A DNA stretch of 64,000 nucleotides from Propionispira arboris (GTDB taxonomy: Bacteria; Bacillota; Negativicutes; Selenomonadales; Selenomonadaceae), in the NCBI RefSeq assembly GCF_900109225.1, contig NZ_FNZK01000007.1, forward strand, positions 117,889-181,888, read 5' to 3'. Below are positions 1-64,000 of the stretch, piece after piece. The stretch's first letter is position 1. Each line of letters begins with the position of its first letter. The position numbers and the translations under genes are program-made. Under the pieces are notes generated by a model. The model was not told the origin of the DNA and searched no databases. It was given only the letters and a program-made list of their open reading frames with translations.

Positions 1-2472
<2,472 letters not shown>

Positions 2473-2549
2473 ATGAGGCGTGATTAGAGGATGATTTCAT
2501 AGTACCGCAAGGTGCGTGGATCAAATCTATCTGCCAGTAGTAATTTTGA

Positions 2550-2582
2550 GGCTTCGCGTAGTTTGTGCGAAGCCTTTTTTTT
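2550..2582 (+). terminator. Intrinsic terminator after lacZ
   Basis: An 8-bp stem GGCTTCGC/GCGAAGCC (2550-2557 with 2567-2574) is followed by a run of about nine T. It sits about 80 nt after the lacZ stop. The remaining spacer to 2879 holds one promoter-like site and otherwise nothing recognisable. Confidence 0.85.
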
Positions 2583-2722
2583 TGCGTAAAAATAAAATTT
2601 GAATTCATGACTTGTTTATAACGAAGGAGGCTAAAGGTTTTTGTGTATAGGTGCAATGTTAGTAACTTCTTGTTTTAATTACCTTTATTGTATAGGATAG
2701 TGTCGAGAAAAATTTCAGAAAT

Positions 2723-2751
2723 TTGTTAACTAAATAGTTCAAAGCTATGAT
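2723..2751 (+). promoter_or_regulatory. Putative sigma-A promoter of the sugar operon
   Basis: TTGTTA (2723-2728), 17-nt spacer, TATGAT (2746-2751). It lies about 130 nt upstream of the FGGY kinase and leaves a leader of about 120 nt. No operator palindrome could be identified. Confidence 0.5.
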
Positions 2752-2879
2752 AAGTTTTGCGAATATTTCCACGACAATACACAGAGATTGGATTTTTCCT
2801 ACTGTTATTAGAAAATTCTGCGTTTTATAATTTTACATTTATACATATAATGAAAGCATAGGGATGGGAGGAAGAAACT

Positions 2880-4367
2880 ATGGCTGTAGCAGGCATCGAT
2901 ATTGGATCAAGTGGATGTAAAATTATTGTATATGATGAAAATGGTCAAGACATATTTAAAGTACATCAAAACTATGCTGGTAAGCGTTATCAGGAGCAAG
3001 AAGAAATCGATGCAAATGACATATGGAGTTCTGTTCGAAAATCTATTATAATTGCCGCACAAAAAATCGGGAATATAGAGGCAATAACGGTTACTTCTTT
3101 TGGTGAATCATTCGTTTTATTGGATGAGATGGACCAAGTGCTATTTCCGGTACTTATGTATACGGATATTCGGGGGAGTGAACAAGCCACTCAAATGATG
3201 AAAGATTTTGATTTTAAAAAAGTCGCAGCTGTCACGGGCGCGAAGATACATTACATGTTTTCCTTGCCTAAATTGATGTGGATAAAACAGTATCATCCAG
3301 ATATTTTTCGTAGGACGGCACATATATGTTTGATTCAAGATTATATTGTATATATGCTTACTGGAACTTTACAAATTGATTATTCTATAGCGGCACGCAC
3401 ACTCGCTTTTGATATAAAAGAAAAACGGTGGGATCAGGAACTTTTGAAGTACAGTGGAATCAGTGAAAAATTATTGTCACGACCAGTTCCATCGGGAACT
3501 ACTGCTGGAAGGATTAAAAGTGAACTCTCAGAACAATGGGGAATTTCGGACAATATAATAATTGTAACAGGATGTCATGATCAGGTTGCTGCCGCAGTAG
3601 GGTGTGGGATATTTGCAGATGGAAGTGCAGTGGATGGCGCTGGAACAGTAGAATGTATAACCCCTGTAATAGAGGGGTTTCCTGCTAGTGATATTTTGTC
3701 CGAAGGCGGAATCGCAATTGTACCATACATTATACCCAATAAATATGTCTGTTATGCGTTTTCATTCGCTGGTGGATCTTTGATAAAATGGTATAAAGAT
3801 AATTTTGCAAAATATGAAATAATTTTGGCAGAGAAAAAACAAACAGATAGTTATTCTTTACTGGAAGAAGACATCGAGGCAGTCCCGGGAAATATATTGG
3901 TTGTTCCTCATTTTAATGGTGCGGCTACACCCTACATGGATGGAGGCGCAAAAGGCGCTATAATCGGGTTGTCTTTGTCGCATACAGCAAAAGATATTTA
4001 TAAATCATTGATGGAAGGTGTGGCATATGAAATGCTTGGCAATATAATATTTTTGGAAAAAGCGGGAATTAAGTTGAACTATTTGCATTCAACGGGTGGT
4101 GGTGCTAAATCTGCTCTTTGGATGCAAATTAAGGCAAATATGTTAAATAAAGAGCTTATATCTGTACAAGGTGATGAAGCTGGAACTGTCGGCTCAGCTA
4201 TGCTTGCAGCGGTTGCTTTAGGACAATACAAAAACATTGAAGATGCAGCAAAAAAGTTCGTTCATATGGCGCATAAGTATAAGGCTCGTAAAGATTATAC
4301 GAAACAATATGCTGAACAATATGAAAAATACAAAAAGTTATATAATTTATTAAAAACAGTAAGGTAG
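2880..4367 (+). CDS. FGGY-family pentulose/hexulose kinase (xylulokinase-like)
   Basis: ATP-dependent sugar kinase of 495 aa, the usual length of the family. The N-terminal phosphate-binding motif DIGSSGCK is at residues 6-13, the catalytic-base motif GCHDQV has Asp234, and the C-terminal adenosine motif STGGGAKS is near residue 403. The start is preceded by GGGAGGAAG. It is the first gene of an operon with an aldolase, an ABC importer and D-lyxose isomerase. Lyxose isomerase makes D-xylulose (or D-fructose from D-mannose), so the kinase probably phosphorylates that ketose. Whether it makes the 5-phosphate, or the 1-phosphate used by the adjacent aldolase, cannot be read from the sequence. 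Confidence 0.85.
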   Translation: MAVAGIDIGSSGCKIIVYDENGQDIFKVHQNYAGKRYQEQEEIDANDIWSSVRKSIIIAAQKIGNIEAITVTSFGESFVLLDEMDQVLFPVLMYTDIRGSEQATQMMKDFDFKKVAAVTGAKIHYMFSLPKLMWIKQYHPDIFRRTAHICLIQDYIVYMLTGTLQIDYSIAARTLAFDIKEKRWDQELLKYSGISEKLLSRPVPSGTTAGRIKSELSEQWGISDNIIIVTGCHDQVAAAVGCGIFADGSAVDGAGTVECITPVIEGFPASDILSEGGIAIVPYIIPNKYVCYAFSFAGGSLIKWYKDNFAKYEIILAEKKQTDSYSLLEEDIEAVPGNILVVPHFNGAATPYMDGGAKGAIIGLSLSHTAKDIYKSLMEGVAYEMLGNIIFLEKAGIKLNYLHSTGGGAKSALWMQIKANMLNKELISVQGDEAGTVGSAMLAAVALGQYKNIEDAAKKFVHMAHKYKARKDYTKQYAEQYEKYKKLYNLLKTVR

Positions 4368-4377
4368 GTGGAATTTT

Positions 4378-5253
4378 ATGCTGGCTAAATTAAGTGATGT
4401 TTTAGAAAGTGCGCAAAGAGAAGAATTTGCCGTAGGAGCTTTTAATACACCGAATTTAGAATCGATTTTAGGTGTGCTGAATGCAGCTGAAGAATTAGGT
4501 TGCCCCGTAATACTTATGCATGCTGAAGTTCATGAGGATTTGATACCTATTGATATCATTGGTCCAATCATGCTTTATATGGCAAAACGAGCAAAAGTAC
4601 CAGTTTGTGTTCATTTGGATCATGGAGAAAGTATACCTTTGCTAGAAAAAGCAATGAAATTAGGATTCACCTCCGTAATGTATGATGGTTCGTTACTACC
4701 TTATGAAGAAAATGTAGAAAATACAAAAAAAATTGTGCAGATGGCTCGAAATTATAATGTTTCGGTTGAAGCTGAAATTGGTATTATCAATAGAGAAGGT
4801 GGCCAAAATGAAATTTCTTTTAAAACAATGGAGCATATGTATACGGATCCGATGACTGCTAAATTATTTGTCGAAAGTACGCAGATTGATGCATTAGCTT
4901 GTGCTTTTGGGACAGCCCATGGAATTTATAAAGAAAAACCTCTATTGGATTTTTCCAGGGTAAAAGAAATTTCACGTTTGATAAAAATTCCATTAGTCAT
5001 GCATGGCGGATCGGGCGTATCTTTTGATGACTATCGGAAGGCAATATCTTCAGGTATAAGAAAAATTAATTATTATACATATATGGCGAAATATGCTGGG
5101 GAAAAGGTTAGCGGTAAACTTCAAGAAGCCAAAGGGATTCCATATTATCATGATATCTTTTCTTGGGGAACGGAGGCGATGGAAGAGCATGCCAAAGACG
5201 TTCTGCGTGTTTTTTCAAAAACAAGCAGATGGAACTATCATGATGATATTTAG
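4378..5253 (+). CDS. Class II (zinc) ketose-phosphate aldolase, FbaA/GatY family
   Basis: TIM-barrel metal-dependent aldolase, 291 aa, cleaving a ketose mono- or bisphosphate to DHAP and an aldehyde. Seen: HLDHG at residues 79-83 (catalytic Asp81, zinc ligand His82), AFGTAHG with His181, and MHGGSG with His209, the complete zinc triad. It begins 10 nt after the kinase stop, so the two are almost certainly co-translated. Its co-location with kinase and D-lyxose isomerase points to a dedicated catabolic substrate rather than glycolytic fructose-1,6-bisphosphate. The fructose- or tagatose-bisphosphate aldolase names used for the family may not describe the real substrate. Confidence 0.88.
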   Translation: MLAKLSDVLESAQREEFAVGAFNTPNLESILGVLNAAEELGCPVILMHAEVHEDLIPIDIIGPIMLYMAKRAKVPVCVHLDHGESIPLLEKAMKLGFTSVMYDGSLLPYEENVENTKKIVQMARNYNVSVEAEIGIINREGGQNEISFKTMEHMYTDPMTAKLFVESTQIDALACAFGTAHGIYKEKPLLDFSRVKEISRLIKIPLVMHGGSGVSFDDYRKAISSGIRKINYYTYMAKYAGEKVSGKLQEAKGIPYYHDIFSWGTEAMEEHAKDVLRVFSKTSRWNYHDDI

Positions 5254-5290
5254 TTGTTTTATAAATTAAAAAAAGGAGATGGAGAAAGTA

Positions 5291-6289
5291 ATGAAAAAAA
5301 AGTTTTTGCTTTTAATGACTTGTTTATTTGCAATCAGTTCCCTGTTGACGGGGTGCGGTGCATCTTCTGGATCGGCAGAAAATACATCAGGTTCGAGTAA
5401 AACGGATAAGCAGATCAAATTGGGCTTTGTTTGTATGAATTTAGGAAATCCTTGGTTTGTTTCAGTAAAAAAGGGATTTGAGGATGCCTGTAAAGAAGAG
5501 GGCGTTGATGCATTGACTATAGACTCGCAATATAAAGTCGATAAACAGGTTAGCGATATGGAGAGTCTTGTAAATGCAGGGTATAGTGCTATTATGCTAG
5601 CTCCTATTGATAAAAATGCAACAAAAGATATTGTAGAAAAAGCAAAAGCTGCTGGTATTGCGACGAGCTGTGTTGCGCAGAGCCAAGATAACACGAATAT
5701 GCGGTACATTGTTGATGAACATACGTATGGTGAATTTATTGGTAAACAGGCAGCGGAATGGATCAACAAAAATTTAGCCTCGAATCCAAAGGTGAAAGTA
5801 GCAATTATTTCTCAGGATAATGTGGATTCTGTAATTCCTAGAGGAAATGGCGTAGAAGAAACTATAAAAAAAATGTGTCCGAACATTGAAATTGTTGCCA
5901 GACAGGCTGGTGATACTCCGGAACTTGGCATGAAGATTATTGAAAGTGTTTTGCAGCAGCATCCGGATCTCAATGTTGTAGTCGCAACAAATGATTCTGG
6001 GGGACTTGGCGGATACCAAGCAATGGTTTCAGCCAATATTTCCGGTGATGATAGAGCTGTATTTTCCGGTGATGCAACGGCAGAATGTTTAGCGGCAATG
6101 AAAAAGCCAAATTCTATTTACCGAGGCACTGTTGACTTGTTCCCCTACAAGGCTGGTTATGAAAGTGCTAAAGCATTGATTAAATATATCAGAGAAGGTA
6201 TTCCGGCGCAGCAGGAAACTATAATTTTTGCACCGGTTCCAGTTCCAGTCGAAGACTTGCTTAGCGGTAAATACGTACCGAAAGGCTGA
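5291..6289 (+). CDS. Sugar ABC transporter substrate-binding lipoprotein (RbsB-like)
   Basis: Periplasmic-binding-protein family 4, 332 aa. The N-terminus has a Lys-rich stretch, hydrophobic core and lipobox LLTGC with the lipidated Cys at residue 22. The mature part shows the family start (KLGFVCMNLGNPWF) and a DxxGG segment near the C-terminal lobe. An ATG at 5279 is in frame, but GGAG at 5281-5284 lies 6 nt before the ATG at 5291, so the latter is chosen. It delivers a pentose/hexose to the permease encoded two genes downstream. D-lyxose or D-mannose-like sugars are the context-based guess. Confidence 0.88.
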   Translation: MKKKFLLLMTCLFAISSLLTGCGASSGSAENTSGSSKTDKQIKLGFVCMNLGNPWFVSVKKGFEDACKEEGVDALTIDSQYKVDKQVSDMESLVNAGYSAIMLAPIDKNATKDIVEKAKAAGIATSCVAQSQDNTNMRYIVDEHTYGEFIGKQAAEWINKNLASNPKVKVAIISQDNVDSVIPRGNGVEETIKKMCPNIEIVARQAGDTPELGMKIIESVLQQHPDLNVVVATNDSGGLGGYQAMVSANISGDDRAVFSGDATAECLAAMKKPNSIYRGTVDLFPYKAGYESAKALIKYIREGIPAQQETIIFAPVPVPVEDLLSGKYVPKG

Positions 6290-6302
6290 AGCTTGTAAAA
6301 AG

Positions 6303-6337
6303 AATGTGCATGCTTGTCTGCCAGCAGCGTGCACATT
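6303..6337 (+). terminator. Intercistronic hairpin between binding protein and ATPase
   Basis: An 11-bp stem (6303-6313 with 6327-6337, one G-T pair) is followed by TTATTTTT. Such hairpins after binding-protein genes usually attenuate readthrough or protect the upstream mRNA, giving more binding protein than ATPase. The downstream Shine-Dalgarno AGGAGGGG follows directly. Confidence 0.6.
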
Positions 6338-6358
6338 TTATTTTTAGGAGGGGTGGTA

Positions 6359-7846
6359 ATGGGAAAACCAATACTCAAAATCAATCATATCGCAAAATAT
6401 TATCCGGGGGTAAAAGCTTTGGATGATATTAATTTTGAAATTTACGAAGGTGATACACATGCGATTTGTGGTGAAAATGGGGCAGGTAAGTCAACCTTTA
6501 TAAAGATTCTTACGGGTGCGAATACGCCGACGAAAGGAACCATAGAATTCGCCGGAAAAAAATATGATCATTTTACACCACATGAGGCGATGGAATTAGG
6601 TATCAGTGTGATTTATCAAGAATTTAGCTTAATTCCTTATTTGTCGGTAGCTGAAAACATTTTTTTTGGTAGAGAATTAAAAAAAGGTATATTTCGTGAT
6701 ATGAAAAAAATGAATGATGTGGCTAGAAAACTCTGTGTGGAAATGGGCGTTGATATAGATGTAGAAGCTCGAGTTTGCGATTTAGGTGTGGCATATCAAC
6801 AGATTGTGGAAATTATGAAAGCTGTGTCCAGAAAAGCAAAACTGCTTATTATGGATGAACCTACAGCTCCATTGACAATAAATGAAACAAATATTTTTTT
6901 TGGTATTGTTAAAAAACTGCAAAAAGATGGAGTAACAATAATTTTTATTTCACATCGCTTGGAAGAGGTTTTTGAACTCTGTCAACGAGTTACCGTTTTT
7001 TGTGACGGAAAATATATTACCACGAAAGCAGTAAAGGAAATAGACAAAAATCAGCTTATTTCCTTTATGGTAGGTCGAGCCCTAGCAGATGACTATCCGA
7101 AACCAAACAGCAATTGTGGTGAGGTTATTTTAAAAGTTGAGGACTTAACAAATTACAGAGTTAAAAATATTTCTTTTGATCTTCATCGAGGTGAAATTTT
7201 AGGCTTTGGGGGTCTTGTTGGTGCAGGACGAACGGAATTAGCCCGGGTTCTTTTTGGCGCAGATGTTTATGAAAGTGGCAATATGCTCTTGCGGGGCAAA
7301 GCATATAAACCGCATTTGCCGGGTGATGCTCTATCTTCTGGAATTGGATTAATTCCAGAAGATAGAAAGAATCAGGGGGTTATTCTGGGGCTTAGTATAA
7401 AGGATAATATTGTATATAGCGTCTTGGATCGCTGCTGTCAGAAGATGTTTTCCTATATACAGCCGGAAAAAGAACGTGCTTATGTAGATAAATATATACA
7501 TGAACTCAATATCAAGACTCCTAGTGTGGACCAATTGGTGCGTAATTTATCTGGAGGAAATCAACAAAAAGTTGTTTTGGGGAAAATGCTTTCTACAGAA
7601 TGTGATATATTGATTTTTGATGAACCAACAAGAGGCATTGACGTTGGTGCTAAATACGAAATTTATCAGTTGATGTGCAAAATTGTGGATCAGGGGAAAA
7701 GCATCATCATGATAAGTTCTGATATGCCAGAATTGATTGGCATGTCAGATCGAATTGTTGTAATGTGTGCAGGCAATATTGCTGGAGAACTTGATAAAAA
7801 AGAATTTTCTCAGGAAAAGATCTTAGAGTTAGCATCAATTCATTAA
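6359..7846 (+). CDS. Sugar ABC transporter ATPase, duplicated (RbsA/XylG-like)
   Basis: Cytoplasmic ATPase of a ribose/xylose-type importer, 495 aa from the ATG at 6359, which has AGGAGGG 6 nt upstream. It has two fused ABC domains: the first has Walker A GENGAGKST (residues 38-46) and MDEPTAPL. The second has the degenerate P-loop GGLVGAGRTE usual for RbsA proteins, signature LSGGNQQK near residue 396 and FDEPTRGIDVGA. It pairs with the single permease gene 16 nt downstream, which would form a homodimer in the membrane. Confidence 0.92.
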   Translation: MGKPILKINHIAKYYPGVKALDDINFEIYEGDTHAICGENGAGKSTFIKILTGANTPTKGTIEFAGKKYDHFTPHEAMELGISVIYQEFSLIPYLSVAENIFFGRELKKGIFRDMKKMNDVARKLCVEMGVDIDVEARVCDLGVAYQQIVEIMKAVSRKAKLLIMDEPTAPLTINETNIFFGIVKKLQKDGVTIIFISHRLEEVFELCQRVTVFCDGKYITTKAVKEIDKNQLISFMVGRALADDYPKPNSNCGEVILKVEDLTNYRVKNISFDLHRGEILGFGGLVGAGRTELARVLFGADVYESGNMLLRGKAYKPHLPGDALSSGIGLIPEDRKNQGVILGLSIKDNIVYSVLDRCCQKMFSYIQPEKERAYVDKYIHELNIKTPSVDQLVRNLSGGNQQKVVLGKMLSTECDILIFDEPTRGIDVGAKYEIYQLMCKIVDQGKSIIMISSDMPELIGMSDRIVVMCAGNIAGELDKKEFSQEKILELASIH

Positions 7847-7862
7847 CAATGGAGGGGTTATT

Positions 7863-8822
7863 ATGGAACGGAACAATGTAGTACGTTGGTTGCTAAATTA
7901 TGGAATTATATTAATCTTGTGTTTATTGGTGATCAGTTTTTCCTTTGCCACGGCAAATTTCATGAAATTGTCGACGATATTTACGATTTTAAAACAAGTA
8001 TCTATCATCGGAATTATTTCCGTTGGGATGACATATGTTATGCTAACGGGTGGGATTGATTTGTCGGTGGGGTCTATTGCGGGAGTATCGGCAGTTACGG
8101 CTGCAATTTTAATGATGCATGGTGTGCCAATTGTGCCGGCTTGTATTATCGTATTATTAATTTCTCTTCTATATGGAGCGATTAGCGGATTCTTCATAAC
8201 CCACTTCAATATACCAGCCTTAATTGTCACATTAGGTGTAATGACTTCATTGCGAGGATTGGCATATATTGTAACAGATGGAATGCCAGTCTTTGGATTC
8301 AATGATAATTTTGGCTCTTTTGCCAACAGTACTTTATGGTTGCTTCCCTATCCGGTAATCCTTGCAGCGGCAGTATTTATCATAGCTTTTATTAGCTTAG
8401 AAAAAACATGCATGGGTAGATATCTGTATGGTGTGGGCGGCAATGAAGAAGCATCACGTCTTTCGGGCGTAAATGTCGTGCGTATAAAATATTTTGCTTA
8501 TGCTGTCAGTGGGCTATTGTCTGGTTTAGCTGGACTGGTACTGCTTTCAAGAACAAATAGTGGACAACCGGCAGCTGGATTGGGTTATGAGATGGATGCA
8601 ATAACAGCAGTGGTGTTAGCTGGGGTCAACATTATGGGCGGAGAAGGACGCATCGGCATGGTAGTTATCGGTGTTTTGATCATGGGTGTTTTGGGAACGG
8701 GTATGATCATGTGTAATATTAATGATTATGTGCAACAATTTGTTAAAGGCATTGTTTTGATTGGTGCAGTCGCATTTTCTGCTTATTCCAAAACAATGCG
8801 TTCTCGTATGATGAATAAATAA
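7863..8822 (+). CDS. Sugar ABC transporter permease (RbsC-like)
   Basis: Inner-membrane permease of the BPD_transp_2 family, 319 aa with about nine or ten hydrophobic segments. Characteristic features are LTGGIDLSVGS near residue 60 and the cytoplasmic coupling segment YGVGGNEEASRLSGV that contacts the ATPase. GGAGGGG precedes the start. It completes the importer with the lipoprotein and duplicated ATPase upstream. No second permease gene is present, so it should act as a homodimer. Confidence 0.92.
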   Translation: MERNNVVRWLLNYGIILILCLLVISFSFATANFMKLSTIFTILKQVSIIGIISVGMTYVMLTGGIDLSVGSIAGVSAVTAAILMMHGVPIVPACIIVLLISLLYGAISGFFITHFNIPALIVTLGVMTSLRGLAYIVTDGMPVFGFNDNFGSFANSTLWLLPYPVILAAAVFIIAFISLEKTCMGRYLYGVGGNEEASRLSGVNVVRIKYFAYAVSGLLSGLAGLVLLSRTNSGQPAAGLGYEMDAITAVVLAGVNIMGGEGRIGMVVIGVLIMGVLGTGMIMCNINDYVQQFVKGIVLIGAVAFSAYSKTMRSRMMNK

Positions 8823-8843
8823 TAGAATCAAGGAGGAGATTTC

Positions 8844-9533
8844 TTGAAACGTTCAGAATTGAATGATATAGTAGATTATACGATAAATGTAACGGAAAAT
8901 TACAAATTTCCTTTGCCACCTTTTGCTTATTATAAGCTTAAGGACTGGCAATCAATTGGCGAAAATCAGCGTGAGATTGTAGATAATATGTTGGGCTGGG
9001 ATGTTACAGACTTTGGCACAGGAGACTTTGATCATATTGGACTAACTATATTTACATTCCGTAATGGGAATTTTCAGAAAAAAGAAACGTATCCGAAGCC
9101 GTACGCAGAAAAGTTATTGTTTGTCAAAGATGGACAAATCTTACCATTTCATTTTCATTGGAGTAAAATGGAAGATATTATTAATCGAGGCGGAGGAATC
9201 CTTAAAATTAAAATATATAATTCTGATAAAAAAGAAGGCTTTTGTAATTCGCCAGTGACGGTCAGTGTTGATGGTAAGAAAGTTGCTGTTGAAGCAGGCA
9301 GCGAACTTTTTCTTGAACCGGGACAAAGCATTACATTAAGACCGGGGCAATATCATCAATGGCAAGGTGTTCCTGGAAGTGGGGATATCGTCTTATTTGA
9401 GGTATCGACAACGAACGATGATCGAATCGATAATCGCTTTTACCAGGCAAAGTCGCGGTTGCCAGAAATAGATGAGGATGTTGAAGCAAAGTATTTGCTG
9501 TTTACGGATTATGATAGGTATATACATTTATAG
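8844..9533 (+). CDS. D-lyxose ketol-isomerase (cupin type)
   Basis: Interconverts D-lyxose and D-xylulose (often also D-mannose and D-fructose) with a Mn2+-type metal in a cupin barrel. At 229 aa it matches the long Providencia/E. coli O157-type enzymes from end to end, beginning MKRSxLNDI. Metal ligands are visible: His103, His105 and Glu110 in HFHWSKMEDIINRGGG, and His171 in PGQYHQW. The start is a TTG with AGGAGGAG 5 nt upstream. It closes the sugar operon and gives the best clue to the substrate. A strong terminator follows. Confidence 0.9.
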   Translation: MKRSELNDIVDYTINVTENYKFPLPPFAYYKLKDWQSIGENQREIVDNMLGWDVTDFGTGDFDHIGLTIFTFRNGNFQKKETYPKPYAEKLLFVKDGQILPFHFHWSKMEDIINRGGGILKIKIYNSDKKEGFCNSPVTVSVDGKKVAVEAGSELFLEPGQSITLRPGQYHQWQGVPGSGDIVLFEVSTTNDDRIDNRFYQAKSRLPEIDEDVEAKYLLFTDYDRYIHL

Positions 9534-9540
9534 AATAAAA

Positions 9541-9571
9541 AGCAGGCATGCCTAATCAATGCCTGCTTTTT
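9541..9571 (+). terminator. Intrinsic terminator of the lyxose operon
   Basis: AGCAGGCAT (9541-9549) pairs with ATGCCTGCT (9559-9567), flanked by A-run and T-run, so it could work in both directions. Confidence 0.88.
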
Positions 9572-9747
9572 GAGACCATAAATGTATTTTATGAAAGTAC
9601 GGCAAATACAATCGTATGCAATAACTGGATTATGTTTGAACGAACGAGTTTCCTTAAGCCGAAGGATTAAAGAAAAAATTATTGCAACGTATTGAAATAA
9701 AGTAAATATGGTTAAAAATTTTTTTTGCAGTAATGGAGATGGTCATA

Positions 9748-11571
9748 ATGTGGCGCCCCAATTTTAGCAGAAATAAACCATTGTTTTCAATCAAATATAT
9801 TTTAATTTATACTTTTTTGTTCTTATTTATTTTGCCGATTATATTTATTAACATTATGTCTTATTACAATAATATTAATATGATCAAACATACAATGGAT
9901 GATTTTTCACAGCAAAATCTTATGCAGACTCAAAAAAGCTTGCAAATGACTTTAGCGGCATATGATTACATGCTTTATCAAATTTACACGGATCGAGGCA
10001 TTATTGCCATTATTGATAATATCAACAATGGGCATGAAACAGAAAAAAACCGCATAGAACTTACGAATGCTTTAAGTACATTTATTTATGGGCAATCCTA
10101 CGTACAAGCAGTTTCCGTTATAACGGATAGTGGGAAAATTTTCTTTTTTGATCGTTTAAAAGGGTATCATACAGAAACAAGTTGGCTTAAGGATTCGTCA
10201 ATTCCGATAGCACATATTTATAAACAAACGTTGAGTATGGATAAGACGAATATGTTTTCAACAAAATCCAGTGCAGATTTTTCCGGCCAAATTTATTATT
10301 ATTGCCATATTGCACATTCGATTATGGATTACAAGGATGTAAAACATAAAAAAGGAATTATTATTTTGAGTATCAATGCGGATGTGTTAAATAAGATTAG
10401 TAATGTCACTTTATCTTCCCAGGCTATCCCTTTGAATGAAGGATTTTGTTTTATTGTCGATCAAAACAATAATATTGTGTCTTTTCCTCAAGCTGAATTT
10501 ATAGGAAAAAATTTACTGAGTACAGATAGCCATGATATAAGGTCTGCTTGTAAGGAGTTTGTCAAAAATAATAATTTAATGAAGGGCGACAATATCGATG
10601 TGCAGTTTTTAAATGATGAAAACATCGGCTGGAAATTCATTCGTGTGTCTGATACAAGTAATATTATGAACTACATAAATAAACAATATCAAATGACCGC
10701 ATTGATTATTTTAGCAATGTCGATTTTATTGGGAAGTATAATATTTTTCATCAATAAAACTGTGTTCGAATCATTGAATCGTCTGATCAAAAATATGAAA
10801 ATTTCTGAATGCGGTAAAGTTATGATGAATAATCGTATGCCAATTATTACGGAAATATATATGATTTACCAGAATTTCAACCATATGCTGTTGCATATTA
10901 ACGAACTCATCGCGCAGATAAAATACATTACGAAGCAGCAAAAGGACTATGAGATAAAGTCTTTAGAGATGCAGATCAATCCTCATTTTCTATATAATAG
11001 TCTGGATATGGTGAATTGGATGGCCATTGATGCAGGGGAATACCAAATTAGCGATGCGGTGCATTCATTAGCGCAGATTTTACGCTATTCTATAGCTGAT
11101 ATCAATGCACCGGTTCCAATAAAAGAAGAGGTTGTCTGGTTGCACCGTTATCTGCATTTACAGCAGATGCGCTTTAAGGGAAGCTTTGATTATCAAATTA
11201 GTTTGAGTGAAGATGCGGAACACTGCATAATCTATAAAATGATTCTGCAACCTTTTGTTGAAAATGCTATTTTACATGGATTAAAAGAAATCAATGAAAT
11301 GAATTGGATTGATGTGAAGATTTGGACACAGGATAATCTGCTGTATATCAGTATTAAGGATAACGGTAGTGGTATGCCGGCAGACGTTTTGGCAAACATA
11401 ATAAAAATGGCAGAAAACCCACAACTTTCGATAAAAGGTAAGATTGGTCTCTACAATGTTTTTAATCGTCTCAAATTTTATTATCAGGATAAGGTCATAA
11501 TAAAATTTGAAAGCCAAATAAAGCACGGAACGAGCATATCTATTGGGATTCCAATTGAGGAGGGGCATTAA
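9748..11571 (+). CDS. YesM-type sensor histidine kinase
   Basis: Membrane sensor kinase, 607 aa. One transmembrane segment near residues 15-38, a long extracytoplasmic sensor of about 270 aa, and a second segment near residues 316-336 precede a His_kinase domain with PHFLYN (phospho-acceptor His413). A HATPase_c domain with FVENAILHG and DNGSGMP follows. Several in-frame ATGs occur; the one at 9748 has GGAG 9 nt upstream and is preferred over 9733. The stop overlaps the response-regulator start by one base. Kinases of this family usually sense sugars and control the adjacent importer, here probably the lyxose operon. Confidence 0.9.
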   Translation: MWRPNFSRNKPLFSIKYILIYTFLFLFILPIIFINIMSYYNNINMIKHTMDDFSQQNLMQTQKSLQMTLAAYDYMLYQIYTDRGIIAIIDNINNGHETEKNRIELTNALSTFIYGQSYVQAVSVITDSGKIFFFDRLKGYHTETSWLKDSSIPIAHIYKQTLSMDKTNMFSTKSSADFSGQIYYYCHIAHSIMDYKDVKHKKGIIILSINADVLNKISNVTLSSQAIPLNEGFCFIVDQNNNIVSFPQAEFIGKNLLSTDSHDIRSACKEFVKNNNLMKGDNIDVQFLNDENIGWKFIRVSDTSNIMNYINKQYQMTALIILAMSILLGSIIFFINKTVFESLNRLIKNMKISECGKVMMNNRMPIITEIYMIYQNFNHMLLHINELIAQIKYITKQQKDYEIKSLEMQINPHFLYNSLDMVNWMAIDAGEYQISDAVHSLAQILRYSIADINAPVPIKEEVVWLHRYLHLQQMRFKGSFDYQISLSEDAEHCIIYKMILQPFVENAILHGLKEINEMNWIDVKIWTQDNLLYISIKDNGSGMPADVLANIIKMAENPQLSIKGKIGLYNVFNRLKFYYQDKVIIKFESQIKHGTSISIGIPIEEGH

Positions 11572-12293
11572 TGAAAATTATAGTCGTCGAAGATGAAATT
11601 AGAAGCCGTGAAGGCTTAGTAAATCTTCTGGGGCGGTTGAAACCTTCATATAGGGTGGTTGCGACTGCGGAAAATGGCTGTGTTGGTTTGGGTATGATCA
11701 AAAAACATGTACCAGATTTAGTTATAACAGACATAAAAATGCCAATAATGGATGGTTTGTCTATGATAAAACAGATGCGCCAAGGAAAAATCATGTCACA
11801 GGTTATTATCCTAAGTGCATTTGCAGATTTTTCCTATGCACAAAAAGCTATCTCTTTTGGAGTGACAGAATATATTTTAAAACCTATATCAGTCAATTAT
11901 TTGATTGATGTATTATCTAAAATAGAAGATCACTATAGCGATAAAGAGGCAATGCTTACAAATGAAGAAAAATTTACACCTTTAATTCAACGTGTGTGTG
12001 ATATGCTCAGTTCACCTCTGATATTGAATCGATCTTTAGGTGAAATATCACTAGAACTTAAAATAACTCCCGAGTATTTGGGCACACAATTTTACAAAGA
12101 AGTAGGCTGTCACTTTAGTGTATATATAAAGAATAAAAGGCTTGCGTATGCAAAGAACTTGCTAAAAAATACAAATGTTAAAGTTTCTGATATTGCAGCA
12201 AAAGTTGGTTATAGTGATGCAAAATATTTCAGTCAATTATTTAAAAAAGAATTAGGATGTTTACCTGTGGAATATCGCAGACAACATGATTGA
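11571..12293 (+). CDS. YesN/AraC-type response regulator
   Basis: 240 aa: receiver domain with acidic pocket Glu7/Asp8, phospho-acceptor Asp54 in TDIKMP and Lys104 in LKP. A short linker leads to a C-terminal AraC double helix-turn-helix at about residues 140-240. It is much shorter than the roughly 500-aa YesN proteins because the middle region is missing, as in the compact members of this family. It is translationally coupled to the kinase (TAATG overlap, GGAGGGG upstream). It probably activates the operon at 2.9-9.5 kb. Confidence 0.92.
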   Translation: MKIIVVEDEIRSREGLVNLLGRLKPSYRVVATAENGCVGLGMIKKHVPDLVITDIKMPIMDGLSMIKQMRQGKIMSQVIILSAFADFSYAQKAISFGVTEYILKPISVNYLIDVLSKIEDHYSDKEAMLTNEEKFTPLIQRVCDMLSSPLILNRSLGEISLELKITPEYLGTQFYKEVGCHFSVYIKNKRLAYAKNLLKNTNVKVSDIAAKVGYSDAKYFSQLFKKELGCLPVEYRRQHD

Positions 12294-12459
12294 TTTCTTT
12301 GTAAAAATATTCGTAAATAGCATCATTCAATGATCCTGAGTGGTCAATGGAGATCGACAATAATAAATATAATATATATTAAAAAGGAAAAATGATAAAA
12401 ATAAAGAATGTTACTTAATAAGCGATATAAATATTAAAAACAATACTGGGGGTAATGTA

Positions 12460-12723
12460 ATGAATATTTGGATTGTACTAATACCGATCGTAATAATCGT
12501 AGCATCGTATTTTGAAATTTATAGATTGAAACACATTACCGTTGCATATAAAGATGAATTTGGCAGTATTCGTGGGTATGCTTTTTATTATGCTTATCCG
12601 CTGAAAGACAGCTGGATGAATATTTCGGAGTTTGAAAAATACGTAGCCGCGAAAAAGAAATTGTCCGAGGTCAAAATCGAACAAATAAAAGTGAAAACTG
12701 CATGGAAATTGCGGAGGTCGTAG
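12460..12723 (+). CDS. Small membrane protein of unknown function
   Basis: 87 aa with one hydrophobic N-terminal helix (about residues 3-20) and a basic, soluble C-terminus ending KLRRS. GGGGGT lies 7-8 nt before the ATG. I do not recognise a family. The internal segment YKDEFGSIRGYAFYYAYPLKDSWM has no known motif. It stands alone between the two-component system and nhaA. Coding is supported by the good ribosome site and frame length, not by homology. Confidence 0.5.
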   Translation: MNIWIVLIPIVIIVASYFEIYRLKHITVAYKDEFGSIRGYAFYYAYPLKDSWMNISEFEKYVAAKKKLSEVKIEQIKVKTAWKLRRS

Positions 12724-12761
12724 AATGATGAAAATACAGCATTGAGGATATGATTGTACAG

Positions 12762-12800
12762 AAAAAAATAGAGCCGTCGGCATATTTGCCGACGGCTCTA
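12762..12800 (-). terminator. Perfect 14-bp hairpin, terminator-like on the minus strand
   Basis: TAGAGCCGTCGGCA (12769-12782) pairs perfectly with 12787-12800 around a 4-nt loop. On the plus strand an A-run precedes it and no T-run follows, so it reads as a rho-independent terminator only for minus-strand transcription. No intact minus-strand gene lies upstream of it. Confidence 0.65.
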
Positions 12801-13186
12801 ACTATGTGATGCATATTTATTATATGAATTTATGACCCTATAAAGAAATTATAGAAGCAGCTTAATGGGGATTGTCTATTTTACAATCAGTACAGGCAAT
12901 ACGTTTTGTAAGTCGTTCATTTTGGCATAATCAACGGTTCGGTTGATATGCTGCAGTGAATGACTTTTTTGAGTGACGATGGAAAATTTGTATATGACTT
13001 TAAAATACTATATAATAATTTATATTGATGATGAGCGGATAGTATAATTTTTGTATGGTTAATAGGGATCAAACCAATCCTATTATACTGACGATTATTT
13101 AAAAACTATAATGCAAGTGTTATGACTTACCATGCAATCGTTTTAGTCAACAGAATTGGTGATAATAAAAATTTGGAGGTGCATCC
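12801..13186. other. Gene-free spacer before nhaA
   Basis: AT-rich sequence of about 390 nt. The only structure I can point to is a minus-strand open stretch of 43 codons (about 13010 down to 12878) without a usable start codon. It ends shortly before the minus-strand terminator at 12762-12800. Several TATAAT-like sites occur, but none has a convincing -35. Confidence 0.4.
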
Positions 13187-14392
13187 GTGAGAAAAAAAAC
13201 AAATCATATTGTTATTGAACGCGTTAAGCAGCTGACAGATGCTTTTATAAATTTTTTTCAATATGAAACATTGAGCAGCAGCCTGCTTTTCTTCTGTGCT
13301 GTTTTGGCTATGATTATTGCAAACTCATCCTTTTTAGTAAGTTATGAAACGCTGCTGCATAAAATTGTAACAGTTGGAATACGAGATCTGTCTTTATCAA
13401 TGTCAGTATTGCATTGGATTAATGATGGACTTATGGCTGTATTTTTCTTTGTAATTGGAATGGAAATTAAACGCGAATTCTTATTTGGCGATTTAAAATC
13501 CCTCTCGGCGACGATTTTACCTATTGTAGCTGCGCTTGGCGGCATGATCTTTCCGGCACTGATCTATATTGGAGTGAATTGGAATGAGCCAACCATGGGG
13601 GGCTGGGGAATTCCTATGGCGACGGATATAGCTTTTTCATTAGGGGTGCTTGCTTTTGCAGCAGGTAATGCACCGCGCAGTATTGCTATATTTTTGACAG
13701 CATTAGCTATTGTGGATGATCTTGGGGCGATTATTGTTATTGCATTGTTTTATACAAATGAAATTTCCTGGCTGGCTTTGCTGACTGGCGGTGTTTCGTT
13801 ATGCGTTGCCGCTTTGTTAAATCGATGGAAAGTTAGGTTCATTAGTTGTTATATTGTTTGTGGTATTATAGCTTGGTACGCTTTTTTGCAGGCAGGGATA
13901 CATCCGACGATTGCAGGAGTACTGCTGGGGCTTTTAATCCCTGCTGAAGGTGCGCATTCTATGCTGCATAAATTGGAAACAGCATTAGTAAAATGGTCTT
14001 CATACCTCATTATGCCGTTATTTGCTTTGGGAAATGCAGGTGTTACAATTGATGGTGGGGCATTTAGCAATATATTTACACCGGTTAGTTTGGGGATATT
14101 GCTGGGACTTTGTATTGGCAAACCTCTGGGAATTTTTGCAAGTGTCTATGTATTAATAAAATTGAAGTTGATAAAAATGCCGGAAAAACTTGGTTTTGGA
14201 CATTTTTTAGGAGCCGGGTCCTTGGGCGGCATTGGCTTTACCATGTCGTTGTTTATTGCTTTTTTGGCTTTTTCTGATCCTCATATCTTAACGACAGCTA
14301 AGCTAAGCATTGTTTGTGCATCTTTATTATCCGGACTTATCGGGGCTGTGATTTTTAAAATTATTTCAGCTAAAAATAATGTGGTTGAGTAA
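13187..14392 (+). CDS. nhaA: Na+/H+ antiporter NhaA
   Basis: Inner-membrane electrogenic antiporter exchanging H+ for Na+ in pH and sodium homeostasis; 401 aa with about 12 membrane segments. The hallmark ion-binding pair is present as IVDDLGAI with Asp177/Asp178 (equivalent to Asp163/Asp164 of E. coli). Other family blocks are HWINDGLMAVFFFVIGME and the GSLGGIGFTMS segment near the C-terminus. The start is GTG with GGAGGT 6 nt upstream. It stands alone, followed by a ClC transporter. Confidence 0.96.
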   Translation: MRKKTNHIVIERVKQLTDAFINFFQYETLSSSLLFFCAVLAMIIANSSFLVSYETLLHKIVTVGIRDLSLSMSVLHWINDGLMAVFFFVIGMEIKREFLFGDLKSLSATILPIVAALGGMIFPALIYIGVNWNEPTMGGWGIPMATDIAFSLGVLAFAAGNAPRSIAIFLTALAIVDDLGAIIVIALFYTNEISWLALLTGGVSLCVAALLNRWKVRFISCYIVCGIIAWYAFLQAGIHPTIAGVLLGLLIPAEGAHSMLHKLETALVKWSSYLIMPLFALGNAGVTIDGGAFSNIFTPVSLGILLGLCIGKPLGIFASVYVLIKLKLIKMPEKLGFGHFLGAGSLGGIGFTMSLFIAFLAFSDPHILTTAKLSIVCASLLSGLIGAVIFKIISAKNNVVE

Positions 14393-14443
14393 AAAATAAG
14401 CTTGTCTTTTTGCACATTTTACTTCAAAATAATAGTCACTTTC

Positions 14444-14472
14444 TTTTTGCAGATCAATTTTTATGGTATAAT
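14444..14472 (+). promoter_or_regulatory. Putative extended -10 promoter of the clc gene
   Basis: TGGTATAAT (14464-14472 region, extended -10 TGnTATAAT) with a weak TTTTTG about 17 nt upstream. It would start transcription near 14479, 127 nt before the clc start. Confidence 0.55.
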
Positions 14473-14478
14473 AAAATT

Positions 14479-14605
14479 AGTCTGTATGGCGGGAGAGCGT
14501 AGTGAATTATTAGGCTTCATAGGCTTGCGTGTGAGGTCTTTTTTTGTATTTATTTTGATTAAACGGGGATGAAATGATTTTTTTAAACCATGGGAGTAGT
14601 TTTGA
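14479..14605 (+). promoter_or_regulatory. clc leader with attenuator-like hairpin
   Basis: Between the promoter and the clc start, AGGCTTCAT (14512-14520) pairs with GTGAGGTCT (14531-14539, several G-T pairs) and a run of seven T follows (14539-14545). This looks like a conditional terminator. The 30 nt before it may hold a sensing element, but no known riboswitch consensus (including fluoride) fits. Confidence 0.45.
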
Positions 14606-16165
14606 ATGAAAAAAACAAAGTTAGTGCAGGCGATGGAAGCTTTTGTAATGGGACGATATTTTCGAATGCGTTTGTTTATAGAAGGTATTCTTGTCGGTGT
14701 GATTACGGGACTCATCATAGCTTTATTTCGTTTTTTGATTGAAAAAGCAGAAAATTTACGTCCTGTATTGTATGAATATTTTACGGTGGGAAATTGGCCG
14801 TTGGTTGTTTTATATTTTAGCACGAGTCTGCCAATCGCTTATTTTCTTTATAAAATTGTACAAATTGAACCACAGGCTTCAGGAAGTGGTATTCCACAGA
14901 TTAAAGGTATTTTGCTGGGGAAAATGCACATGAACTGGCTTCGTGTCTTATTTTATAAATTTATGGGCGGTGTGATAGCGATTGGCTCGGGCATGTCTTT
15001 GGGACGAGAAGGTCCGTCTGTGCAGCTTGGCGCATCTATTGGGCAAGGTGTTAGTCGTAGTTTTAGCCGATCGCGGTTTGAAGAACGATTTTTATTGACC
15101 AGCGGAGCTGGTGCTGGTTTGGCAGCTGCGTTTAATGCACCATTGGCAGGCGTTATATTTTGTTTGGAAGAATTGCAAAAGAATTTTTCGCCGCTTGTAT
15201 TAATGGCAACCATTGCGGCTACCGTAACTTCAACGGCGGTTGTTCAGCAATTTTTTGGTTATGGACCAATCTTCCATATTACAGGGCTGCCAATGATGCC
15301 AATACGGTATTATGGCCTGTTATTTGTTTTAGGTATTTTTATGGGTGTATTAGGACGCAGTTTTAATAAGGTGCTGCTGAAATCATTGGACCTTTATGAT
15401 GGACAATCGTGGCTGCATGGTGCGGGTAAACCTGCCTTGCCGCTTCTTGTGGCGGGGCTGCTGGGATTTGTTTTACCGCAAGTTCTTGGCGGCGGAAATC
15501 AGCTGGTTGATTTATTAGTTACGCAGCAATTCAGCTTAGCTCTGCTTGTTACTTTATTTGTGGCAAAGTTTTTCTTTACGATGCTTTGTTTTGGTTCGGG
15601 AAGTCCCGGCGGAATTTTTTTGCCGATGCTTGTTTTAGGGGCTTTGGGTGGTAGTATTTTTAGTGGAGCAGCCATTGCTTTGGGATTTTTAGATCCAGCC
15701 TATGCAGCCAATATTATCATTTTTGCTATGGCTGGATACTTTTCAGCTGTGGTTAAAGCACCTGTCACTGGAAGTGTATTGATTATGGAAATGACGGGGT
15801 CCTTTGAACATATGCTGGCTTTGATTTTTGTATCCATGTTAGCATATGTTGTTATGGATATGCTGAATGGTAAACCAGTTTATGATGAATTACTGGAACG
15901 GTCTTTGGCTAAGAAAAAGAAATTGCCTGCTGTTATCAAATATCGGCGGACAATCTTAGAACTAGTCATTGAGAGTGGTTCACGGATGGATGGGAAATGC
16001 GTTAAAAATGTTCAATGGCCAGCGTATAGTCTGGTGGTGAATTTGAAACGCGGTGAAAGCGAAATTATACCGACAGGTGATACAAGGCTTCAGTCGGGGG
16101 ACTATCTTTATATATTGGTAAATGATCAAGAAATAAATGAGCTTACACGATTAGCGAATAAGTGA
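14606..16165 (+). CDS. ClC-family chloride transporter with C-terminal RCK_C/TrkA_C domain
   Basis: Membrane Cl-/H+ antiporter or channel, 519 aa. Anion-filter motifs are all present: GSGIP (residues 93-97), GREGP with gating Glu135, and GSPGG. The GREGP form and the Ser in GSGIP argue for chloride rather than the fluoride-specific ClC-F branch. After the membrane part, about 75 C-terminal residues resemble a TrkA_C regulatory domain. The weak TTTGAATG start region has no strong Shine-Dalgarno. Together with NhaA next door it suggests pH or osmotic stress handling. Confidence 0.93.
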   Translation: MKKTKLVQAMEAFVMGRYFRMRLFIEGILVGVITGLIIALFRFLIEKAENLRPVLYEYFTVGNWPLVVLYFSTSLPIAYFLYKIVQIEPQASGSGIPQIKGILLGKMHMNWLRVLFYKFMGGVIAIGSGMSLGREGPSVQLGASIGQGVSRSFSRSRFEERFLLTSGAGAGLAAAFNAPLAGVIFCLEELQKNFSPLVLMATIAATVTSTAVVQQFFGYGPIFHITGLPMMPIRYYGLLFVLGIFMGVLGRSFNKVLLKSLDLYDGQSWLHGAGKPALPLLVAGLLGFVLPQVLGGGNQLVDLLVTQQFSLALLVTLFVAKFFFTMLCFGSGSPGGIFLPMLVLGALGGSIFSGAAIALGFLDPAYAANIIIFAMAGYFSAVVKAPVTGSVLIMEMTGSFEHMLALIFVSMLAYVVMDMLNGKPVYDELLERSLAKKKKLPAVIKYRRTILELVIESGSRMDGKCVKNVQWPAYSLVVNLKRGESEIIPTGDTRLQSGDYLYILVNDQEINELTRLANK

Positions 16166-16204
16166 TAGAAAAATGAGAAAATAATAAGAAAAGCAGGTGT
16201 TCGC

Positions 16205-17581
16205 ATGGAACGAAAAAATATTTGGCTAAAATATGATGAAACAGAATTGCAAAAAGTAGAGTTGGTCAATAAGGAGTATATACAATTTCTCAATAGTGGT
16301 AAAACGGAACGAGAATGTGTGAAAATTTCGGTGGATATGGCAGAAAAAAACGGTTATAAAAATCTTGCTGATATTATAAAAAATAAAACAAAATTAAAAG
16401 CTGGCGACAAAGTTTATGCTACGAATATGAAAAAGGCAATTATTTTGTTTTTGATTGGCGAAAATCCAATCGAAGAAGGTTTGAATATTCTAGGCGCCCA
16501 TATAGATTCACCAAGACTCGACGTTAAGCAGAATCCTTTATACGAAGACACGGAATTAGCGTATCTTGATACCCATTATTATGGTGGAATAAAAAAATAT
16601 CAATGGGTTACGATTCCACTGGCGATTCATGGTGTTGTGGTGAAAAAAGATGGAACGGTTCTTGAATTGGTAATTGGTGAAGCAGATACGGACCCGGTTA
16701 TGTTTATTTCGGATTTACTGGTTCATTTATCACAAGAACAGATGGAAAAAAAGGCAAATAAGTTCATTGAGGGTGAAGACCTGAATGTAATTATTGGCAA
16801 TAAACCATTACAAAATGAAGAAAAAGATGCTGTGAAAAAACACATATTAAAATTCTTAAAGGATACGTATGATATCGACGAGGAAGATTTTATTTCGGCA
16901 GAATTAGAAATTGTCCCAGCTGGCAAGGCAAGAGAAGCAGGGCTGGATAAGAGTATGATTATGGCATATGGTCATGATGATAGGGTTTGTGCATATACTT
17001 CGCTGGCAGCAATGCTGGAGTTTCAGCACGTAGGCAGAACGGCGTGTACGATTCTGGTTGATAAAGAAGAGATTGGCAGCGTTGGGGCAACGAGTATGCA
17101 ATCAAAATTCTTTGAAAATACAGTGGCGGAAATATTAAATGCAATGGGCGTAAACTCAGATCTTATCCTTAGACGGACACTGGCTAATTCAAGAATGTTA
17201 TCTTCGGATGTCAGTGCGGCATTTGATCCAGTCTTTGCTTCCGCTTTTGAAAAGAAAAATGCGGCTTATTTTGCCAAGGGGCTGGTATTAAACAAATTTA
17301 CGGGATCAAGGGGCAAATCCGGTTCAAATGATGCCAATGCAGAATATATTGGACAATTGAGACAAATTTTGGATCAACAGAATGTTGCCTATCAGACAGC
17401 TGAACTTGGAAAAGTTGATTTTGGTGGTGGTGGTACGATCGCTTATATATTGTCACTTTACGGTATGCAGGTAATTGATTGCGGCGTGGCAGTGCTTAAT
17501 ATGCATGCACCATGGGAAGTTGTGAGCAAGGCTGATGTATATGAAGCAATAAAAGGTTATCGGGCATTTTTGCTGTCGTAA
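16205..17581 (+). CDS. M18-family aminopeptidase (aspartyl aminopeptidase type)
   Basis: Cytoplasmic dinuclear-zinc aminopeptidase, 458 aa, normal for the family. Visible metal and catalytic motifs are LGAHIDSPRLD (first His ligand near residue 100), YGHDDRVCAYTS (bridging Asp), DKEEIGSVGA (catalytic/ligand Glu pair), and a C-terminal LNMHAPWEV with the last His. AGCAGGTGT precedes the start. It is a single-gene unit closed by a strong terminator. It probably works in peptide turnover; substrate preference for acidic residues is family-based only. Confidence 0.9.
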   Translation: MERKNIWLKYDETELQKVELVNKEYIQFLNSGKTERECVKISVDMAEKNGYKNLADIIKNKTKLKAGDKVYATNMKKAIILFLIGENPIEEGLNILGAHIDSPRLDVKQNPLYEDTELAYLDTHYYGGIKKYQWVTIPLAIHGVVVKKDGTVLELVIGEADTDPVMFISDLLVHLSQEQMEKKANKFIEGEDLNVIIGNKPLQNEEKDAVKKHILKFLKDTYDIDEEDFISAELEIVPAGKAREAGLDKSMIMAYGHDDRVCAYTSLAAMLEFQHVGRTACTILVDKEEIGSVGATSMQSKFFENTVAEILNAMGVNSDLILRRTLANSRMLSSDVSAAFDPVFASAFEKKNAAYFAKGLVLNKFTGSRGKSGSNDANAEYIGQLRQILDQQNVAYQTAELGKVDFGGGGTIAYILSLYGMQVIDCGVAVLNMHAPWEVVSKADVYEAIKGYRAFLLS

Positions 17582-17591
17582 CAAAATAATA

Positions 17592-17635
17592 AAAAATGAC
17601 CCGGATTAGACTAACTAATCCGGGTCATTTTTTTT
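17592..17635. terminator. Bidirectional intrinsic terminator
   Basis: A 15-bp stem (17595-17609 with 17615-17629) flanked by an A-run and an eight-T run. It separates the plus-strand aminopeptidase from the convergent minus-strand M20 operon and can serve both. Confidence 0.92.
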
Positions 17636-17712
17636 GCTAGTGATGAAAATCTTGGTTGGGAGAAATTTCACCTAGCGGTCGTGCTGTCTGATAGTTTGTT
17701 TATTGAGGATTT

Positions 17713-18816
17713 TTATCCAAGGATTTGTTTCGTGGCGTGGACCAAAATTGCTACGCCGGTTGGCAATGCATCTAGATTAAAATGCATTGCCGGATGATGC
17801 AGGCCTGGCTTAAGATCACAGCCAAGCCCGATGAAACCTGCCTGAATAGTGGGTTTATATTGTTTAAAAAAGTTAAAATCTTCACCGCCAGGGGTAAAAA
17901 TATCTGGTTGGAGACCATTTTCACCGAGGGTGGCAATAATTGACTTTTTCAAGACATCAATAATAGTTTGATCGAATTCTGCAGCCGGAATAGGATTTAC
18001 GATAGCAACGGAGGCTGTAGCGCCAACCGTTGCGGCTCCGGCGAGAATTGCTTTTTCAACGAATTCACATAATTGCTTCATGGTTGAATTTTTTTCAGCA
18101 CGTAAATCCCAGGTAACATTTGCTTCGTCTGGGATGACGTTGGTTACGCTGGTGTCACAAATGAAGCGTGTTGCTTTGGCACTATAAGATAAAGCAGGGT
18201 CAAGGTGGATAGCATTGACTGCGGTAATCGCAGCAGTTGCCGCATCAATGGCGTTGATGCCAAGGTGTGGACGCGCTCCGTGAGCCGTTAACCCCGTGAT
18301 TTTTGCGATAATGCGTGTTGATGCAGAATAATATACAGCACCAGCCGCTTTGCCCATCGGCGTTTCTTGATAAGGCCGTACATGCTGACCTAAGATGATA
18401 TCCACATCATCAATGACACCGGCTTTGATCATGGATAAAGCACCAGTACCAATTTCTTCGGCGGGTTGAAATAAAATTTTTAATTTACCTTTTTGGATTG
18501 CGTTGGTTTCGAGCAGTTCTTTTGCGGCAGCTAAAACCATCGAAGAATGGGCATCGTGTCCACAGGTATGGTTGGCAGCTACTACGCCATCAACCATCGA
18601 ACCTAATGCATCCATGTCGGCACGCAATGCTAAAGTTGGACCAGGTTGTTTACTGTCGTATATTCCAACAATGCCAGTGCTGCCACCAATGTTTCGGGTG
18701 ACCTGAAAACCATATTTTTCGAGTCGGTCAGCTAAAAATGCAGCTGTTTTGAATTCCTGATGACCGAGTTCTGGGATGGTGTGTAGATATTTGTAAAAAT
18801 CTAAAACAGACGACAT
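17713..18816 (-). CDS. M20D-family amidohydrolase (aminoacylase/hippurate hydrolase-like)
   Basis: Metal-dependent hydrolase removing acyl groups from amino acids or cleaving small peptides; 367 aa. Seen: CGHDAH with Cys85 and His87 as metal ligands, PAEE with Glu120/121, GQHVRP with His145, and HHPAMHF near the C-terminus. The Cys ligand marks the M20D branch (N-acetyl-diaminopimelate deacetylase, IAA-amino-acid hydrolase). It is the last gene of a minus-strand operon with YjiG/YjiH membrane proteins and another M20 enzyme. This indicates uptake and hydrolysis of a peptide-like or N-acylated compound. Confidence 0.88.
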   Translation of the reverse strand: MSSVLDFYKYLHTIPELGHQEFKTAAFLADRLEKYGFQVTRNIGGSTGIVGIYDSKQPGPTLALRADMDALGSMVDGVVAANHTCGHDAHSSMVLAAAKELLETNAIQKGKLKILFQPAEEIGTGALSMIKAGVIDDVDIILGQHVRPYQETPMGKAAGAVYYSASTRIIAKITGLTAHGARPHLGINAIDAATAAITAVNAIHLDPALSYSAKATRFICDTSVTNVIPDEANVTWDLRAEKNSTMKQLCEFVEKAILAGAATVGATASVAIVNPIPAAEFDQTIIDVLKKSIIATLGENGLQPDIFTPGGEDFNFFKQYKPTIQAGFIGLGCDLKPGLHHPAMHFNLDALPTGVAILVHATKQILG

Positions 18817-18858
18817 ACATAAGATCCTCTCTGTGAACGGCTATGGATAGTCGTTTTT

Positions 18859-19308
18859 TTAGGCGAAAATTTTTAAAATAAACATAGCAATCAGTGAATT
18901 TACAATGCTGGTTACAAATAATGCGGGCCAATATTTTTTTGGTACATCGGCTACACCGAGTAAACGTCCCATGTATTGTAACTGTGCGCCCATGAGAAAG
19001 ATAGCTGGCAGTAATATTGTGGCTTGCGTATTACTGATGCCACCCGAAGCGTAAAGATTTACGGCAATTCCTGCACCGGCAGATGAAGAGAGCCAGGCTG
19101 TTAAGAGTACGGTGATTGCTTCACCGGGGAGTCCGAAAATTCCCATGAACGGACCAAATACTTTGCCGATGAATTCCATCACGCCTAATAATTTTAAGAT
19201 TTCAGAAATAGTATAGGCCATTAAAACGTTTGGCAGTAAGTTATTGATACCAATTTGGAATCCTTTTCTGGCACCGATAACAAAAGTATCGAAAGGATTT
19301 TTATTCAT
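18859..19308 (-). CDS. yjiG: YjiG-family membrane protein (nucleoside-recognition/Gate domain)
   Basis: 149 aa, strongly hydrophobic, with a Gate-domain pattern (LPGEAITVLLTAWLSSSAGAG) and about four membrane helices. It overlaps the upstream yjiH by 8 nt, so the two are co-translated and probably form one membrane complex. Function is not established for the family. Recurrent pairing with M20 peptidases, as here, suggests transport of the peptidase substrate or product. Confidence 0.8.
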   Translation of the reverse strand: MNKNPFDTFVIGARKGFQIGINNLLPNVLMAYTISEILKLLGVMEFIGKVFGPFMGIFGLPGEAITVLLTAWLSSSAGAGIAVNLYASGGISNTQATILLPAIFLMGAQLQYMGRLLGVADVPKKYWPALFVTSIVNSLIAMFILKIFA

Positions 19309-19996
19309 GTTTGAAATCCTCCTTATATACGGTATTTAATAAAATTCGGATGAAAAAAGCACCAACGAATTTCATTATGATAATGATAAATAATGGCACG
19401 ATTAAAGGAACTGTCAAAAAAGCGAAAAGTGCAGAGCCGATAGAAAAATAATTATTGATGGCTCCAGCGCCGGAAAATTGCCAGGAACCCATAATGATAA
19501 GTTCTTTCTTGGTGATTAATTCGTCATCATATAATTCTTTGGTTAAAGCTGCTCCGGCATCGGTACTTTGTAGATCTGTAATTAAAGTTAAACCAGTAAA
19601 ACCGGGAATACCTAATAGTGGTTTTAAAATTGGTGATAATAAACGTTGTCCTGCTTTCATGGCGCCATAGGAGGTTAAGATTTCTAAAAAACCTAAGGCT
19701 AGCATGGTTGTAGGAATCAATGACAAAGCAAACAGGAAGCCCGCTCTGGCACTATAACCACCGTCACCAACAAAACTGTTTTTGGCGGGTTCTTTCATCG
19801 TTCCAAAAGCTCCAATTAAGGATGTGAAATCAAAGGCACTGATCCATTTCATGCCGGCGATATTCATCAATAGTCCGGAAAAGAAAATAATGGCTACGAT
19901 CAAAGCAATGTAACCGCTGATGGGAACATGTATTTTTCCCGTTAATAGTGCTTTTTTTTCATCGGTTTGAGAATCAATTGTATTTTTTTCTGGCAT
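19301..19996 (-). CDS. yjiH: YjiH-family membrane protein (nucleoside-recognition/Gate domain)
   Basis: 231 aa with about five membrane segments and Gate-domain pieces (GFTGLTLITDLQSTDAGAA; GSWQFSGAGAINNYFSIG). The N-terminal 20 residues are polar and cytoplasmic. AAAGGAGC lies before the start. It is the second gene of the operon beginning with the M20 enzyme at 21232 and is followed by yjiG. A spacer of about 90 nt with a small hairpin separates it from the first gene. Confidence 0.8.
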   Translation of the reverse strand: MPEKNTIDSQTDEKKALLTGKIHVPISGYIALIVAIIFFSGLLMNIAGMKWISAFDFTSLIGAFGTMKEPAKNSFVGDGGYSARAGFLFALSLIPTTMLALGFLEILTSYGAMKAGQRLLSPILKPLLGIPGFTGLTLITDLQSTDAGAALTKELYDDELITKKELIIMGSWQFSGAGAINNYFSIGSALFAFLTVPLIVPLFIIIIMKFVGAFFIRILLNTVYKEDFKHE

Positions 19997-20047
19997 GATA
20001 AAAGCTCCTTTCTTAAGTGACGCGTAAATTTATTTTTTTATACTATA

Positions 20048-20074
20048 AAATAGCAGCTTGAAGTTTTGCTATTT
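20048..20074 (-). other. Small intercistronic hairpin
   Basis: AAATAGCA (20048-20055) pairs with TGCTATTT (20067-20074) in the spacer between the first and second genes of the sigma-54 operon. No U-tract follows directly on the minus strand, so it is more likely an mRNA-processing or stability hairpin than a terminator. Confidence 0.4.
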
Positions 20075-20083
20075 GTAGTCTGT

Positions 20084-21232
20084 TTATTTGACTGGGCTAT
20101 TCGTAATGAACTCAATCGTTTTTATCAATAAATTGAGACGAGGCTTAACGGAGTTGGCATCGAGCCATTCGTGGACGCTGTGACCGCCGCCGCCGACTGG
20201 ACCGAGACCATCGACTGTAGGGATGCCAAGCGCGGCACAGTAATTACCATCGCTGCCGCCGCCTGTTGCGACCCAGTTAAAATCAATGTCGAGCGATTTT
20301 CCTAAATCGGAAATGTTTTTGCATAGTTTTAGCGTTTGTGGACTCGGATTCATCGGGGGACGATTAAGAATAGTATTACAGGTTATTTTGGCTCCGCCGG
20401 CCGTGAAGGATTGCTGTTCAAGTTCATGCAAAGCCGTGCTGATTCGTTCGAATTCACTGTGCTGTTTGAAACGAATATCGACTTGCGCCTGCGCTTGTTC
20501 AGCTACTACATTGCGAGCACTGCCGCCGTTAATAATACCGACATTGATGGAGGTGCCCAGTTCATAATTGCTTAGCGCGTGAAGCTTTAAAATCCACGCG
20601 GCAAGTTCATTAATGGCACTGCTGCCATCTTGTGGATTTACGCCGGCATGAGCGGCGATTCCAGTAGCTGTTAAGTCACAGGAGGCAATGCCACTGCGAC
20701 TGTTGACCATATCGCCAGTGGGGCGAGCTGCTTCAACGACGAGGGCGTAACTTGATTTTTTTGCCAATGCTTTAATTAAGGTCCGGGAATAGAGGGAACC
20801 TATTTCTTCGTCGCTATTTAATAAAAAACAAATTCTTTTTCCTGCGAGTTTTTTGCTTTGATCAAGTTCCTTTAACGCAAAATAGGTCATTAACAGGCAG
20901 CCTTTCATGTCGCTTACGCCGGCACCGGTGACTTTTGCCCTTTTATCGATAGCATAAGGTCGCTTAGCGGCAGTGCCTTCAGGAAAAACGGTATCCATGT
21001 GACCGAGCAGCAAAACATCATATTCTTCGTCAGGACAATTGCTGATTTGTAAGCAAGGACCAACTTTATCAGATGTTTTGTGTATTTCAGTGTTCCAGCC
21101 TAATAGGTTAAATTTTTCTTGGAAAAATTCCATGACTTTTTTTGTTCCGGCTGGTGTATAACTACCACTGTCGATATTTACAAGAAACTCTAGATTTTGT
21201 AAATATTCTGCCAGTGTAAATGATTTTGTCAT
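20084..21232 (-). CDS. M20-family peptidase (glutamate carboxypeptidase-like)
   Basis: Di-zinc exopeptidase, 382 aa. LLGHMDTVFPEGT holds ligand His78 and Asp80, GVSDMKG has bridging Asp108, SDEEIGS has the catalytic Glu pair at 142-143, and HSVHEW near the C-terminus provides the last His. The closest type is carboxypeptidase G2/glutamate carboxypeptidase, which trims C-terminal Glu from peptides or conjugates. First gene of a four-gene minus-strand operon, 54 nt downstream of a sigma-54 promoter. Expression should therefore depend on the divergent activator at 21482. Confidence 0.88.
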   Translation of the reverse strand: MTKSFTLAEYLQNLEFLVNIDSGSYTPAGTKKVMEFFQEKFNLLGWNTEIHKTSDKVGPCLQISNCPDEEYDVLLLGHMDTVFPEGTAAKRPYAIDKRAKVTGAGVSDMKGCLLMTYFALKELDQSKKLAGKRICFLLNSDEEIGSLYSRTLIKALAKKSSYALVVEAARPTGDMVNSRSGIASCDLTATGIAAHAGVNPQDGSSAINELAAWILKLHALSNYELGTSINVGIINGGSARNVVAEQAQAQVDIRFKQHSEFERISTALHELEQQSFTAGGAKITCNTILNRPPMNPSPQTLKLCKNISDLGKSLDIDFNWVATGGGSDGNYCAALGIPTVDGLGPVGGGGHSVHEWLDANSVKPRLNLLIKTIEFITNSPVK

Positions 21233-21285
21233 TACATTACCTCGTTTCAGTTCGGTGGATTCTATATCTATTGCTTTATAATATA

Positions 21286-21301
21286 TGCAAGTTTCGTGCC
21301 A
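21286..21301 (-). promoter_or_regulatory. Sigma-54 (-24/-12) promoter of the M20/yjiHG operon
   Basis: Read on the minus strand, TGGCACGAAACTTGCA matches the TGGCAC-N5-TTGCA consensus exactly. It lies in the divergent spacer between the M20 gene and a sigma-54 activator gene. No clear enhancer palindrome was identified; TTTACAC (21341-21347) and GTGTAAA (21428-21434) are an inverted pair that could be half-sites. Confidence 0.88.
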
Positions 21302-21481
21302 AGATTAAATGGCTTGAAAATATTGTATTTATGCATGATTTTTACACGATATTTTAGGGTATTTGCTAAAAATATAAAAGATAAAAGCTTTTTTGTGGAG
21401 GACTTTATTGTGTATTGTAGTTAACTGGTGTAAACTTATAAACATATTCAACCATTTAAACCAATTGAAAGGGGAGCTGAA

Positions 21482-23503
21482 ATGAAACCACGTGTGGCAG
21501 TTATTCTACGTTGTAAAAGATTCCATTTTGTTTATCAACTCCAAGCGTTGTTGGGAGAGTATATAGATTTTACCAGCTATTCATTAGAAGAAGGTATTCA
21601 TTCTTATATTAATTGCGATTTGGCACTCACACCTTCAAATGAGGTGGTGGGACTCGTTAAGCAATACCTTATGCCTTCTACGGAAATTATTGTTGTGCGG
21701 CGGACTGTATCAAAAAATGCTTGGGAAAAAATTAATAAAATACCTGCGGGAACGAAAGTTTTAGTAGTAAATACATATTGGGAAATGTCGGTTCAAACGA
21801 TTGCTGTTTTATATGAATTGGGCTTATATCAATTCGAGTTTATTCCTTATGATCATACGGTCAATAATTATGAGGGCATTGAATATGCGATCACCCCAAA
21901 TGAGGTTGATCTGGTTCCCGAGAGCATCCAATACATTACCGATATTGGGTCTCGTCTGGTTGATGTTTCGACTATTTTTGATATGCTGAATAAATTGAAT
22001 TTAGTCAATGCTGAAACAAAACATGTTTTATTCCAGCATATGAATGAAATGATTCCACTCAGTCCGGGTTTTGTTACCATGTTTAAGCAATTTTATGATA
22101 CAAAAGAAAATTTTGAGCAACTTGTTAATATGATTACGTATGGAGTTATAACCTTCGATACGACGAACCAGATAACAATGTATAATCAAAAAGCATTTGA
22201 TTTTTTTGCCCATAAAATATCAATTCGTTTAAATCAAACATTGGATGCTTTATTTTATGATATAGCGGATTCGTCGATTGTGCGGGCAGAGCGCTTAACG
22301 GATGAAGTATTTATTTTGTATGGACATGCTTATATTGTAAATAAAAATGTCTTGTTAAGTAAAGGCGAAACCGTTGGTGGAATTTTAACGCTGCAAAAAT
22401 CAGCTAAAGAAAATAAAGATAATTTTAAAATACAGCGTAGCAGTGCGGCGAAGGGGTATACCGCAAAATATAATTTTTCTGATATTTTAGGTAATAATAG
22501 TGCGCTGAAAAAAACAATTGAGCTAGCCCAAAAAGCAGCGAGTACCGAACACGATATTTTGATTGAAGGCGAAAGTGGTGTGGGCAAAGAACTTTTTGCC
22601 CAGTCCATCCATAATTATTCCAAGCGCAGTCAGGGGCCATTTGTTGCTTTTAATTGTGCGGCATTGAGCGGGTCTTTACTGGAAAGTGAATTGTTTGGTT
22701 ATGAGGAAGGTGCTTTTACCGGTGCGAATAAAAATGGTCGGCAGGGACTGTTTGAAACGGCCAATCAAGGAACCATATTTTTGGATGAAATAGCGGAAAT
22801 TTCGCAAAAAACCCAAGCTAAACTGCTCAGAGTTCTGCAAGAGCGGGAGCTAATTCGGGTGGGCGGGACGAAGATCATTCCCATTGACGTTCGAATTATC
22901 ACGGCAACAAATCAGGATTTGTACAAGCGGATGAATAAGAAAAAATTCAGAATGGATTTGTATTTTCGTTTGAATGTCATCAATATCAAGGTTGAACCAC
23001 TCCGCTCACGCAAGGATGATATTCCATTTTTGATTCAATCTTTTTTGCAAGAAAATCATATAAAAAGTGATATACCGCAAAATATTATGCAACGGCTTTT
23101 GTCTTATAATTGGCCGGGGAATATTCGGGAACTAAAAAATTGTCTCTATTCGATGACTAGTTTATCAGATTCTTTTTCACAGCAAAGTCTCCCCGCACAT
23201 ATTCTGACTTATGGGGAAAAAGAGAGAATACAGATGCAAGCTGATGTTTCTGAATGGGGTGATCTTGTGGAAATTAAAGCTATTTTACGGATTTTGGAGA
23301 ATGCTTATGAAAACCAATCCTATATTGGTCGTAAGAAAATAGCGGAACAGCTTTTGCAGCAAGGTATTTTTTCGACAGAACAAAGTGTGCGGACTATATT
23401 GAAAAATATGGAACTCAAAAATTTGATTCTAATGAAGCAGGGTCGCGGTGGAACTAGAATCACGGACAAAGGTCGGGCTTTTCTTCAGATTGAGGCAAAT
23501 TAA
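21482..23503 (+). CDS. Sigma-54-dependent transcriptional activator (PrpR_N + AAA+)
   Basis: 673 aa. Residues about 1-180 resemble the PrpR N-terminal sensor, about 200-300 a PAS-like domain, and about 335-570 the sigma-54 interaction AAA+ domain. The AAA+ domain has Walker A GESGVGKE (near 363), the sigma-54 contact loop GAFTGA (near 410) and Walker B FLDEIAE. The C-terminus lacks the usual Fis-type HTH and instead looks like a winged helix (KKIAEQLL...SVRTILKNME...TRITDKGRAF). It is divergent from the M20/yjiHG operon and presumably activates the promoter at 21286-21301 in response to a peptide or acyl-amino acid. AAAGGGG precedes the start. Confidence 0.9.
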   Translation: MKPRVAVILRCKRFHFVYQLQALLGEYIDFTSYSLEEGIHSYINCDLALTPSNEVVGLVKQYLMPSTEIIVVRRTVSKNAWEKINKIPAGTKVLVVNTYWEMSVQTIAVLYELGLYQFEFIPYDHTVNNYEGIEYAITPNEVDLVPESIQYITDIGSRLVDVSTIFDMLNKLNLVNAETKHVLFQHMNEMIPLSPGFVTMFKQFYDTKENFEQLVNMITYGVITFDTTNQITMYNQKAFDFFAHKISIRLNQTLDALFYDIADSSIVRAERLTDEVFILYGHAYIVNKNVLLSKGETVGGILTLQKSAKENKDNFKIQRSSAAKGYTAKYNFSDILGNNSALKKTIELAQKAASTEHDILIEGESGVGKELFAQSIHNYSKRSQGPFVAFNCAALSGSLLESELFGYEEGAFTGANKNGRQGLFETANQGTIFLDEIAEISQKTQAKLLRVLQERELIRVGGTKIIPIDVRIITATNQDLYKRMNKKKFRMDLYFRLNVINIKVEPLRSRKDDIPFLIQSFLQENHIKSDIPQNIMQRLLSYNWPGNIRELKNCLYSMTSLSDSFSQQSLPAHILTYGEKERIQMQADVSEWGDLVEIKAILRILENAYENQSYIGRKKIAEQLLQQGIFSTEQSVRTILKNMELKNLILMKQGRGGTRITDKGRAFLQIEAN

Positions 23504-23513
23504 ATAAAACGGG

Positions 23514-23552
23514 ACTGCTGCACATAATAAAACATGTGCAGCAGTTTTTTTT
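23514..23552 (+). terminator. Intrinsic terminator of the sigma-54 activator gene
   Basis: ACTGCTGCACAT (23514-23525) pairs with ATGTGCAGCAGT (23534-23545) and is followed by eight T. Confidence 0.9.
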
Positions 23553-23752
23553 GCAAAAAAATTACTCCAAAGCTTCAAATCGCTTGAGAGTATGTGTCAA
23601 ATTTAAGTATGCAAATAAATAAACTTAAATACAAAGATTATACAATGTTGGGAAGCACCATTATTTCTGAACTACATAGACAAACAAAAAAATTCTTATA
23701 AATCGATCTATGACAAAACATCTTTCAATCAAGATAAGGCGGCACTATCTCT

Positions 23753-24127
23753 TTATTTTGTTTTATCAAGTTTAATTTGTTCTTCACCCCATTTATATAG
23801 TTCATTCAAAGAAGGAAGCAACGATTTACCTCTTTGTGTCAAAAAATATTCAACTTTGGGAGGAATTGTTTCATATTGGGTTCTAACAATAAGCTCATGT
23901 TCTTCTAATTCTTTTAAAGATTTTGTAAGCATCATATTCGTAATACCATTGACGCTGCGTTTTAATTCGTTATATCTAGTAGTTTCATTTTCAGATAAGC
24001 GCCACATAATAGGTAACTTCCATTTTTGCCCTACAACATTAAGTGCATATATAATAGGACAATTTGACTCATATATATTATCGTTAGGTGATTTTGTTTT
24101 ATAACCTCTATTTTTATTCATACTCAC
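23753..24127 (-). CDS. HxlR-family winged-helix transcriptional regulator
   Basis: 124 aa, typical HxlR size. Seen: CPIIYALNVVGQKWKLPIMW with the conserved family Cys and the VGxKW motif, then TRYNELKRSVNGITNMMLTKSLKELEEHELI (recognition helix) and a wing ending PPKVEYFLTQRGKSL. Such proteins often respond to electrophiles or quinones through the N-terminal Cys. It is divergent from a short reading frame and a NIPSNAP gene, its probable targets. Confidence 0.9.
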   Translation of the reverse strand: MSMNKNRGYKTKSPNDNIYESNCPIIYALNVVGQKWKLPIMWRLSENETTRYNELKRSVNGITNMMLTKSLKELEEHELIVRTQYETIPPKVEYFLTQRGKSLLPSLNELYKWGEEQIKLDKTK

Positions 24128-24251
24128 AGCTCCTCGTAAATATAATAATATATTTTATATACTAACACAGAAAAAACTGCGTACTTGTTTATTTATACCT
24201 TTATGCTATATTAATTATAACAGAAATTTTTTGAAATGGGGATCTGATAAT

Positions 24252-24344
24252 ATGGATTTTTTACAACTAGTATTGGGAAGAAAAAAAGCTGTGGAAGGTA
24301 TTTTAAATGATAAAAATACATCACAAAGTAAAGGGGATTATTGA
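24252..24344 (+). CDS. Short 30-codon reading frame, possible gene remnant or leader
   Basis: ATG at 24252 with GGGGATCTGATAAT upstream gives a 30-residue product starting MDFLQLVLGR and ending one base before the ATG of the NIPSNAP gene. Position opposite HxlR suggests it begins the HxlR-controlled transcript. The start resembles the first residues of nitroreductase-like proteins, which are common HxlR partners, but it is too short to assign. It may be the stub of a replaced gene. Confidence 0.3.
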   Translation: MDFLQLVLGRKKAVEGILNDKNTSQSKGDY

Positions 24345-24345
24345 T

Positions 24346-24960
24346 ATGATTTACGAAATTTCAACGCTTTCTTGCCCTTTGCTCTCCATTGAAGACGTTT
24401 CGCAGCGCTCTAACAGCTGGGTCTTAGGTGCGCAAGCAACAGGAACAGTGTTAGGTTCGTGGCGGACGGAAATTGGCACGCTTGGTCGGCTAATGATTTT
24501 ACGAAGCTTTGAAACGGCTGAGATCCTCGCAAAAGAGCGTCGTCGCGCTTTTCTGAGCGAAAATCCGTTCAACGCTGGCGGAGTGATTACTTCATTTACT
24601 ATGGAAAGTTACAAGCCCTTCCCATTCTTGCCGCTTGTCCAACCGCGCACCTTCGGCTCCGTTTATGAATTCCGCACCTATCATCTCGTACCCGGTGGAC
24701 TTTCCCCAACCCTGCTAGGGTGGGAAAACGCGATCGAGCCGGCTAAAGAGTACACCGCTCATTTGGTGATTAACATGTACGCGCTGGACGGACCACCACG
24801 GATTACCCATATCTGGGGCTTCGCCTCCCTTGAGCAGCGTGCTATGTTACGCGCCAATGCTTACGGTGCCAGTGTCTGGCCACCACATGGCGGTCCGGAA
24901 CATATTATAGAAGCCACATCGACCATTGCACTACCGCAACCATGGTCTCCACTTCATTAA
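24346..24960 (+). CDS. NIPSNAP-family protein
   Basis: 204 aa from the ATG at 24346, which has AAAGGGGA upstream. It contains the ferredoxin-like NIPSNAP pattern VYEFRTYHLVPGGL and an earlier matching half (MIYEISTLSCPLL...GSWRTEIGTLGRLMILRSFE), so it appears to be a two-repeat form. The biochemical role of bacterial NIPSNAP proteins is unknown. The coding sequence is visibly richer in G+C (for example cgtcgcgcttttctgagcg) than neighbouring genes, a sign of recent acquisition. Located opposite an HxlR regulator, it is probably induced with it. Confidence 0.75.
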   Translation: MIYEISTLSCPLLSIEDVSQRSNSWVLGAQATGTVLGSWRTEIGTLGRLMILRSFETAEILAKERRRAFLSENPFNAGGVITSFTMESYKPFPFLPLVQPRTFGSVYEFRTYHLVPGGLSPTLLGWENAIEPAKEYTAHLVINMYALDGPPRITHIWGFASLEQRAMLRANAYGASVWPPHGGPEHIIEATSTIALPQPWSPLH

Positions 24961-25204
24961 TAGACAGGGGAAGGCTGAGTAGAAAATGGATGGAAAATTG
25001 GTATTTTCGTCATTCTTGATCGTTTTCAGTTGTACGTATTGAGTTACTGCGAAGTAGCCCTCTGTCCATTGTATGATTATAGCGGGATCAACAAATATAA
25101 ACCCTAACCAGTTGGAAGAAACCTTTGCAGATGTCAGCTGACCTGCAGTTTAGGTGTTTTATTCGATAGGGAAAAGTACATGTATTAGCAGACTAAAAAG
25201 AAAA
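24961..25204. other. Spacer without recognised gene
   Basis: About 240 nt after the NIPSNAP gene. I see no reading frame of useful length, repeat or RNA here; it ends at the terminator at 25205. Confidence 0.4.
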
Positions 25205-25250
25205 GACGTACGAAAAATCCAGTAGTAGAGGGGGGTTCGTGCGTTTTTTT
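25205..25250 (+). terminator. Intrinsic terminator
   Basis: A 10-bp stem with two G-T pairs (25205-25214 with 25236-25245) is followed by seven T. It closes plus-strand transcription from the HxlR/NIPSNAP side. Confidence 0.7.
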
Positions 25251-25291
25251 ATCCTTTAATATAAAGAATGATTTCCAACTGTTTTGTTTCG

Positions 25292-25340
25292 AAAAAAAAG
25301 AGCCACTGCAGAAGTGAAAAATCACTTCGTGCGGCAGCCC
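25292..25340 (-). terminator. Terminator of the purine (guaD) operon
   Basis: A stem of GAAGTGA/TCACTTC (25311-25317 with 25322-25328), extended by CTGC/GCAG, is followed on the minus strand by an eight-U run (A-run at 25292-25299). It lies just beyond the guaD stop. Confidence 0.8.
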
Positions 25341-25368
25341 CATTTTATTTAATATTAGGAATAAAAGT

Positions 25369-26628
25369 TTATAATTTTTTCCCCGCTGTATAACGGGCGG
25401 CGATGTTTTGGGCACTGCCGGTGTAGATGAAGCGTTGGATTTCTTCGAGGGGCGACAGTTCAGACGGTAGATTTTCATTTTTAATAACGATGGCATCGGC
25501 GGCATAACCTGGTTCAAAACTGCCTACCTTGCCAAAGAAACTACCGCCGCCTTTTGTCGCCATATAAAAGGCTTCTGGCAGCGTAAGCGGTGCATCTTCC
25601 TCATGCTGCAAAGAATAAATTTTCGATAGTTGAATCGCCCGAACGATTATCTGTGGCATAAATAAGGAATGACCGGCACCTATATCACTGCCTAAACCAA
25701 TATTAACACCCGCTTTAAGCATTTTACGAGTGGGCATAATGCCGCTGGTGAGATTTAAATTGGAATCAGGACAATGGACGGGAACTACTTTCTTTGTTGC
25801 TAGAATGTCGATTTCATCATCGGTTAAATGGATACAATGCGCCATTAAGGTTGGTGTTTGACCAAATAAATTGTAATGGTCATAAACCTTATAATAGGCA
25901 TCATGTTCAGGAAATAATGCCTGAACCCATTCGATTTCACCAGGATTTTCGGCTAAATGGGATTGAACCGGCAGATTATATTTGAGTGCTAATTTGCCGA
26001 GACCTTCCAGCAGTTTGCGGGTACTAGTCGGAGCAAACCGTGGCGTGATGATCGGCTTTACCAATTCACTGTCAGACCAGGCGAGGATGAGCTCTTCTGT
26101 ATTAGCCAAGGATTGCTGTGTATTTTCTTTGATGAAATCCGGACATTTTGTGTCCATATTCACTTTACCCAAATAGGCACCAAGCCCTTTTTTCTTGAGA
26201 ATTTCAAATAAGATTTGGCAGCTTTTGGGATGGATGGTTGCAAAAATAGCCGATCTGGTTGTGCCGCTGCTTACCAGTGTGTCGGCAAATTTTTCATAGA
26301 CTTTTTGAGCATATTCTATCTGACGAAATTTATTTTCTTCTTGAAAGGTGTAATGGTTTAACCAATCCAATAGTTTGTAATCAAGACCTAAGCCGATTTG
26401 ATTAAACTGTGGGGCATGGGTATGCAGATCGACAAAACCGGGAATGATTAAGGAGTTTCCATAATCTTCGATCGTCAGGTCTTTATATTTTTCCGGCAAA
26501 TCTTTGTAGATACCGCAGATAAGACCGCCTTGTGCAATCAAATAACTATCGGGATGAATTTCGAATTTGCCAGCGGTCGGCGTGAATAAAATGGTACCTT
26601 TTAAAATTAAAATATATTTTTTTTCCAT
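25369..26628 (-). CDS. guaD: Guanine deaminase
   Basis: Zinc amidohydrolase converting guanine to xanthine; 419 aa from the ATG at 26628. GAGG lies at the right distance from that ATG; an upstream in-frame GTG at 26640 is less likely. Seen: PGFVDLHTHAPQF with the HxH metal pair, QSHLAENPGEIEWV with the next His, and GLGSDIGAG with the metal-binding Asp. It is the last gene of the operon permease, molybdenum hydroxylase (three subunits), guaD. It feeds xanthine to the hydroxylase. Confidence 0.92.
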   Translation of the reverse strand: MEKKYILILKGTILFTPTAGKFEIHPDSYLIAQGGLICGIYKDLPEKYKDLTIEDYGNSLIIPGFVDLHTHAPQFNQIGLGLDYKLLDWLNHYTFQEENKFRQIEYAQKVYEKFADTLVSSGTTRSAIFATIHPKSCQILFEILKKKGLGAYLGKVNMDTKCPDFIKENTQQSLANTEELILAWSDSELVKPIITPRFAPTSTRKLLEGLGKLALKYNLPVQSHLAENPGEIEWVQALFPEHDAYYKVYDHYNLFGQTPTLMAHCIHLTDDEIDILATKKVVPVHCPDSNLNLTSGIMPTRKMLKAGVNIGLGSDIGAGHSLFMPQIIVRAIQLSKIYSLQHEEDAPLTLPEAFYMATKGGGSFFGKVGSFEPGYAADAIVIKNENLPSELSPLEEIQRFIYTGSAQNIAARYTAGKKL

Positions 26629-26649
26629 AATAGACCTCACTTTGTAAGT

Positions 26650-27495
26650 TTATTGCCAAATATACTCTTTATAAAAATAAGCCAGCAGATTTAAAGCAAT
26701 TGTTTTTCGATAGATTGCACTGGAGCGTTTATCATCGATGGGACAAAGCAGAGAATTATATATAGTATGCATAGTTTCCCAAGTATCTGTCAAGATTTCG
26801 ATTTTGCCTGTAAGCAGATTTTCGGCTTCTTTTGATCGGATGATCGTAGGTCCAACGGCACCAAGAGCAACGCCCATATACGTTATTTTTTGATCTGTTT
26901 TTTGCGCGATGGCGGCGAAGGAAAGTTTAGAAATTGCCGCGGCTTTGCGCATGCCTACCTTTTTATAAAAACAGATTGTATTATTTCGTCGGGGAATTGT
27001 CAGGCAGCGAACAATTTCATTTGCTTTTAAGTCGATTTTTCCCGGCCCTTGAATAAAATCTGCCAGGGCAATCTGTCGAGTACCGTTCAGACTTTCAATC
27101 GTAAGCTGAGCATCTAAAACATAAAGTGGCGGCAATGTATCTCCGGCAGGCGAAGCATTACAGATATTACCAATTAAAGTGCCTGCGTTTCGAATCGCGG
27201 GTGAAGCCATTTCTCCAAGCGCTTGTTTTAAGATGAGCGGCAGCGCGCTGATCCCTGCCGCTTCGTTTAAGGTGACATTGCTGCCGATTGTGATTGAGTC
27301 TGTTTCAATGTTAATTGTTTTTAGGCTGCTTATCTGATTCAGAAATAATAACGGTTTCGGGAAATTGCCTGTTATGCCAGGGGCACCATGGTATTTGACC
27401 ATAAGGTCTGTTCCGCCGGCAAGGAGCATGGTGTCATCGTTGCCCCGGATAAAAAGAGCTTCTTGCCAGGTATGGGGCAGATATGTTTTTACCAT
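26650..27495 (-). CDS. Molybdenum hydroxylase (xanthine dehydrogenase) FAD-binding subunit
   Basis: 281 aa. The FAD-binding motifs LLAGGTDLMVK (near residue 25) and NAGTLIGNICNASPAGDTLPPL (near residue 100) are present, followed by the CO_dehydrogenase flavoprotein C-terminal domain. It passes electrons from the 2Fe-2S subunit to NAD+ or another acceptor. Its start overlaps the 2Fe-2S gene by 7 nt. Corresponds to the middle subunit of three-subunit xanthine dehydrogenases. Confidence 0.92.
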   Translation of the reverse strand: MVKTYLPHTWQEALFIRGNDDTMLLAGGTDLMVKYHGAPGITGNFPKPLLFLNQISSLKTINIETDSITIGSNVTLNEAAGISALPLILKQALGEMASPAIRNAGTLIGNICNASPAGDTLPPLYVLDAQLTIESLNGTRQIALADFIQGPGKIDLKANEIVRCLTIPRRNNTICFYKKVGMRKAAAISKLSFAAIAQKTDQKITYMGVALGAVGPTIIRSKEAENLLTGKIEILTDTWETMHTIYNSLLCPIDDKRSSAIYRKTIALNLLAYFYKEYIWQ

Positions 27496-27962
27496 AAGCC
27501 GTCTCCATTTTTTGCCGCGATTTTTACCGCAGCTACAATCATACTATAACCGGTACAGCGGCAGAGATTTCCCGATAGTGCCTGTCGTATTTCTGTTTCA
27601 TTTGGCGATGCGTTCACATGTAATAAGGCTTCGGCCGCCAGCAGCATACCCGGGGTACAAAATCCGCATTGTACAGCACCAGCCTCCGCAAAGGCAGCCG
27701 CTAAAATGTGATAGCGTTCCGTATCTTTAAACCCTTCAATTGACATGATATCCAGTTGTTCGACACTGCCAATCGGCGTAATGCAGCTGTTGATAAGTTT
27801 ATGGTTGGCGAGGACGGCACAAGCGCCGCATTCACCTTCACCGCAGCCTTCCTTGACACCAGTCAGGGCGAAATCTTCTCTTAGAACATCCACAAGTCTT
27901 TTTTGCAGATTGGTCTGAATGGATACTGACTGGTTATTTAGCGTAAAGGAAATGGTTTTCAT
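27489..27962 (-). CDS. Molybdenum hydroxylase (xanthine dehydrogenase) 2Fe-2S subunit
   Basis: 157 aa, full length. Plant-ferredoxin-type cluster ligands are Cys40, Cys45, Cys48 and Cys60; the second, helical cluster has Cys99, Cys102, Cys134 and Cys136. It carries electrons from the molybdenum centre to the flavin subunit. It overlaps the upstream molybdopterin subunit gene by 29 nt and the FAD subunit gene by 7 nt, so the complex is made stoichiometrically. Confidence 0.95.
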   Translation of the reverse strand: MKTISFTLNNQSVSIQTNLQKRLVDVLREDFALTGVKEGCGEGECGACAVLANHKLINSCITPIGSVEQLDIMSIEGFKDTERYHILAAAFAEAGAVQCGFCTPGMLLAAEALLHVNASPNETEIRQALSGNLCRCTGYSMIVAAVKIAAKNGDGLW

Positions 27963-30102
27963 TTTGCAGGACCTCCAAGAGATATTCCGGTGTTACGGGC
28001 AGGCGATCTATACGGATTTTTAAGGCTTGTGCTACGGCAGCAGCATAGGCGGGAGCTGCACCAATCAGTGTCAGTTCTCCAGCACCTTTCGCACCGAAAG
28101 GACCATCCTTATAATAGGTAGTGAAAAGTTTGTGATTAACTTTGCCAAAGTCAACCATCGTCGGGATTGTATAGTTGGTCAGGCTGTCTTGCATTATTTT
28201 TCCGTTTTGGTCATTGGTCATTACTTCCATGCTTGCATAACCTAAGCCTTGCAGTACACCGCCTTCGATTTGACCCTGAATAATTTGTTCATCAATTGCT
28301 TGACCAATATCAAATACAGTCCAGACACCATTGACATCGACTTGGAGTGTCAATGGATCTACGGTTGTTTCGACTACATTGATTCCCCAGGCATAGGCAG
28401 GATATGCATCCCCGTGTGATTTTTCACTGTCCCAATGCATTCGATCTGGCTGTTTGTAGGCTTGGGTGATTTCAATCGTTCCTTTTTCCAGCCAGCGTGC
28501 TTTCAATTTTCGCGCCGCATCTTCTAAGAGCTTTCCTACAATCATAATAGAACGTGATGCAACGGTTGGACCCGAGTCAGGAACGTGGTCGGTGTCAGGA
28601 TTGTTAAAGATGATGTCGGTCATTGGTATAGCTAAAGCCGCAGCAACAATTTTTTTGAAGGTTGTTTTCAAACCTTGTCCCATATCGACATTGGCGGCAA
28701 GAATTTCCACTTGCTGGGAATTGGCTTGGCGCCGTAATTTTATTTTTGCTTTGATAATATCACGCTCACCACTGCCGGTGAAACCGCAGCCATGGAGAAA
28801 GAGTGAAATACCAATGCCGTGATGATTTTCATTTTTTTGATAGAGTTCGTATTTTGGGGTATAATCGGACATTTTTTCGATGGTCGCAAGCATTTCCGGC
28901 AAAGGAACTTTGTCGAGAAAAAGACCACTAGTAGCGGTGCTGTCCCCTTGTTTTACCATATGGAGTTTTTTATAGTCTAAAGGATTTTTTTGCAGCTTTT
29001 TGGCCAGATATTCCATATGCATTTCCATGGCGAAAAAAGCTTGTGGTGCACCGAAGCCGCGAAAAGCTCCATTAGGAATTGTATTAGTGGCGACTACACA
29101 GCCATGTACTTCGAGATTTTGAATGTGATAAACACCTGTAATGTTAAAGAGGCTTCGCTGGAGCACAACATCGGATATTCCGGCATAGGCTCCGCCGTCA
29201 AGAATGACATTGATTTTCATGCCTATTATTTTTCCAGATGCATCTAAAGCGGTTTGGAAGGTAATTTGTGCTGGATGACGGCGGGTTGTCGATGCCATGT
29301 CTTCCAGTCGGTCATATAAAATAGCAACAGGGCGTCCAACTTTTTTTGCAGCAATGGCAGCATGACCTGCCAAAATCGATGGATAATCTTCTTTACCGCC
29401 AAAAGCGCCGCCTGTTGTCGTCTGGACAATGCGCACCTTTTCTTCGGGCAAAGCAAGAGCCTGTTCTAAAGCGCGTTTGATATAATAAGGACATTGCAGC
29501 GAGCCATAGACCGTTACTTTGTCATCGGCTTCAGGAACCGCAATCATTCCTTGGTTTTCTAAATAGGCATGTTTTTGATAGCCTGTGGTATATTCATCGG
29601 TTTCGATCGTTTTTGCTTGGCTAAAAGCCCGTGAAATATCACCTTTTTCATAAGTGTAAGAAGCGAACTTATTATCTTTACCAAAAATCGCACCCCCGGC
29701 ACAACGCAAGGATTCTTCATAGGTGAGTGCCGCTGTCAGTGGCTGGTATTCAATCGTGATTTTATTTGCCAGCTCTTTGAGTTTTTGCCGATTCGGACCC
29801 ACGATTAAGAGAATTGGCTCACCAATGTAATTCACCACCGTTTCGGCTAAAAAGGGTTGATCGTTAACGAGGAATTTTACGCGGTTTTGCCCGGGAACGT
29901 CGTTGTGATCAATAATAAAATACTCTTTTGGTAAGACTGGATAGTGAATGGCTTGTATTTTAGCCCGTGCTTTGGTAGAACGAATGGTTTTTCCATAGAG
30001 CATATTATCAAATTTTAAATCGGCAATATATTTTGCGGAGCCACTTGTTTTTTCCTGATTGTCGACTTTGTTTACGCGAATACCGATATTGGTGTTATTC
30101 AT
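27934..30102 (-). CDS. Molybdenum hydroxylase (xanthine dehydrogenase-like) molybdopterin subunit
   Basis: 722 aa catalytic subunit hydroxylating a purine such as xanthine or hypoxanthine. Seen: TGGAFGGKED, GAFRGFGAPQ with the active-site Arg region, and the catalytic Glu676 in GAKGAGEL. The N-terminal ald_xan_dh_C domain begins at IADLKFDNMLYGKTIRS. Exact substrate (xanthine, hypoxanthine, nicotinate) cannot be fixed from motifs. The neighbourhood of guanine deaminase, nucleobase permease and a guanine-class riboswitch argues strongly for purines. MocA-like and XdhC-like maturation genes nearby suggest a modified, possibly selenium-containing cofactor. Confidence 0.9.
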   Translation of the reverse strand: MNNTNIGIRVNKVDNQEKTSGSAKYIADLKFDNMLYGKTIRSTKARAKIQAIHYPVLPKEYFIIDHNDVPGQNRVKFLVNDQPFLAETVVNYIGEPILLIVGPNRQKLKELANKITIEYQPLTAALTYEESLRCAGGAIFGKDNKFASYTYEKGDISRAFSQAKTIETDEYTTGYQKHAYLENQGMIAVPEADDKVTVYGSLQCPYYIKRALEQALALPEEKVRIVQTTTGGAFGGKEDYPSILAGHAAIAAKKVGRPVAILYDRLEDMASTTRRHPAQITFQTALDASGKIIGMKINVILDGGAYAGISDVVLQRSLFNITGVYHIQNLEVHGCVVATNTIPNGAFRGFGAPQAFFAMEMHMEYLAKKLQKNPLDYKKLHMVKQGDSTATSGLFLDKVPLPEMLATIEKMSDYTPKYELYQKNENHHGIGISLFLHGCGFTGSGERDIIKAKIKLRRQANSQQVEILAANVDMGQGLKTTFKKIVAAALAIPMTDIIFNNPDTDHVPDSGPTVASRSIMIVGKLLEDAARKLKARWLEKGTIEITQAYKQPDRMHWDSEKSHGDAYPAYAWGINVVETTVDPLTLQVDVNGVWTVFDIGQAIDEQIIQGQIEGGVLQGLGYASMEVMTNDQNGKIMQDSLTNYTIPTMVDFGKVNHKLFTTYYKDGPFGAKGAGELTLIGAAPAYAAAVAQALKIRIDRLPVTPEYLLEVLQNENHFLYAK

Positions 30103-30132
30103 GGCATGATTCGCTCCTTCGCTATGAGCCTA

Positions 30133-31476
30133 TTATTGCAGGCGCATATAGAAATTAATTAAAAAAGCCAAACTGACTAAGCACATAATCCAGCTCACAT
30201 CTTTGCCTTTGCCGGCGAAAAATTTAATAAACGTATAACTGATAAAACCAAAGGCAAAACCATTGGCGATACTGGAAGTTAATGGCATCATGATAATTGT
30301 CATAAATGCGGGGAAACCTTCTGTGAAGTCAGTGAAATCAACCTGACTGATATCAGACATCATTAGAGCACCTACTAAAATCAATGCTGGTGCTGTTGCA
30401 AAACCCGGAACTAACCCAATCAGTGGGGCAAAAAATAAAGAAATAAGGAATAACACGGCAACGGTTAGTGCTGTTAAGCCGGTTTTTCCACCTTCGGCAA
30501 TGCCGGCAGCACTTTCGATATAAGATGTGACCGTTGATGTACCAAATAACGCACTGCCTAACGTACCAACCGCATCGGTTGTTAAAGCTTTATCAAGATT
30601 TTCGATCTCGCCATCTTTATTGACTAAGTTTGCTTTACGGGTTAAGCCGATTAAAGTTCCCATATTATCAAATAACTCAACAATCGTGAAGGTAAAGATG
30701 ATCGAGAAGATACCATAATTCCAGGCACCGGCAATGTCTAATTGCATAAATGTTTCACCCATGCTTGGCAGATTGAAGCTGATAATATCATTCAGTGATT
30801 GTGGTGTCGGCGATACACCGCAGATCATACTTAAAAGCGTGGTTGCTAAGATACCCATAATAATCGAGCCTTTTATTTTACGAGCCATTAACGCTGCGGT
30901 GAGAATCAGTCCAAAGCAGGCGAGTAAAGTTTTAGGATCGAGCAAGTGACCCAGGCTGATGAAGGTTGCTTTGTCAGCAGCAATAATACCGGCACCTTTC
31001 AGGCCGATAAAGGCAATGAAAAGTCCAATGCCAACACCGATAGAACATTTTAAATTCATCGGCACGGAACGAATGATAGCCTGGCGAATGCCGCCCAGTG
31101 TTAAAATTAAAAATAAAATTCCTGAGAAAAATACGGCACCTAATGCGACTTGCCAGGAAAGATGTAAAACACCAACAACATAATAAGCAAAAAAAGCGTT
31201 TAAGCCCATGCCTGGGGCTAAAGCAATTGGATAATTTGCCCAAAAAGCCATAAGACTGGTAGCGAGTGCGGTGGCCCAGATCGTTGAAGCGATAGCGGCC
31301 TCTTTTGGAATACCGGCATCGGCTAAGATATTTGGATTGACAAACATGATATAGGCTAAGGCAACAAAGGTAGTCAGACCTGCGAGTAGTTCCGTTTTTA
31401 TCGTAGTTCCTTTTGCTTTGAGTTTAAATAATTTTTCTAAAATACCTTGATTTTCTGTCGTTTCCTTTGTGGTCAT
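30133..31476 (-). CDS. AzgA-type NCS2 purine permease (hypoxanthine/guanine/xanthine)
   Basis: 447 aa membrane protein with about 12-14 helices. AzgA/PbuG signatures are visible: AGLTTFVALAYIMFVNP near the N-terminus, GLNAFFAYYVV, LFDNMGTLIGLTRKANL and GTSTVTSYIESAAG. It imports purine bases by proton symport. First gene of the minus-strand purine operon, with AAGGAGTG before the start. A leader of about 470 nt carries a guanine-class riboswitch and a copy of the palindromic repeat, so its transcription is probably ligand-controlled. Confidence 0.92.
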   Translation of the reverse strand: MTTKETTENQGILEKLFKLKAKGTTIKTELLAGLTTFVALAYIMFVNPNILADAGIPKEAAIASTIWATALATSLMAFWANYPIALAPGMGLNAFFAYYVVGVLHLSWQVALGAVFFSGILFLILTLGGIRQAIIRSVPMNLKCSIGVGIGLFIAFIGLKGAGIIAADKATFISLGHLLDPKTLLACFGLILTAALMARKIKGSIIMGILATTLLSMICGVSPTPQSLNDIISFNLPSMGETFMQLDIAGAWNYGIFSIIFTFTIVELFDNMGTLIGLTRKANLVNKDGEIENLDKALTTDAVGTLGSALFGTSTVTSYIESAAGIAEGGKTGLTALTVAVLFLISLFFAPLIGLVPGFATAPALILVGALMMSDISQVDFTDFTEGFPAFMTIIMMPLTSSIANGFAFGFISYTFIKFFAGKGKDVSWIMCLVSLAFLINFYMRLQ

Positions 31477-31574
31477 AAGAACACTCCTTATACTGCTGTT
31501 TTTTTATTGCAAACATTGGTAAAACGAAAAGTGAAACCTCCTTATTTATCGGATTTTTCGCCTTTGATTTTGTT

Positions 31575-31708
31575 TATATAACGCATTAAACATTTTATAT
31601 GGCAATCGTCAAGAATGGGGTATAGGACTCCGTGGCGTTACGTAGGATATACCTCATTTCTGACAGACTGATAAACTGGATGTAATTTCTTTAATGCGTT
31701 CTATATAG
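31575..31708 (+). repeat. Palindromic intergenic repeat, copy A
   Basis: About 134 nt bounded by inverted ends TATATAACGCATTAAA and TTTAATGCGTTCTATATA. The core holds GGCAATCGTCA, GGGGTATAGG, GTGGCGTTACGTAGGA and CAGACTGATA. GTCAAGAATGGGGTAT pairs with ATACCTCATTTCTGAC. It lies inside the leader of the minus-strand purine operon, in antisense orientation to it. Confidence 0.85.
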
Positions 31709-31734
31709 TTAAACAAAATAGGCTGCAAAAAGCA

Positions 31735-31785
31735 AAAAAATATTAGACCTTACTATAATATTGCAGTTGATATAGTAAAGCAAAA
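31735..31785 (-). terminator. Probable expression-platform hairpin of the purine riboswitch
   Basis: On the minus strand CUUUACUAUA pairs with UAUAGUAAGG, followed after seven nucleotides by a run of seven U. It lies directly downstream of the aptamer and may be the ligand-controlled terminator. The gap before the U-run makes this tentative. Confidence 0.4.
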
Positions 31786-31796
31786 TAATTTCATGC

Positions 31797-31869
31797 TTCT
31801 TGTAGCCTATGACAATTTAAGGTTGTCTGGTAGAAACGCCCATACCTTATTTATGAACTTATACAAGAA
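31797..31869 (-). ncRNA. Purine riboswitch, guanine class (atypical 3' junction)
   Basis: Minus-strand aptamer in front of the AzgA permease-xdh-guaD operon. P1 is UUCUUGUA/UACAAGAA, P2 GUUCAUA/UAUGGGC with loop AAUAAGG, the invariant J2/3 GUUUCUACC is exact, and P3 loop is CCUUAAA. The L2 GG and L3 CC that form the loop-loop kiss are present. The specificity base before the P1 3' strand is C (C74 equivalent), indicating guanine-like ligands. The 3' strand of P3 and J3/1 is three nucleotides longer than in the classical xpt aptamer and reads AUAGGC where GACU is usual. Confidence 0.82.
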
Positions 31870-31872
31870 TAC

Positions 31873-31918
31873 AAAAAAGGCGCATTTCATAAAAGATTCC
31901 TTTTATGAAATACGCCTT
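31873..31918 (-). terminator. Strong hairpin with U-tract upstream of the purine aptamer
   Basis: An 18-bp stem (31877-31894 with 31901-31918) around a 6-nt loop, followed on the minus strand by six U. The single non-Watson-Crick position is a G-U pair only when transcribed on the minus strand. It lies between the minus-strand promoter (31953-31981) and the riboswitch, so most transcripts could end here. Confidence 0.75.
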
Positions 31919-31952
31919 TGTATTATCATGAACAATATATGAATTTCTGATA

Positions 31953-31981
31953 AATATAACAAGAATAACGGAACTTGTCAA
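31953..31981 (-). promoter_or_regulatory. Sigma-A promoter of the purine permease-xdh-guaD operon
   Basis: On the minus strand TTGACA (31976-31981), 17-nt spacer, TATATT (31953-31958). Transcription would start near 31946, ahead of the terminator hairpin and the riboswitch. It is divergent from a plus-strand promoter 36 nt away. Confidence 0.8.
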
Positions 31982-32016
31982 TATGAAATATTGTATACAT
32001 AAGGCAAAATAATTTC

Positions 32017-32045
32017 TTGACGCAGTCGTGTTTGCCGAGTATACT
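32017..32045 (+). promoter_or_regulatory. Sigma-A promoter of the mocA-like gene
   Basis: TTGACG (32017-32022), 17-nt spacer, TATACT (32040-32045), divergent from the purine operon promoter. The transcript would begin near 32052 and contain repeat copy B in its leader. Confidence 0.7.
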
Positions 32046-32064
32046 TTCGAACAAATAGGAAAGC

Positions 32065-32212
32065 TATATAAATCGCATTAAATATTCTACATGGCAATCG
32101 TTAGGGAAAGGGGCATAGGGTTGAGTGGCGTTACGTAGGAAGCAAACGATGCCCTATATCCTCTTCCCTGGCAGACTGATAGGTTGGATGTAATTTCTTT
32201 AATCATTATATA
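32065..32212 (+). repeat. Palindromic intergenic repeat, copy B (longest)
   Basis: 148 nt with ends CTATATAAATCGCATTAAA and TTTAATCATTATATAG. Long internal pairing joins AGGGAAAGGGGCATAGGG with GCCCTATATCCTCTTCCCT; the distal part reads GTGGCGTTACGTAGGAAGC and AAACGAT. It lies in the 5' leader of the mocA-like gene in sense orientation, ending 17 nt before the start codon and immediately before the ribosome site. Confidence 0.85.
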
Positions 32213-32229
32213 GAAGAAGGGGTGAGCCG

Positions 32230-32856
32230 ATGCAAAAACAACCCATAATAAAAGGCGGAATTCTTGTTGCGGCTGGAATGTCTAGCCGGATGGGAGCCTT
32301 TAAACCGTTGCTGCCGTATCGCAATACAACAATCATTCAAATGGCGATTGAAAATATGCAAAATGCCGGGGTTGAAGAGATTGTTGTTGTTGTCGGTTAT
32401 CGCGGGCCGGAGATTGAAGCGGTAATTCAGTCGATGCAGCATGTGAAAATTGTTTTTAATCCAAATTATGCAAAAGGAGATATGCTCGAATCGATACAGT
32501 TAGGACTGGGGCAAATCCAAAAAGCGAATGCAGTTTATTTGATGCCAGCGGACATGCCGGCGATTGCAGTAGACACTTTTGTTAAAGTTTGTTTGTGCAT
32601 GGAAAGGACGGGGGCAGCGGTAGTGTTCCCCACGTTGCTGGGACGAAAGAAACATCCGGTTTTGGTGGGGGAAGCTTGTTTTAAAGCCATTCTTACATTT
32701 AAGGAGACTGGCGGGCTGCGAGTGGTTTTGGAGCAGTATGCACAGCAGACACAATATGTTCCTGTCACCGATCAAGCTTGCGGCATGGATATTGATACAC
32801 CGGACGATTATCAGAAGCTGCTTGATTGGACACGCCAACAATCTACACGTGAATAA
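32230..32856 (+). CDS. MocA-like molybdenum cofactor nucleotidyltransferase (YgfJ type)
   Basis: 208 aa NTP-transferase. VAAGMSSRMGAFKPLL (nucleotide-binding loop, from residue 13) and MPADMPAI (metal-binding Asp near 102) are present. MocA/YgfJ proteins attach CMP to molybdopterin for xanthine-dehydrogenase-family enzymes, so it most probably matures the hydroxylase encoded divergently. GAAGGGGTGAG precedes the start. It has its own promoter and repeat B in the leader. Confidence 0.85.
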   Translation: MQKQPIIKGGILVAAGMSSRMGAFKPLLPYRNTTIIQMAIENMQNAGVEEIVVVVGYRGPEIEAVIQSMQHVKIVFNPNYAKGDMLESIQLGLGQIQKANAVYLMPADMPAIAVDTFVKVCLCMERTGAAVVFPTLLGRKKHPVLVGEACFKAILTFKETGGLRVVLEQYAQQTQYVPVTDQACGMDIDTPDDYQKLLDWTRQQSTRE

Positions 32857-32916
32857 ATATTTGGTGTGAGACAGCGGGGTGCTTTTTTACTTGCGATACA
32901 TGGCATTCATTTTCGG

Positions 32917-32945
32917 TAGACAATTGTCTCGTTTTGAGATATGAT
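32917..32945 (+). promoter_or_regulatory. Promoter with embedded operator upstream of ssnA
   Basis: TAGACA (32917-32922), 17-nt spacer, TATGAT (32940-32945). The block AGACAATTGTCTC followed by GAGATA fills the -35 and spacer; AGACAATTGTCT is a perfect 12-bp palindrome. The same arrangement recurs at 35032-35060, pointing to one shared regulator, probably the adjacent YgeV-like protein. Confidence 0.7.
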
Positions 32946-32985
32946 GAGTTTAGATCTATTTTATATAGTATTTATAGGCAATGAC

Positions 32986-33020
32986 GCTCTAAAACGATGC
33001 TTTTGTTTTAGAGCTTTTTT
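32986..33020 (+). terminator. Leader terminator/attenuator before ssnA
   Basis: GCTCTAAAAC (32986-32995) pairs with GTTTTAGAGC (33005-33014), then six T. It lies between the ssnA promoter and its start codon, so it may be conditional. Confidence 0.75.
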
Positions 33021-33055
33021 ATGTGATTCATAGAAAATTCGAGGAGGGGAATTGT

Positions 33056-34384
33056 ATGTTGTTAATTGGCAATGGTCGGGTCATTACCAGAAGCAGTCAG
33101 CAACCATATTTAGAAAATGGCTGTGTTTTGATTAAAGATAATATCATTATGGATGTAGGACCTACTTTGGCTATGAAAGAAGCTTATCAGGATATTGATT
33201 TTATGGATGTGCAGGGAAAGGTGATTATGCCGGGTTTGATCAATACTCATATGCATTTATATAGTACATTTGCAAGAGGCATGGCTCTACAGACCGCATC
33301 ACCGCAAAACTTTTTGGAAATATTGGAAGGCCTTTGGTGGAAATTGGATAAAACACTCACACTGGAAGACGTTTATTATAGTGCGTTAGCTATTTTAGTT
33401 GATTTGATCAAAAGCGGCACGACGACAATTTTTGATCATCATGCCAGTCCCGGGGCTGTGCCGGAAAGTTTGTTTCGTTTGGCAGAAGCGGCGAAACTGG
33501 CTGGCATAAGAGCTTGTCTTTGTTATGAAGTATCTGATCGTGATGGAGTATCTGTGTGCAATCAGGGAATTGAGGAAAACAGACAATTTATTAAGGCTTG
33601 CCAAGAAAACGATGATTCTATGGTGCAAGGATTGTTTGGACTGCATGCATCCTTTACATTAAGTGATGATACTTTGCTTAAATGTGCCAATGCCGTGGTC
33701 GGTTTAGAAACGGGCTTTCATGTGCATGCAGCAGAAAGTCTGGCTGATGCCATGCATGCCGAGCAGACTTTTGGCAAACGGCTGATTCAGCGATTTGCGG
33801 ATTTTGCGGTACTCGGACCGAAGACGATTGCGGCGCATTGCGTTCATGTTAATAAAACGGACATGAATCTTTTGGCACAAAGTCAGACGAACGTTGTTCA
33901 TAATCCTGAATCGAATATGGGCAATGCTGTAGGCTGCGCGCCGGTTCTTGCTATGGTGCAGCAAGGAATTCGCGTTGGCTTGGGAACCGATGGCTATACG
34001 ACCGATCTGTTTGAATCTTTAAAAGCGGCAAACCTGATCCATAAGCACCAACAAGCGAATCCTAGTATTGGCAGCAGGGAAGTTTCCCATATGTTGTTTA
34101 CGGCCAATAGCCAGATTGCAACGATGTCTTTTCGTAAGAAAATCGGGAGTTTGGAAGCTGGGGCACTGGCCGATCTTGTTGTGATTGATTACGATCCGCC
34201 GACACCGATGACAACTGCTAATATTGATAGCCATATTTTATTTGGGATGTCAGGTCGTGCGGTTGATTCAACTATGGTTAATGGGCGCTTTTTGTTAAAA
34301 CAAGGGCAGCTGACAGAACTTGATGAAGCGAAGATAAAAGCCAAAGCCAGAGAACTGGCAGCAAAAATGTGGAAACGAATTTGA
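33056..34384 (+). CDS. ssnA: SsnA-type amidohydrolase (putative aminohydrolase of purine cluster)
   Basis: Zinc amidohydrolase of 442 aa from the ATG at 33056, which has GAGGAGGGG upstream. Seen: PGLINTHMHLYSTFARG with the HxH pair, GFHVHAAE, IAAHCVHV and GLGTDGYTTD with the metal Asp. SsnA is a constant member of selenium-dependent xanthine dehydrogenase and uric-acid gene clusters and acts on a ring-opening intermediate; its precise reaction is inferred. It is in an operon with the YgeV-like regulator, 10 nt upstream of it, under an operator-containing promoter. Confidence 0.88.
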   Translation: MLLIGNGRVITRSSQQPYLENGCVLIKDNIIMDVGPTLAMKEAYQDIDFMDVQGKVIMPGLINTHMHLYSTFARGMALQTASPQNFLEILEGLWWKLDKTLTLEDVYYSALAILVDLIKSGTTTIFDHHASPGAVPESLFRLAEAAKLAGIRACLCYEVSDRDGVSVCNQGIEENRQFIKACQENDDSMVQGLFGLHASFTLSDDTLLKCANAVVGLETGFHVHAAESLADAMHAEQTFGKRLIQRFADFAVLGPKTIAAHCVHVNKTDMNLLAQSQTNVVHNPESNMGNAVGCAPVLAMVQQGIRVGLGTDGYTTDLFESLKAANLIHKHQQANPSIGSREVSHMLFTANSQIATMSFRKKIGSLEAGALADLVVIDYDPPTPMTTANIDSHILFGMSGRAVDSTMVNGRFLLKQGQLTELDEAKIKAKARELAAKMWKRI

Positions 34385-34394
34385 GGTGGATGAT

Positions 34395-35003
34395 ATGAGC
34401 CCGTTGGAGCACATTCAACAGACGGTACAAAAAACAGCGGAGGCTATTGCGGATGTTTTGAAAATCGAAGTGGAAATAGCCGATGAAAATCTGGTACGGG
34501 TTGCTGGAACCGGACAATATCAAGAAAATTGCGGACAGGTTATGCAGGCAAGTTTTGTTTATCAGCATGTTTTGGCTACGGGTGAAATGGTTCTCATTGA
34601 AAATCCCGGTCAGCATGAACTTTGTCGACCGTGCCCGCAGTGCGGTCAGTGTTTTGAATATGCAGAATTGGCAACGCCTATTTTGAGTAATGATCGCCCC
34701 ATTGGCGTCATTGGCTTAGTTAGTTTTGATCCGGTTCAAGCGAAACGTTTATTAGAAAATAAAGAATGGATGCTGCAGTTTATTGTCAAGATGGCAGAAC
34801 TAATTATCAACAATTTGCCAAATTCTGCTGCCGGACAAGCAGCTATGTTACCACTTAATTTAGGCAGTTTGGAAAAAGAAGCAATTGTGAAAGCACTCGG
34901 TGAAGTCGAAGGGCAGGTCCGCCGCAAAGAAAAGGCAGCTAAAATGCTTGGCATCAGTCGAGCTACCTTATACCGCAAGATAAAAGAATATGAACTTATT
35001 TAA
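34395..35003 (+). CDS. YgeV-like GAF/Fis-type regulator lacking the AAA+ domain
   Basis: 202 aa from the ATG at 34395 (GAGGTGG 5 nt upstream; an in-frame GTG at 34386 is less likely). Residues about 1-140 resemble the N-terminal sensor of the sigma-54 activator YgeV (EVEIADENLVRVAGTG; ATPILSNDRPIGVIGLVSF). They carry a CxxCxxCxxC cluster (ELCRPCPQCGQCFE, near residue 77) that could bind iron-sulfur or zinc. The C-terminal 45 residues form a Fis-type HTH (AAKMLGISRATLYRKIKEY). The entire AAA+ core is absent, so it cannot activate sigma-54 promoters; repressor or sigma-A activator is likely. Matching operators lie upstream of ssnA and downstream of this gene. Confidence 0.85.
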   Translation: MSPLEHIQQTVQKTAEAIADVLKIEVEIADENLVRVAGTGQYQENCGQVMQASFVYQHVLATGEMVLIENPGQHELCRPCPQCGQCFEYAELATPILSNDRPIGVIGLVSFDPVQAKRLLENKEWMLQFIVKMAELIINNLPNSAAGQAAMLPLNLGSLEKEAIVKALGEVEGQVRRKEKAAKMLGISRATLYRKIKEYELI

Positions 35004-35031
35004 AAAAGATTAGGGTTTAAAAAAAATATAG

Positions 35032-35060
35032 TAGACACTTGTCTCAAAATGAGATAATAT
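35032..35060 (+). promoter_or_regulatory. Promoter with embedded operator upstream of the second NCS2 permease
   Basis: TAGACA (35032-35037), 17-nt spacer, TAATAT (35055-35060). Shares the layout AGACA-N2-TGTCTC-N5-GAGATA with the ssnA promoter. Confidence 0.7.
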
Positions 35061-35110
35061 GTATTTCATACAATAAAAAATATATCGTTGACATGTAAAT
35101 GTTAAACGAT

Positions 35111-35160
35111 GAGCGAAGGCGCTCTAAAAAAGAAATTTTCTTTTTTAGAGCGCCTTTTTT
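35111..35160 (+). terminator. Leader terminator/attenuator before NCS2 permease
   Basis: GGCGCTCTAAAAAAG (35118-35132) pairs with CTTTTTTAGAGCGCC (35140-35154), then six T. Just upstream, GAGCG (35111-35115) can pair with CGCTC (35120-35124) and would block the terminator's 5' arm, a possible antiterminator. Confidence 0.75.
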
Positions 35161-35170
35161 ATGCAAGCAA

Positions 35171-35182
35171 GAAAGCGCTTTC
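35171..35182 (+). promoter_or_regulatory. cre-like palindrome GAAAGCGCTTTC
   Basis: A perfect 12-bp palindrome matching the core of CcpA catabolite-response elements. It lies between the leader terminator and the permease start, where CcpA would act as a roadblock. No CcpA gene is in the window. Confidence 0.35.
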
Positions 35183-35246
35183 TTTGTTTGCAATGACTGG
35201 AGAGCTTGGACTGTGTGTATGCAGTCGATAAATGGAGGGTAAGATC

Positions 35247-36545
35247 ATGAATGTATTAAAACAGAATCATCCTGTTGATGAAAAATTACCACTGAATCAA
35301 ATGTTTTTATATGGGTTGCAGCATGTTTTGGCGATGTATGCCGGAGCGGTTGCCGTTCCGTTGATTTTGGCAAATGCATTAGGTCTGGAAAAGGATCAAT
35401 TGATTTATTTGATCAATGCTGATTTATTTACGTGTGGTCTGGCGACACTAATTCAGACACTGGGGCTTTGGAACATGGGCATCAAGCTGCCGATTATTCA
35501 AGGGGTAACCTTTGCGGCGGTGACGCCAATGATATTGATTGGGAAAGAACATGGTCTAACAGGTATTTATGGCTCGGTGATGGTAGCGGGGATTATTGTG
35601 TATTTTGTCAGTCCTTATTTTAGTCGTCTGATTCGTTTTTTCCCGCCGGTTGTAACAGGTTCAATTATTACCATTATCGGTGTTTCGCTTTTACCGGTTG
35701 CTGTGCGCTGGGCTGGTGGAGGATCTCCCGGTGCTAAAGATTTTGGTAATCTGCACTTTTTGGGATTAGCATTTCTGGTATTGGTCTTAGTTATTTTTTT
35801 CTATCGTTATTTTACCGGATTTTTAAGCAATATTGCTGTATTGCTTGGACTTGCGGCAGGTACACTTATAGCAATCCCTTTTGGACTGGTTAACTTTTCC
35901 GGTATTTCAAATGCTGCCTGGGTAGGGATTACGACACCATTTGCCTTTGGTTTGCCGGTATTTGATTTACCTTCTATTTTAGCGATGACGGTTGTTATGC
36001 TGGTCGTTATGACAGAAACGACCGGGGATTTTATTGCAGTGGGGGAAATCGTTGATAAACCAATCAAGCAGGATATGTTGACACGCGGCTTGAAAGCGGA
36101 TGGCTTTTCTACGTTACTGGGCGGGTTACTAAACGCCTTTCCTTATTCGGCTTATGCACAAAATGTTGGACTTGTTGGTTTGACGCGGGTTAGAAGTCGG
36201 TATGTTGTAGCTGCGGCAGGTATCATCTTGGTTGTTCTTGGCCTTTTTCCAAAAGCAGCGGCGATTGTTGCTTCCATTCCGGCACCTGTCTTGGGTGGTG
36301 CCGGGATTGCAATGTTTGGAATGGTTATGGCCAGCGGTATAAAAACACTTTCCAAAGTAGGCTTTGATGATAATCATAATCTTATGGTGGTAGCAATCAG
36401 CATTGCAGTTGGTTTGATTCCATTAGCGGTACCTAATATTTATCAGCAATTTCCGAGTTCATTGCAGATTATTTTTAACAGTGGGATTACAGTTGGTAGT
36501 GTAACGGCAATTGTTTTAAACGGTTTATTAAATAAACGTGCCTAA
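35247..36545 (+). CDS. NCS2 nucleobase:cation symporter (xanthine/uracil/urate type)
   Basis: 432 aa from the ATG at 35247, with GGAGGG 7 nt upstream. About 12-14 membrane helices; family blocks GLQHVLAMYAGAVAVPLIL, PIIQGVTFAAVTPMI, the substrate-site VVMTETTGDFIAVGE and TLLGGLLNAFPYSAYAQNVG. The QNVG sequence fits xanthine/urate-type members. It imports xanthine, urate or uracil by proton symport. Single-gene transcript under an operator shared with ssnA. Confidence 0.9.
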   Translation: MNVLKQNHPVDEKLPLNQMFLYGLQHVLAMYAGAVAVPLILANALGLEKDQLIYLINADLFTCGLATLIQTLGLWNMGIKLPIIQGVTFAAVTPMILIGKEHGLTGIYGSVMVAGIIVYFVSPYFSRLIRFFPPVVTGSIITIIGVSLLPVAVRWAGGGSPGAKDFGNLHFLGLAFLVLVLVIFFYRYFTGFLSNIAVLLGLAAGTLIAIPFGLVNFSGISNAAWVGITTPFAFGLPVFDLPSILAMTVVMLVVMTETTGDFIAVGEIVDKPIKQDMLTRGLKADGFSTLLGGLLNAFPYSAYAQNVGLVGLTRVRSRYVVAAAGIILVVLGLFPKAAAIVASIPAPVLGGAGIAMFGMVMASGIKTLSKVGFDDNHNLMVVAISIAVGLIPLAVPNIYQQFPSSLQIIFNSGITVGSVTAIVLNGLLNKRA

Positions 36546-36644
36546 ATATAGATTGTATGAAAGAAATTAAATAAACCTAGTAGACTGCCAACCCTACTCA
36601 ACCCTATACCCCATTTTTGACGATTGCCCTATCAAAATATATAG
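36545..36644 (-). repeat. Palindromic intergenic repeat, copy E (reverse orientation)
   Basis: About 100 nt on the minus strand: CTATATATTTTGATAGG, GGCAATCGTCAAAAATGGGG, TATAGGGTTGAGTAGGG, GGCAGTCTACTAGG, then TTTAATTTCTTTCATAC. It shares the terminal TATATA and the GGCAATCGTC and GGCAG-CT cores of copies A-D, with the central hairpin shortened. Lies between the NCS2 permease and preA. Confidence 0.75.
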
Positions 36645-36722
36645 AACAGGAATCGATCAAAAAATAACGAAATGAATCTGTAGAAAGCTGCAGAAGTATG
36701 TAAAGTGATGGAGGCTTTTTAG

Positions 36723-37802
36723 ATGGCTGATTTAAAGATAAAAATTTGTGGTATGGAGTTTAGCAATCCGGTTATGCCGGCTGCCGGACCACCGGTACGG
36801 GATGGCCTTATGTGTCAGGCGGCAGCACGTGGTGGTGCCGGGGCTATCGTAACAAAAACCATTTCGGTTGAACCGGCCGATGTTCCAAGACCTTGTATGG
36901 CAGAGGTCAAAGGAGGCTTTTTAAATACAGAATTATGGTCGGAACTGCCGAAAGAACAATGGCTGGCCGAGGAATATAAACTGGCAAAAGCTACAGGACT
37001 GCCGCTGATTATTGGGCTTGGTTACACAGCTGAACAGATTGAAATTCTGGCACCGTTGGTGGCACCTTATGCGGATGCTTTGGAGCTTTCGACGCATTAT
37101 GTTGGCAATGATATTTCCCCCATCATCAATGCATTGAAAGCGGCTAAGCAAGCGGTGGATGTACCAGTGTTCATGAAGATGAGTCCGCATCCGAATATCC
37201 AGGAAATAGCACAAGCGGTTGAAGCGGCAGGAGCCGATGGACTGGTTATGATTAATTCGTTTGGTCCTTGTATGGGAATTGATTTGGAAACAGGACTTCC
37301 TCTAATGGGGAGCGCAAACGGCTATGGATGGTTGTCTGGTGCGGCGATTAAACCATTGGCTCTGCGCTGTATTTATGATGCAGCACAGGTTGTAAAAATT
37401 CCTATTATTGGTGTAGGTGGTATTACCTGTGGGCGCGATGTGGCAGAAATGTTTATGGCTGGAGCAGCTGCTGTACAGGTTTGTACGGAAGCCATTTTGA
37501 AAGGACCAGCGATTTATGGGAAAATCGTCAAAGAATTAGATGCTTTTTTGGATCAGCATGGATATGCTTCAGTAGTTGAAATACAAGGTTTGACACAACG
37601 AAAAGTAGTCGAGCAGCAAAAAACAGCTACGGTGGCGATACCATCCGTTGATCTAGATAAGTGTACGCTGTGTGGTCTTTGTATAGTGAGTTGTCCATAT
37701 GATGCTATTTCGCGTGATACGAAATTAAAAATCGCTGCGGATAAATGTTTTGGTTGTGGTTTATGTATCAGCCGCTGCCGGCAAAATGCATTGAGCTTTT
37801 AA
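36723..37802 (+). CDS. preA: PreA-type dihydropyrimidine/dihydroorotate dehydrogenase-like protein with 2x[4Fe-4S]
   Basis: 359 aa: a DHOD-like FMN TIM barrel (GMEFSNPVMPAAGPP; PVFMKMSPH; IIGVGGITCGRDVAEMFMAGAAAVQVCT) followed at about 310-358 by two CxxCxxCxxxC clusters. This is the layout of PreA, the catalytic subunit of NAD-dependent dihydropyrimidine dehydrogenase. The usual partner PreT (FAD/NAD subunit) is absent, so electrons probably come from ferredoxin or another flavoprotein. Next to a dihydropyrimidinase it should reduce or oxidise a pyrimidine- or purine-derived ring. GGAGG precedes the start. Confidence 0.88.
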   Translation: MADLKIKICGMEFSNPVMPAAGPPVRDGLMCQAAARGGAGAIVTKTISVEPADVPRPCMAEVKGGFLNTELWSELPKEQWLAEEYKLAKATGLPLIIGLGYTAEQIEILAPLVAPYADALELSTHYVGNDISPIINALKAAKQAVDVPVFMKMSPHPNIQEIAQAVEAAGADGLVMINSFGPCMGIDLETGLPLMGSANGYGWLSGAAIKPLALRCIYDAAQVVKIPIIGVGGITCGRDVAEMFMAGAAAVQVCTEAILKGPAIYGKIVKELDAFLDQHGYASVVEIQGLTQRKVVEQQKTATVAIPSVDLDKCTLCGLCIVSCPYDAISRDTKLKIAADKCFGCGLCISRCRQNALSF

Positions 37803-37828
37803 ATAAGAAAATAAATGGGGGCTTGGCA

Positions 37829-39205
37829 ATGGCAAAGATACTGACGGGCGGCACAATCGTTACAGCACTCGAAACATATCAGGCCGATATACGTTTCGAA
37901 AATGGGAAAATCAATGCAATTGGTTTTTTCCCCGCTCAAGCGAGCGATGAAATAATCGCTGTAGACGGTTGTTATCTTTTCCCTGGCGGCATTGATCCGC
38001 ATACGCACTTGGATTTAGCAGTCGGAGCGACAAGAACTGCCGATGATTTTTTTACAGGTACGAAAGCTGCTGCGGTGGGCGGGACAACGACAATTCTTGA
38101 TTTTGCCACACAGGATAAAGGCAAGACTTTACAAGAGGCACTTCAGGTCTGGCATCAGAAGGCAAACGGAAAAAGCTTTATCGATTATGGCTTCCATTTG
38201 GCTGTTTGTGATCTTACCACATCCGTGAAAGTCGAGTTAAGCTCTATTGCCGAGTCTGAAGGTGTAACATCGGTTAAGCTATATCTAGCTTATAAAAACA
38301 CGATGCAAGTTGATGATGCGGCACTGCTTGAAGTTCTGGAAATTAGTAAAAAAGCTGGTTTTTTAGTGTGTGTGCATTGTGAAAATGGTGATCTGATTGA
38401 TTCTTTTGTTAAACAAGCACAGGCAAAGGGGCAGACAGAGCCCAAATACCATGCCAAGACACGCCCGGCTTTTGTGGAAAGAGAAGCGACGGCTCGGGCG
38501 ATTGCCTTGGCAGAGTTTGCCAGAGCACCTTTGTATGTAGTGCATGTAAGTTCGCAGGCTGCTTTAAAGGAAATTGCCGCCGCAAAAAGTCAGGGTCTGG
38601 CTATCTATGGCGAAACATGCCCGCAGTATTTATTACTGGATGAATCGGCTTATGAACAGCCTGGTTTTGCCTCCGCCAAATATGTGATGTCCCCGCCGCT
38701 TCGCGCCAAAGACAATCAAGAGTTTCTTTGGCAGGGCTTAAGTCAGTCTCTTTTGGCAACGGTTGGTTCCGATCACTGCTCCTTTAATTTTGCCGGGCAA
38801 AAAGAATTGGGTCGTCAGGATTTTTCCCAGATACCCAACGGTGGACCTGGCATAGAAAATAGATTTGGTCTTTTATATACATATGGAGTAATGGCGGGAC
38901 ATTTGACGTTGAATCAGTTTGTGGCGGTTACATCGACAAATGCGGCAAAATTGTTTGGACTTTTTCCGCAAAAAGGGACGATTGCTGTGGGAAGTGATGC
39001 CGATATCGTTGTCTGGGACCCTGCCGTGCGGTCAATTATTTCAGCGGCCAAGCAACAGCAAAATGTCGATTATAATCTTTATGAAGGTTTTAGACAAATC
39101 GGGGCTCCGCGTTATGTATTTTTGCGGGGGGAAAAGATTGTTGCGGGTGGTATTGCCGTGGAAGAACCACAAGGAAAGTATATTAAACGACAACGAACAA
39201 GGTAA
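37829..39205 (+). CDS. hyuA: Dihydropyrimidinase / D-hydantoinase (HyuA type)
   Basis: 458 aa dinuclear-zinc cyclic amidase from the ATG at 37829 (GGGGG 7 nt upstream). Seen: GGIDPHTHLDL with the HxH pair, SVKLYLAYK with the carboxylated Lys, VVHVSS and TVGSDHCSF with the metal Asp. It opens a dihydropyrimidine, hydantoin or similar ring, in this cluster probably a reduced purine breakdown product. It begins 27 nt after preA, forming a two-gene unit. Confidence 0.9.
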   Translation: MAKILTGGTIVTALETYQADIRFENGKINAIGFFPAQASDEIIAVDGCYLFPGGIDPHTHLDLAVGATRTADDFFTGTKAAAVGGTTTILDFATQDKGKTLQEALQVWHQKANGKSFIDYGFHLAVCDLTTSVKVELSSIAESEGVTSVKLYLAYKNTMQVDDAALLEVLEISKKAGFLVCVHCENGDLIDSFVKQAQAKGQTEPKYHAKTRPAFVEREATARAIALAEFARAPLYVVHVSSQAALKEIAAAKSQGLAIYGETCPQYLLLDESAYEQPGFASAKYVMSPPLRAKDNQEFLWQGLSQSLLATVGSDHCSFNFAGQKELGRQDFSQIPNGGPGIENRFGLLYTYGVMAGHLTLNQFVAVTSTNAAKLFGLFPQKGTIAVGSDADIVVWDPAVRSIISAAKQQQNVDYNLYEGFRQIGAPRYVFLRGEKIVAGGIAVEEPQGKYIKRQRTR

Positions 39206-39221
39206 ATCGTAGTTTGTTTTA

Positions 39222-39343
39222 TATATATTAAGTTGCATTAAATATTTTATATGGCAATCGTCAGGAATGGGGTATAGGGTTGAGTGGTGTTATCCTGGCA
39301 GCCTAATAGACTACTGCAATTTTTTTAATGCATTCATTATATA
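39222..39343 (+). repeat. Palindromic intergenic repeat, copy C
   Basis: About 122 nt: TATATATTAAGTTGCATTAAATATTTTATATGGCAATCG at the left (shown in parts: TGCATTAAATATTTTATA then GGCAATCGTCAGGAATGGGG), GTTGAGTGGTGTTA in the centre, CCTGGCAGCCTAATAG and TTTAATGCATTCATTATATAG at the right. The central hairpin arm is deleted. Located between hyuA and the ammonia-lyase gene. Confidence 0.8.
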
Positions 39344-39376
39344 GATCAAAAAAATTTGGGCTGAGGAGCTGGAATA

Positions 39377-40588
39377 ATGAAAGAAATTTTATGGACGGCA
39401 AATTCGATGAAAAAACCACAGGGAGTATCCACAAGTTTTTTAAGTGCAGCGACGGTGAAAACCGTGCAGAACTTTCATGCAAGTTTTCCTGAATATAAAC
39501 CGACACCTTTACGCAATTTGTCGAATTTAGCCAATAAATTAGGCGTAGGCGGGATTTTTGTCAAAGACGAATCTTATCGTTTTGGGCTCAATGCTTTTAA
39601 AGTGCTGGGAGCTTCTTTTGCGATTGCAAAATATTTGGCGAAACGGCTGGATATGGATATTCAGGATTTAGATTTTGCCTTATTGCGTTCGCCAGCCATA
39701 AAAAAACGGTTAGGAGAAATAACCTTTGTTACAGCAACAGATGGCAATCATGGACGCGGTGTGGCCTGGGCGGCAAGACAGTTGCAGCAAAAAGCCGTTA
39801 TTTACATGCCAAAGGGATCGTCTAAAATACGTTTGGAAAATATTCAGGCAGAAGGTGCAACCGCTTCTATTACCGATTTAAATTATGATGATGCCGTACG
39901 TTTGGCAGCGGCAAAGGCTGATGAATTTGGCTGGGTTATTATTCAAGATACGGATTGGGATGGCTATAAGGATATTCCCGAGTGGATTATGCAGGGCTAT
40001 GGCACAATTGCTGCGGAAGCTCTGGCACAGATGCAGCAGTATAAAGCAGTGAAACCAACGCATATTTTTCTACAGGCGGGAGTCGGCTCTTTTGCGGGTT
40101 CGATTGCTGGTTACTTTAGTGATTATTTTGGGCAGGATAAACCCAAAATTAGTGTGGTTGAACCTGATTTAGCGGCGTGTATTTATCAATCAGCACGAGC
40201 TGCCGATGAATCGGCACGAATTGTGACGGGGGACATGGCAACGATTATGGCTGGATTAGCTTGTGGTCAGCCAAATGAGACTGGCTGGAGCATTTTGCGT
40301 GACAATGGAGAATTGTTTTTTTCTTGCCCGGATGAAGTTACGGCGCATGGAATGCGTGTCTTAGGCAATCCAATCGGCGAAGACAACCGTATCATATCAG
40401 GAGAGTCTGGCGCTGTAACCATGGGACTGCTTTCCTTGTTGCTGACAGATCCAAAACTACAAGCAGCAAAAGCACAACTGGGACTTGATGAAACATCACA
40501 GATTCTTTTAATCAGCACGGAAGGTGATACCGATCCAGATGCGTACAGGAAAATCGTTTGGGATGGTTTATATGCAAATGCGTTATAA
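39377..40588 (+). CDS. dpaL: 2,3-diaminopropionate ammonia-lyase (YgeX/DpaL)
   Basis: 403 aa PLP enzyme (fold type II) deaminating 2,3-diaminopropionate to pyruvate and ammonia. Seen: KDESYRFGLNAFKVLG with the PLP-binding Lys, TDGNHGRGVAWAA and FLQAGVGSFAGS (phosphate-binding loop). GGAGCTGG precedes the ATG. In purine/urate clusters it releases carbon as pyruvate after the ring has been opened. It starts a tight unit with ygeY and the amidohydrolase. Confidence 0.92.
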   Translation: MKEILWTANSMKKPQGVSTSFLSAATVKTVQNFHASFPEYKPTPLRNLSNLANKLGVGGIFVKDESYRFGLNAFKVLGASFAIAKYLAKRLDMDIQDLDFALLRSPAIKKRLGEITFVTATDGNHGRGVAWAARQLQQKAVIYMPKGSSKIRLENIQAEGATASITDLNYDDAVRLAAAKADEFGWVIIQDTDWDGYKDIPEWIMQGYGTIAAEALAQMQQYKAVKPTHIFLQAGVGSFAGSIAGYFSDYFGQDKPKISVVEPDLAACIYQSARAADESARIVTGDMATIMAGLACGQPNETGWSILRDNGELFFSCPDEVTAHGMRVLGNPIGEDNRIISGESGAVTMGLLSLLLTDPKLQAAKAQLGLDETSQILLISTEGDTDPDAYRKIVWDGLYANAL

Positions 40589-40618
40589 ATAAGGACAGTT
40601 GAAAAGGAGAGGAAATCT

Positions 40619-41809
40619 ATGCTAGAAAAGGCCAGAACGGAAGAAGTGACACGTTTATGTCAAGTCTTGATTCAGCAGAAAAGCTATTCTGGATCAGAAA
40701 ATTTAGTGGCGGCTCAAATCAGAAAAACATTTGAAACACTGGGTTACGATGAGATTATTGTGGATGAATATGGAAATATTATTGGCCATATGAAAGGGAA
40801 AAGACCCGGAAAATCGATTTTACTTGATGGACATATTGATACGGTGCCAGTCCCCGATCCTGTGAAATGGAAGCATGACCCGTTTGCCGGAGAAGTCGAA
40901 GCGGGCCGGATATATGGGCGCGGTGCTTCTGATATGAAAGGTGCCGTTAGTGCCATGATTTTGGCGGTACATTATTTTGCCAAAGACTGCCAGCATGATT
41001 TTGCCGGAGATATTTATGTTGCTGGGGTTGTCCATGAAGAATGTTTCGAAGGAATTGCCGCCAGGGCTATTAGCAAAAGGGTAAAACCGGATTATGTGGT
41101 CATTGGTGAAGCATCTGAGCTTAACTTAAAACGCGGGCAGCGCGGCCGGGCCGAAATTGTTATTGAAACAGAAGGGAAATCTGCTCATTCGGCGAATCCG
41201 CAGATGGGCATTAATGCAGTTTATAAAATGGCAAATCTTATTGCTAAAGTCTGCACTTTGCCCATGACAAACCATCCAGTTTTGGGGCAGGGAATCTTGG
41301 AGTTGACGGATATTAAATCGTCACCTTATCCGGGGGCGTCGGTGGTGCCTGATTTATGCCGTGCCACGTATGATCGCCGTTTATTAGTGGGCGAAACCAA
41401 AGAAGCTGTTTTGGCGCCGATTCTGAGTTTGATCGATGAATGCCAGCGAGAAGATCCAAAACTGCAAGCCAAGGCCTATTTTTCCCAGGGTGAAGAAAAA
41501 TGTTATACGGGAAATCATATCGCCGGCGAACGCTTTTTTCCGGGATGGCTGTATGACGAACAGGATGAATTTGTGCAGGCGGCTTTTACAGGCTTGTGCA
41601 ATGCCGGTCTGAAACCGGAAATCACCCAATATTCATTTTGTACCAATGGCAGCCATTATGCAGGGGAAGCTGGTATACAAACAATCGGTTTTGGTCCATC
41701 ACGGGAAAATTTAGCCCATACAATTGATGAATATATTGAAGTAGATCAGCTTGAAAAAGCTATGGCAGGATATTATGGTATCTTGACTGCGGTTTGTAAA
41801 GTGAGGTAA
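40619..41809 (+). CDS. ygeY: YgeY-type M20 peptidase/deacylase
   Basis: 396 aa M20 zinc hydrolase: LLDGHIDTVPVPDP (ligand His and catalytic Asp), GRGASDMKGAVS (bridging Asp), VVHEECFEG (Glu pair) and GHTIDEYI-like AHTIDEYIEVDQ near the C-terminus. YgeY accompanies YgeX in the E. coli and gut-anaerobe uric-acid clusters, where it probably hydrolyses an N-carbamoyl or peptide-like intermediate to yield diaminopropionate. GGAGAGG precedes the start; it follows dpaL by 30 nt. Confidence 0.88.
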   Translation: MLEKARTEEVTRLCQVLIQQKSYSGSENLVAAQIRKTFETLGYDEIIVDEYGNIIGHMKGKRPGKSILLDGHIDTVPVPDPVKWKHDPFAGEVEAGRIYGRGASDMKGAVSAMILAVHYFAKDCQHDFAGDIYVAGVVHEECFEGIAARAISKRVKPDYVVIGEASELNLKRGQRGRAEIVIETEGKSAHSANPQMGINAVYKMANLIAKVCTLPMTNHPVLGQGILELTDIKSSPYPGASVVPDLCRATYDRRLLVGETKEAVLAPILSLIDECQREDPKLQAKAYFSQGEEKCYTGNHIAGERFFPGWLYDEQDEFVQAAFTGLCNAGLKPEITQYSFCTNGSHYAGEAGIQTIGFGPSRENLAHTIDEYIEVDQLEKAMAGYYGILTAVCKVR

Positions 41810-41814
41810 ATCCA

Positions 41815-43401
41815 ATGAAATACCTGATTAAAAATGGACAGATTATCGATGGCACAGGCAAAGAACGTTTTGCGGGGGACCTGCTTATCGAAAATGAACG
41901 CATTGCGGCTATTGGTGTTATTGAGGCGACGGACGTTGATCAAATATTCGATGCACAAGGTAAAATTGTCGCACCGGGATTTATCGATACCCATAGTCAT
42001 TCTGATTTGCAGGTATTGGTTAATCCTTATATTGAACCGAAAATTCGGCAGGGGGTTACAACGGAGCTACTGGGACAAGATGGTATTTCAATGGCTCCCT
42101 TGCCTGCCCGGTACATTTCACCTTGGCGAAAAAACCTAGCAGGTCTCGATGGTGATAGTGAGGATATTGACTGGTCTTACGAGACGACAGACGGATATTT
42201 GAAACTTTTGGAACAACAAGGTGTGGGCCTTAATGAAGCCTATTTAGTGCCGCATGGGAATGTCCGCATGGAAGCGATGGGACTTACGAATCGACCGCCA
42301 ACCGCGCAAGAAATGCAAAAAATGTGTGATATAACCGATCGTGAAATGCAAGCTGGTGCCTATGGATTGTCAACGGGACTTATCTACATGCCCTGTGCTT
42401 ATTCGGGGCTTTCTGAAATTGTCGCTTTGTGTAAAGTAGTAGCAAAGTATGATGGCGTTTTTGTTGTCCATCAACGCAGTGAAGCAGACACTATTTTGGA
42501 ATCGATGGAAGAAATATTGGAAATTGGCCGTCAATCGGGCGTCAAACTTCACTTTTCCCATTTTAAAGTATGTGGTCGTAAAAACTGGCGATTTATCGAA
42601 CCGGTGATTGCCCTTTTGGATAAGGCTAAAGCGGAAGGTCTGCAAGTCTCCTTTGATCAATACCCGTATGTTGCTGGTAGTACCATGCTTGGTGTTATTT
42701 TGCCGCCTTGGGTGCATGACGGTGGGACAGATCAGCTGTTGAAACGATTAGAAGATGCAGACCTTCGGCAAAAAATGATTTACGATATGGAACATGGTTT
42801 GTATGGCTGGGATAATTTTGTTGATTTTGCGGGGCTGGATCAGATTTTTGTAACGAGTGTTAAATCACAGAAAAACATAGATCTGATTGGTAAAAACTTA
42901 GTGGAAATTGGTCAAATTCGTCAGAAAGATACGTATGAGGCGGTTTTTGATTTATTGTATGAAGAGGAAAATGCCGTTGGTATGGTTGATTTTTATGGTA
43001 TAGAAGAACATGTCACTCGATTTATGTGTCGACCAGAACAAAATGTTTGCACAGATGGTCTTTTGGGCGGCAAACCGCATCCTCGGGTTTATGGCTCGTT
43101 TCCGAGAGTTTTGGGCAAATATGTGCGGGAAGAAAAAGCACTGACTTTAGAGTCCGCAATTTATAAAATGACGGGAAAACCAGCTGCGGTATTTGGTTTT
43201 AAGGACAGAGGCACGATTCAAATTGGTAACTTTGCTGATCTTGTTATTTTTGATCCAGAAGTCATAATGGATCGGGGGACCTTCATTGAACCCATTCAGT
43301 ATCCCGCAGGAATTCAGGCTGTTTTTATAAATGGTGAACTCGTTTTACAGCAAGGAATTTATGAAAAAAAATGCCCCGGCAAAGTTTTGCGACGCGCTTA
43401 A
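41815..43401 (+). CDS. N-acyl-D-amino-acid deacylase / D-aminoacylase-like amidohydrolase
   Basis: 528 aa amidohydrolase: PGFIDTHSHSDLQVL (HxH metal pair), QGVTTELLGQDGISMAP and LHFSHFKVCG with a further His ligand. The C-terminal DLVIFDPEVI segment is typical of the family. Nearest types are D-aminoacylase and dihydroorotase-like enzymes. It starts 5 nt after ygeY, so it is co-translated. In this cluster it probably deacylates or decarbamoylates an N-substituted amino acid formed from ring opening, rather than free D-amino acid conjugates. Confidence 0.85.
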   Translation: MKYLIKNGQIIDGTGKERFAGDLLIENERIAAIGVIEATDVDQIFDAQGKIVAPGFIDTHSHSDLQVLVNPYIEPKIRQGVTTELLGQDGISMAPLPARYISPWRKNLAGLDGDSEDIDWSYETTDGYLKLLEQQGVGLNEAYLVPHGNVRMEAMGLTNRPPTAQEMQKMCDITDREMQAGAYGLSTGLIYMPCAYSGLSEIVALCKVVAKYDGVFVVHQRSEADTILESMEEILEIGRQSGVKLHFSHFKVCGRKNWRFIEPVIALLDKAKAEGLQVSFDQYPYVAGSTMLGVILPPWVHDGGTDQLLKRLEDADLRQKMIYDMEHGLYGWDNFVDFAGLDQIFVTSVKSQKNIDLIGKNLVEIGQIRQKDTYEAVFDLLYEEENAVGMVDFYGIEEHVTRFMCRPEQNVCTDGLLGGKPHPRVYGSFPRVLGKYVREEKALTLESAIYKMTGKPAAVFGFKDRGTIQIGNFADLVIFDPEVIMDRGTFIEPIQYPAGIQAVFINGELVLQQGIYEKKCPGKVLRRA

Positions 43402-43430
43402 CCAATAAAACATATCGCAGGAGGTTTGTT

Positions 43431-44204
43431 ATGCAAGAAAATTCAATAAAATCAACTTTTGCCGCGATGCAGGCAGCAATTGAGCAAAAACAAAGTGTTG
43501 ATGTTATGACGCTGCTCAGTTCATCTGGCGAAACGCAAATGCTCCTGCTTTATAAAAATGGAGAAATAGTCGGTGAAATTATCAATCTTGATTTTACCAA
43601 CAAAATAAAGTCCTATCAAAAGAACCACAGTTGGAACAAACCTGTTTTGTTTACCATGGTCGATGCGCAGGGGGCATCACAGCAAATTTTTTGGGATCGG
43701 GTTTTGCCGCAGCCCAAGGTTTTCATCTTGGGTGCTGGACATATAAGCAGATCGTTGGCAGCCATTTTATCGATTCTGGAATATGAGGTAATCGTGGCGG
43801 ATGACCGTCCTGATTTTGCGAATATACGGTCTTTTCCTACGGCACAGACGGTATTGTGTGATAGCTTTGAAAATATTATTTCTCGGCTGATGCCGACGGT
43901 TGACGTCAATACAGCTGTTGTTATTGTTACCAGGGGGCATCGCTATGATTTTCTTTGTTTGAAAAATTTTTTGACTGCGAATTTTGGCTATCTGGGGATG
44001 ATTGGCAGCCAGTCTCGTATCAAAGGGACGCTGCAGAGACTGCTCGAAGAAGGTGAAGATCCGGTTCGGCTGCGTAAAATTCATTCGCCGATTGGCATAG
44101 CGATTGCTGCACAATCTCCGGCAGAAATTGCCATAAGCATTGCAGCCGAGCTTATTGATGTTTTTAATGGTGGGCACGGTCCCTTGAAACGGTTGGAGGA
44201 GTAA
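43431..44204 (+). CDS. xdhC: XdhC-family molybdenum enzyme maturation protein (Rossmann part)
   Basis: 257 aa from the ATG at 43431, with GGAGG upstream. The XdhC C-terminal Rossmann domain is clear: PKVFILGAGHISRSL (nucleotide loop), VIVADDRPDFAN, VTRGHRYDFLCL, GYLGMIGSQSR and IHSPIGIAI. The N-terminal ~90 residues are a diverged XdhC_CoxI-like domain without the usual GSxPRxxG motif. XdhC binds molybdenum cofactor and installs the terminal sulfur (or selenium) ligand in xanthine dehydrogenase. The missing N-terminal motif is found in the next small gene. Confidence 0.87.
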   Translation: MQENSIKSTFAAMQAAIEQKQSVDVMTLLSSSGETQMLLLYKNGEIVGEIINLDFTNKIKSYQKNHSWNKPVLFTMVDAQGASQQIFWDRVLPQPKVFILGAGHISRSLAAILSILEYEVIVADDRPDFANIRSFPTAQTVLCDSFENIISRLMPTVDVNTAVVIVTRGHRYDFLCLKNFLTANFGYLGMIGSQSRIKGTLQRLLEEGEDPVRLRKIHSPIGIAIAAQSPAEIAISIAAELIDVFNGGHGPLKRLEE

Positions 44205-44207
44205 AAG

Positions 44208-44525
44208 ATGGATATAACATTAATTCCCCATATCTGTCAGTCATTAAAAGAGTCAAAACAAGTTGTTTTAGCGACGATTGTCGCAACCAAAGGTTCTACA
44301 CCACGAAAAACCGGCAGCCAAATGCTTGTTTTTCGTGATGGGCAGGTACGGGGGACGATTGGCGGTGGCTGCGGTGAAGCGGACGTGAAAATGGCTGCAT
44401 TATGTGTATTCGATGCAGGGCAAGCATCGCTTCATACGGTCACGATGCTTAACGATGCTGCCAGTGAAGAAGGCATGGCCTGCGGCGGCATTATGCAAGT
44501 ATTTTTGCAGTTAATTGGAGAATAG
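44208..44525 (+). CDS. XdhC_CoxI N-terminal-domain protein (stand-alone)
   Basis: 105 aa. Carries exactly the domain lacking its motifs in the previous gene: VVLATIVATKGSTPRKTGSQML, GTIGGGCGEADV and MACGGIMQVF. Together the two genes cover a complete XdhC in split and reversed order. It begins 3 nt after the upstream stop and ends the island; a long hairpin follows. Probable role in maturing the molybdenum hydroxylase. Confidence 0.87.
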   Translation: MDITLIPHICQSLKESKQVVLATIVATKGSTPRKTGSQMLVFRDGQVRGTIGGGCGEADVKMAALCVFDAGQASLHTVTMLNDAASEEGMACGGIMQVFLQLIGE

Positions 44526-44541
44526 TCGGAAAATATAATAA

Positions 44542-44597
44542 AGCCATAGCAAAGAACCTCACACTCTCTTGAATATGTGAGGTTCTTTGCTATGGCT
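44542..44597. terminator. 22-bp perfect inverted repeat between convergent genes
   Basis: 44542-44563 pairs without mismatch with 44576-44597 around a 12-nt loop. There is no T-run on the plus side and only a broken one on the minus side. It separates the plus-strand purine island from the minus-strand XRE gene and probably terminates both. Confidence 0.7.
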
Positions 44598-44616
44598 ATA
44601 AATAGCTGGTTAAGAA

Positions 44617-44919
44617 TTATTTTAGCATTTCTTCTAAAAAAGATTGCAAAGCCTGTTTTTGCTCAATATTTAATTTTCGAATACTGTGTAACAATTTTGT
44701 TGTATCAGGGGGCTCTTCATTAGAGCTGGCTGCAAAAAACTCGTTGAGATTATAGCCTAATGCAGCAATAATACGGTTGATTGTATCAAACGTTGGTTGC
44801 TGCTGACCATTTTCAATGCGGCTTAAATTTGCTTGAGATACCTCGGCTTTTTTTGCTAAATAATTCATGCTTATATTTTGTAATTTCCTTATATTTTTGA
44901 TTTTTTCGCCAATATTCAT
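44617..44919 (-). CDS. XRE-family transcriptional regulator
   Basis: 100 aa. The N-terminal HTH_3 domain (residues 1-60) reads IKNIRKLQNISMNYLAKKAEVSQANLSRIENGQQQPTF in the usual Cro/CI layout (long stretch here split: LAKKAEVSQANLSRIENG is the HTH core). The C-terminal ~35 residues are helical and could dimerise. Three GAATAAG(C/T)AT repeats in the spacer upstream are candidate operators. Target genes are not identifiable; autoregulation and control of the promoter at 44996 are plausible. Confidence 0.88.
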   Translation of the reverse strand: MNIGEKIKNIRKLQNISMNYLAKKAEVSQANLSRIENGQQQPTFDTINRIIAALGYNLNEFFAASSNEEPPDTTKLLHSIRKLNIEQKQALQSFLEEMLK

Positions 44920-44995
44920 GATTTATGCTCCTTTTTATATAGTCGTATAGCTAGTGTAGCATAAAAATTTTTACTGATTACTATGCGAATAAGCA

Positions 44996-45023
44996 TTGAC
45001 TTTAATACTAAAAAGGATATTAT
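44996..45023 (+). promoter_or_regulatory. Putative sigma-A promoter with flanking GAATAAG(C/T)AT repeats
   Basis: TTGACT (44996-45001), 16-nt spacer, TATTAT (45018-45023). Direct repeats GAATAAGCAT at 44987-44996 and 45028-45037, and GAATAAGTAT at 45061-45070, surround it and may bind the divergent XRE protein. Confidence 0.5.
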
Positions 45024-45029
45024 TATAGA

Positions 45030-45130
45030 ATAAGCATAACATGGTTTTTATGGATCGTACGAATAAGTATAAATTTGAAAATGATGTATTTATAGAAACT
45101 TGCTAACGCCGCATGGGAGCGTTTTTTTTA
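45030..45130 (+). ncRNA. Possible ~100-nt untranslated transcript
   Basis: Follows the promoter at 44996 and ends at a small terminator (AACGC/GCGTT stem at 45106-45121, then eight T). No convincing coding frame lies within it. The rest of the spacer to the chemoreceptor start (45131-45360) shows nothing recognisable. Confidence 0.35.
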
Positions 45131-45373
45131 GGAAAGATGCACGAAGGTCAATTCAAGAAGATAAATGTAGGCCCATACTACCAAATATAGAAACATTCCT
45201 TACTAGTGAGAACATTTATTCGAATTGTCAATTGGTTAAAAGCAGTTTCGAGCAAATATCATGTGATGAGTCATTGCACAGGTTTTGAGGCGAGGATTTG
45301 TCTTGATTAAAGATTGTTTCCAATAGGCTATAAAACCTTTTGGCGCGATAAATAAATACTAGGAGGAATGCAT

Positions 45374-47068
45374 ATGAAACAACGTTTGCCGATTGGCATT
45401 CAGTTAGGTACGCTAATGGGAATTGCCTTAACACTAATGGTTATTCTCGTTGGCATTTTACTTTATCAACTGCGGGCAACAAATCTGGAATATCAGGGGA
45501 TTTTGAATGGAACAGTTACACGAACATTGGCACTGCAAAGTGCGCAAGATGATTTTCATGAGGCCTTAAGTGACTTCCGTGGCTATTTTGCTTATAATGA
45601 TGAAAAATATGCTGTGGATACATTAACTTTACTTGGGAAAAGTTCGGAAGCTGTAACGAAGATTACGACAGCGATGGATGGAACAACAGGCAATAAACAA
45701 GCTGGCGAAAACTTGCAGGAAGAAATGCACAGCTATATAGATGAAATGAAACAGATCATCGAATTGAAAAAAACGAATCAATTACAGGATAATAACCGAC
45801 TCATAGCATTGCGTAAAAAAACCGAAACAGTTAATGCATTATTTGATAAAACGATGGCGCTTCAAGATGAGGCATTGCAAAAGAAAATTAATAATTTAAA
45901 TGATAAAGAAGAAACGATTTTTAAAGGTGTAATTCTTACAAGTCTAATCGGAATCCTTCTTATCATAGTTCTTTTATTTTTATATAGCCGGAATTTATCG
46001 CGTCGAATTCAAAGGTTGCAAACGAATATTTTATCGGTAAGTAAATTAGATTTATCGCATCCCGATGTGCAGGCGACTCGCAATGATGAAATCGGCGATA
46101 TGGCAGGCGAGATTATCAAGCTGAAAAAAGCGCTGCGTGATATTGTAGGTTTACTGAGAAATAACGCAGATGTACTTGCCGCCTCAAGTGAAGAACTTTC
46201 TTCATCTGTCGAAGAACAAATGCAGGTATCGGAAAGTGTGGCGAAAACCATCACTGAAGTTTCAGCTGGTGCGGATAAAAACACCAAAAACATAACAGAA
46301 ATATCAGCTGTGATTGAGCAGGTTGGTGCTAGTACAGAAGAAATGAGTGCCAGTGCTTCACATGTCAATCAGGTTACGCAGGACGCTGTAGGCGATGCGG
46401 ACAATGGAATGCAGTTAATACATAGGTTAGTTGCACAAAATGATACAATCCAGACATCTATGATTGATATTACAAATGTTTCAGAAGCATTGGTAAAAGG
46501 GTCAGGTGATATTCAGCAAATTATTACAACGATTCGTTCGATTGCCGGACAGACGAATCTTCTGGCATTAAACGCTGCAATTGAAGCAGCCAGAGCGGGT
46601 GAAGTCGGTCGGGGCTTTGCGGTAGTAGCCGAAGAAGTTCGTAAACTTGCTGAACAGAGTGCGGGTGCTACAAATACGATTGGTGAAATTATTGAAAAAA
46701 TGACAACGGATATTCAATTCACCGTTGATGTCGTAGCTAAGGCCAATCAGGAAGTGGTGGCTGGGAAAGCCGCAACCGACGCAACGCAGCAAGGGTTCCA
46801 GACTATTATCAGCAAGCTGTCGGAAGTTCGACATGGTATGGGGCAGATTAGTCAGGCTGTTGATGAAACAGCACATGGCATGCAGTCGGTTGTCAACAAT
46901 GTTCAAAACATTGGCACTGTTGCAGCCGAAACGAGCAGCAGCGCACAAACTGTTGCAGCAGCGGCCGAGGAACAAAGCGCTAGTTTGCATGAAGTGAGTG
47001 CAAGCTCGGATGCTTTGGCCCAAATGGCAACAGATCTTAATGCGATTACCGCGAAATTTAAAATGTAA
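45374..47068 (+). CDS. Methyl-accepting chemotaxis protein (four-helix sensor type)
   Basis: 564 aa from the ATG at 45374 (AGGAGG 7 nt upstream; ATG at 45368 is too close). One membrane helix at about 8-30, an extracytoplasmic helical sensor of about 150 aa, a second membrane helix near 180-202, and a HAMP domain lead to the signalling coiled coil. The conserved hairpin tip is [20 protein letters not shown]. Methylation helices are rich in EE/Q pairs. Ligand unknown. The C-terminal end lacks a CheR-binding pentapeptide. Confidence 0.92.
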
Positions 47069-47201
47069 TATATATAAGTTGTATTAAATATTTTATATTG
47101 CAATCGTCAGGAAGGGGGGGATAAGGGGTGAGTAACGTTACGCAGGAAGCAAACGATGCCCTATACTCCATTCCCGGCAGACTAATAGCCTATCATATAT
47201 A
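47069..47201 (+). repeat. Palindromic intergenic repeat, copy D
   Basis: About 133 nt directly after the chemoreceptor stop: TATATAAGTTGTATTAAAT, GCAATCGTCAGGAAGGGG, GAGTAACGTTACGCAGGAAGC, AACGATGCCCTATACTCC, CGGCAGACTAATAGCC, ending CATATATAG. The right-hand TTTAATGC end is missing. It is the only copy outside the purine island. Confidence 0.8.
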
Positions 47202-47202
47202 G

Positions 47203-47250
47203 AAAAACGCACCTGTCATCAACTAAAAACGATGATAGGTGCGTTTTTTC
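47203..47250. terminator. Bidirectional terminator
   Basis: ACGCACCTGTCATC (47207-47220) pairs with GATGATAGGTGCGT (47231-47244), flanked by an A-run and a six-T run. It serves the chemoreceptor on the plus strand and the ABC ATPase on the minus strand. Confidence 0.9.
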
Positions 47251-48530
47251 TATACGGTACTTTCTAAATAAACCTGCTCTTTATTTTGGTCATATTCGAC
47301 CAGTTCAGCGTAACGTTCCCAGCTGATCAATAAAGCCATTTGTGATTGGGCTGTTTTATCACCAAAGGTGCGGGCCAGTAAATCCTCGAAAAACTCAATA
47401 TTCATTTTTTTATTGGATTTTGACTCCAAAATTGTGATCATTTGCTGAACAAAAGGAACATGAGCCAATAATTGTTCGCTGAATAATTTTTTGCGTTCAA
47501 GGACAGTCGCTCGGGCAAATTGGATACCTTCGGCAGTAAGTTCAATATCACCTTCCACAACTTGAGCAAATTGCAGTAACGTTGATAATTCCACTAAAGG
47601 AAAAAAATCTTCAATATCCATCATAAAACGGCTGGCTAATTTATAAAGATCGGTTTTTTCATTCAGATCTTCCAATAATTCCAAGAAACCCGTTAAAGCA
47701 CCAGCTGATACTTGTGGGAGTTGGGTCAGCTTTTTCAGCTGTGGTAAAGCTGGTGGCAAGGCGGTGATCTTCTTTTTGGTCATGAAGGAATAAATTTCAT
47801 CTACAATGGATAGAAATTCAGGTGATTTTTTGTCACGCCAGCGCGGAATTGTGATCTTGACATCTTTTACGATTTCAGCTGGACTTTTTGATAAAATAAT
47901 TGCTCGATCGGCCATATAGACCGCTTCTTCAATCCCGTGCGTGACTAAAATAATCGCTTTTGTGGGGATTTTTTTGTCGAGCCACAATTCCAACAAATCA
48001 CGGCGGAGATTTTCAGCCGTTAACACATCTAAAGCGGAAAAGGCTTCATCCATTAAGAGTACATCCGGTTCACTAACTAACGCCCGTCCTATTCCGACCC
48101 TTTGCCTCATACCGCCCGATAATTCTTTTGGGTAGGCATTCTCAAAACCATCCAGACCGACAATATCAATGACCTGTAAGGCTTTTGCTTGTTTTTCTGC
48201 TTTGGTAAGGTTTTTATCTTCAAGCCCCAGCATAACATTTTCTAAAACGGAAAGCCACGGAAAAAGTGCAAAGGACTGGAAGACCATGGCGACACCCGGA
48301 TTGACACCCTCAATAGGAGATCCCAGGTAGGAAACTGTACCGCTGGAGGCGGGGATAAGACCGGCAATAATTCGCAGCAAGGTTGATTTACCGGAACCGG
48401 ATGGGCCTAAAATGGCCAAAAATTCACCTTCCTGAATATTGATGCTGATATTTTCTAAAATAGAAGCAGCACTGCGTCCTTCTATAGCAAATGTTTTATT
48501 TACATTTTTGATTTCAACTAAATTTTTCAT
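47250..48530 (-). CDS. NitT/TauT-type ABC ATPase with AAA-associated C-terminal domain
   Basis: 426 aa. Residues about 1-240 form a complete ABC domain: Walker A GPSGSGKST (near 40), signature LSGGMRQRV and Walker B VLLMDEAFSALD. The remaining ~180 residues are an AAA-associated C-terminal domain (winged-helix-like, FFPLVELSTLLQFAQVVEGDIELTAEG; shown for the fold: ELTAEGIQFARATVLERK), possibly regulatory. It follows the duplicated permease by 12 nt. No substrate-binding protein is encoded nearby. The M-box upstream suggests control by magnesium. Confidence 0.9.
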   Translation of the reverse strand: MKNLVEIKNVNKTFAIEGRSAASILENISINIQEGEFLAILGPSGSGKSTLLRIIAGLIPASSGTVSYLGSPIEGVNPGVAMVFQSFALFPWLSVLENVMLGLEDKNLTKAEKQAKALQVIDIVGLDGFENAYPKELSGGMRQRVGIGRALVSEPDVLLMDEAFSALDVLTAENLRRDLLELWLDKKIPTKAIILVTHGIEEAVYMADRAIILSKSPAEIVKDVKITIPRWRDKKSPEFLSIVDEIYSFMTKKKITALPPALPQLKKLTQLPQVSAGALTGFLELLEDLNEKTDLYKLASRFMMDIEDFFPLVELSTLLQFAQVVEGDIELTAEGIQFARATVLERKKLFSEQLLAHVPFVQQMITILESKSNKKMNIEFFEDLLARTFGDKTAQSQMALLISWERYAELVEYDQNKEQVYLESTV

Positions 48531-48542
48531 AAACCATACCTC

Positions 48543-50285
48543 CTAGTCAATGTGATATTTAACTTCAGCTAAACGATATAAGCGATGCCAGACAAAGCGA
48601 TTGATCATTACAACGAAAATGCACATGACCGTAATGCCCAAAACGATTTTGGGCCAGTCGCCCTGTGTGGTAGCCTGACTGATATAGGCACCTAATCCAG
48701 TGGCCACGAGATCGTTTTCGTGCCAGCTGACTAACTCGGATACGATGCTTGCATTCCATGCCCCACCGGAAGCGGTAATCAAACCAGTAACGAGATGGGG
48801 GAAAATGCTGGGCAGAATTAATGTTTTCCATTTGTTCCAGCCCTTCATATTGAATATGGAGGATACTTCAATTAAATCATTGGGGATACTTGAAGTACCA
48901 GCAATTACATTAAACAGGATATACCATTGCGTACCGAGCATCATGAGTGCAATGCAGCCCCACTGAAAATCTACATGGAATTTAACAAATAAAATGGTGA
49001 TAAAGGGAAATAACATATTTGCCGGAAAAGAAGCGGCGATCTGAATAACAGGTTGGAATATTTTTGACAGCTTAGGCGTTAGACCGATTTTTACGCCTAT
49101 GGGAATGGTCCAGATCAGACCTAATAACAAGGCAATGATGACTCTGATAAATGTATAGAAGCCTAATTGCAGGATCGAGAAAAGTTCACGAGGTTCCATC
49201 GCAGCAAGCATGGCAAAAGCTTCCTGGGCTGGTTCGGCTAACAGATAAAGAACGCCAACGGTAAGACAAAGTGGCACAATAGTCGGCAGACCTTTTATCG
49301 ATGTTCGGCTTTGCATACTCAGACTGGCAGCGGTTGAAAGTTCCGCTATTTGATTGAAGATGCAGTTAAAGACTTTACATAAAGGATTCAAAACCCATTC
49401 ATTGATTAAGCGAATTAACGCAGAGCGTTGTAGCAAATTATAGACATAGGAAGAAGGCATATCCGAGGATTCGGATAACTCAATTTTGAATTTTTGGCTC
49501 CATACGACAAGGGGCCGCCAAAATAGTTGGTCAACTAATATAATCATGATTAACATGGTGAGTATTGAATAATAAATTGCTTCCATATTACCAGCTTCTA
49601 CAGCAGCCGCTAAAAAGGAGCCTACACCAGGTAAATGAATATTTTCACCTAAAACACTGATAGCTTCACTGGCGGCGAGGAAAAACCAACCACCGCCAAA
49701 AGACATCATGCCATTCCAAACCAAGCCGATCATTGCTACGGGAAGTTCTAGTTTTATTAATTTTTGCCACCAGTTCAAATGCAAGATAGTGGCGGCTTCC
49801 TGCAAATCCTTTGGTGTTGTAACTAAAGAGTGATAAAAGCTGAATGTCATATTCCAGGCTTGCCCGGTGAAAATAGCGAAAATAGAAGCACATTCCACGC
49901 CCAGTAAACTTCCGGGAAAAAACGCCATAAAAGCAACAATTGTTACGGATAGAAAGCCTAAAACTGGAACGGATTGCAGAATATCCAGTAATGGAATTAA
50001 TATCTTTTGGGCAAATTTGTTTTTTGCTGCAATATAGCCATAGATAAATGTAAAGATTAAAGAAGCTCCAAAGGCAATAAACATTCTGAGCAAAGAACGG
50101 CCGGCGTAATAAGGCAGCATGTTTGGTTCAAGTGAGATTGCCGGCTGCTGTTTCGGTGAAAAAGGAATGCTCATACCTGCCCCGAGTTTTAAAATCGTAT
50201 AGAATAAAATAAAAATAAAGGCTAAAATAAAAAAATCGATTATACTAAATTTTCGTTTTGATATGTTTGCTGTAAATAAAGCCAT
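48543..50285 (-). CDS. Duplicated ABC permease (two fused BPD_transp_1 domains)
   Basis: 580 aa membrane protein with about twelve helices, made of two permease halves at roughly 60-270 and 365-570. Each has an EAA-type coupling loop (DLQEAATILHLNWWQKL; DLIEVSSIFNMKGWNKW). Such duplicated permeases are filed as anion-type transporters of unknown substrate. One polypeptide supplies both membrane halves for the ATPase downstream. The gene is preceded by a 350-nt leader containing an M-box Mg2+ riboswitch and terminator. This is the strongest hint that the transporter handles Mg2+ or a Mg2+-linked solute. Confidence 0.88.
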   Translation of the reverse strand: MALFTANISKRKFSIIDFFILAFIFILFYTILKLGAGMSIPFSPKQQPAISLEPNMLPYYAGRSLLRMFIAFGASLIFTFIYGYIAAKNKFAQKILIPLLDILQSVPVLGFLSVTIVAFMAFFPGSLLGVECASIFAIFTGQAWNMTFSFYHSLVTTPKDLQEAATILHLNWWQKLIKLELPVAMIGLVWNGMMSFGGGWFFLAASEAISVLGENIHLPGVGSFLAAAVEAGNMEAIYYSILTMLIMIILVDQLFWRPLVVWSQKFKIELSESSDMPSSYVYNLLQRSALIRLINEWVLNPLCKVFNCIFNQIAELSTAASLSMQSRTSIKGLPTIVPLCLTVGVLYLLAEPAQEAFAMLAAMEPRELFSILQLGFYTFIRVIIALLLGLIWTIPIGVKIGLTPKLSKIFQPVIQIAASFPANMLFPFITILFVKFHVDFQWGCIALMMLGTQWYILFNVIAGTSSIPNDLIEVSSIFNMKGWNKWKTLILPSIFPHLVTGLITASGGAWNASIVSELVSWHENDLVATGLGAYISQATTQGDWPKIVLGITVMCIFVVMINRFVWHRLYRLAEVKYHID

Positions 50286-50401
50286 GATAATTTACCTCCA
50301 TGCATTAAGAATATCGTTGTTATTTTTAGTGGACTTTCTAATAAAATTGAACTACACGATCGACTGTCACTATCGTCCATTCTTAAGCACCCCTTTCAAA
50401 A

Positions 50402-50431
50402 CAAAAAGACCTTCCGCAAGACGGAAGGTCT
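50402..50431 (-). terminator. Terminator of the M-box expression platform
   Basis: AGACCTTCCG (50407-50416) pairs with CGGAAGGTCT (50422-50431) around CAAGA; on the minus strand five U follow. It lies between the M-box aptamer and the permease start and should form when Mg2+ is bound. Confidence 0.9.
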
Positions 50432-50461
50432 AAAATTTTCCCATAGAAAAAACAGCTGACG

Positions 50462-50632
50462 AAGCCTTCCCAATCGTTCAAGTTTTAGCACTGCACAACG
50501 TAGAGTCAAATAATTCTCAGCCACCTTAAGTAATACCTTATGTCGATAATACCTGTTCTACCCGTTGGCATCTCTCGATGTTTCGGGGCAGTGGCCTGTG
50601 TTCATACAGGAACCTCACCTAACGGAATCTAT
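50462..50632 (-). ncRNA. M-box (ykoK) magnesium riboswitch
   Basis: Minus-strand leader with all conserved blocks of the M-box: GUUAGGUGAGG, then CACUGCCCC, GAUGCCAACGGGU, AUCGACAUAAGG and CAGUGCUAAAACU, in the right order and spacing. High Mg2+ compacts this RNA and releases a terminator, lowering expression of the gene behind it, normally a Mg2+ transporter. Here the downstream genes are a duplicated ABC permease and its ATPase. Confidence 0.93.
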
Positions 50633-50644
50633 AAATTTGTTTTT

Positions 50645-50672
50645 ATAATATGGCTTATTTATTTATAAGCAA
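50645..50672 (-). promoter_or_regulatory. Promoter of the M-box/ABC transporter operon
   Basis: On the minus strand TTGCTT (50667-50672), 16-nt spacer, TATTAT (50645-50650), starting transcription a few bases before the M-box. Confidence 0.65.
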
Positions 50673-50707
50673 GATTTACTATATACTTTTTATCTGAAAA
50701 ATATATG

Positions 50708-50745
50708 AAAAAAACGCAAAGATTGATATGTACTCAATCTTTGCG
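50708..50745 (-). terminator. Terminator of the dCache chemoreceptor gene
   Basis: CGCAAAGATTGA (50715-50726) pairs with TCAATCTTTGCG (50734-50745) and is followed on the minus strand by a run of seven U. Confidence 0.9.
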
Positions 50746-50757
50746 CTTTATATTAAG

Positions 50758-52725
50758 TTAAATTTTAAATTTGTTGATCATATTATGCATTTCTTCGGCC
50801 AACTCGGCTAAGGCATGTGAAGAAGAAGCAATTTCCTGCGTGGAAGCAGATTGTTCTTGTGTCGCAGCTGAGATTGTCTGCGTCTTTTCAGCCGTTTCAC
50901 GACTTACCGTATTAACATCTGCGACGGATTGGATAATGTTTTGTCCACCCGCCGAGACTTGTTGAACGGAGGCGGATATTTCTTGCATTTTTGCGCTGAT
51001 TGCTTCTACCATAGTAATGATACGATTGAATTCACTACCAACATTTGTGATGGCAGCGGAGCCGGTTTTTACTTCTTCCGTACCATTATGCATCACTTGT
51101 ATCGCATTTTGCGTATCTTGCTGGATTGTAGCCACGAGGTGTTTAATTTCTTCGGTAGAACGCTGCGACTGCTCAGCAAGTTTGCGCACCTCTTCCGCTA
51201 CTACAGAAAATCCGCGGCCTTGTTCTCCGGCACGGGCGGCTTCAATCGCCGCATTCAAAGCTAAAAGGTTCGTTTGATCAGCAATTCCAGAAATCACATC
51301 AATGATCTGGCCGATTTCTTTCGAGTTTTCGCCAAGTCTGGTTACGACATCAGCTGACTGCCCTACCGAAGTTTCGATATGATTCATTTGAGCGATGGCA
51401 TCATTCATTAATTTTTTGCCGTTTTCGGCAGCACTGGCTGTTGTGACCGTTATTTCAGCTACTTTGCTGGTATGGTCAGCGGTTTTGGTAATTTCCTGAA
51501 TGATTGTATTCACATGATTTGTCGTGGTTTCAATCGTGTCCATTTGATGGGACATGCCATTGGATACATGGGTGATGGTTTCTGCTACATGATTTGAAGC
51601 TTCAGCTGATTGTGATGCCCCCGCTGTGAGTTCTTCGGAGGATGCAGCAACTTGTTCCGAAACGGTAGACATTTTAAAGATAAGGTCGTGCAAATGAGCA
51701 TTCATGATATTAAATGCATTCGTAAGCTGTCCGATTTCATCAGCGGATTCGACCGGCATTTTTTCCAAACGAAGATTTCCGTCTGCCATTTGATTTGCCT
51801 GGTTCGTCAATTTTGTTATTGGTCGTGTAATTTTACCGGAGAATTTCAAACAAATAAAAATCATAAGAAGAAGTCCAAACAGTGTTAAAATACTATACCC
51901 ATATTTGAGGGCAGCCAGGTCACTGTATATTACTTTTTCGGGGATGACGCAACCTACAATCCAGCCGGTAGACGGTACTGTATTATAGGTAAAAATCATT
52001 CTGTCACCGCCCAGGTCATACGTGAAAAAACCGGTACCATTATGTAGGATGTCATTGGCATGCTCTTTTAGTTCAGGCAGATCCGATATATTTTTCGATA
52101 TGTTTTCCTGATTGCCATCGGCGATAATAAGTCCATCGGCATTTAGGATGAAGCCCGTGCCGTTACCGTTGTATTTTAAAGATTCCGTTTGTTTTTCGAG
52201 AATATCGAGATCAATATCAGAACCTAAAACGCCTTTGAAGTTTCCAGCTTTATCTTTAAGTGGATAGGCTGCGGATACGACCATTTTACCAGTTAATGCA
52301 TCGACATAAGGGGCGGTGAAGATGAGTTTGTTCTGTGCTTTGGCATCTTTGTACCAGCCACGGGTCAAAGGGTTAATATCACCAAGGCCTTTGGAGTACG
52401 AAATGAATTTTGCATCGCTGCTGCCAAAATATACTTCCTGAATATCTTTGTCATCTTTGGCACCGCTTAAATGATCTTGTGTCAAAGGAATGGAACCGGC
52501 AATATCCATTGTCTGCAATGTATGGGACATCATTTCAATTTCATTGCCTTTCGACGTAAGCCAATGATCGAGGTCGGCAGAATTTGATTTTACAATGCCA
52601 GTCATTTCTTTTTCAATACTGGCGGTTAGATATTTTTGCGCTGTATAATAACCTGTTATAGAAACAATTCCTAAGATACAAGCCACAATACCAGCTAAAA
52701 TAAAGAATTTTTGTTTGATTTGCAT
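50758..52725 (-). CDS. Methyl-accepting chemotaxis protein with dCache sensor
   Basis: 655 aa. Membrane helix near 8-30, then an extracytoplasmic dCache_1 domain of about 240 aa ([20 protein letters not shown] and [14 protein letters not shown] segments), second membrane helix near 275-295, HAMP and signalling domain with the tip [25 protein letters not shown] cut here as [17 protein letters not shown]. dCache chemoreceptors usually bind amino acids, purines or organic acids directly. The key ligand residues cannot be judged by eye. Given the neighbouring purine island a purine ligand is possible but unproven. Confidence 0.92.
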
Positions 52726-53010
52726 AAAAAAAACGTCCTCTCCTAAATAAAGTGCACATTATTCTTAATTATAGCAAAAATGCAAAAAAATCTCCACTGA
52801 ATTAACAGACTTTTGACCTAAATAAACAAAATAAAAATATTTTGGGGACGGATGAATTTGAAGTTTTGACGATTTATTATGTAGAATATTTAATGCAGCT
52901 TATCTGGATTATGAAATATTGAGGAAAATTCAGGTAAACCTTGCATTTTTGGGATGCTTTGCATAGAATTAGGTTTACGCTATAAATTGAAATAAGCAGG
53001 TGTGAAAGAT

Positions 53011-54477
53011 ATGGTGAACATTGCAGATCATATGACATATGAAATACTTGGCGAATTACGTGCGGGTAATGCTGCCTGGCGGCTTTTGGCAGCGCCGCAG
53101 ACACAGCTGATTCTGGCTTTTTTTTATCAAGAATTCATTGCTGTAAGCCGACGTTCGATTACAGAGGCTGAACTGATTGCCGATTTGACAGATTTTATCT
53201 ATAAAGTGAATCAATCCGGCAATGAAGAGAAGTTTAACCGACCAGCTAAAGAATATCTTGAAATTTGGGCTGATCCTCAGCATGCCTGGCTTAGACGCTT
53301 TTATTTAAAGGATGAAGCAAATTATGATTTGACGTCAGCAGCGCAAAAAGCGATTGAATGGGTTTTGAGCCTCAAGCGACAACGATTCGTCGGAACGGAA
53401 TCAAGACTGCGAACGGTTTTTGATCTTTTGCATCAAATCGTAGCTGGATCAGAGCAAGATGCAGCAGCACGGCTCAAGCATCTTGAAACAGAAAAAAGCA
53501 ACATTGAACGGGAAATTGAACAGGTCAAAGCTGGGAAAATAGAAGTCTTAGACGATGTCCAGATCAAGGAACGGTTTTTGCAGGCGGCTGCTACGGCACA
53601 GGGGATTTTGGCTGATTTTCGTGAAGTTGAGGAGAATTTTCGTGCTTTGGAGAGGCGAATGCTCGATAAAATTGTTACCTGGACGCAGGGGAAGGGCGAG
53701 CTTTTAGAAGAAATTTTTCTAGAGTCAGATGGTATCAATCATTCGGAGCAAGGTCGTAGTTTTAATGCATTTTGGAAATTTTTAATGCGATCATCTCAAC
53801 AAGAAGATTTCCAACAGACAATGGATAAAGTTATACATATTACAAGTTTAGAAGAAGCGGCTAAAGAAATTGATATGACCCGGATTAATAGAGACTGGTT
53901 CACGGCAGCCTCACAGGTTCAGTCGACGATTGCCGTTTTATCAAAACAGCTTCGCCGTTATGTCGATGAAAATTATCTGTCGGAAGAACAACGAATTTAT
54001 GCCTTGCTGCAAAATATCGAAGTGAAAGCGCTGCAGGTTCGCGATTGTTTGCCACGTGGTGATTTTATGATGATAGATGCCATAGTACCTGACTTTGAAC
54101 TGCCGATGGATCGTCCCCTCTTTGTACCACCGCAGCATATACAGCTGCAAAATCAGTTTTTGCAAACAGGGAAAGAAGAACCATCCGTGGAAACAATGTT
54201 TGAACAGGTATATGTTGATAAAAAGATTTTGCAGCAAAATATTGAAACTTTATTGAAAACAAAGAAATCTGTCTCACTGGCTGAGGTAATTGCTGCCTAT
54301 CCATTACAACAAGGACTCACGGAATTATTAAGTTATATGGTATTGGCAAGTAAAACAGCAGATGCTGGATTTAGTGAACATGATTTTGAGGAAATAGCTA
54401 TGAAAGATATGGAGGGACGAGATTTGTTGGCAAAGTTAGAAAAAATCACATTTTCGTCTCAACCGGAGGTATTATAA
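53011..54477 (+). CDS. jetA: JetA/MksF-like protein (DUF3375), Wadjet condensin subunit
   Basis: 488 aa from the ATG at 53011 (AGG 10 nt upstream; a GTG at 53002 lacks spacing). It fits the kleisin-like DUF3375 family: helical N-terminal region, a coiled-coil stretch near 150-220 (LEKLE-type heptads; EREIEQVKAGK), and the conserved FNAFWKFLM segment near 250. It bridges the SMC-like JetC ATPase heads in plasmid-restricting Wadjet or Mks complexes. First gene of a tightly overlapping three-gene operon. Confidence 0.85.
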   Translation: MVNIADHMTYEILGELRAGNAAWRLLAAPQTQLILAFFYQEFIAVSRRSITEAELIADLTDFIYKVNQSGNEEKFNRPAKEYLEIWADPQHAWLRRFYLKDEANYDLTSAAQKAIEWVLSLKRQRFVGTESRLRTVFDLLHQIVAGSEQDAAARLKHLETEKSNIEREIEQVKAGKIEVLDDVQIKERFLQAAATAQGILADFREVEENFRALERRMLDKIVTWTQGKGELLEEIFLESDGINHSEQGRSFNAFWKFLMRSSQQEDFQQTMDKVIHITSLEEAAKEIDMTRINRDWFTAASQVQSTIAVLSKQLRRYVDENYLSEEQRIYALLQNIEVKALQVRDCLPRGDFMMIDAIVPDFELPMDRPLFVPPQHIQLQNQFLQTGKEEPSVETMFEQVYVDKKILQQNIETLLKTKKSVSLAEVIAAYPLQQGLTELLSYMVLASKTADAGFSEHDFEEIAMKDMEGRDLLAKLEKITFSSQPEVL

Positions 54478-55082
54478 TGGACAAAGAACAAGAATTTAAT
54501 TTTTCAAGGGTCTTGATTACATTATTGCGTGGTGTTGTCTTTAAAGAAAGGCAGCTGGCTCTATGGCAGTCCGTCTTAGAGCATCGTCATTTAATTGCTG
54601 ATTATGTAAAACGGTTAGGACTGGTTTTAATCATTGATGAAATGGATGAATATGCATATTTGAGGCAAAGCGAACAAGACTCGCTGCCTCGTCTGGTACC
54701 ACGCCGACAACTCAGTTATCCAGTTTCTGTATTGCTTGTTTTATTGCGACAACAGCTGGGAGAATATGATTCTGTGAATGGTGACAGCCAATTGCTGATT
54801 ACAAAATATGATATTGTAGATAAGATGCGAGTCTTTTTTGCAGCTATGACGAATGAAATAAAATTCAGCCAAGAGGTTGATCGCCATATAGCAAAAGTCG
54901 AAGAAATGGGCTTTTTACGCAAACTGAAAACGCAGGATGATACCTATGAGGTAGAGAGGATTGTGAGGAGTTTTGTCAATGCGAAATGGCTGCAAGAATT
55001 TGATGAACGATTGGCAGACTACATAGAATATGGTGCAAAATCGGAAACGAAAGAGGAGGATGGCATGAATGGACTTATTTGA
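54477..55082 (+). CDS. jetB: JetB/MksE-like protein (DUF4194)
   Basis: 201 aa, typical of DUF4194. It contains tandem winged-helix-like segments and the conserved stretch LPRLVPRRQLSYPVSVLLVLLR. It binds the JetA kleisin in the condensin complex. The start overlaps the jetA stop by one base (TAATG), and its own end overlaps jetC by 14 nt. The C-terminus is a charged helix. Confidence 0.85.
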   Translation: MDKEQEFNFSRVLITLLRGVVFKERQLALWQSVLEHRHLIADYVKRLGLVLIIDEMDEYAYLRQSEQDSLPRLVPRRQLSYPVSVLLVLLRQQLGEYDSVNGDSQLLITKYDIVDKMRVFFAAMTNEIKFSQEVDRHIAKVEEMGFLRKLKTQDDTYEVERIVRSFVNAKWLQEFDERLADYIEYGAKSETKEEDGMNGLI

Positions 55083-58000
55083 TTTTGAAAATCCTGAAGG
55101 CATCAATAAACTTGGTTTCCGTTTACAAAAACTTGAAATCTATAATTGGGGAACATTCCATAATAAAGTATGGACATTAAATTTAAATGGGGATACATCT
55201 TTATTGACAGGGGACGTCGGTTCAGGGAAATCTACTTTGGTCGATGCACTGAGTACACTTTTGGTACCGCCGCGTAAAGTGATGTATAACAAAGCTGCGG
55301 ATGCCAGTGCAAAAGAGCGAAATTTAACTTCCTATGTGCGTGGTTATTATGGACAAAAGCGGACGCGTGAAGGCGGAGGACAACCAGAATCACTGCGTAA
55401 TCCCAATCAATATTCCGTAATTTTAGCGACTTTTTCTGATATAAATCTTGGTGAAGTCGTAACATTAGCGCAGGTCTTTTGGTTTAAGGATGAACAGCGC
55501 TGGCCGGCTCGTTTTTTTGTCTTGGCAGATAAAACACTGCTTATTACGGAACACTTCAGTAATTTTGGCAGTGATATTAAAAATCTTAAAAAGAGGCTGG
55601 ACCGAGATCATTATATTCACATTTATGAAGATTATCCGCCTTATGCACGTGAGTTTCGCCATCGGTTTGGCATTCGCCAAGCGCAAGCCATGGACTTGTT
55701 TCAACAGACGATTTCAATGAAAAAAGTGGATGAACTGACAAGCTTTGTTCGGCAAAATATGCTCGAAGTACCAGACACCGTCGATGATGTAAAAAATTTA
55801 TTAGGGCATTTTTATGATCTGGATATGGCACATCAAACAGTACTTAAAGCCAAAAATCAACAAGAGTTATTGCGGCCGCTCGTCGAATTAGGCAAAACCT
55901 ATGATGCGGCAGCCAGGCATACGAAACAGTTACAATTGATGCAGTTGACCTTAAAATCATGGTTTGCTGAAAAAGAAAATCAGCTTTTACTTGATGAAGT
56001 TACGGACTTGACGGACGATCTTCAAGAGACAGAACAAAGATGTAGTGAGCAAACGGTTATTTTACAAGGGTTGGAAACTGAGCTCAACACAATCTTCCGT
56101 GAAATGGATCAAAATGGCGGACGACGACTGGAGACATTGCAGCTCGAAATTCGTCAGGACAAGCAGCAACTTGCCTCTTCTAAAAAAGCATTGGAGAACT
56201 ACAACAGGCAGGCAGATCTGCTGGGATTTGCTGCACCAGTCTCAAAAACTGTTTTTCACAACAATCGTGAACAGCTAATCATCTGTAAAAAAAAGGAAGA
56301 AGACCTGTCACAGGAGCTGGCTGAAGAGCTTGCTGATTATGAAATTAGCCGTAATGAAGTGGAAAAAGAACGTAAACAAATTGGTGAAGAACTAGAATCT
56401 CTGCGACTGCGCCAATCAAGTATACCGCGTGAATATATTGAAATTCGCAATCGTTTATGTTACAGCCTTGATTTGGCTGTAAGTGAAATGCCATTTATTG
56501 GTGAACTGATTGAAGTGAAAAACACGGAAAGCGATTGGGAAGGTGCCATTGAACAGTTATTGCATACGTTTGGTCTAGCCTTGTTAATACCGGATTCTCA
56601 TTATACCGAGGTTGTGAGTTGGATTGAAAAAACACCCCTGCATTTACGTTTCGTGTATTATCGTATCGTGGATGAAGTCGTCACGATATCTAAGGTAAAT
56701 GACGATGGAATTATGGTTTATACAAAGTTGAATTTTAAACGTGATGCCAGATTTTCTGACTGGGTGCAAGGCGAAGTATATAAACGATTCCGTCATATAT
56801 GCGCCGAAACGGTACAGGAGTTTAAAAATGCGGACTATGCTTTAACAAAAGGCGGCCAGATCAAAACAGGCAAACAGCGCCATGAAAAAGATGATCGACA
56901 TAGCTTAAATGATCAGCGTCGCTATATTTTAGGGTTTTCGAATCAAAAGAAAATTTTGCTGTTAGAGCAGGAAATTGAAAATTTGACAGGTGAAGTTAAG
57001 CGCTGGAAAAAACTCAGTCGTGAAATTAAAATAAAACAAATTGAAAATCAAAAACGAATTACAGCGATTGCTATAGTAACGGAAGTAACAGAATTTGAAA
57101 CGATTGATTGCTCTGGCATAGAAACGCAGATTCTTGCTAAAATGCAACGGTTGACGGAGCTTGAACATCAAAATGAAACGCTGCAAATTTTAAAAGAAAA
57201 ACAAGAACAATTAACATCCTTGAAAGAAAATGCAGCAAGAATTTTGAATATGACAAATAAACATTTATACCAAAACCAGCTGTTACTGGAACAAAAAAAT
57301 GCAAAAATGAAAGTCAATCGCATGCTGGCCGACCAAGTGGAAGCAACAATCCAAAAGCAGGCTTATCCGTATCTTGAGGCAAATTATAAGGCAGCCCTGG
57401 AGGATAAAAAGATCAATCTGCTTGAAATCACATCACTTGAAAATACATATGCGATTTGGATTTCGGCACAACTGGAAACAGCGAGCTGTCTTTTGGCTGA
57501 AACGGCAACAAGTCTAACTCGACTTATGACACAGTTTTCGGGCATCTACCCGCAAGAAACGATGTCAATTGATGCTGCACCGGAAGCTGTGGGGGAATAT
57601 GAAAAAATTTTACAGCACTTGGAACTTGATGATTTACCGCGTTTTGAGACGAAATTTAGAGACTTGTTGAAAGAAAATACAATCAACCAGATTGCTTTAT
57701 TTCATGGAAAACTTGAGTTGGCTTGTGCACAAATTCGTGAGCGCATTGATATGATTAATCACTCATTAAATGCCATTGATTACAATGATGGGCGGTATAT
57801 TCAAATTGAATATACTGTTTCAGCTGAACATGAAATTAAACAATTCCGCATGCAGCTAAAATCTTGTACAGATAGTGCGCTGGCAAATAGTGATGATGAA
57901 CAGTATACGGAAGAAAAATTCAACCAGATCAGAGAAATATTGGATCGCTTTCGGGGGCGGGCTAATTTCGCTGAAGAAGATCAACACTGGATGGATAAAG

Positions 58001-58449
58001 TGATTGATGTACGGAACTGGTACACCTTTGCTGCATCGGAAAAATGGCGTGAAACCGATGAGGAATATGAACATTATACCGATTCAAGCGGGAAATCTGG
58101 TGGTCAAAAAGAAAAATTGGCCTATACAATCTTAGCTGCGAGTCTGGTCTATAATTTTGGGCTGGAAGCAAAAAATAAACGGATACAATCGTTTCGTTTT
58201 GTTGTGATCGACGAAGCCTTTTTAAAAAGTTCGGATGATTCCGCCAGATTTGGGTTAGAACTTTTTAAAAAGCTTGATTTACAACTGCTGGTCGTAACCC
58301 CGCTATTAAAAATTGCCACAATTGAGCCATTTGTTACACATGTTGGTTTTGTTTATCAAAATGAAGAACAACATCATTCCTATTTACGTAACTTGACGAT
58401 CAAAGAATTGAAACAAGAACGAGCTGTCTATCGACAAATTGAACGGTAG
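55069..58449 (+). CDS. jetC: JetC/MksB-like SMC-family ATPase
   Basis: 1,126 aa MukB/SbcC-like ATPase. Walker A GDVGSGKST at 48-56 in the N-terminal head. Long coiled coils run at about 260-460 and 620-760 on each side of a hinge-like region near 470-610. The C-terminal head has the signature SGKSGGQKEKLAY (near 1006) and Walker B FVVIDEAF (near 1045). It should load on DNA as a dimer with JetA and JetB and extrude loops. GAGGAGG precedes the start. No JetD nuclease gene follows. Confidence 0.9.
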   Translation: MDLFDFENPEGINKLGFRLQKLEIYNWGTFHNKVWTLNLNGDTSLLTGDVGSGKSTLVDALSTLLVPPRKVMYNKAADASAKERNLTSYVRGYYGQKRTREGGGQPESLRNPNQYSVILATFSDINLGEVVTLAQVFWFKDEQRWPARFFVLADKTLLITEHFSNFGSDIKNLKKRLDRDHYIHIYEDYPPYAREFRHRFGIRQAQAMDLFQQTISMKKVDELTSFVRQNMLEVPDTVDDVKNLLGHFYDLDMAHQTVLKAKNQQELLRPLVELGKTYDAAARHTKQLQLMQLTLKSWFAEKENQLLLDEVTDLTDDLQETEQRCSEQTVILQGLETELNTIFREMDQNGGRRLETLQLEIRQDKQQLASSKKALENYNRQADLLGFAAPVSKTVFHNNREQLIICKKKEEDLSQELAEELADYEISRNEVEKERKQIGEELESLRLRQSSIPREYIEIRNRLCYSLDLAVSEMPFIGELIEVKNTESDWEGAIEQLLHTFGLALLIPDSHYTEVVSWIEKTPLHLRFVYYRIVDEVVTISKVNDDGIMVYTKLNFKRDARFSDWVQGEVYKRFRHICAETVQEFKNADYALTKGGQIKTGKQRHEKDDRHSLNDQRRYILGFSNQKKILLLEQEIENLTGEVKRWKKLSREIKIKQIENQKRITAIAIVTEVTEFETIDCSGIETQILAKMQRLTELEHQNETLQILKEKQEQLTSLKENAARILNMTNKHLYQNQLLLEQKNAKMKVNRMLADQVEATIQKQAYPYLEANYKAALEDKKINLLEITSLENTYAIWISAQLETASCLLAETATSLTRLMTQFSGIYPQETMSIDAAPEAVGEYEKILQHLELDDLPRFETKFRDLLKENTINQIALFHGKLELACAQIRERIDMINHSLNAIDYNDGRYIQIEYTVSAEHEIKQFRMQLKSCTDSALANSDDEQYTEEKFNQIREILDRFRGRANFAEEDQHWMDKVIDVRNWYTFAASEKWRETDEEYEHYTDSSGKSGGQKEKLAYTILAASLVYNFGLEAKNKRIQSFRFVVIDEAFLKSSDDSARFGLELFKKLDLQLLVVTPLLKIATIEPFVTHVGFVYQNEEQHHSYLRNLTIKELKQERAVYRQIER

Positions 58450-58712
58450 ATGGTGCTAACCTATGAAAAATAGAACATGCGAAAAAATCAACATTCGACA
58501 AAGGGAAACTATTTTTGCTAACGAATATAATAAACAGGATAGTATGATAAGTTGAATTAAAGAATACCACTCCAGTTATCCAGTTATTGGAAATTTCACG
58601 AAAAATATTTATCCTTTGCAGCTAAGAATATTTAGTTCAACGAATGATAGAATAAAGCAAGAATTTATTTCTGATAAACGGATAAACAGGTCTTAATTCT
58701 TATTTTTGTGAA

Positions 58713-58741
58713 TGTTTATTCAAAACGATTTATGTTATAAT
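58713..58741 (+). promoter_or_regulatory. Putative extended -10 promoter of the CheY/CheX-like pair
   Basis: TGTTATAAT (58733-58741) is an extended -10; a TGTTTA about 17 nt upstream is a weak -35. The spacer from 58450 to here (after jetC) contains no reading frame, hairpin or trace of a fourth jet gene. Confidence 0.5.
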
Positions 58742-58817
58742 AAAATGGATATTTGGAGTGGGTAGTTCACAGGGTTGATTTAGGATGCAAGACATTCAGA
58801 TTCGCTAAGGGGGACGG

Positions 58818-59207
58818 ATGATATTGACTAGAAAATTGAAGATTTTAATCACGGATGATTCACTATTATTACGCAGAAAGTTGAAACAGGAACTTGAAAG
58901 TTTGGATTGCGAAGTATTTGAAGCTAAAAACGGCAAAGAAGCGGTCATGATGTATCTGGAAAATCAGCCGGACGGCACTTTTTTAGATATCGTTATGCCG
59001 GAAGTAGGGGGGCTTGAAGCCTTAAAAGCAATTCGCAAAATAAATGAAAAAGCGCAAGTTATTATGTTATCTTCGACGGGAACATCAAGTAAACTAGTGG
59101 AAACATTGAAGTTTGGAGCCATTGATTTTATTCAAAAGCCCTATACGACCCAGCAGATAAAAAAGACACTGGATGATATTAGAAAGAAGGTTGAGACGGA
59201 TGCTTAG
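58818..59207 (+). CDS. CheY-like single-domain response regulator
   Basis: 129 aa receiver domain: acidic pocket Asp13/Asp14, phospho-acceptor Asp57 in FLDIVMP, Ser/Thr near 85-88 and Lys107 in QKPY. No output domain. It overlaps the CheX-like gene by 8 nt, so the pair is co-translated. It could dock on a flagellar or pilus motor or act with the CheX-like phosphatase. The chemoreceptors in the window are possible inputs. Confidence 0.92.
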   Translation: MILTRKLKILITDDSLLLRRKLKQELESLDCEVFEAKNGKEAVMMYLENQPDGTFLDIVMPEVGGLEALKAIRKINEKAQVIMLSSTGTSSKLVETLKFGAIDFIQKPYTTQQIKKTLDDIRKKVETDA

Positions 59208-60075
59208 CCAATATTTTGCTCAATATCTACTGAATCATCATTTCCTGACAGCGCAGCAGGTTCGTGAACTGCTTGATGCTGAAAGTAAACATCATGTCAA
59301 ACTTGGCGTCTTGGCGATGAGCCAAAACCTAATGACAGCAGAACAAGTGGAACAGGTACATCATTTACAGGTCAGTTGTGACCGACTTTTTGGTGAAGTG
59401 GCCATTGATGAAGGTTATTTGACAGAATCACAAGTTAAGACACTTTTGCATGCACAAGACAGCGGTAACTTAAATTTAGGACAAGCAATCATTGATAAAA
59501 ATATTATGTCTTTACCTCAGTTGGAAAAAGTTATTAAAGATTATAAAAAGAACAGCAACATGGTCTTGACCGATGCATTAAGTCTGATCCAGTTGAGCAA
59601 AATTGACTTTTCTGAGATTGAAGAGGTTCGCGAATTATATACGGAATATACGGATCTTTTCTTACGGTCAGTACTTCGGTTTATGGATACAGCAGCTGTT
59701 GTTGATCCCCATGCCGAGTTGGTTCATACCGACAAAGAAACGGTTGTGGTATCGCAGCGGTTGATGGGCGATGTTATTTTAACTACAGGAATTTTGGCAG
59801 AAGAAGCCGTTTTCTTGGAAATGGCCCGACGTTATAGTCAGGAAGATATTACAGAAGTAAATGAATTGGCGATTGACAGTGTGTCTGAATTTTTAAATGT
59901 GACAAATGGATTATTTGTTGTCAATTTATCCAATCGGCATTTAGATGTTGACTTGGAACCGCAAAAATTTGCCCGTAATGAAGTACCGTTTGGCAATAAA
60001 CAGGCTATTATACATGTAAATACTCGCTTTGGCGGCTTTGAATTGATTATTGCTGCCGATGAAATCATTTTTTAA
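59200..60075 (+). CDS. CheX-like protein with N-terminal MshEN/T2SSE_N-like repeats
   Basis: 291 aa from the ATG at 59200. Residues about 1-125 contain three similar segments of the form LxxGxLTxxQVxxLL (FLTAQQVRELL, NLMTAEQVEQV, YLTESQVKTLL), reminiscent of MshEN/GspE N-terminal modules that can bind cyclic di-GMP. Residues about 165-291 look like a CheX/CheC domain (GDVILTTGILAEEAVFLEMA; EVNELAIDSVSEFLNVTNG with the E-xx-N motif). It probably dephosphorylates the overlapping response regulator. Domain assignments are by eye. Confidence 0.7.
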   Translation: MLSQYFAQYLLNHHFLTAQQVRELLDAESKHHVKLGVLAMSQNLMTAEQVEQVHHLQVSCDRLFGEVAIDEGYLTESQVKTLLHAQDSGNLNLGQAIIDKNIMSLPQLEKVIKDYKKNSNMVLTDALSLIQLSKIDFSEIEEVRELYTEYTDLFLRSVLRFMDTAAVVDPHAELVHTDKETVVVSQRLMGDVILTTGILAEEAVFLEMARRYSQEDITEVNELAIDSVSEFLNVTNGLFVVNLSNRHLDVDLEPQKFARNEVPFGNKQAIIHVNTRFGGFELIIAADEIIF

Positions 60076-60077
60076 AT

Positions 60078-60128
60078 GCTAATATTACAGGAGTTCAGGG
60101 ATCATTAAAGATCCCCTGTAATATTAGC
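60078..60128 (+). terminator. Long bulged hairpin after the CheX-like gene
   Basis: A 13-bp outer stem (60078-60090 with 60116-60128) and a 6-bp inner stem GGGATC/GATCCC are separated by a 7-nt one-sided bulge. No T-run follows. It probably ends or stabilises the upstream mRNA. Confidence 0.5.
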
Positions 60129-60238
60129 AGTCTGGCGTTAAAAAAATAATGTTGACAATGATGCCAATAAATGATAATCTATATATCGTTGCAGATGACA
60201 TGCAGCGCAACAAAATATTCATCAATATTCAAGCACAT

Positions 60239-60328
60239 GGAGAGTTGTCCGAGCGGTTGAAGGAGCACGCCTGGAAAGCGTGTGTACGGGAAACTGTACC
60301 TAGGGTTCGAATCCCTAACTCTCCGCCA
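60239..60328 (+). tRNA. tRNA-Ser (anticodon GGA)
   Basis: Acceptor stem GGAGAGT/ACTCTCC, D arm with GAGCGGTTGAAG, anticodon stem CACGC/GCGTG with loop CTGGAAA (anticodon GGA at 60273-60275), long class II variable arm GTGTACGGGAAACTGTACC and T arm GGTTCGAATCC, encoded CCA end. It decodes UCC and UCU. Confidence 0.96.
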
Positions 60329-60359
60329 TTAAAATTCAAAATAGAAATTCCTTTTTAAG

Positions 60360-60482
60360 GTCGGACCGCGGCGCCTTGGTCTTGCGCAATGGAAACTTGC
60401 GAATCCCGTCAGGTCCGGAAGGAAGCAGCGGTAAGTGATCATTTTCATGTGCCGTGAGGTTGCCTGGGGGCTGCGGCCCGAC
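60360..60482 (+). ncRNA. ffs: Signal recognition particle RNA (4.5S, small bacterial type)
   Basis: Contains the SRP apical motif GTCAGGTCCGGAAGGAAGCA, with the Ffh-binding symmetric and asymmetric loops. The ends GTCGGACCGCGGC and GCTGCGGCCCGAC pair to form the basal stem. About 123 nt, so without an Alu domain. Lies between tRNA-Ser and dnaX, a common order. Confidence 0.95.
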
Positions 60483-60507
60483 GTTGAAAAGGAATTGTAT
60501 AGAAAAT

Positions 60508-60535
60508 AAAAGCAACCTGTTGGGTTGCTTTTTTG
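60508..60535 (+). terminator. Intrinsic terminator of ffs
   Basis: AGCAACC (60511-60517) pairs with GGTTGCT (60523-60529), followed by six T. Confidence 0.88.
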
Positions 60536-60590
60536 TTATAATAAGCATTAAGCAGCATGAAAGGCATTTGTAAGGCAGGGAGAGATGGTA

Positions 60591-62318
60591 ATGGCCTACG
60601 TAGCATTGTATAGAAAATGGCGACCAAATAATTTTGAGAATTTAATTGGGCAGGAACATATCAGCAGAACATTGGCAAATGCTATTAATTTAGATAAAAT
60701 TGCTCACGCTTACTTGTTTTCGGGGCCGCGTGGTACAGGGAAAACAAGTATGGCTAAAATTCTTGCCAAGGCGCTGAATTGCGAAAATGGTCCAACAGCT
60801 AATCCTTGTAACGTGTGTGCAAATTGTGAAAAAATAAATAAAGGTACATCCATGGATGTATTTGAAATTGATGCAGCATCAAATCGTGGGATTGATGAAA
60901 TCCGTGACCTGCGTGAAAATGTGAAATTCGCTCCGGTTGATGGACGCTATAAAGTTTATATTATTGATGAAGTACACATGCTGACGACAGAAGCATTTAA
61001 TGCTTTACTGAAAACACTGGAAGAACCACCGTCACATGTCGTGTTTATTTTAGCGACAACGGAAGCACATAAAGTGCCGGCAACGATTCATTCGCGTTGC
61101 CAACGGTATGATTTTAAACGCATTACTGTAGCTGAAATACAAAAGCGTCTTGAGTTGGTCCTGCTGGATCTGAAGATTCCGGCTGAACCGCAAGCTTTGA
61201 AATTGATTGCGATCCATGCGGATGGGGGAATGCGAGATGCGCTCAGTATTCTTGATCAGTGTTGTGCAAATGATTCTGAAAAAATTAGCACCGAGCAAGT
61301 TCGGCAGCTATTGGGATTGGTTGGACATGAATGGATTTGGAAAATTACCGATGCTTTGGCAAATAAAGATTCAAAAGAAATTATTACCATTTTGGATGAA
61401 CTTATCCGCAATGGTAAAGATGTAAAACAGATTTTGACAGAAATTGCCTTACATATGCGAAGCGTAATGATTTATCAGGCCGCTGGTAGTGTTACTGGTA
61501 TTGACTTATACAGTGATCGTGAAGACATTTTAAAAGGACATGCGGCTAAATTTACGCATAATGAACTGGCGATTATTATTCAAAAGATGCATGAAGCGCT
61601 GAGTGAAGCGAAATGGTCGCCGCAGCCAAGGATTACCACCGAAGCAGCCCTTCTGTCATTGTGTTTTTCCAAAGAAAACATGTCAACTGATGGGGATATG
61701 CTGATAACGGATCAGGGACTGCTACAACGCGTGACCGAGCTGGAGTCGCAGCTGAAAACGGTTTTACAACTTGTGAAAAAACAACCAGTCGCAGCTTTGA
61801 GGCCAGTGCCTGTTGCGACAAGTGGACCTTCGGGTGGAGCACAGTATGCAAAGCAGCAGCCTAAAACAAGTGAAGTGCGGGATCTTCCTGATGATGGGGC
61901 TATTGATGCAAGTGCACAATCTGTGTGGCAGCAGCTACTCAACACGCTCAAAGAACATGGCAAGGCTCCTGTTTTAGCATGTGTTGGTCAGGGGGTATTG
62001 CGTGGGTTGACGGATACACAAATGTTTATTGCATTTAAAGGATCCTTTCAAAAAGCACGTACCGAACGAAATGATTATCGCGAAATGCTGGAAGAGATCT
62101 TGCAAGAAATTTGTCAGCGTCCAATTCGGATTGTTTGTACATTAGAAGCTGCCGCTCCGCCGAAAGCGCCGACAAAAGCCAAGCCAAAGCCGATTCAAAC
62201 GCAGCCGGCTAAGCTGGAGATTGACTACACAACGATGACGGAACAGGAAAAACAAACTCTTGATACAGCGGTCGCGGTATTTGGTGATAATTTTGTCAAA
62301 AAAGAAGATTTGAAATAA
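60591..62318 (+). CDS. dnaX: DNA polymerase III subunits gamma and tau
   Basis: 575 aa clamp-loader ATPase from the ATG at 60591 (GGGAG 8 nt upstream; ATG at 60585 is too close). Seen: YRKWRPNNFENLIGQEH, Walker A GPRGTGKTS, zinc-finger Cys in CENGPTANPCNVCANC, Walker B IIDEVHML, sensor LATTEAHKVP and arginine-finger region HSRCQRYDFKR. Domain III ends near residue 370, followed by a Pro/Lys-rich linker and a tau-type C-terminal domain that contacts polymerase and helicase. Heads the dnaX-ybaB-recR group. Confidence 0.97.
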   Translation: MAYVALYRKWRPNNFENLIGQEHISRTLANAINLDKIAHAYLFSGPRGTGKTSMAKILAKALNCENGPTANPCNVCANCEKINKGTSMDVFEIDAASNRGIDEIRDLRENVKFAPVDGRYKVYIIDEVHMLTTEAFNALLKTLEEPPSHVVFILATTEAHKVPATIHSRCQRYDFKRITVAEIQKRLELVLLDLKIPAEPQALKLIAIHADGGMRDALSILDQCCANDSEKISTEQVRQLLGLVGHEWIWKITDALANKDSKEIITILDELIRNGKDVKQILTEIALHMRSVMIYQAAGSVTGIDLYSDREDILKGHAAKFTHNELAIIIQKMHEALSEAKWSPQPRITTEAALLSLCFSKENMSTDGDMLITDQGLLQRVTELESQLKTVLQLVKKQPVAALRPVPVATSGPSGGAQYAKQQPKTSEVRDLPDDGAIDASAQSVWQQLLNTLKEHGKAPVLACVGQGVLRGLTDTQMFIAFKGSFQKARTERNDYREMLEEILQEICQRPIRIVCTLEAAAPPKAPTKAKPKPIQTQPAKLEIDYTTMTEQEKQTLDTAVAVFGDNFVKKEDLK

Positions 62319-62436
62319 TCAATTGAAACGATAATTTAGGGTTTGACGAGAATCCACAATTTTGATAGTCTATGATATAGAGATTATTTAATCCAAAATG
62401 AAATAAATTTGCAATAGTATGAAGGAGGACATTTAT

Positions 62437-62772
62437 ATGTTTAACGGAATGGGAAACATGGGAAATATGGGCGGTATGATGAAAAAAGTTCAAAAACTGC
62501 AAGCCGAAATGGGAAAAATGCAAGAAGAATTAAAAACTCGAACAATTGATGTATCTGCAGGCGGCGGGGCAATTAAAGTTGTCATGAATGGTGAAAAACA
62601 AATCCAGTCACTTATCATCGATCCGGCAGCGGTTGATCCTGAAGATGTAGAAATGCTGCAAGACCTGATTTCAGCAGCAATTAATGAAGCTGTGAAAAAA
62701 GTGGACGATTTGATGGCAAGCGAAATGGGAAAACTTACCGGCGGATTGAATTTACCACCAGGAATGTTTTAA
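62437..62772 (+). CDS. YbaB/EbfC nucleoid-associated protein
   Basis: 111 aa small DNA-binding dimer from the ATG at 62437 (AAGGAGG 9 nt upstream). Met/Gly-rich N-terminus (MFNGMGNMGNMGGMM), helix LQAEMGKMQEEL, then the conserved VSAGGGAIKVVMNGEKQI and VDPEDVEMLQDLISAAINEA segments. It sits between dnaX and recR, its standard place, and overlaps neither. A role in nucleoid organisation or recombination is family-based. Confidence 0.95.
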   Translation: MFNGMGNMGNMGGMMKKVQKLQAEMGKMQEELKTRTIDVSAGGGAIKVVMNGEKQIQSLIIDPAAVDPEDVEMLQDLISAAINEAVKKVDDLMASEMGKLTGGLNLPPGMF

Positions 62773-63369
62773 ATGCAATATATCGCACCCCTGGCTAAAC
62801 TGATTGAACATTTTCGTTCGTTACCTGGTATTGGGGCGAAAACAGCAACGCGGTTGGCTTACCATATATTAGATATGGATGTTGAAAAAGCGAAAGCATT
62901 GGCAAATGCAATTATCGAAGCCAAAGAAAAAATTGGCTTTTGCAATACCTGCTTTGATTTAAGTGATACAAATCCTTGTAAAATCTGTACATCGGAAAAT
63001 AGAGATCGTTCTATCATTTGCGTAGTTGAACAGCCGCGTGACGTTGGAGCGATGGAACGTATGCGGGATTTTAAAGGATTGTATCATGTTTTACACGGCA
63101 CATTGTCACCGCTGGAAGGAATTGGACCAGATGATATTCGAATTAAAGAACTTTTAAACAGGCTGTACAGCTCGGATGTCAAAGAAATTATTATGGCGAC
63201 GAATCCGAACGTCGAGGGTGAAGCTACGGCAATGTATGTTGCCAAACTTTTGAAGCCAATCGGTATCAAAGTAACGCGTATCGCACATGGTCTGCCAGTT
63301 GGCGGCGATCTTGAATATGCAGATGAAGTCACTTTATCAAAAGCACTCGAAAATCGTCGCGAAATATAA
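62773..63369 (+). CDS. recR: Recombination protein RecR
   Basis: 198 aa. Helix-hairpin-helix [17 protein letters not shown] near 17-33, C4 zinc finger with [16 protein letters not shown] (near 57-72), Toprim domain [14 protein letters not shown] and [19 protein letters not shown], and the C-terminal Walker-B-like [13 protein letters not shown]. It works with RecF and RecO to load RecA at gaps. The start follows the ybaB stop directly. Confidence 0.97.
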
Positions 63370-63429
63370 ACAAAGAACTGGAGCAGCTGCTGGCTTGCTC
63401 CGGTTGCAATATAAGCTGGAGGTATTTTT

Positions 63430-63675
63430 ATGGAATTTAGTATGTTGATTGCCTTTTTTATAGGCTTAGTGGTCCTTTATGCAATTGGTAAAGTTGTTTC
63501 TCTGCCGATGCGTTTACTGTGGAAACTTATTACCAACAGCATTATTGGCGGAATTATGCTTTGGATTATTAATTTGTTTGGTGTTGGATTGCAAATCAAT
63601 TTGATAAATGCTTTGATTGCTGGTATTTTCGGTATACCTGGTGTTATTGGTTTAATTATTTACAAATTCATCTAA
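63430..63675 (+). CDS. BofA-family membrane protein (pro-sigma-K processing inhibitor type)
   Basis: 81 aa, very hydrophobic with two or three membrane helices and the family end INALIAGIFGIPGVIGLIIYKFI (core: GIFGIPGVIGLI). In Bacillus BofA holds back the SpoIVFB protease during sporulation. Presence after recR is the usual order in endospore-forming Firmicutes and fits a sporulating ancestor, though non-sporulating relatives keep the gene. GGAGGTATTTTT precedes the ATG. Confidence 0.88.
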   Translation: MEFSMLIAFFIGLVVLYAIGKVVSLPMRLLWKLITNSIIGGIMLWIINLFGVGLQINLINALIAGIFGIPGVIGLIIYKFI

Positions 63676-63692
63676 TATAACGAAAAAAAGTA

Positions 63693-63721
63693 TTGACAGT
63701 AAAGCTGAAAGAGTGTAGTAT
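63693..63721 (+). promoter_or_regulatory. rRNA operon promoter P1
   Basis: TTGACA (63693-63698), 17-nt spacer, TAGTAT (63716-63721). First of two tandem promoters ahead of a presumed 16S gene outside the window. Confidence 0.75.
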
Positions 63722-63819
63722 ATTACAAGTCGCCAATAACAACGGCGAAAACAGAAAAACGAAATCACGGATTCACTTGTCTTTAAGGCAATGACATCAA
63801 CTGGTTTCAAAAAAAGATA

Positions 63820-63848
63820 TTGACAGCCGCTTGCGGATGTGATAATCT
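63820..63848 (+). promoter_or_regulatory. rRNA operon promoter P2
   Basis: TTGACA (63820-63825), 17-nt spacer, TAATCT (63843-63848). Confidence 0.75.
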
Positions 63849-64000
63849 ATACAAGCTGACTTAAGCAAGTGCCAGCAACGTGTTCTTTGAAAACTAAACA
63901 ATGTAGAAAACAAAAAGATATATGTACACCAACATGTATCAAGCCAGATGTGCGGTTTTCGAACGCTTGCGTTTGAAAACAACAACTAACAATTTCTTTT
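63849..64000 (+). other. rRNA operon leader (start of 16S lies beyond window)
   Basis: Contains GTTCTTTGAAAACTAAACAATG, the boxA-like and pre-16S leader sequence typical of Firmicutes rRNA operons. The window ends before the mature 16S start. Confidence 0.75.

What the first reader, a model, noticed from the sequence alone, without database searches (positions are those of the whole stretch)
47250..50672. M-box Mg2+ riboswitch in front of an orphan ABC transporter with duplicated permease
Seen: a complete M-box consensus and terminator on the minus strand, with its own promoter, directly upstream of a 580-aa duplicated permease and an ATPase carrying an AAA-associated domain; no substrate-binding protein. 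Known: M-box RNAs normally control MgtE, CorA or MgtA magnesium transporters, while this ABC family is annotated as nitrate/sulfonate/anion-like with unknown substrate. Inference: this ABC system may be a Mg2+ importer, or move a ligand linked to Mg2+ supply, a role I do not know to be described for the family.
Basis: partly seen in the sequence, partly recalled or inferred. Interest (0 to 1): 0.78.

Follow-up and report, generated by a model that had tools for sequence, protein, structure and literature searches.

The report
Magnesium-switched ABC importer with leader peptide
A copy of the M-box, an RNA family known to sense magnesium, and a short acidic leader reading frame stand in front of a two-gene ABC transporter that recurs behind M-boxes in several bacterial phyla; it likely imports magnesium, which would make it an ABC-type magnesium importer, a kind our literature searches did not find.

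Summary
RF00380 matches 50633-50462 (-) at 150.4 bits, followed by a terminator, a fused double permease and an ATPase with a PF09821 domain; it is the genome's only M-box. The link is not local: 17 of 24 permease orthologues in 300 genomes of the class lie directly behind an M-box, as do 10 of the 80 best named homologues (also Bacilli, Clostridia, Chloroflexota, Geobacteraceae); in 3 more (Nocardia, Tsukamurella) mgtC lies between. Some others sit beside mgtA, mgtC or Nramp-type genes; 56 of 80 show no such link. One sentence in a Bifidobacterium breve paper already reports an M-box before a COG4986 permease. Such ORFs (MDSGP, MDTDP, MDDGE...) follow M-boxes before ABC, MgtE_N/Nramp, MgtA, MgtC and CorA genes: 83 of 106 best SD-led short ORFs have Asp/Glu at codon 2, against 16% in random windows. 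They resemble MgtL and MgtQ, ribosome-destabilising Mg2+ leader peptides. Best reading: a Mg2+-starvation-induced ABC importer of Mg2+ under two layers of leader control. Transport and leader-peptide action are untested.

The parts
50645..50672 (-). promoter-like pair TTGCTT (50672-50667) / TATTAT (50650-50645), spacer 16
   Evidence: position computed; 3 of 6 and 5 of 6 consensus matches, not listed by the scan; weak
50462..50633 (-). M-box aptamer (RF00380)
   Evidence: cmscan 150.4 bits, E 2.9e-34, full length
50461..50474 (-). 3' strand of the aptamer, ATTGGGAAGGCTTC; could pair with the terminator's 5' arm (CCTTCC) as an antiterminator
   Evidence: duplex -11.2 kcal/mol, terminator hairpin -17.2; alternative pairing is inferred
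50407..50431 (-). intrinsic terminator of the M-box expression platform
   Evidence: 11-bp hairpin with 6 G-C pairs then TTTTTGTTTTG
50240..50380 (-). short acidic leader ORF, 46 codons and stop, MDDSDSRSCSSILLESPLKITTIFLMHGGKLSWLYLQQTYQNENLV, overlapping the permease start out of frame by 46 nt
   Evidence: Shine-Dalgarno duplex -8.2 kcal/mol; similar leader ORFs in relatives
50305..50312 (-). ATTCTTAA just 5' of the permease Shine-Dalgarno, complementary to the leader ORF's start region (TTAAGAAT)
   Evidence: duplex -12.1 kcal/mol, 3 of 300 shuffles as good; whole-region fold z only -0.27 here
48543..50285 (-). fused double permease, 580 aa
   Evidence: PF00528 twice; AlphaFold2 model pLDDT 77, pTM 0.75, match over both halves to FbpB 9j4r
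47250..48530 (-). ABC ATPase with C-terminal PF09821 domain, 426 aa
   Evidence: PF00005 and PF09821; partner gene found in 77 of 80 named loci

Best explanation
This is a two-gene ABC transporter behind an M-box riboswitch and a short acidic leader ORF, and it likely imports Mg2+ into Mg2+-starved cells. Shown by sequence: aptamer, terminator, leader ORF, duplicated permease, ATPase, and recurrence of this pair behind M-boxes in four phyla and beside mgtA or mgtC in actinomycetes. Inferred from the family: high Mg2+ compacts the aptamer and lets the terminator form; in low Mg2+ the aptamer's 3' strand would pair with the terminator's 5' arm and transcription would continue. Inferred, second layer: the ribosome would start on the leader ORF (MDDSDS...), whose acidic N-terminus would destabilise it when Mg2+ is scarce, as in MgtL and MgtQ; in this class the leader ORF runs out of frame through the permease start, so full translation would block the permease and early drop-off would free it. 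The permease would form both membrane halves of one importer and pass Mg2+ (or a Mg2+ complex) without a binding protein encoded in the operon.
Against: No transport or regulation data. The family is annotated NitT/TauT; the nearest solved sequences are bicarbonate and nitrate permeases, and single CmpB chains score a slightly higher Z (21.2) than FbpB, so an anion substrate is not excluded; E517 is shared with them. 7 of 24 class orthologues have no adjacent M-box. 56 of 80 named loci show no Mg2+-related element that my queries could find in the fetched flanks, among them all cyanobacterial and nearly all Pseudomonadota loci. Of 30 Clostridia M-box loci examined none leads into this permease. 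In the actinomycete class only 7 of 296 genomes had the permease at E <= 1e-60; 2 of 8 loci have an M-box upstream and one of these is L120's own genome. CorA is present in 38 of 39 ABC-bearing genomes tested; the own genome has two CorA and an MgtE_N/Nramp operon, so this is not the sole candidate importer. The window's own leader fold is not significant (z -0.27).
Confidence: 0.65

Rival explanations
1. The transporter is Mg2+-regulated but imports something else that cells need when Mg2+ is short, such as an anion or chelate (citrate, phosphate, bicarbonate) that carries or spares Mg2+.
For: NitT/TauT annotation and best sequence relatives CmpB and NrtB; NCBIfam ntrB is the top family hit, although below its cut-off. 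MgtC, a frequent partner in actinomycetes, is not itself known as a transporter (recalled).
Against: 47 of 48 other M-box leaders in the class serve Mg2+-linked families; mgtA-mgtC-ABC and M-box-mgtC-ABC orders resemble mgtCB, where the partner is a Mg2+ importer (PMC8092293 passages). No anion-binding-protein gene recurs among clustered ORFs of 80 loci (crude ORF calling).
Confidence: 0.22
2. The pair exports or imports another divalent ion (Mn2+, Fe, Ni/Co) and the M-box here answers to that ion or only indirectly to Mg2+.
For: The closest match over both halves is a ferric importer; M-box aptamers have been crystallised with Mn2+ (title in the reference list of PMC4072509).
Against: This aptamer matches the full M-box model at 150 bits; partner genes are Mg2+-linked. 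The same doubt was raised for NrmT and settled for Mg2+ (PMC4072509 passages).
Confidence: 0.08
3. The acidic leader ORF is real but acts only by translational coupling or as an extended ribosome landing site; its acidic residues do not sense Mg2+.
For: In many MgtE_N leaders the ORF appears to end close to the next start codon (offsets, compared by eye), which fits coupling. Shine-Dalgarno motifs are strong.
Against: Codon 2 is Asp/Glu in 83 of 106 best SD-led short ORFs after M-boxes against 339 of 2071 in random windows, and Gly-4 and Pro-5 use different synonymous codons in different loci, which points to selection on the peptide. In the class's ABC leaders the ORF overlaps the permease instead of ending at it.
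Confidence: 0.4

Closest known systems
M-box-ABC locus of Bifidobacterium breve UCC2003 (Bbr_0406-07), PMC5746004
   Same: M-box in the 5' UTR of an ABC operon whose permease is COG4986; authors suggest metal ion homeostasis (passages read)
   Different: One sentence in one actinobacterium; in the passages read there is no Mg2+ import claim, no survey and no leader ORF. I did not fetch the sequence
NrmT, Nramp-related Mg2+ transporter behind M-boxes, PMC4072509
   Same: An unexpected transporter family recognised as a Mg2+ importer because it sits behind M-boxes (passages)
   Different: Secondary transporter of Nramp kin, shown by complementation; the word ABC does not occur in the paper's main text
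NrtBCD / CmpBCD nitrate and bicarbonate importers
   Different: Those permeases are separate single-domain chains; here two halves are fused, without a binding-protein gene, and the ATPase ends in PF09821
FbpBC ferric importer of Thermus thermophilus (9j4r)
   Different: 10% identity only; a shared fold shows no substrate
MgtL and MgtQ leader peptides of enterobacterial Mg2+ transporters
   Same: Short ORF with acidic residues at codons 2 and 4 (MgtL) or 2 and 5 (MgtQ) in front of a Mg2+ transporter gene (passages)
   Different: No sequence homology claimed; here it follows an M-box terminator, overlaps the permease start in this class, and ribosome drop-off is untested
uORF2/Rv1805A behind the Mycobacterium M-box, PMC12810186
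   Same: Conserved translated short ORF between an M-box and the first gene
   Different: Described as specific for mycobacteria; the passages read name no acidic N-terminus or MgtL-type mechanism

Membership tests
M-box riboswitch (RF00380) | Covariance-model score above the curated gathering score over the full model | tested here: met
   150.4 bits against 44, positions 1-169 of 169
M-box riboswitch (RF00380) | Terminator-type expression platform downstream | tested here: met
   Terminator 50431-50407; a competing antiterminator duplex is predicted only. A scan that picks hairpins at T runs printed one in 26 of 26 M-box/ABC leaders; in L064 and L065 the printed one lies after the leader ORF
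M-box riboswitch (RF00380) | Mg2+-dependent repression of the downstream gene | not testable with these tools
   needs a reporter
NitT/TauT-type ABC importer (NrtB/CmpB/SsuC) | PF00528 permease domain | tested here: met
   two stretches, 87.8 bits against 26.4
NitT/TauT-type ABC importer (NrtB/CmpB/SsuC) | Curated NCBIfam cut-off of a named member (ntrB, TauC, SsuC) | tested here: not met
   78.2 bits against 209.05 for ntrB, 44.4 against 342 for TauC, 32.9 against 347 for SsuC
NitT/TauT-type ABC importer (NrtB/CmpB/SsuC) | Substrate-binding protein gene in the operon | tested here: not met
   none next to the pair in the window (by eye) and no such cluster among ORFs of 80 loci (crude ORF calling). 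A gene elsewhere in the genome was not sought
Known Mg2+ importers MgtE, CorA, MgtA, NrmT | Their membrane domains (PF01769, PF01544, P-type ATPase, PF01566) | tested here: not met
   permease hits PF00528 only
Known Mg2+ importers (functional class) | Mg2+ uptake or rescue of a Mg2+-transport-deficient strain | not testable with these tools
   bench test needed
MgtL/MgtQ-type Mg2+ leader peptide | Shine-Dalgarno-led short ORF with acidic residues at codon 2 and at 4 or 5 | tested here: met
   window MDDSDS: D2, D3, D5. The stricter pattern M[DE]x[DEG] is missed in the window (Ser-4) and met in 15 of 26 M-box/ABC leaders
MgtL/MgtQ-type Mg2+ leader peptide | Ribosome destabilisation at low Mg2+ | not testable with these tools
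   needs toeprinting or codon-swap reporters

The most novel reading that the evidence does not exclude
An ABC-type class of bacterial Mg2+ importer exists, spread over many phyla, and it is under dual Mg2+ control: an M-box that governs transcription, then an M-box-associated acidic leader peptide (M-D-x-[G/D]-[P/S]) that works by Mg2+-dependent ribosome drop-off and governs permease translation. The same peptide family follows M-boxes in front of MgtA, MgtC, MgtE_N/Nramp and CorA genes, so riboswitch plus ribosome sensing would be a general two-layer Mg2+ circuit in Gram-positive lineages.
Probability: 0.4. Interest if true: 0.9.

Novelty: new variant of a known kind. Interest (0 to 1): 0.78.

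Why it matters
Bacterial Mg2+ import is ascribed mainly to CorA, MgtE, MgtA/B and NrmT (PMC4072509, passages). An ATP-driven ABC importer of Mg2+ would add a mechanistic class, give a function to a family of thousands of proteins now mostly unnamed or labelled NitT/TauT (7996 with E <= 1e-60 among 8000 scored; names seen for the best 120 only), and raise the question how an importer without an operon-encoded binding protein selects Mg2+. The acidic leader ORF would join two separately known Mg2+ sensors, a riboswitch and a destabilised ribosome, in one transcript.

Tried and rejected
Pairing of the leader-ORF start with the permease region: strong in some loci (shuffles as good, of 300: L033 0, L055 1, L032 3, L044 6, L035 8), middling in others (L037 25, L034 29, L036 30, L038 33, L041 51, L045 73, L043 101) and absent in the rest (L039, L042, L046-L049, L051, L053: 176 or more) when only the stretch before the permease start is used. 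Whole-region folds give z below 0 in 20 of 20 loci, mean -1.6, with the start paired mainly to permease codons (13) or to the pre-SD segment (7). L051's ORF offset was wrong and still 4 nt off. I keep this as a lead, not as evidence, because loci are related and the window's own z is -0.27.

'Sole Mg2+ importer' idea: rejected; CorA in 38 of 39. A quick tree of 106 permeases shows that the M-box label needs 4 changes against 10.6 in shuffles (65 unlabelled rows not counted), so it is clustered by lineage and not freely scattered; starred branches force at least 3 changes (one very long row, L182).

Own-genome Nramp operon (L252): MgtE_N-like and NrmT-like genes at 55% and 66% identity, no M-box, no acidic leader ORF by the scan, so the leader ORF is not universal. 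Leaders in which an M-box leads straight to an Nramp gene (9 of 48) mostly lack it too (L012 has one, L023 a TTG-started MET...). In loci cut by a contig end (several in Clostridia) the M-box end was placed by assuming a full 1500-nt flank, so Clostridia counts are approximate. The random-window null includes these same loci, which inflates it. Two loci of the class without M-box, L052 and L054, and L050 have no such ORF by the scan.

Neighbour enrichment (24 of 80 named loci with any Mg2+-linked element: 13 with M-box upstream, 6 mgtA, then L141 mgtC, L095, L097 and L139 Nramp-type, L131 weak MgtE_N) has no matched control; with about five such genes per 5-Mb genome I would expect about 1% (estimate, not computed). 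L139 and L131 are weak (32% and 24% identity). The search used one query each for MgtE_N and CorA and would miss distant ones. L062, L063 and L096 lie in the same genomes as L037, L047 and L052 (equal contig lengths), so three of the 80 repeat class loci. The genome searches score at most a few candidates per genome, so orthologues may be missed.

Rfam found no RNA family at the gathering score in the 7 class loci without adjacent M-box. Literature: (open-access library only); 'magnesium ABC transporter' gave two papers that look unrelated by listing, M-box plus 'upstream open reading frame' none (although PMC12810186 uses 'uORF'). Papers seen as passages only: PMC5746004, PMC4072509, PMC6711546, PMC12810186, PMC8092293, PMC11282234; all others as listings. 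Chadani 2017 on MgtL is known to me by recall and from the reference list in PMC11282234.
Full report
Observation. The minus-strand M-box is real: RF00380 at 50633-50462, 150.4 bits, E 2.9e-34, whole model. An 11-bp terminator with a T run follows at 50431-50407. Then come a 580-aa permease (48543-50285) with two PF00528 stretches and a 426-aa ATPase (47250-48530) with PF00005 and PF09821. This is the only M-box found in the 4.26-Mb genome.

Is the association general? In 300 genomes of the class, 58 have an M-box (73 places) and 24 carry an orthologue of the permease, 23 in one piece and one (G270) in two pieces with an ambiguous base nearby. By coordinates 17 of the 24 lie directly behind an M-box, 120-204 nt from aptamer to start codon. 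The seven without one are G190, G229, G137, G021, G260, G151 and G116; wider stretches of these also gave no M-box. The remaining 56 M-box places form 48 leaders when tandem copies are merged. Their first gene is MgtE_N-like in 24, Nramp-type in 9, MgtA in 11, MgtC followed by MgtA in 2, CorA in 1 and a pseudouridine synthase in 1 (clusters; one representative of each checked). So the ABC pair is a major M-box target of the class.

Beyond the class, a scan of named genomes reported at least 578 stretches encoding relatives and kept the best 80. An M-box lies upstream on the same strand in Pelosinus (same class), two Paenibacillus, an Alicyclobacillaceae, another Bacillota, two Clostridium, an Anaerolineae, a Ktedonobacteria and Citrifermentans bremense (10 of 80), and ahead of mgtC-permease in two Nocardia and a Tsukamurella (3 of 80). 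Read from the other side, M-boxes occur in 56 of 245 genomes of the class of Clostridium and 73 of 200 of the class of Paenibacillus; of 30 loci examined from each, 0 and 2 lead into the ABC permease. In the actinomycete class 7 of 296 genomes (8 loci) had the permease at E <= 1e-60; 2 of the 8 have an M-box upstream, one of them L120's own genome.

Apart from the riboswitch, the pair sits with Mg2+ genes in actinomycetes: mgtA in L100, L102, L107, L115, L116, L134 and L185; mgtC in L107, L116, L120, L135, L140, L141 and L185. L100's P-type ATPase scores 919 bits against the MgtA cut-off of 610.75. In Paenibacillus yr247 a CorA match ends about 130 nt before the M-box. The gene order mgtC-ABC resembles mgtC-mgtB of Salmonella, whose second gene is a Mg2+ importer (PMC8092293, passages). 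Against this, 56 of the 80 named loci show no such link in the fetched flanks.

A second leader element. Between terminator and permease the window has an ORF at 50380-50240: MDDSDSRSCSS..., SD duplex -8.2 kcal/mol, ending 46 nt inside the permease out of frame. Relatives have MDCDGNG, MDSDSSI, MDDGEGL, MDTDGPEP, MDDGPNP and others. In the 16 of 17 class M-box/ABC loci where this ORF was seen it overlaps the permease start (stop at +29 to +302; L040 had none by the scan). Of the seven class loci without adjacent M-box, three keep it by the scan (L041, L043 MDDGGSQ; L047 MDAGADG), a fourth, L051 (MDSGAGSG), was read by eye from the printed leader, and three lack it.

The ORF is not confined to ABC leaders. 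With one rule (best SD-led ORF of 8-130 codons, 30-200 nt after the M-box), 23 of 26 ABC leaders, 42 of 48 other class leaders, 14 of 30 Clostridia and 27 of 30 Bacilli have a candidate; Asp/Glu stands at codon 2 in 18, 32, 11 and 22 of these (83 of 106), against 339 of 2071 candidates in 20,000 random windows. The stricter M[DE]x[DEG] gives 59 of 106 against 200 of 2071. Gly-4 is written GGA, GGT, GGG and GGC, and Pro-5 CCC, CCT and CCG, across loci, as expected if the peptide matters. The sampled loci are related, so these are not independent draws. Five actinomycete M-box loci examined carry a similar ORF starting MPDGS, MPEGN or MDGSS.

Meaning. E. coli MgtL carries EPDP at codons 2-5; low Mg2+ makes the ribosome drop off there and mgtA is transcribed (PMC11282234, passages). 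Salmonella MgtQ needs Asp2 and Glu5 to promote mgtB translation (PMC8092293, passages). Many M-box leader ORFs have acidic residues at the same positions in the same kind of place. I infer a second, ribosome-based Mg2+ control layer. In this class the out-of-frame overlap suggests that drop-off frees the permease start; in MgtE_N leaders, where the ORF appears to end near the next start, coupling is as likely.

Prior knowledge. The M-box/COG4986 link was reported for B. breve (PMC5746004, passages). I found no paper assigning Mg2+ transport to this ABC family and none describing this leader peptide (open-access texts only). The regulatory link to Mg2+ is, in my view, about 90% likely, direct Mg2+ import about 65%, leader-peptide sensing about 50%.

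Noticed in passing
window 31783-31886 (-): Purine riboswitch (67.6 bits) ahead of a Xan_ur_permease gene (30133-31476) and a xanthine-dehydrogenase-like ORF (27934-30102); XdhC-like ORFs lie at 43371-44525 (+) (the enzyme names by eye).
   Followed up: partly
window 60294-60502 (+): Bacterial large SRP RNA (91.9 bits).
   Followed up: no
L252 (own genome, contig 31): MgtE_N-like plus NrmT-like operon without M-box and without the acidic leader ORF, unlike relatives where such an operon carries an M-box.
   Followed up: partly
L153 (G059): A 148-bit M-box in front of an RNA pseudouridine synthase gene; target unexplained.
   Followed up: partly
L003, L004, L005, L007, L008, L009, L017, L023: Tandem M-boxes, starts about 250-310 nt apart, before one operon in 8 of 48 leaders of the class.
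   Followed up: no
L064 and L065, the 330 nt before the permease (Paenibacillus): A second terminator-like hairpin with a T run between the leader ORF and the permease, as in classical attenuation.
   Followed up: no
L120, L140, L135, L188, L095: Actinomycete M-box leaders carry SD-led ORFs starting MPDGSDR, MPDGSHR, MPEGNSQ or MDGSSCSS.
   Followed up: partly
L254 (G131, contig 81): A divergent Nramp-type gene lies on the same strand about 1.2 kb upstream of the M-box-ABC unit.
   Followed up: no
L055 (G270): The M-box-linked permease reads in two pieces in this assembly, with an ambiguous base nearby; left as found.
   Followed up: no
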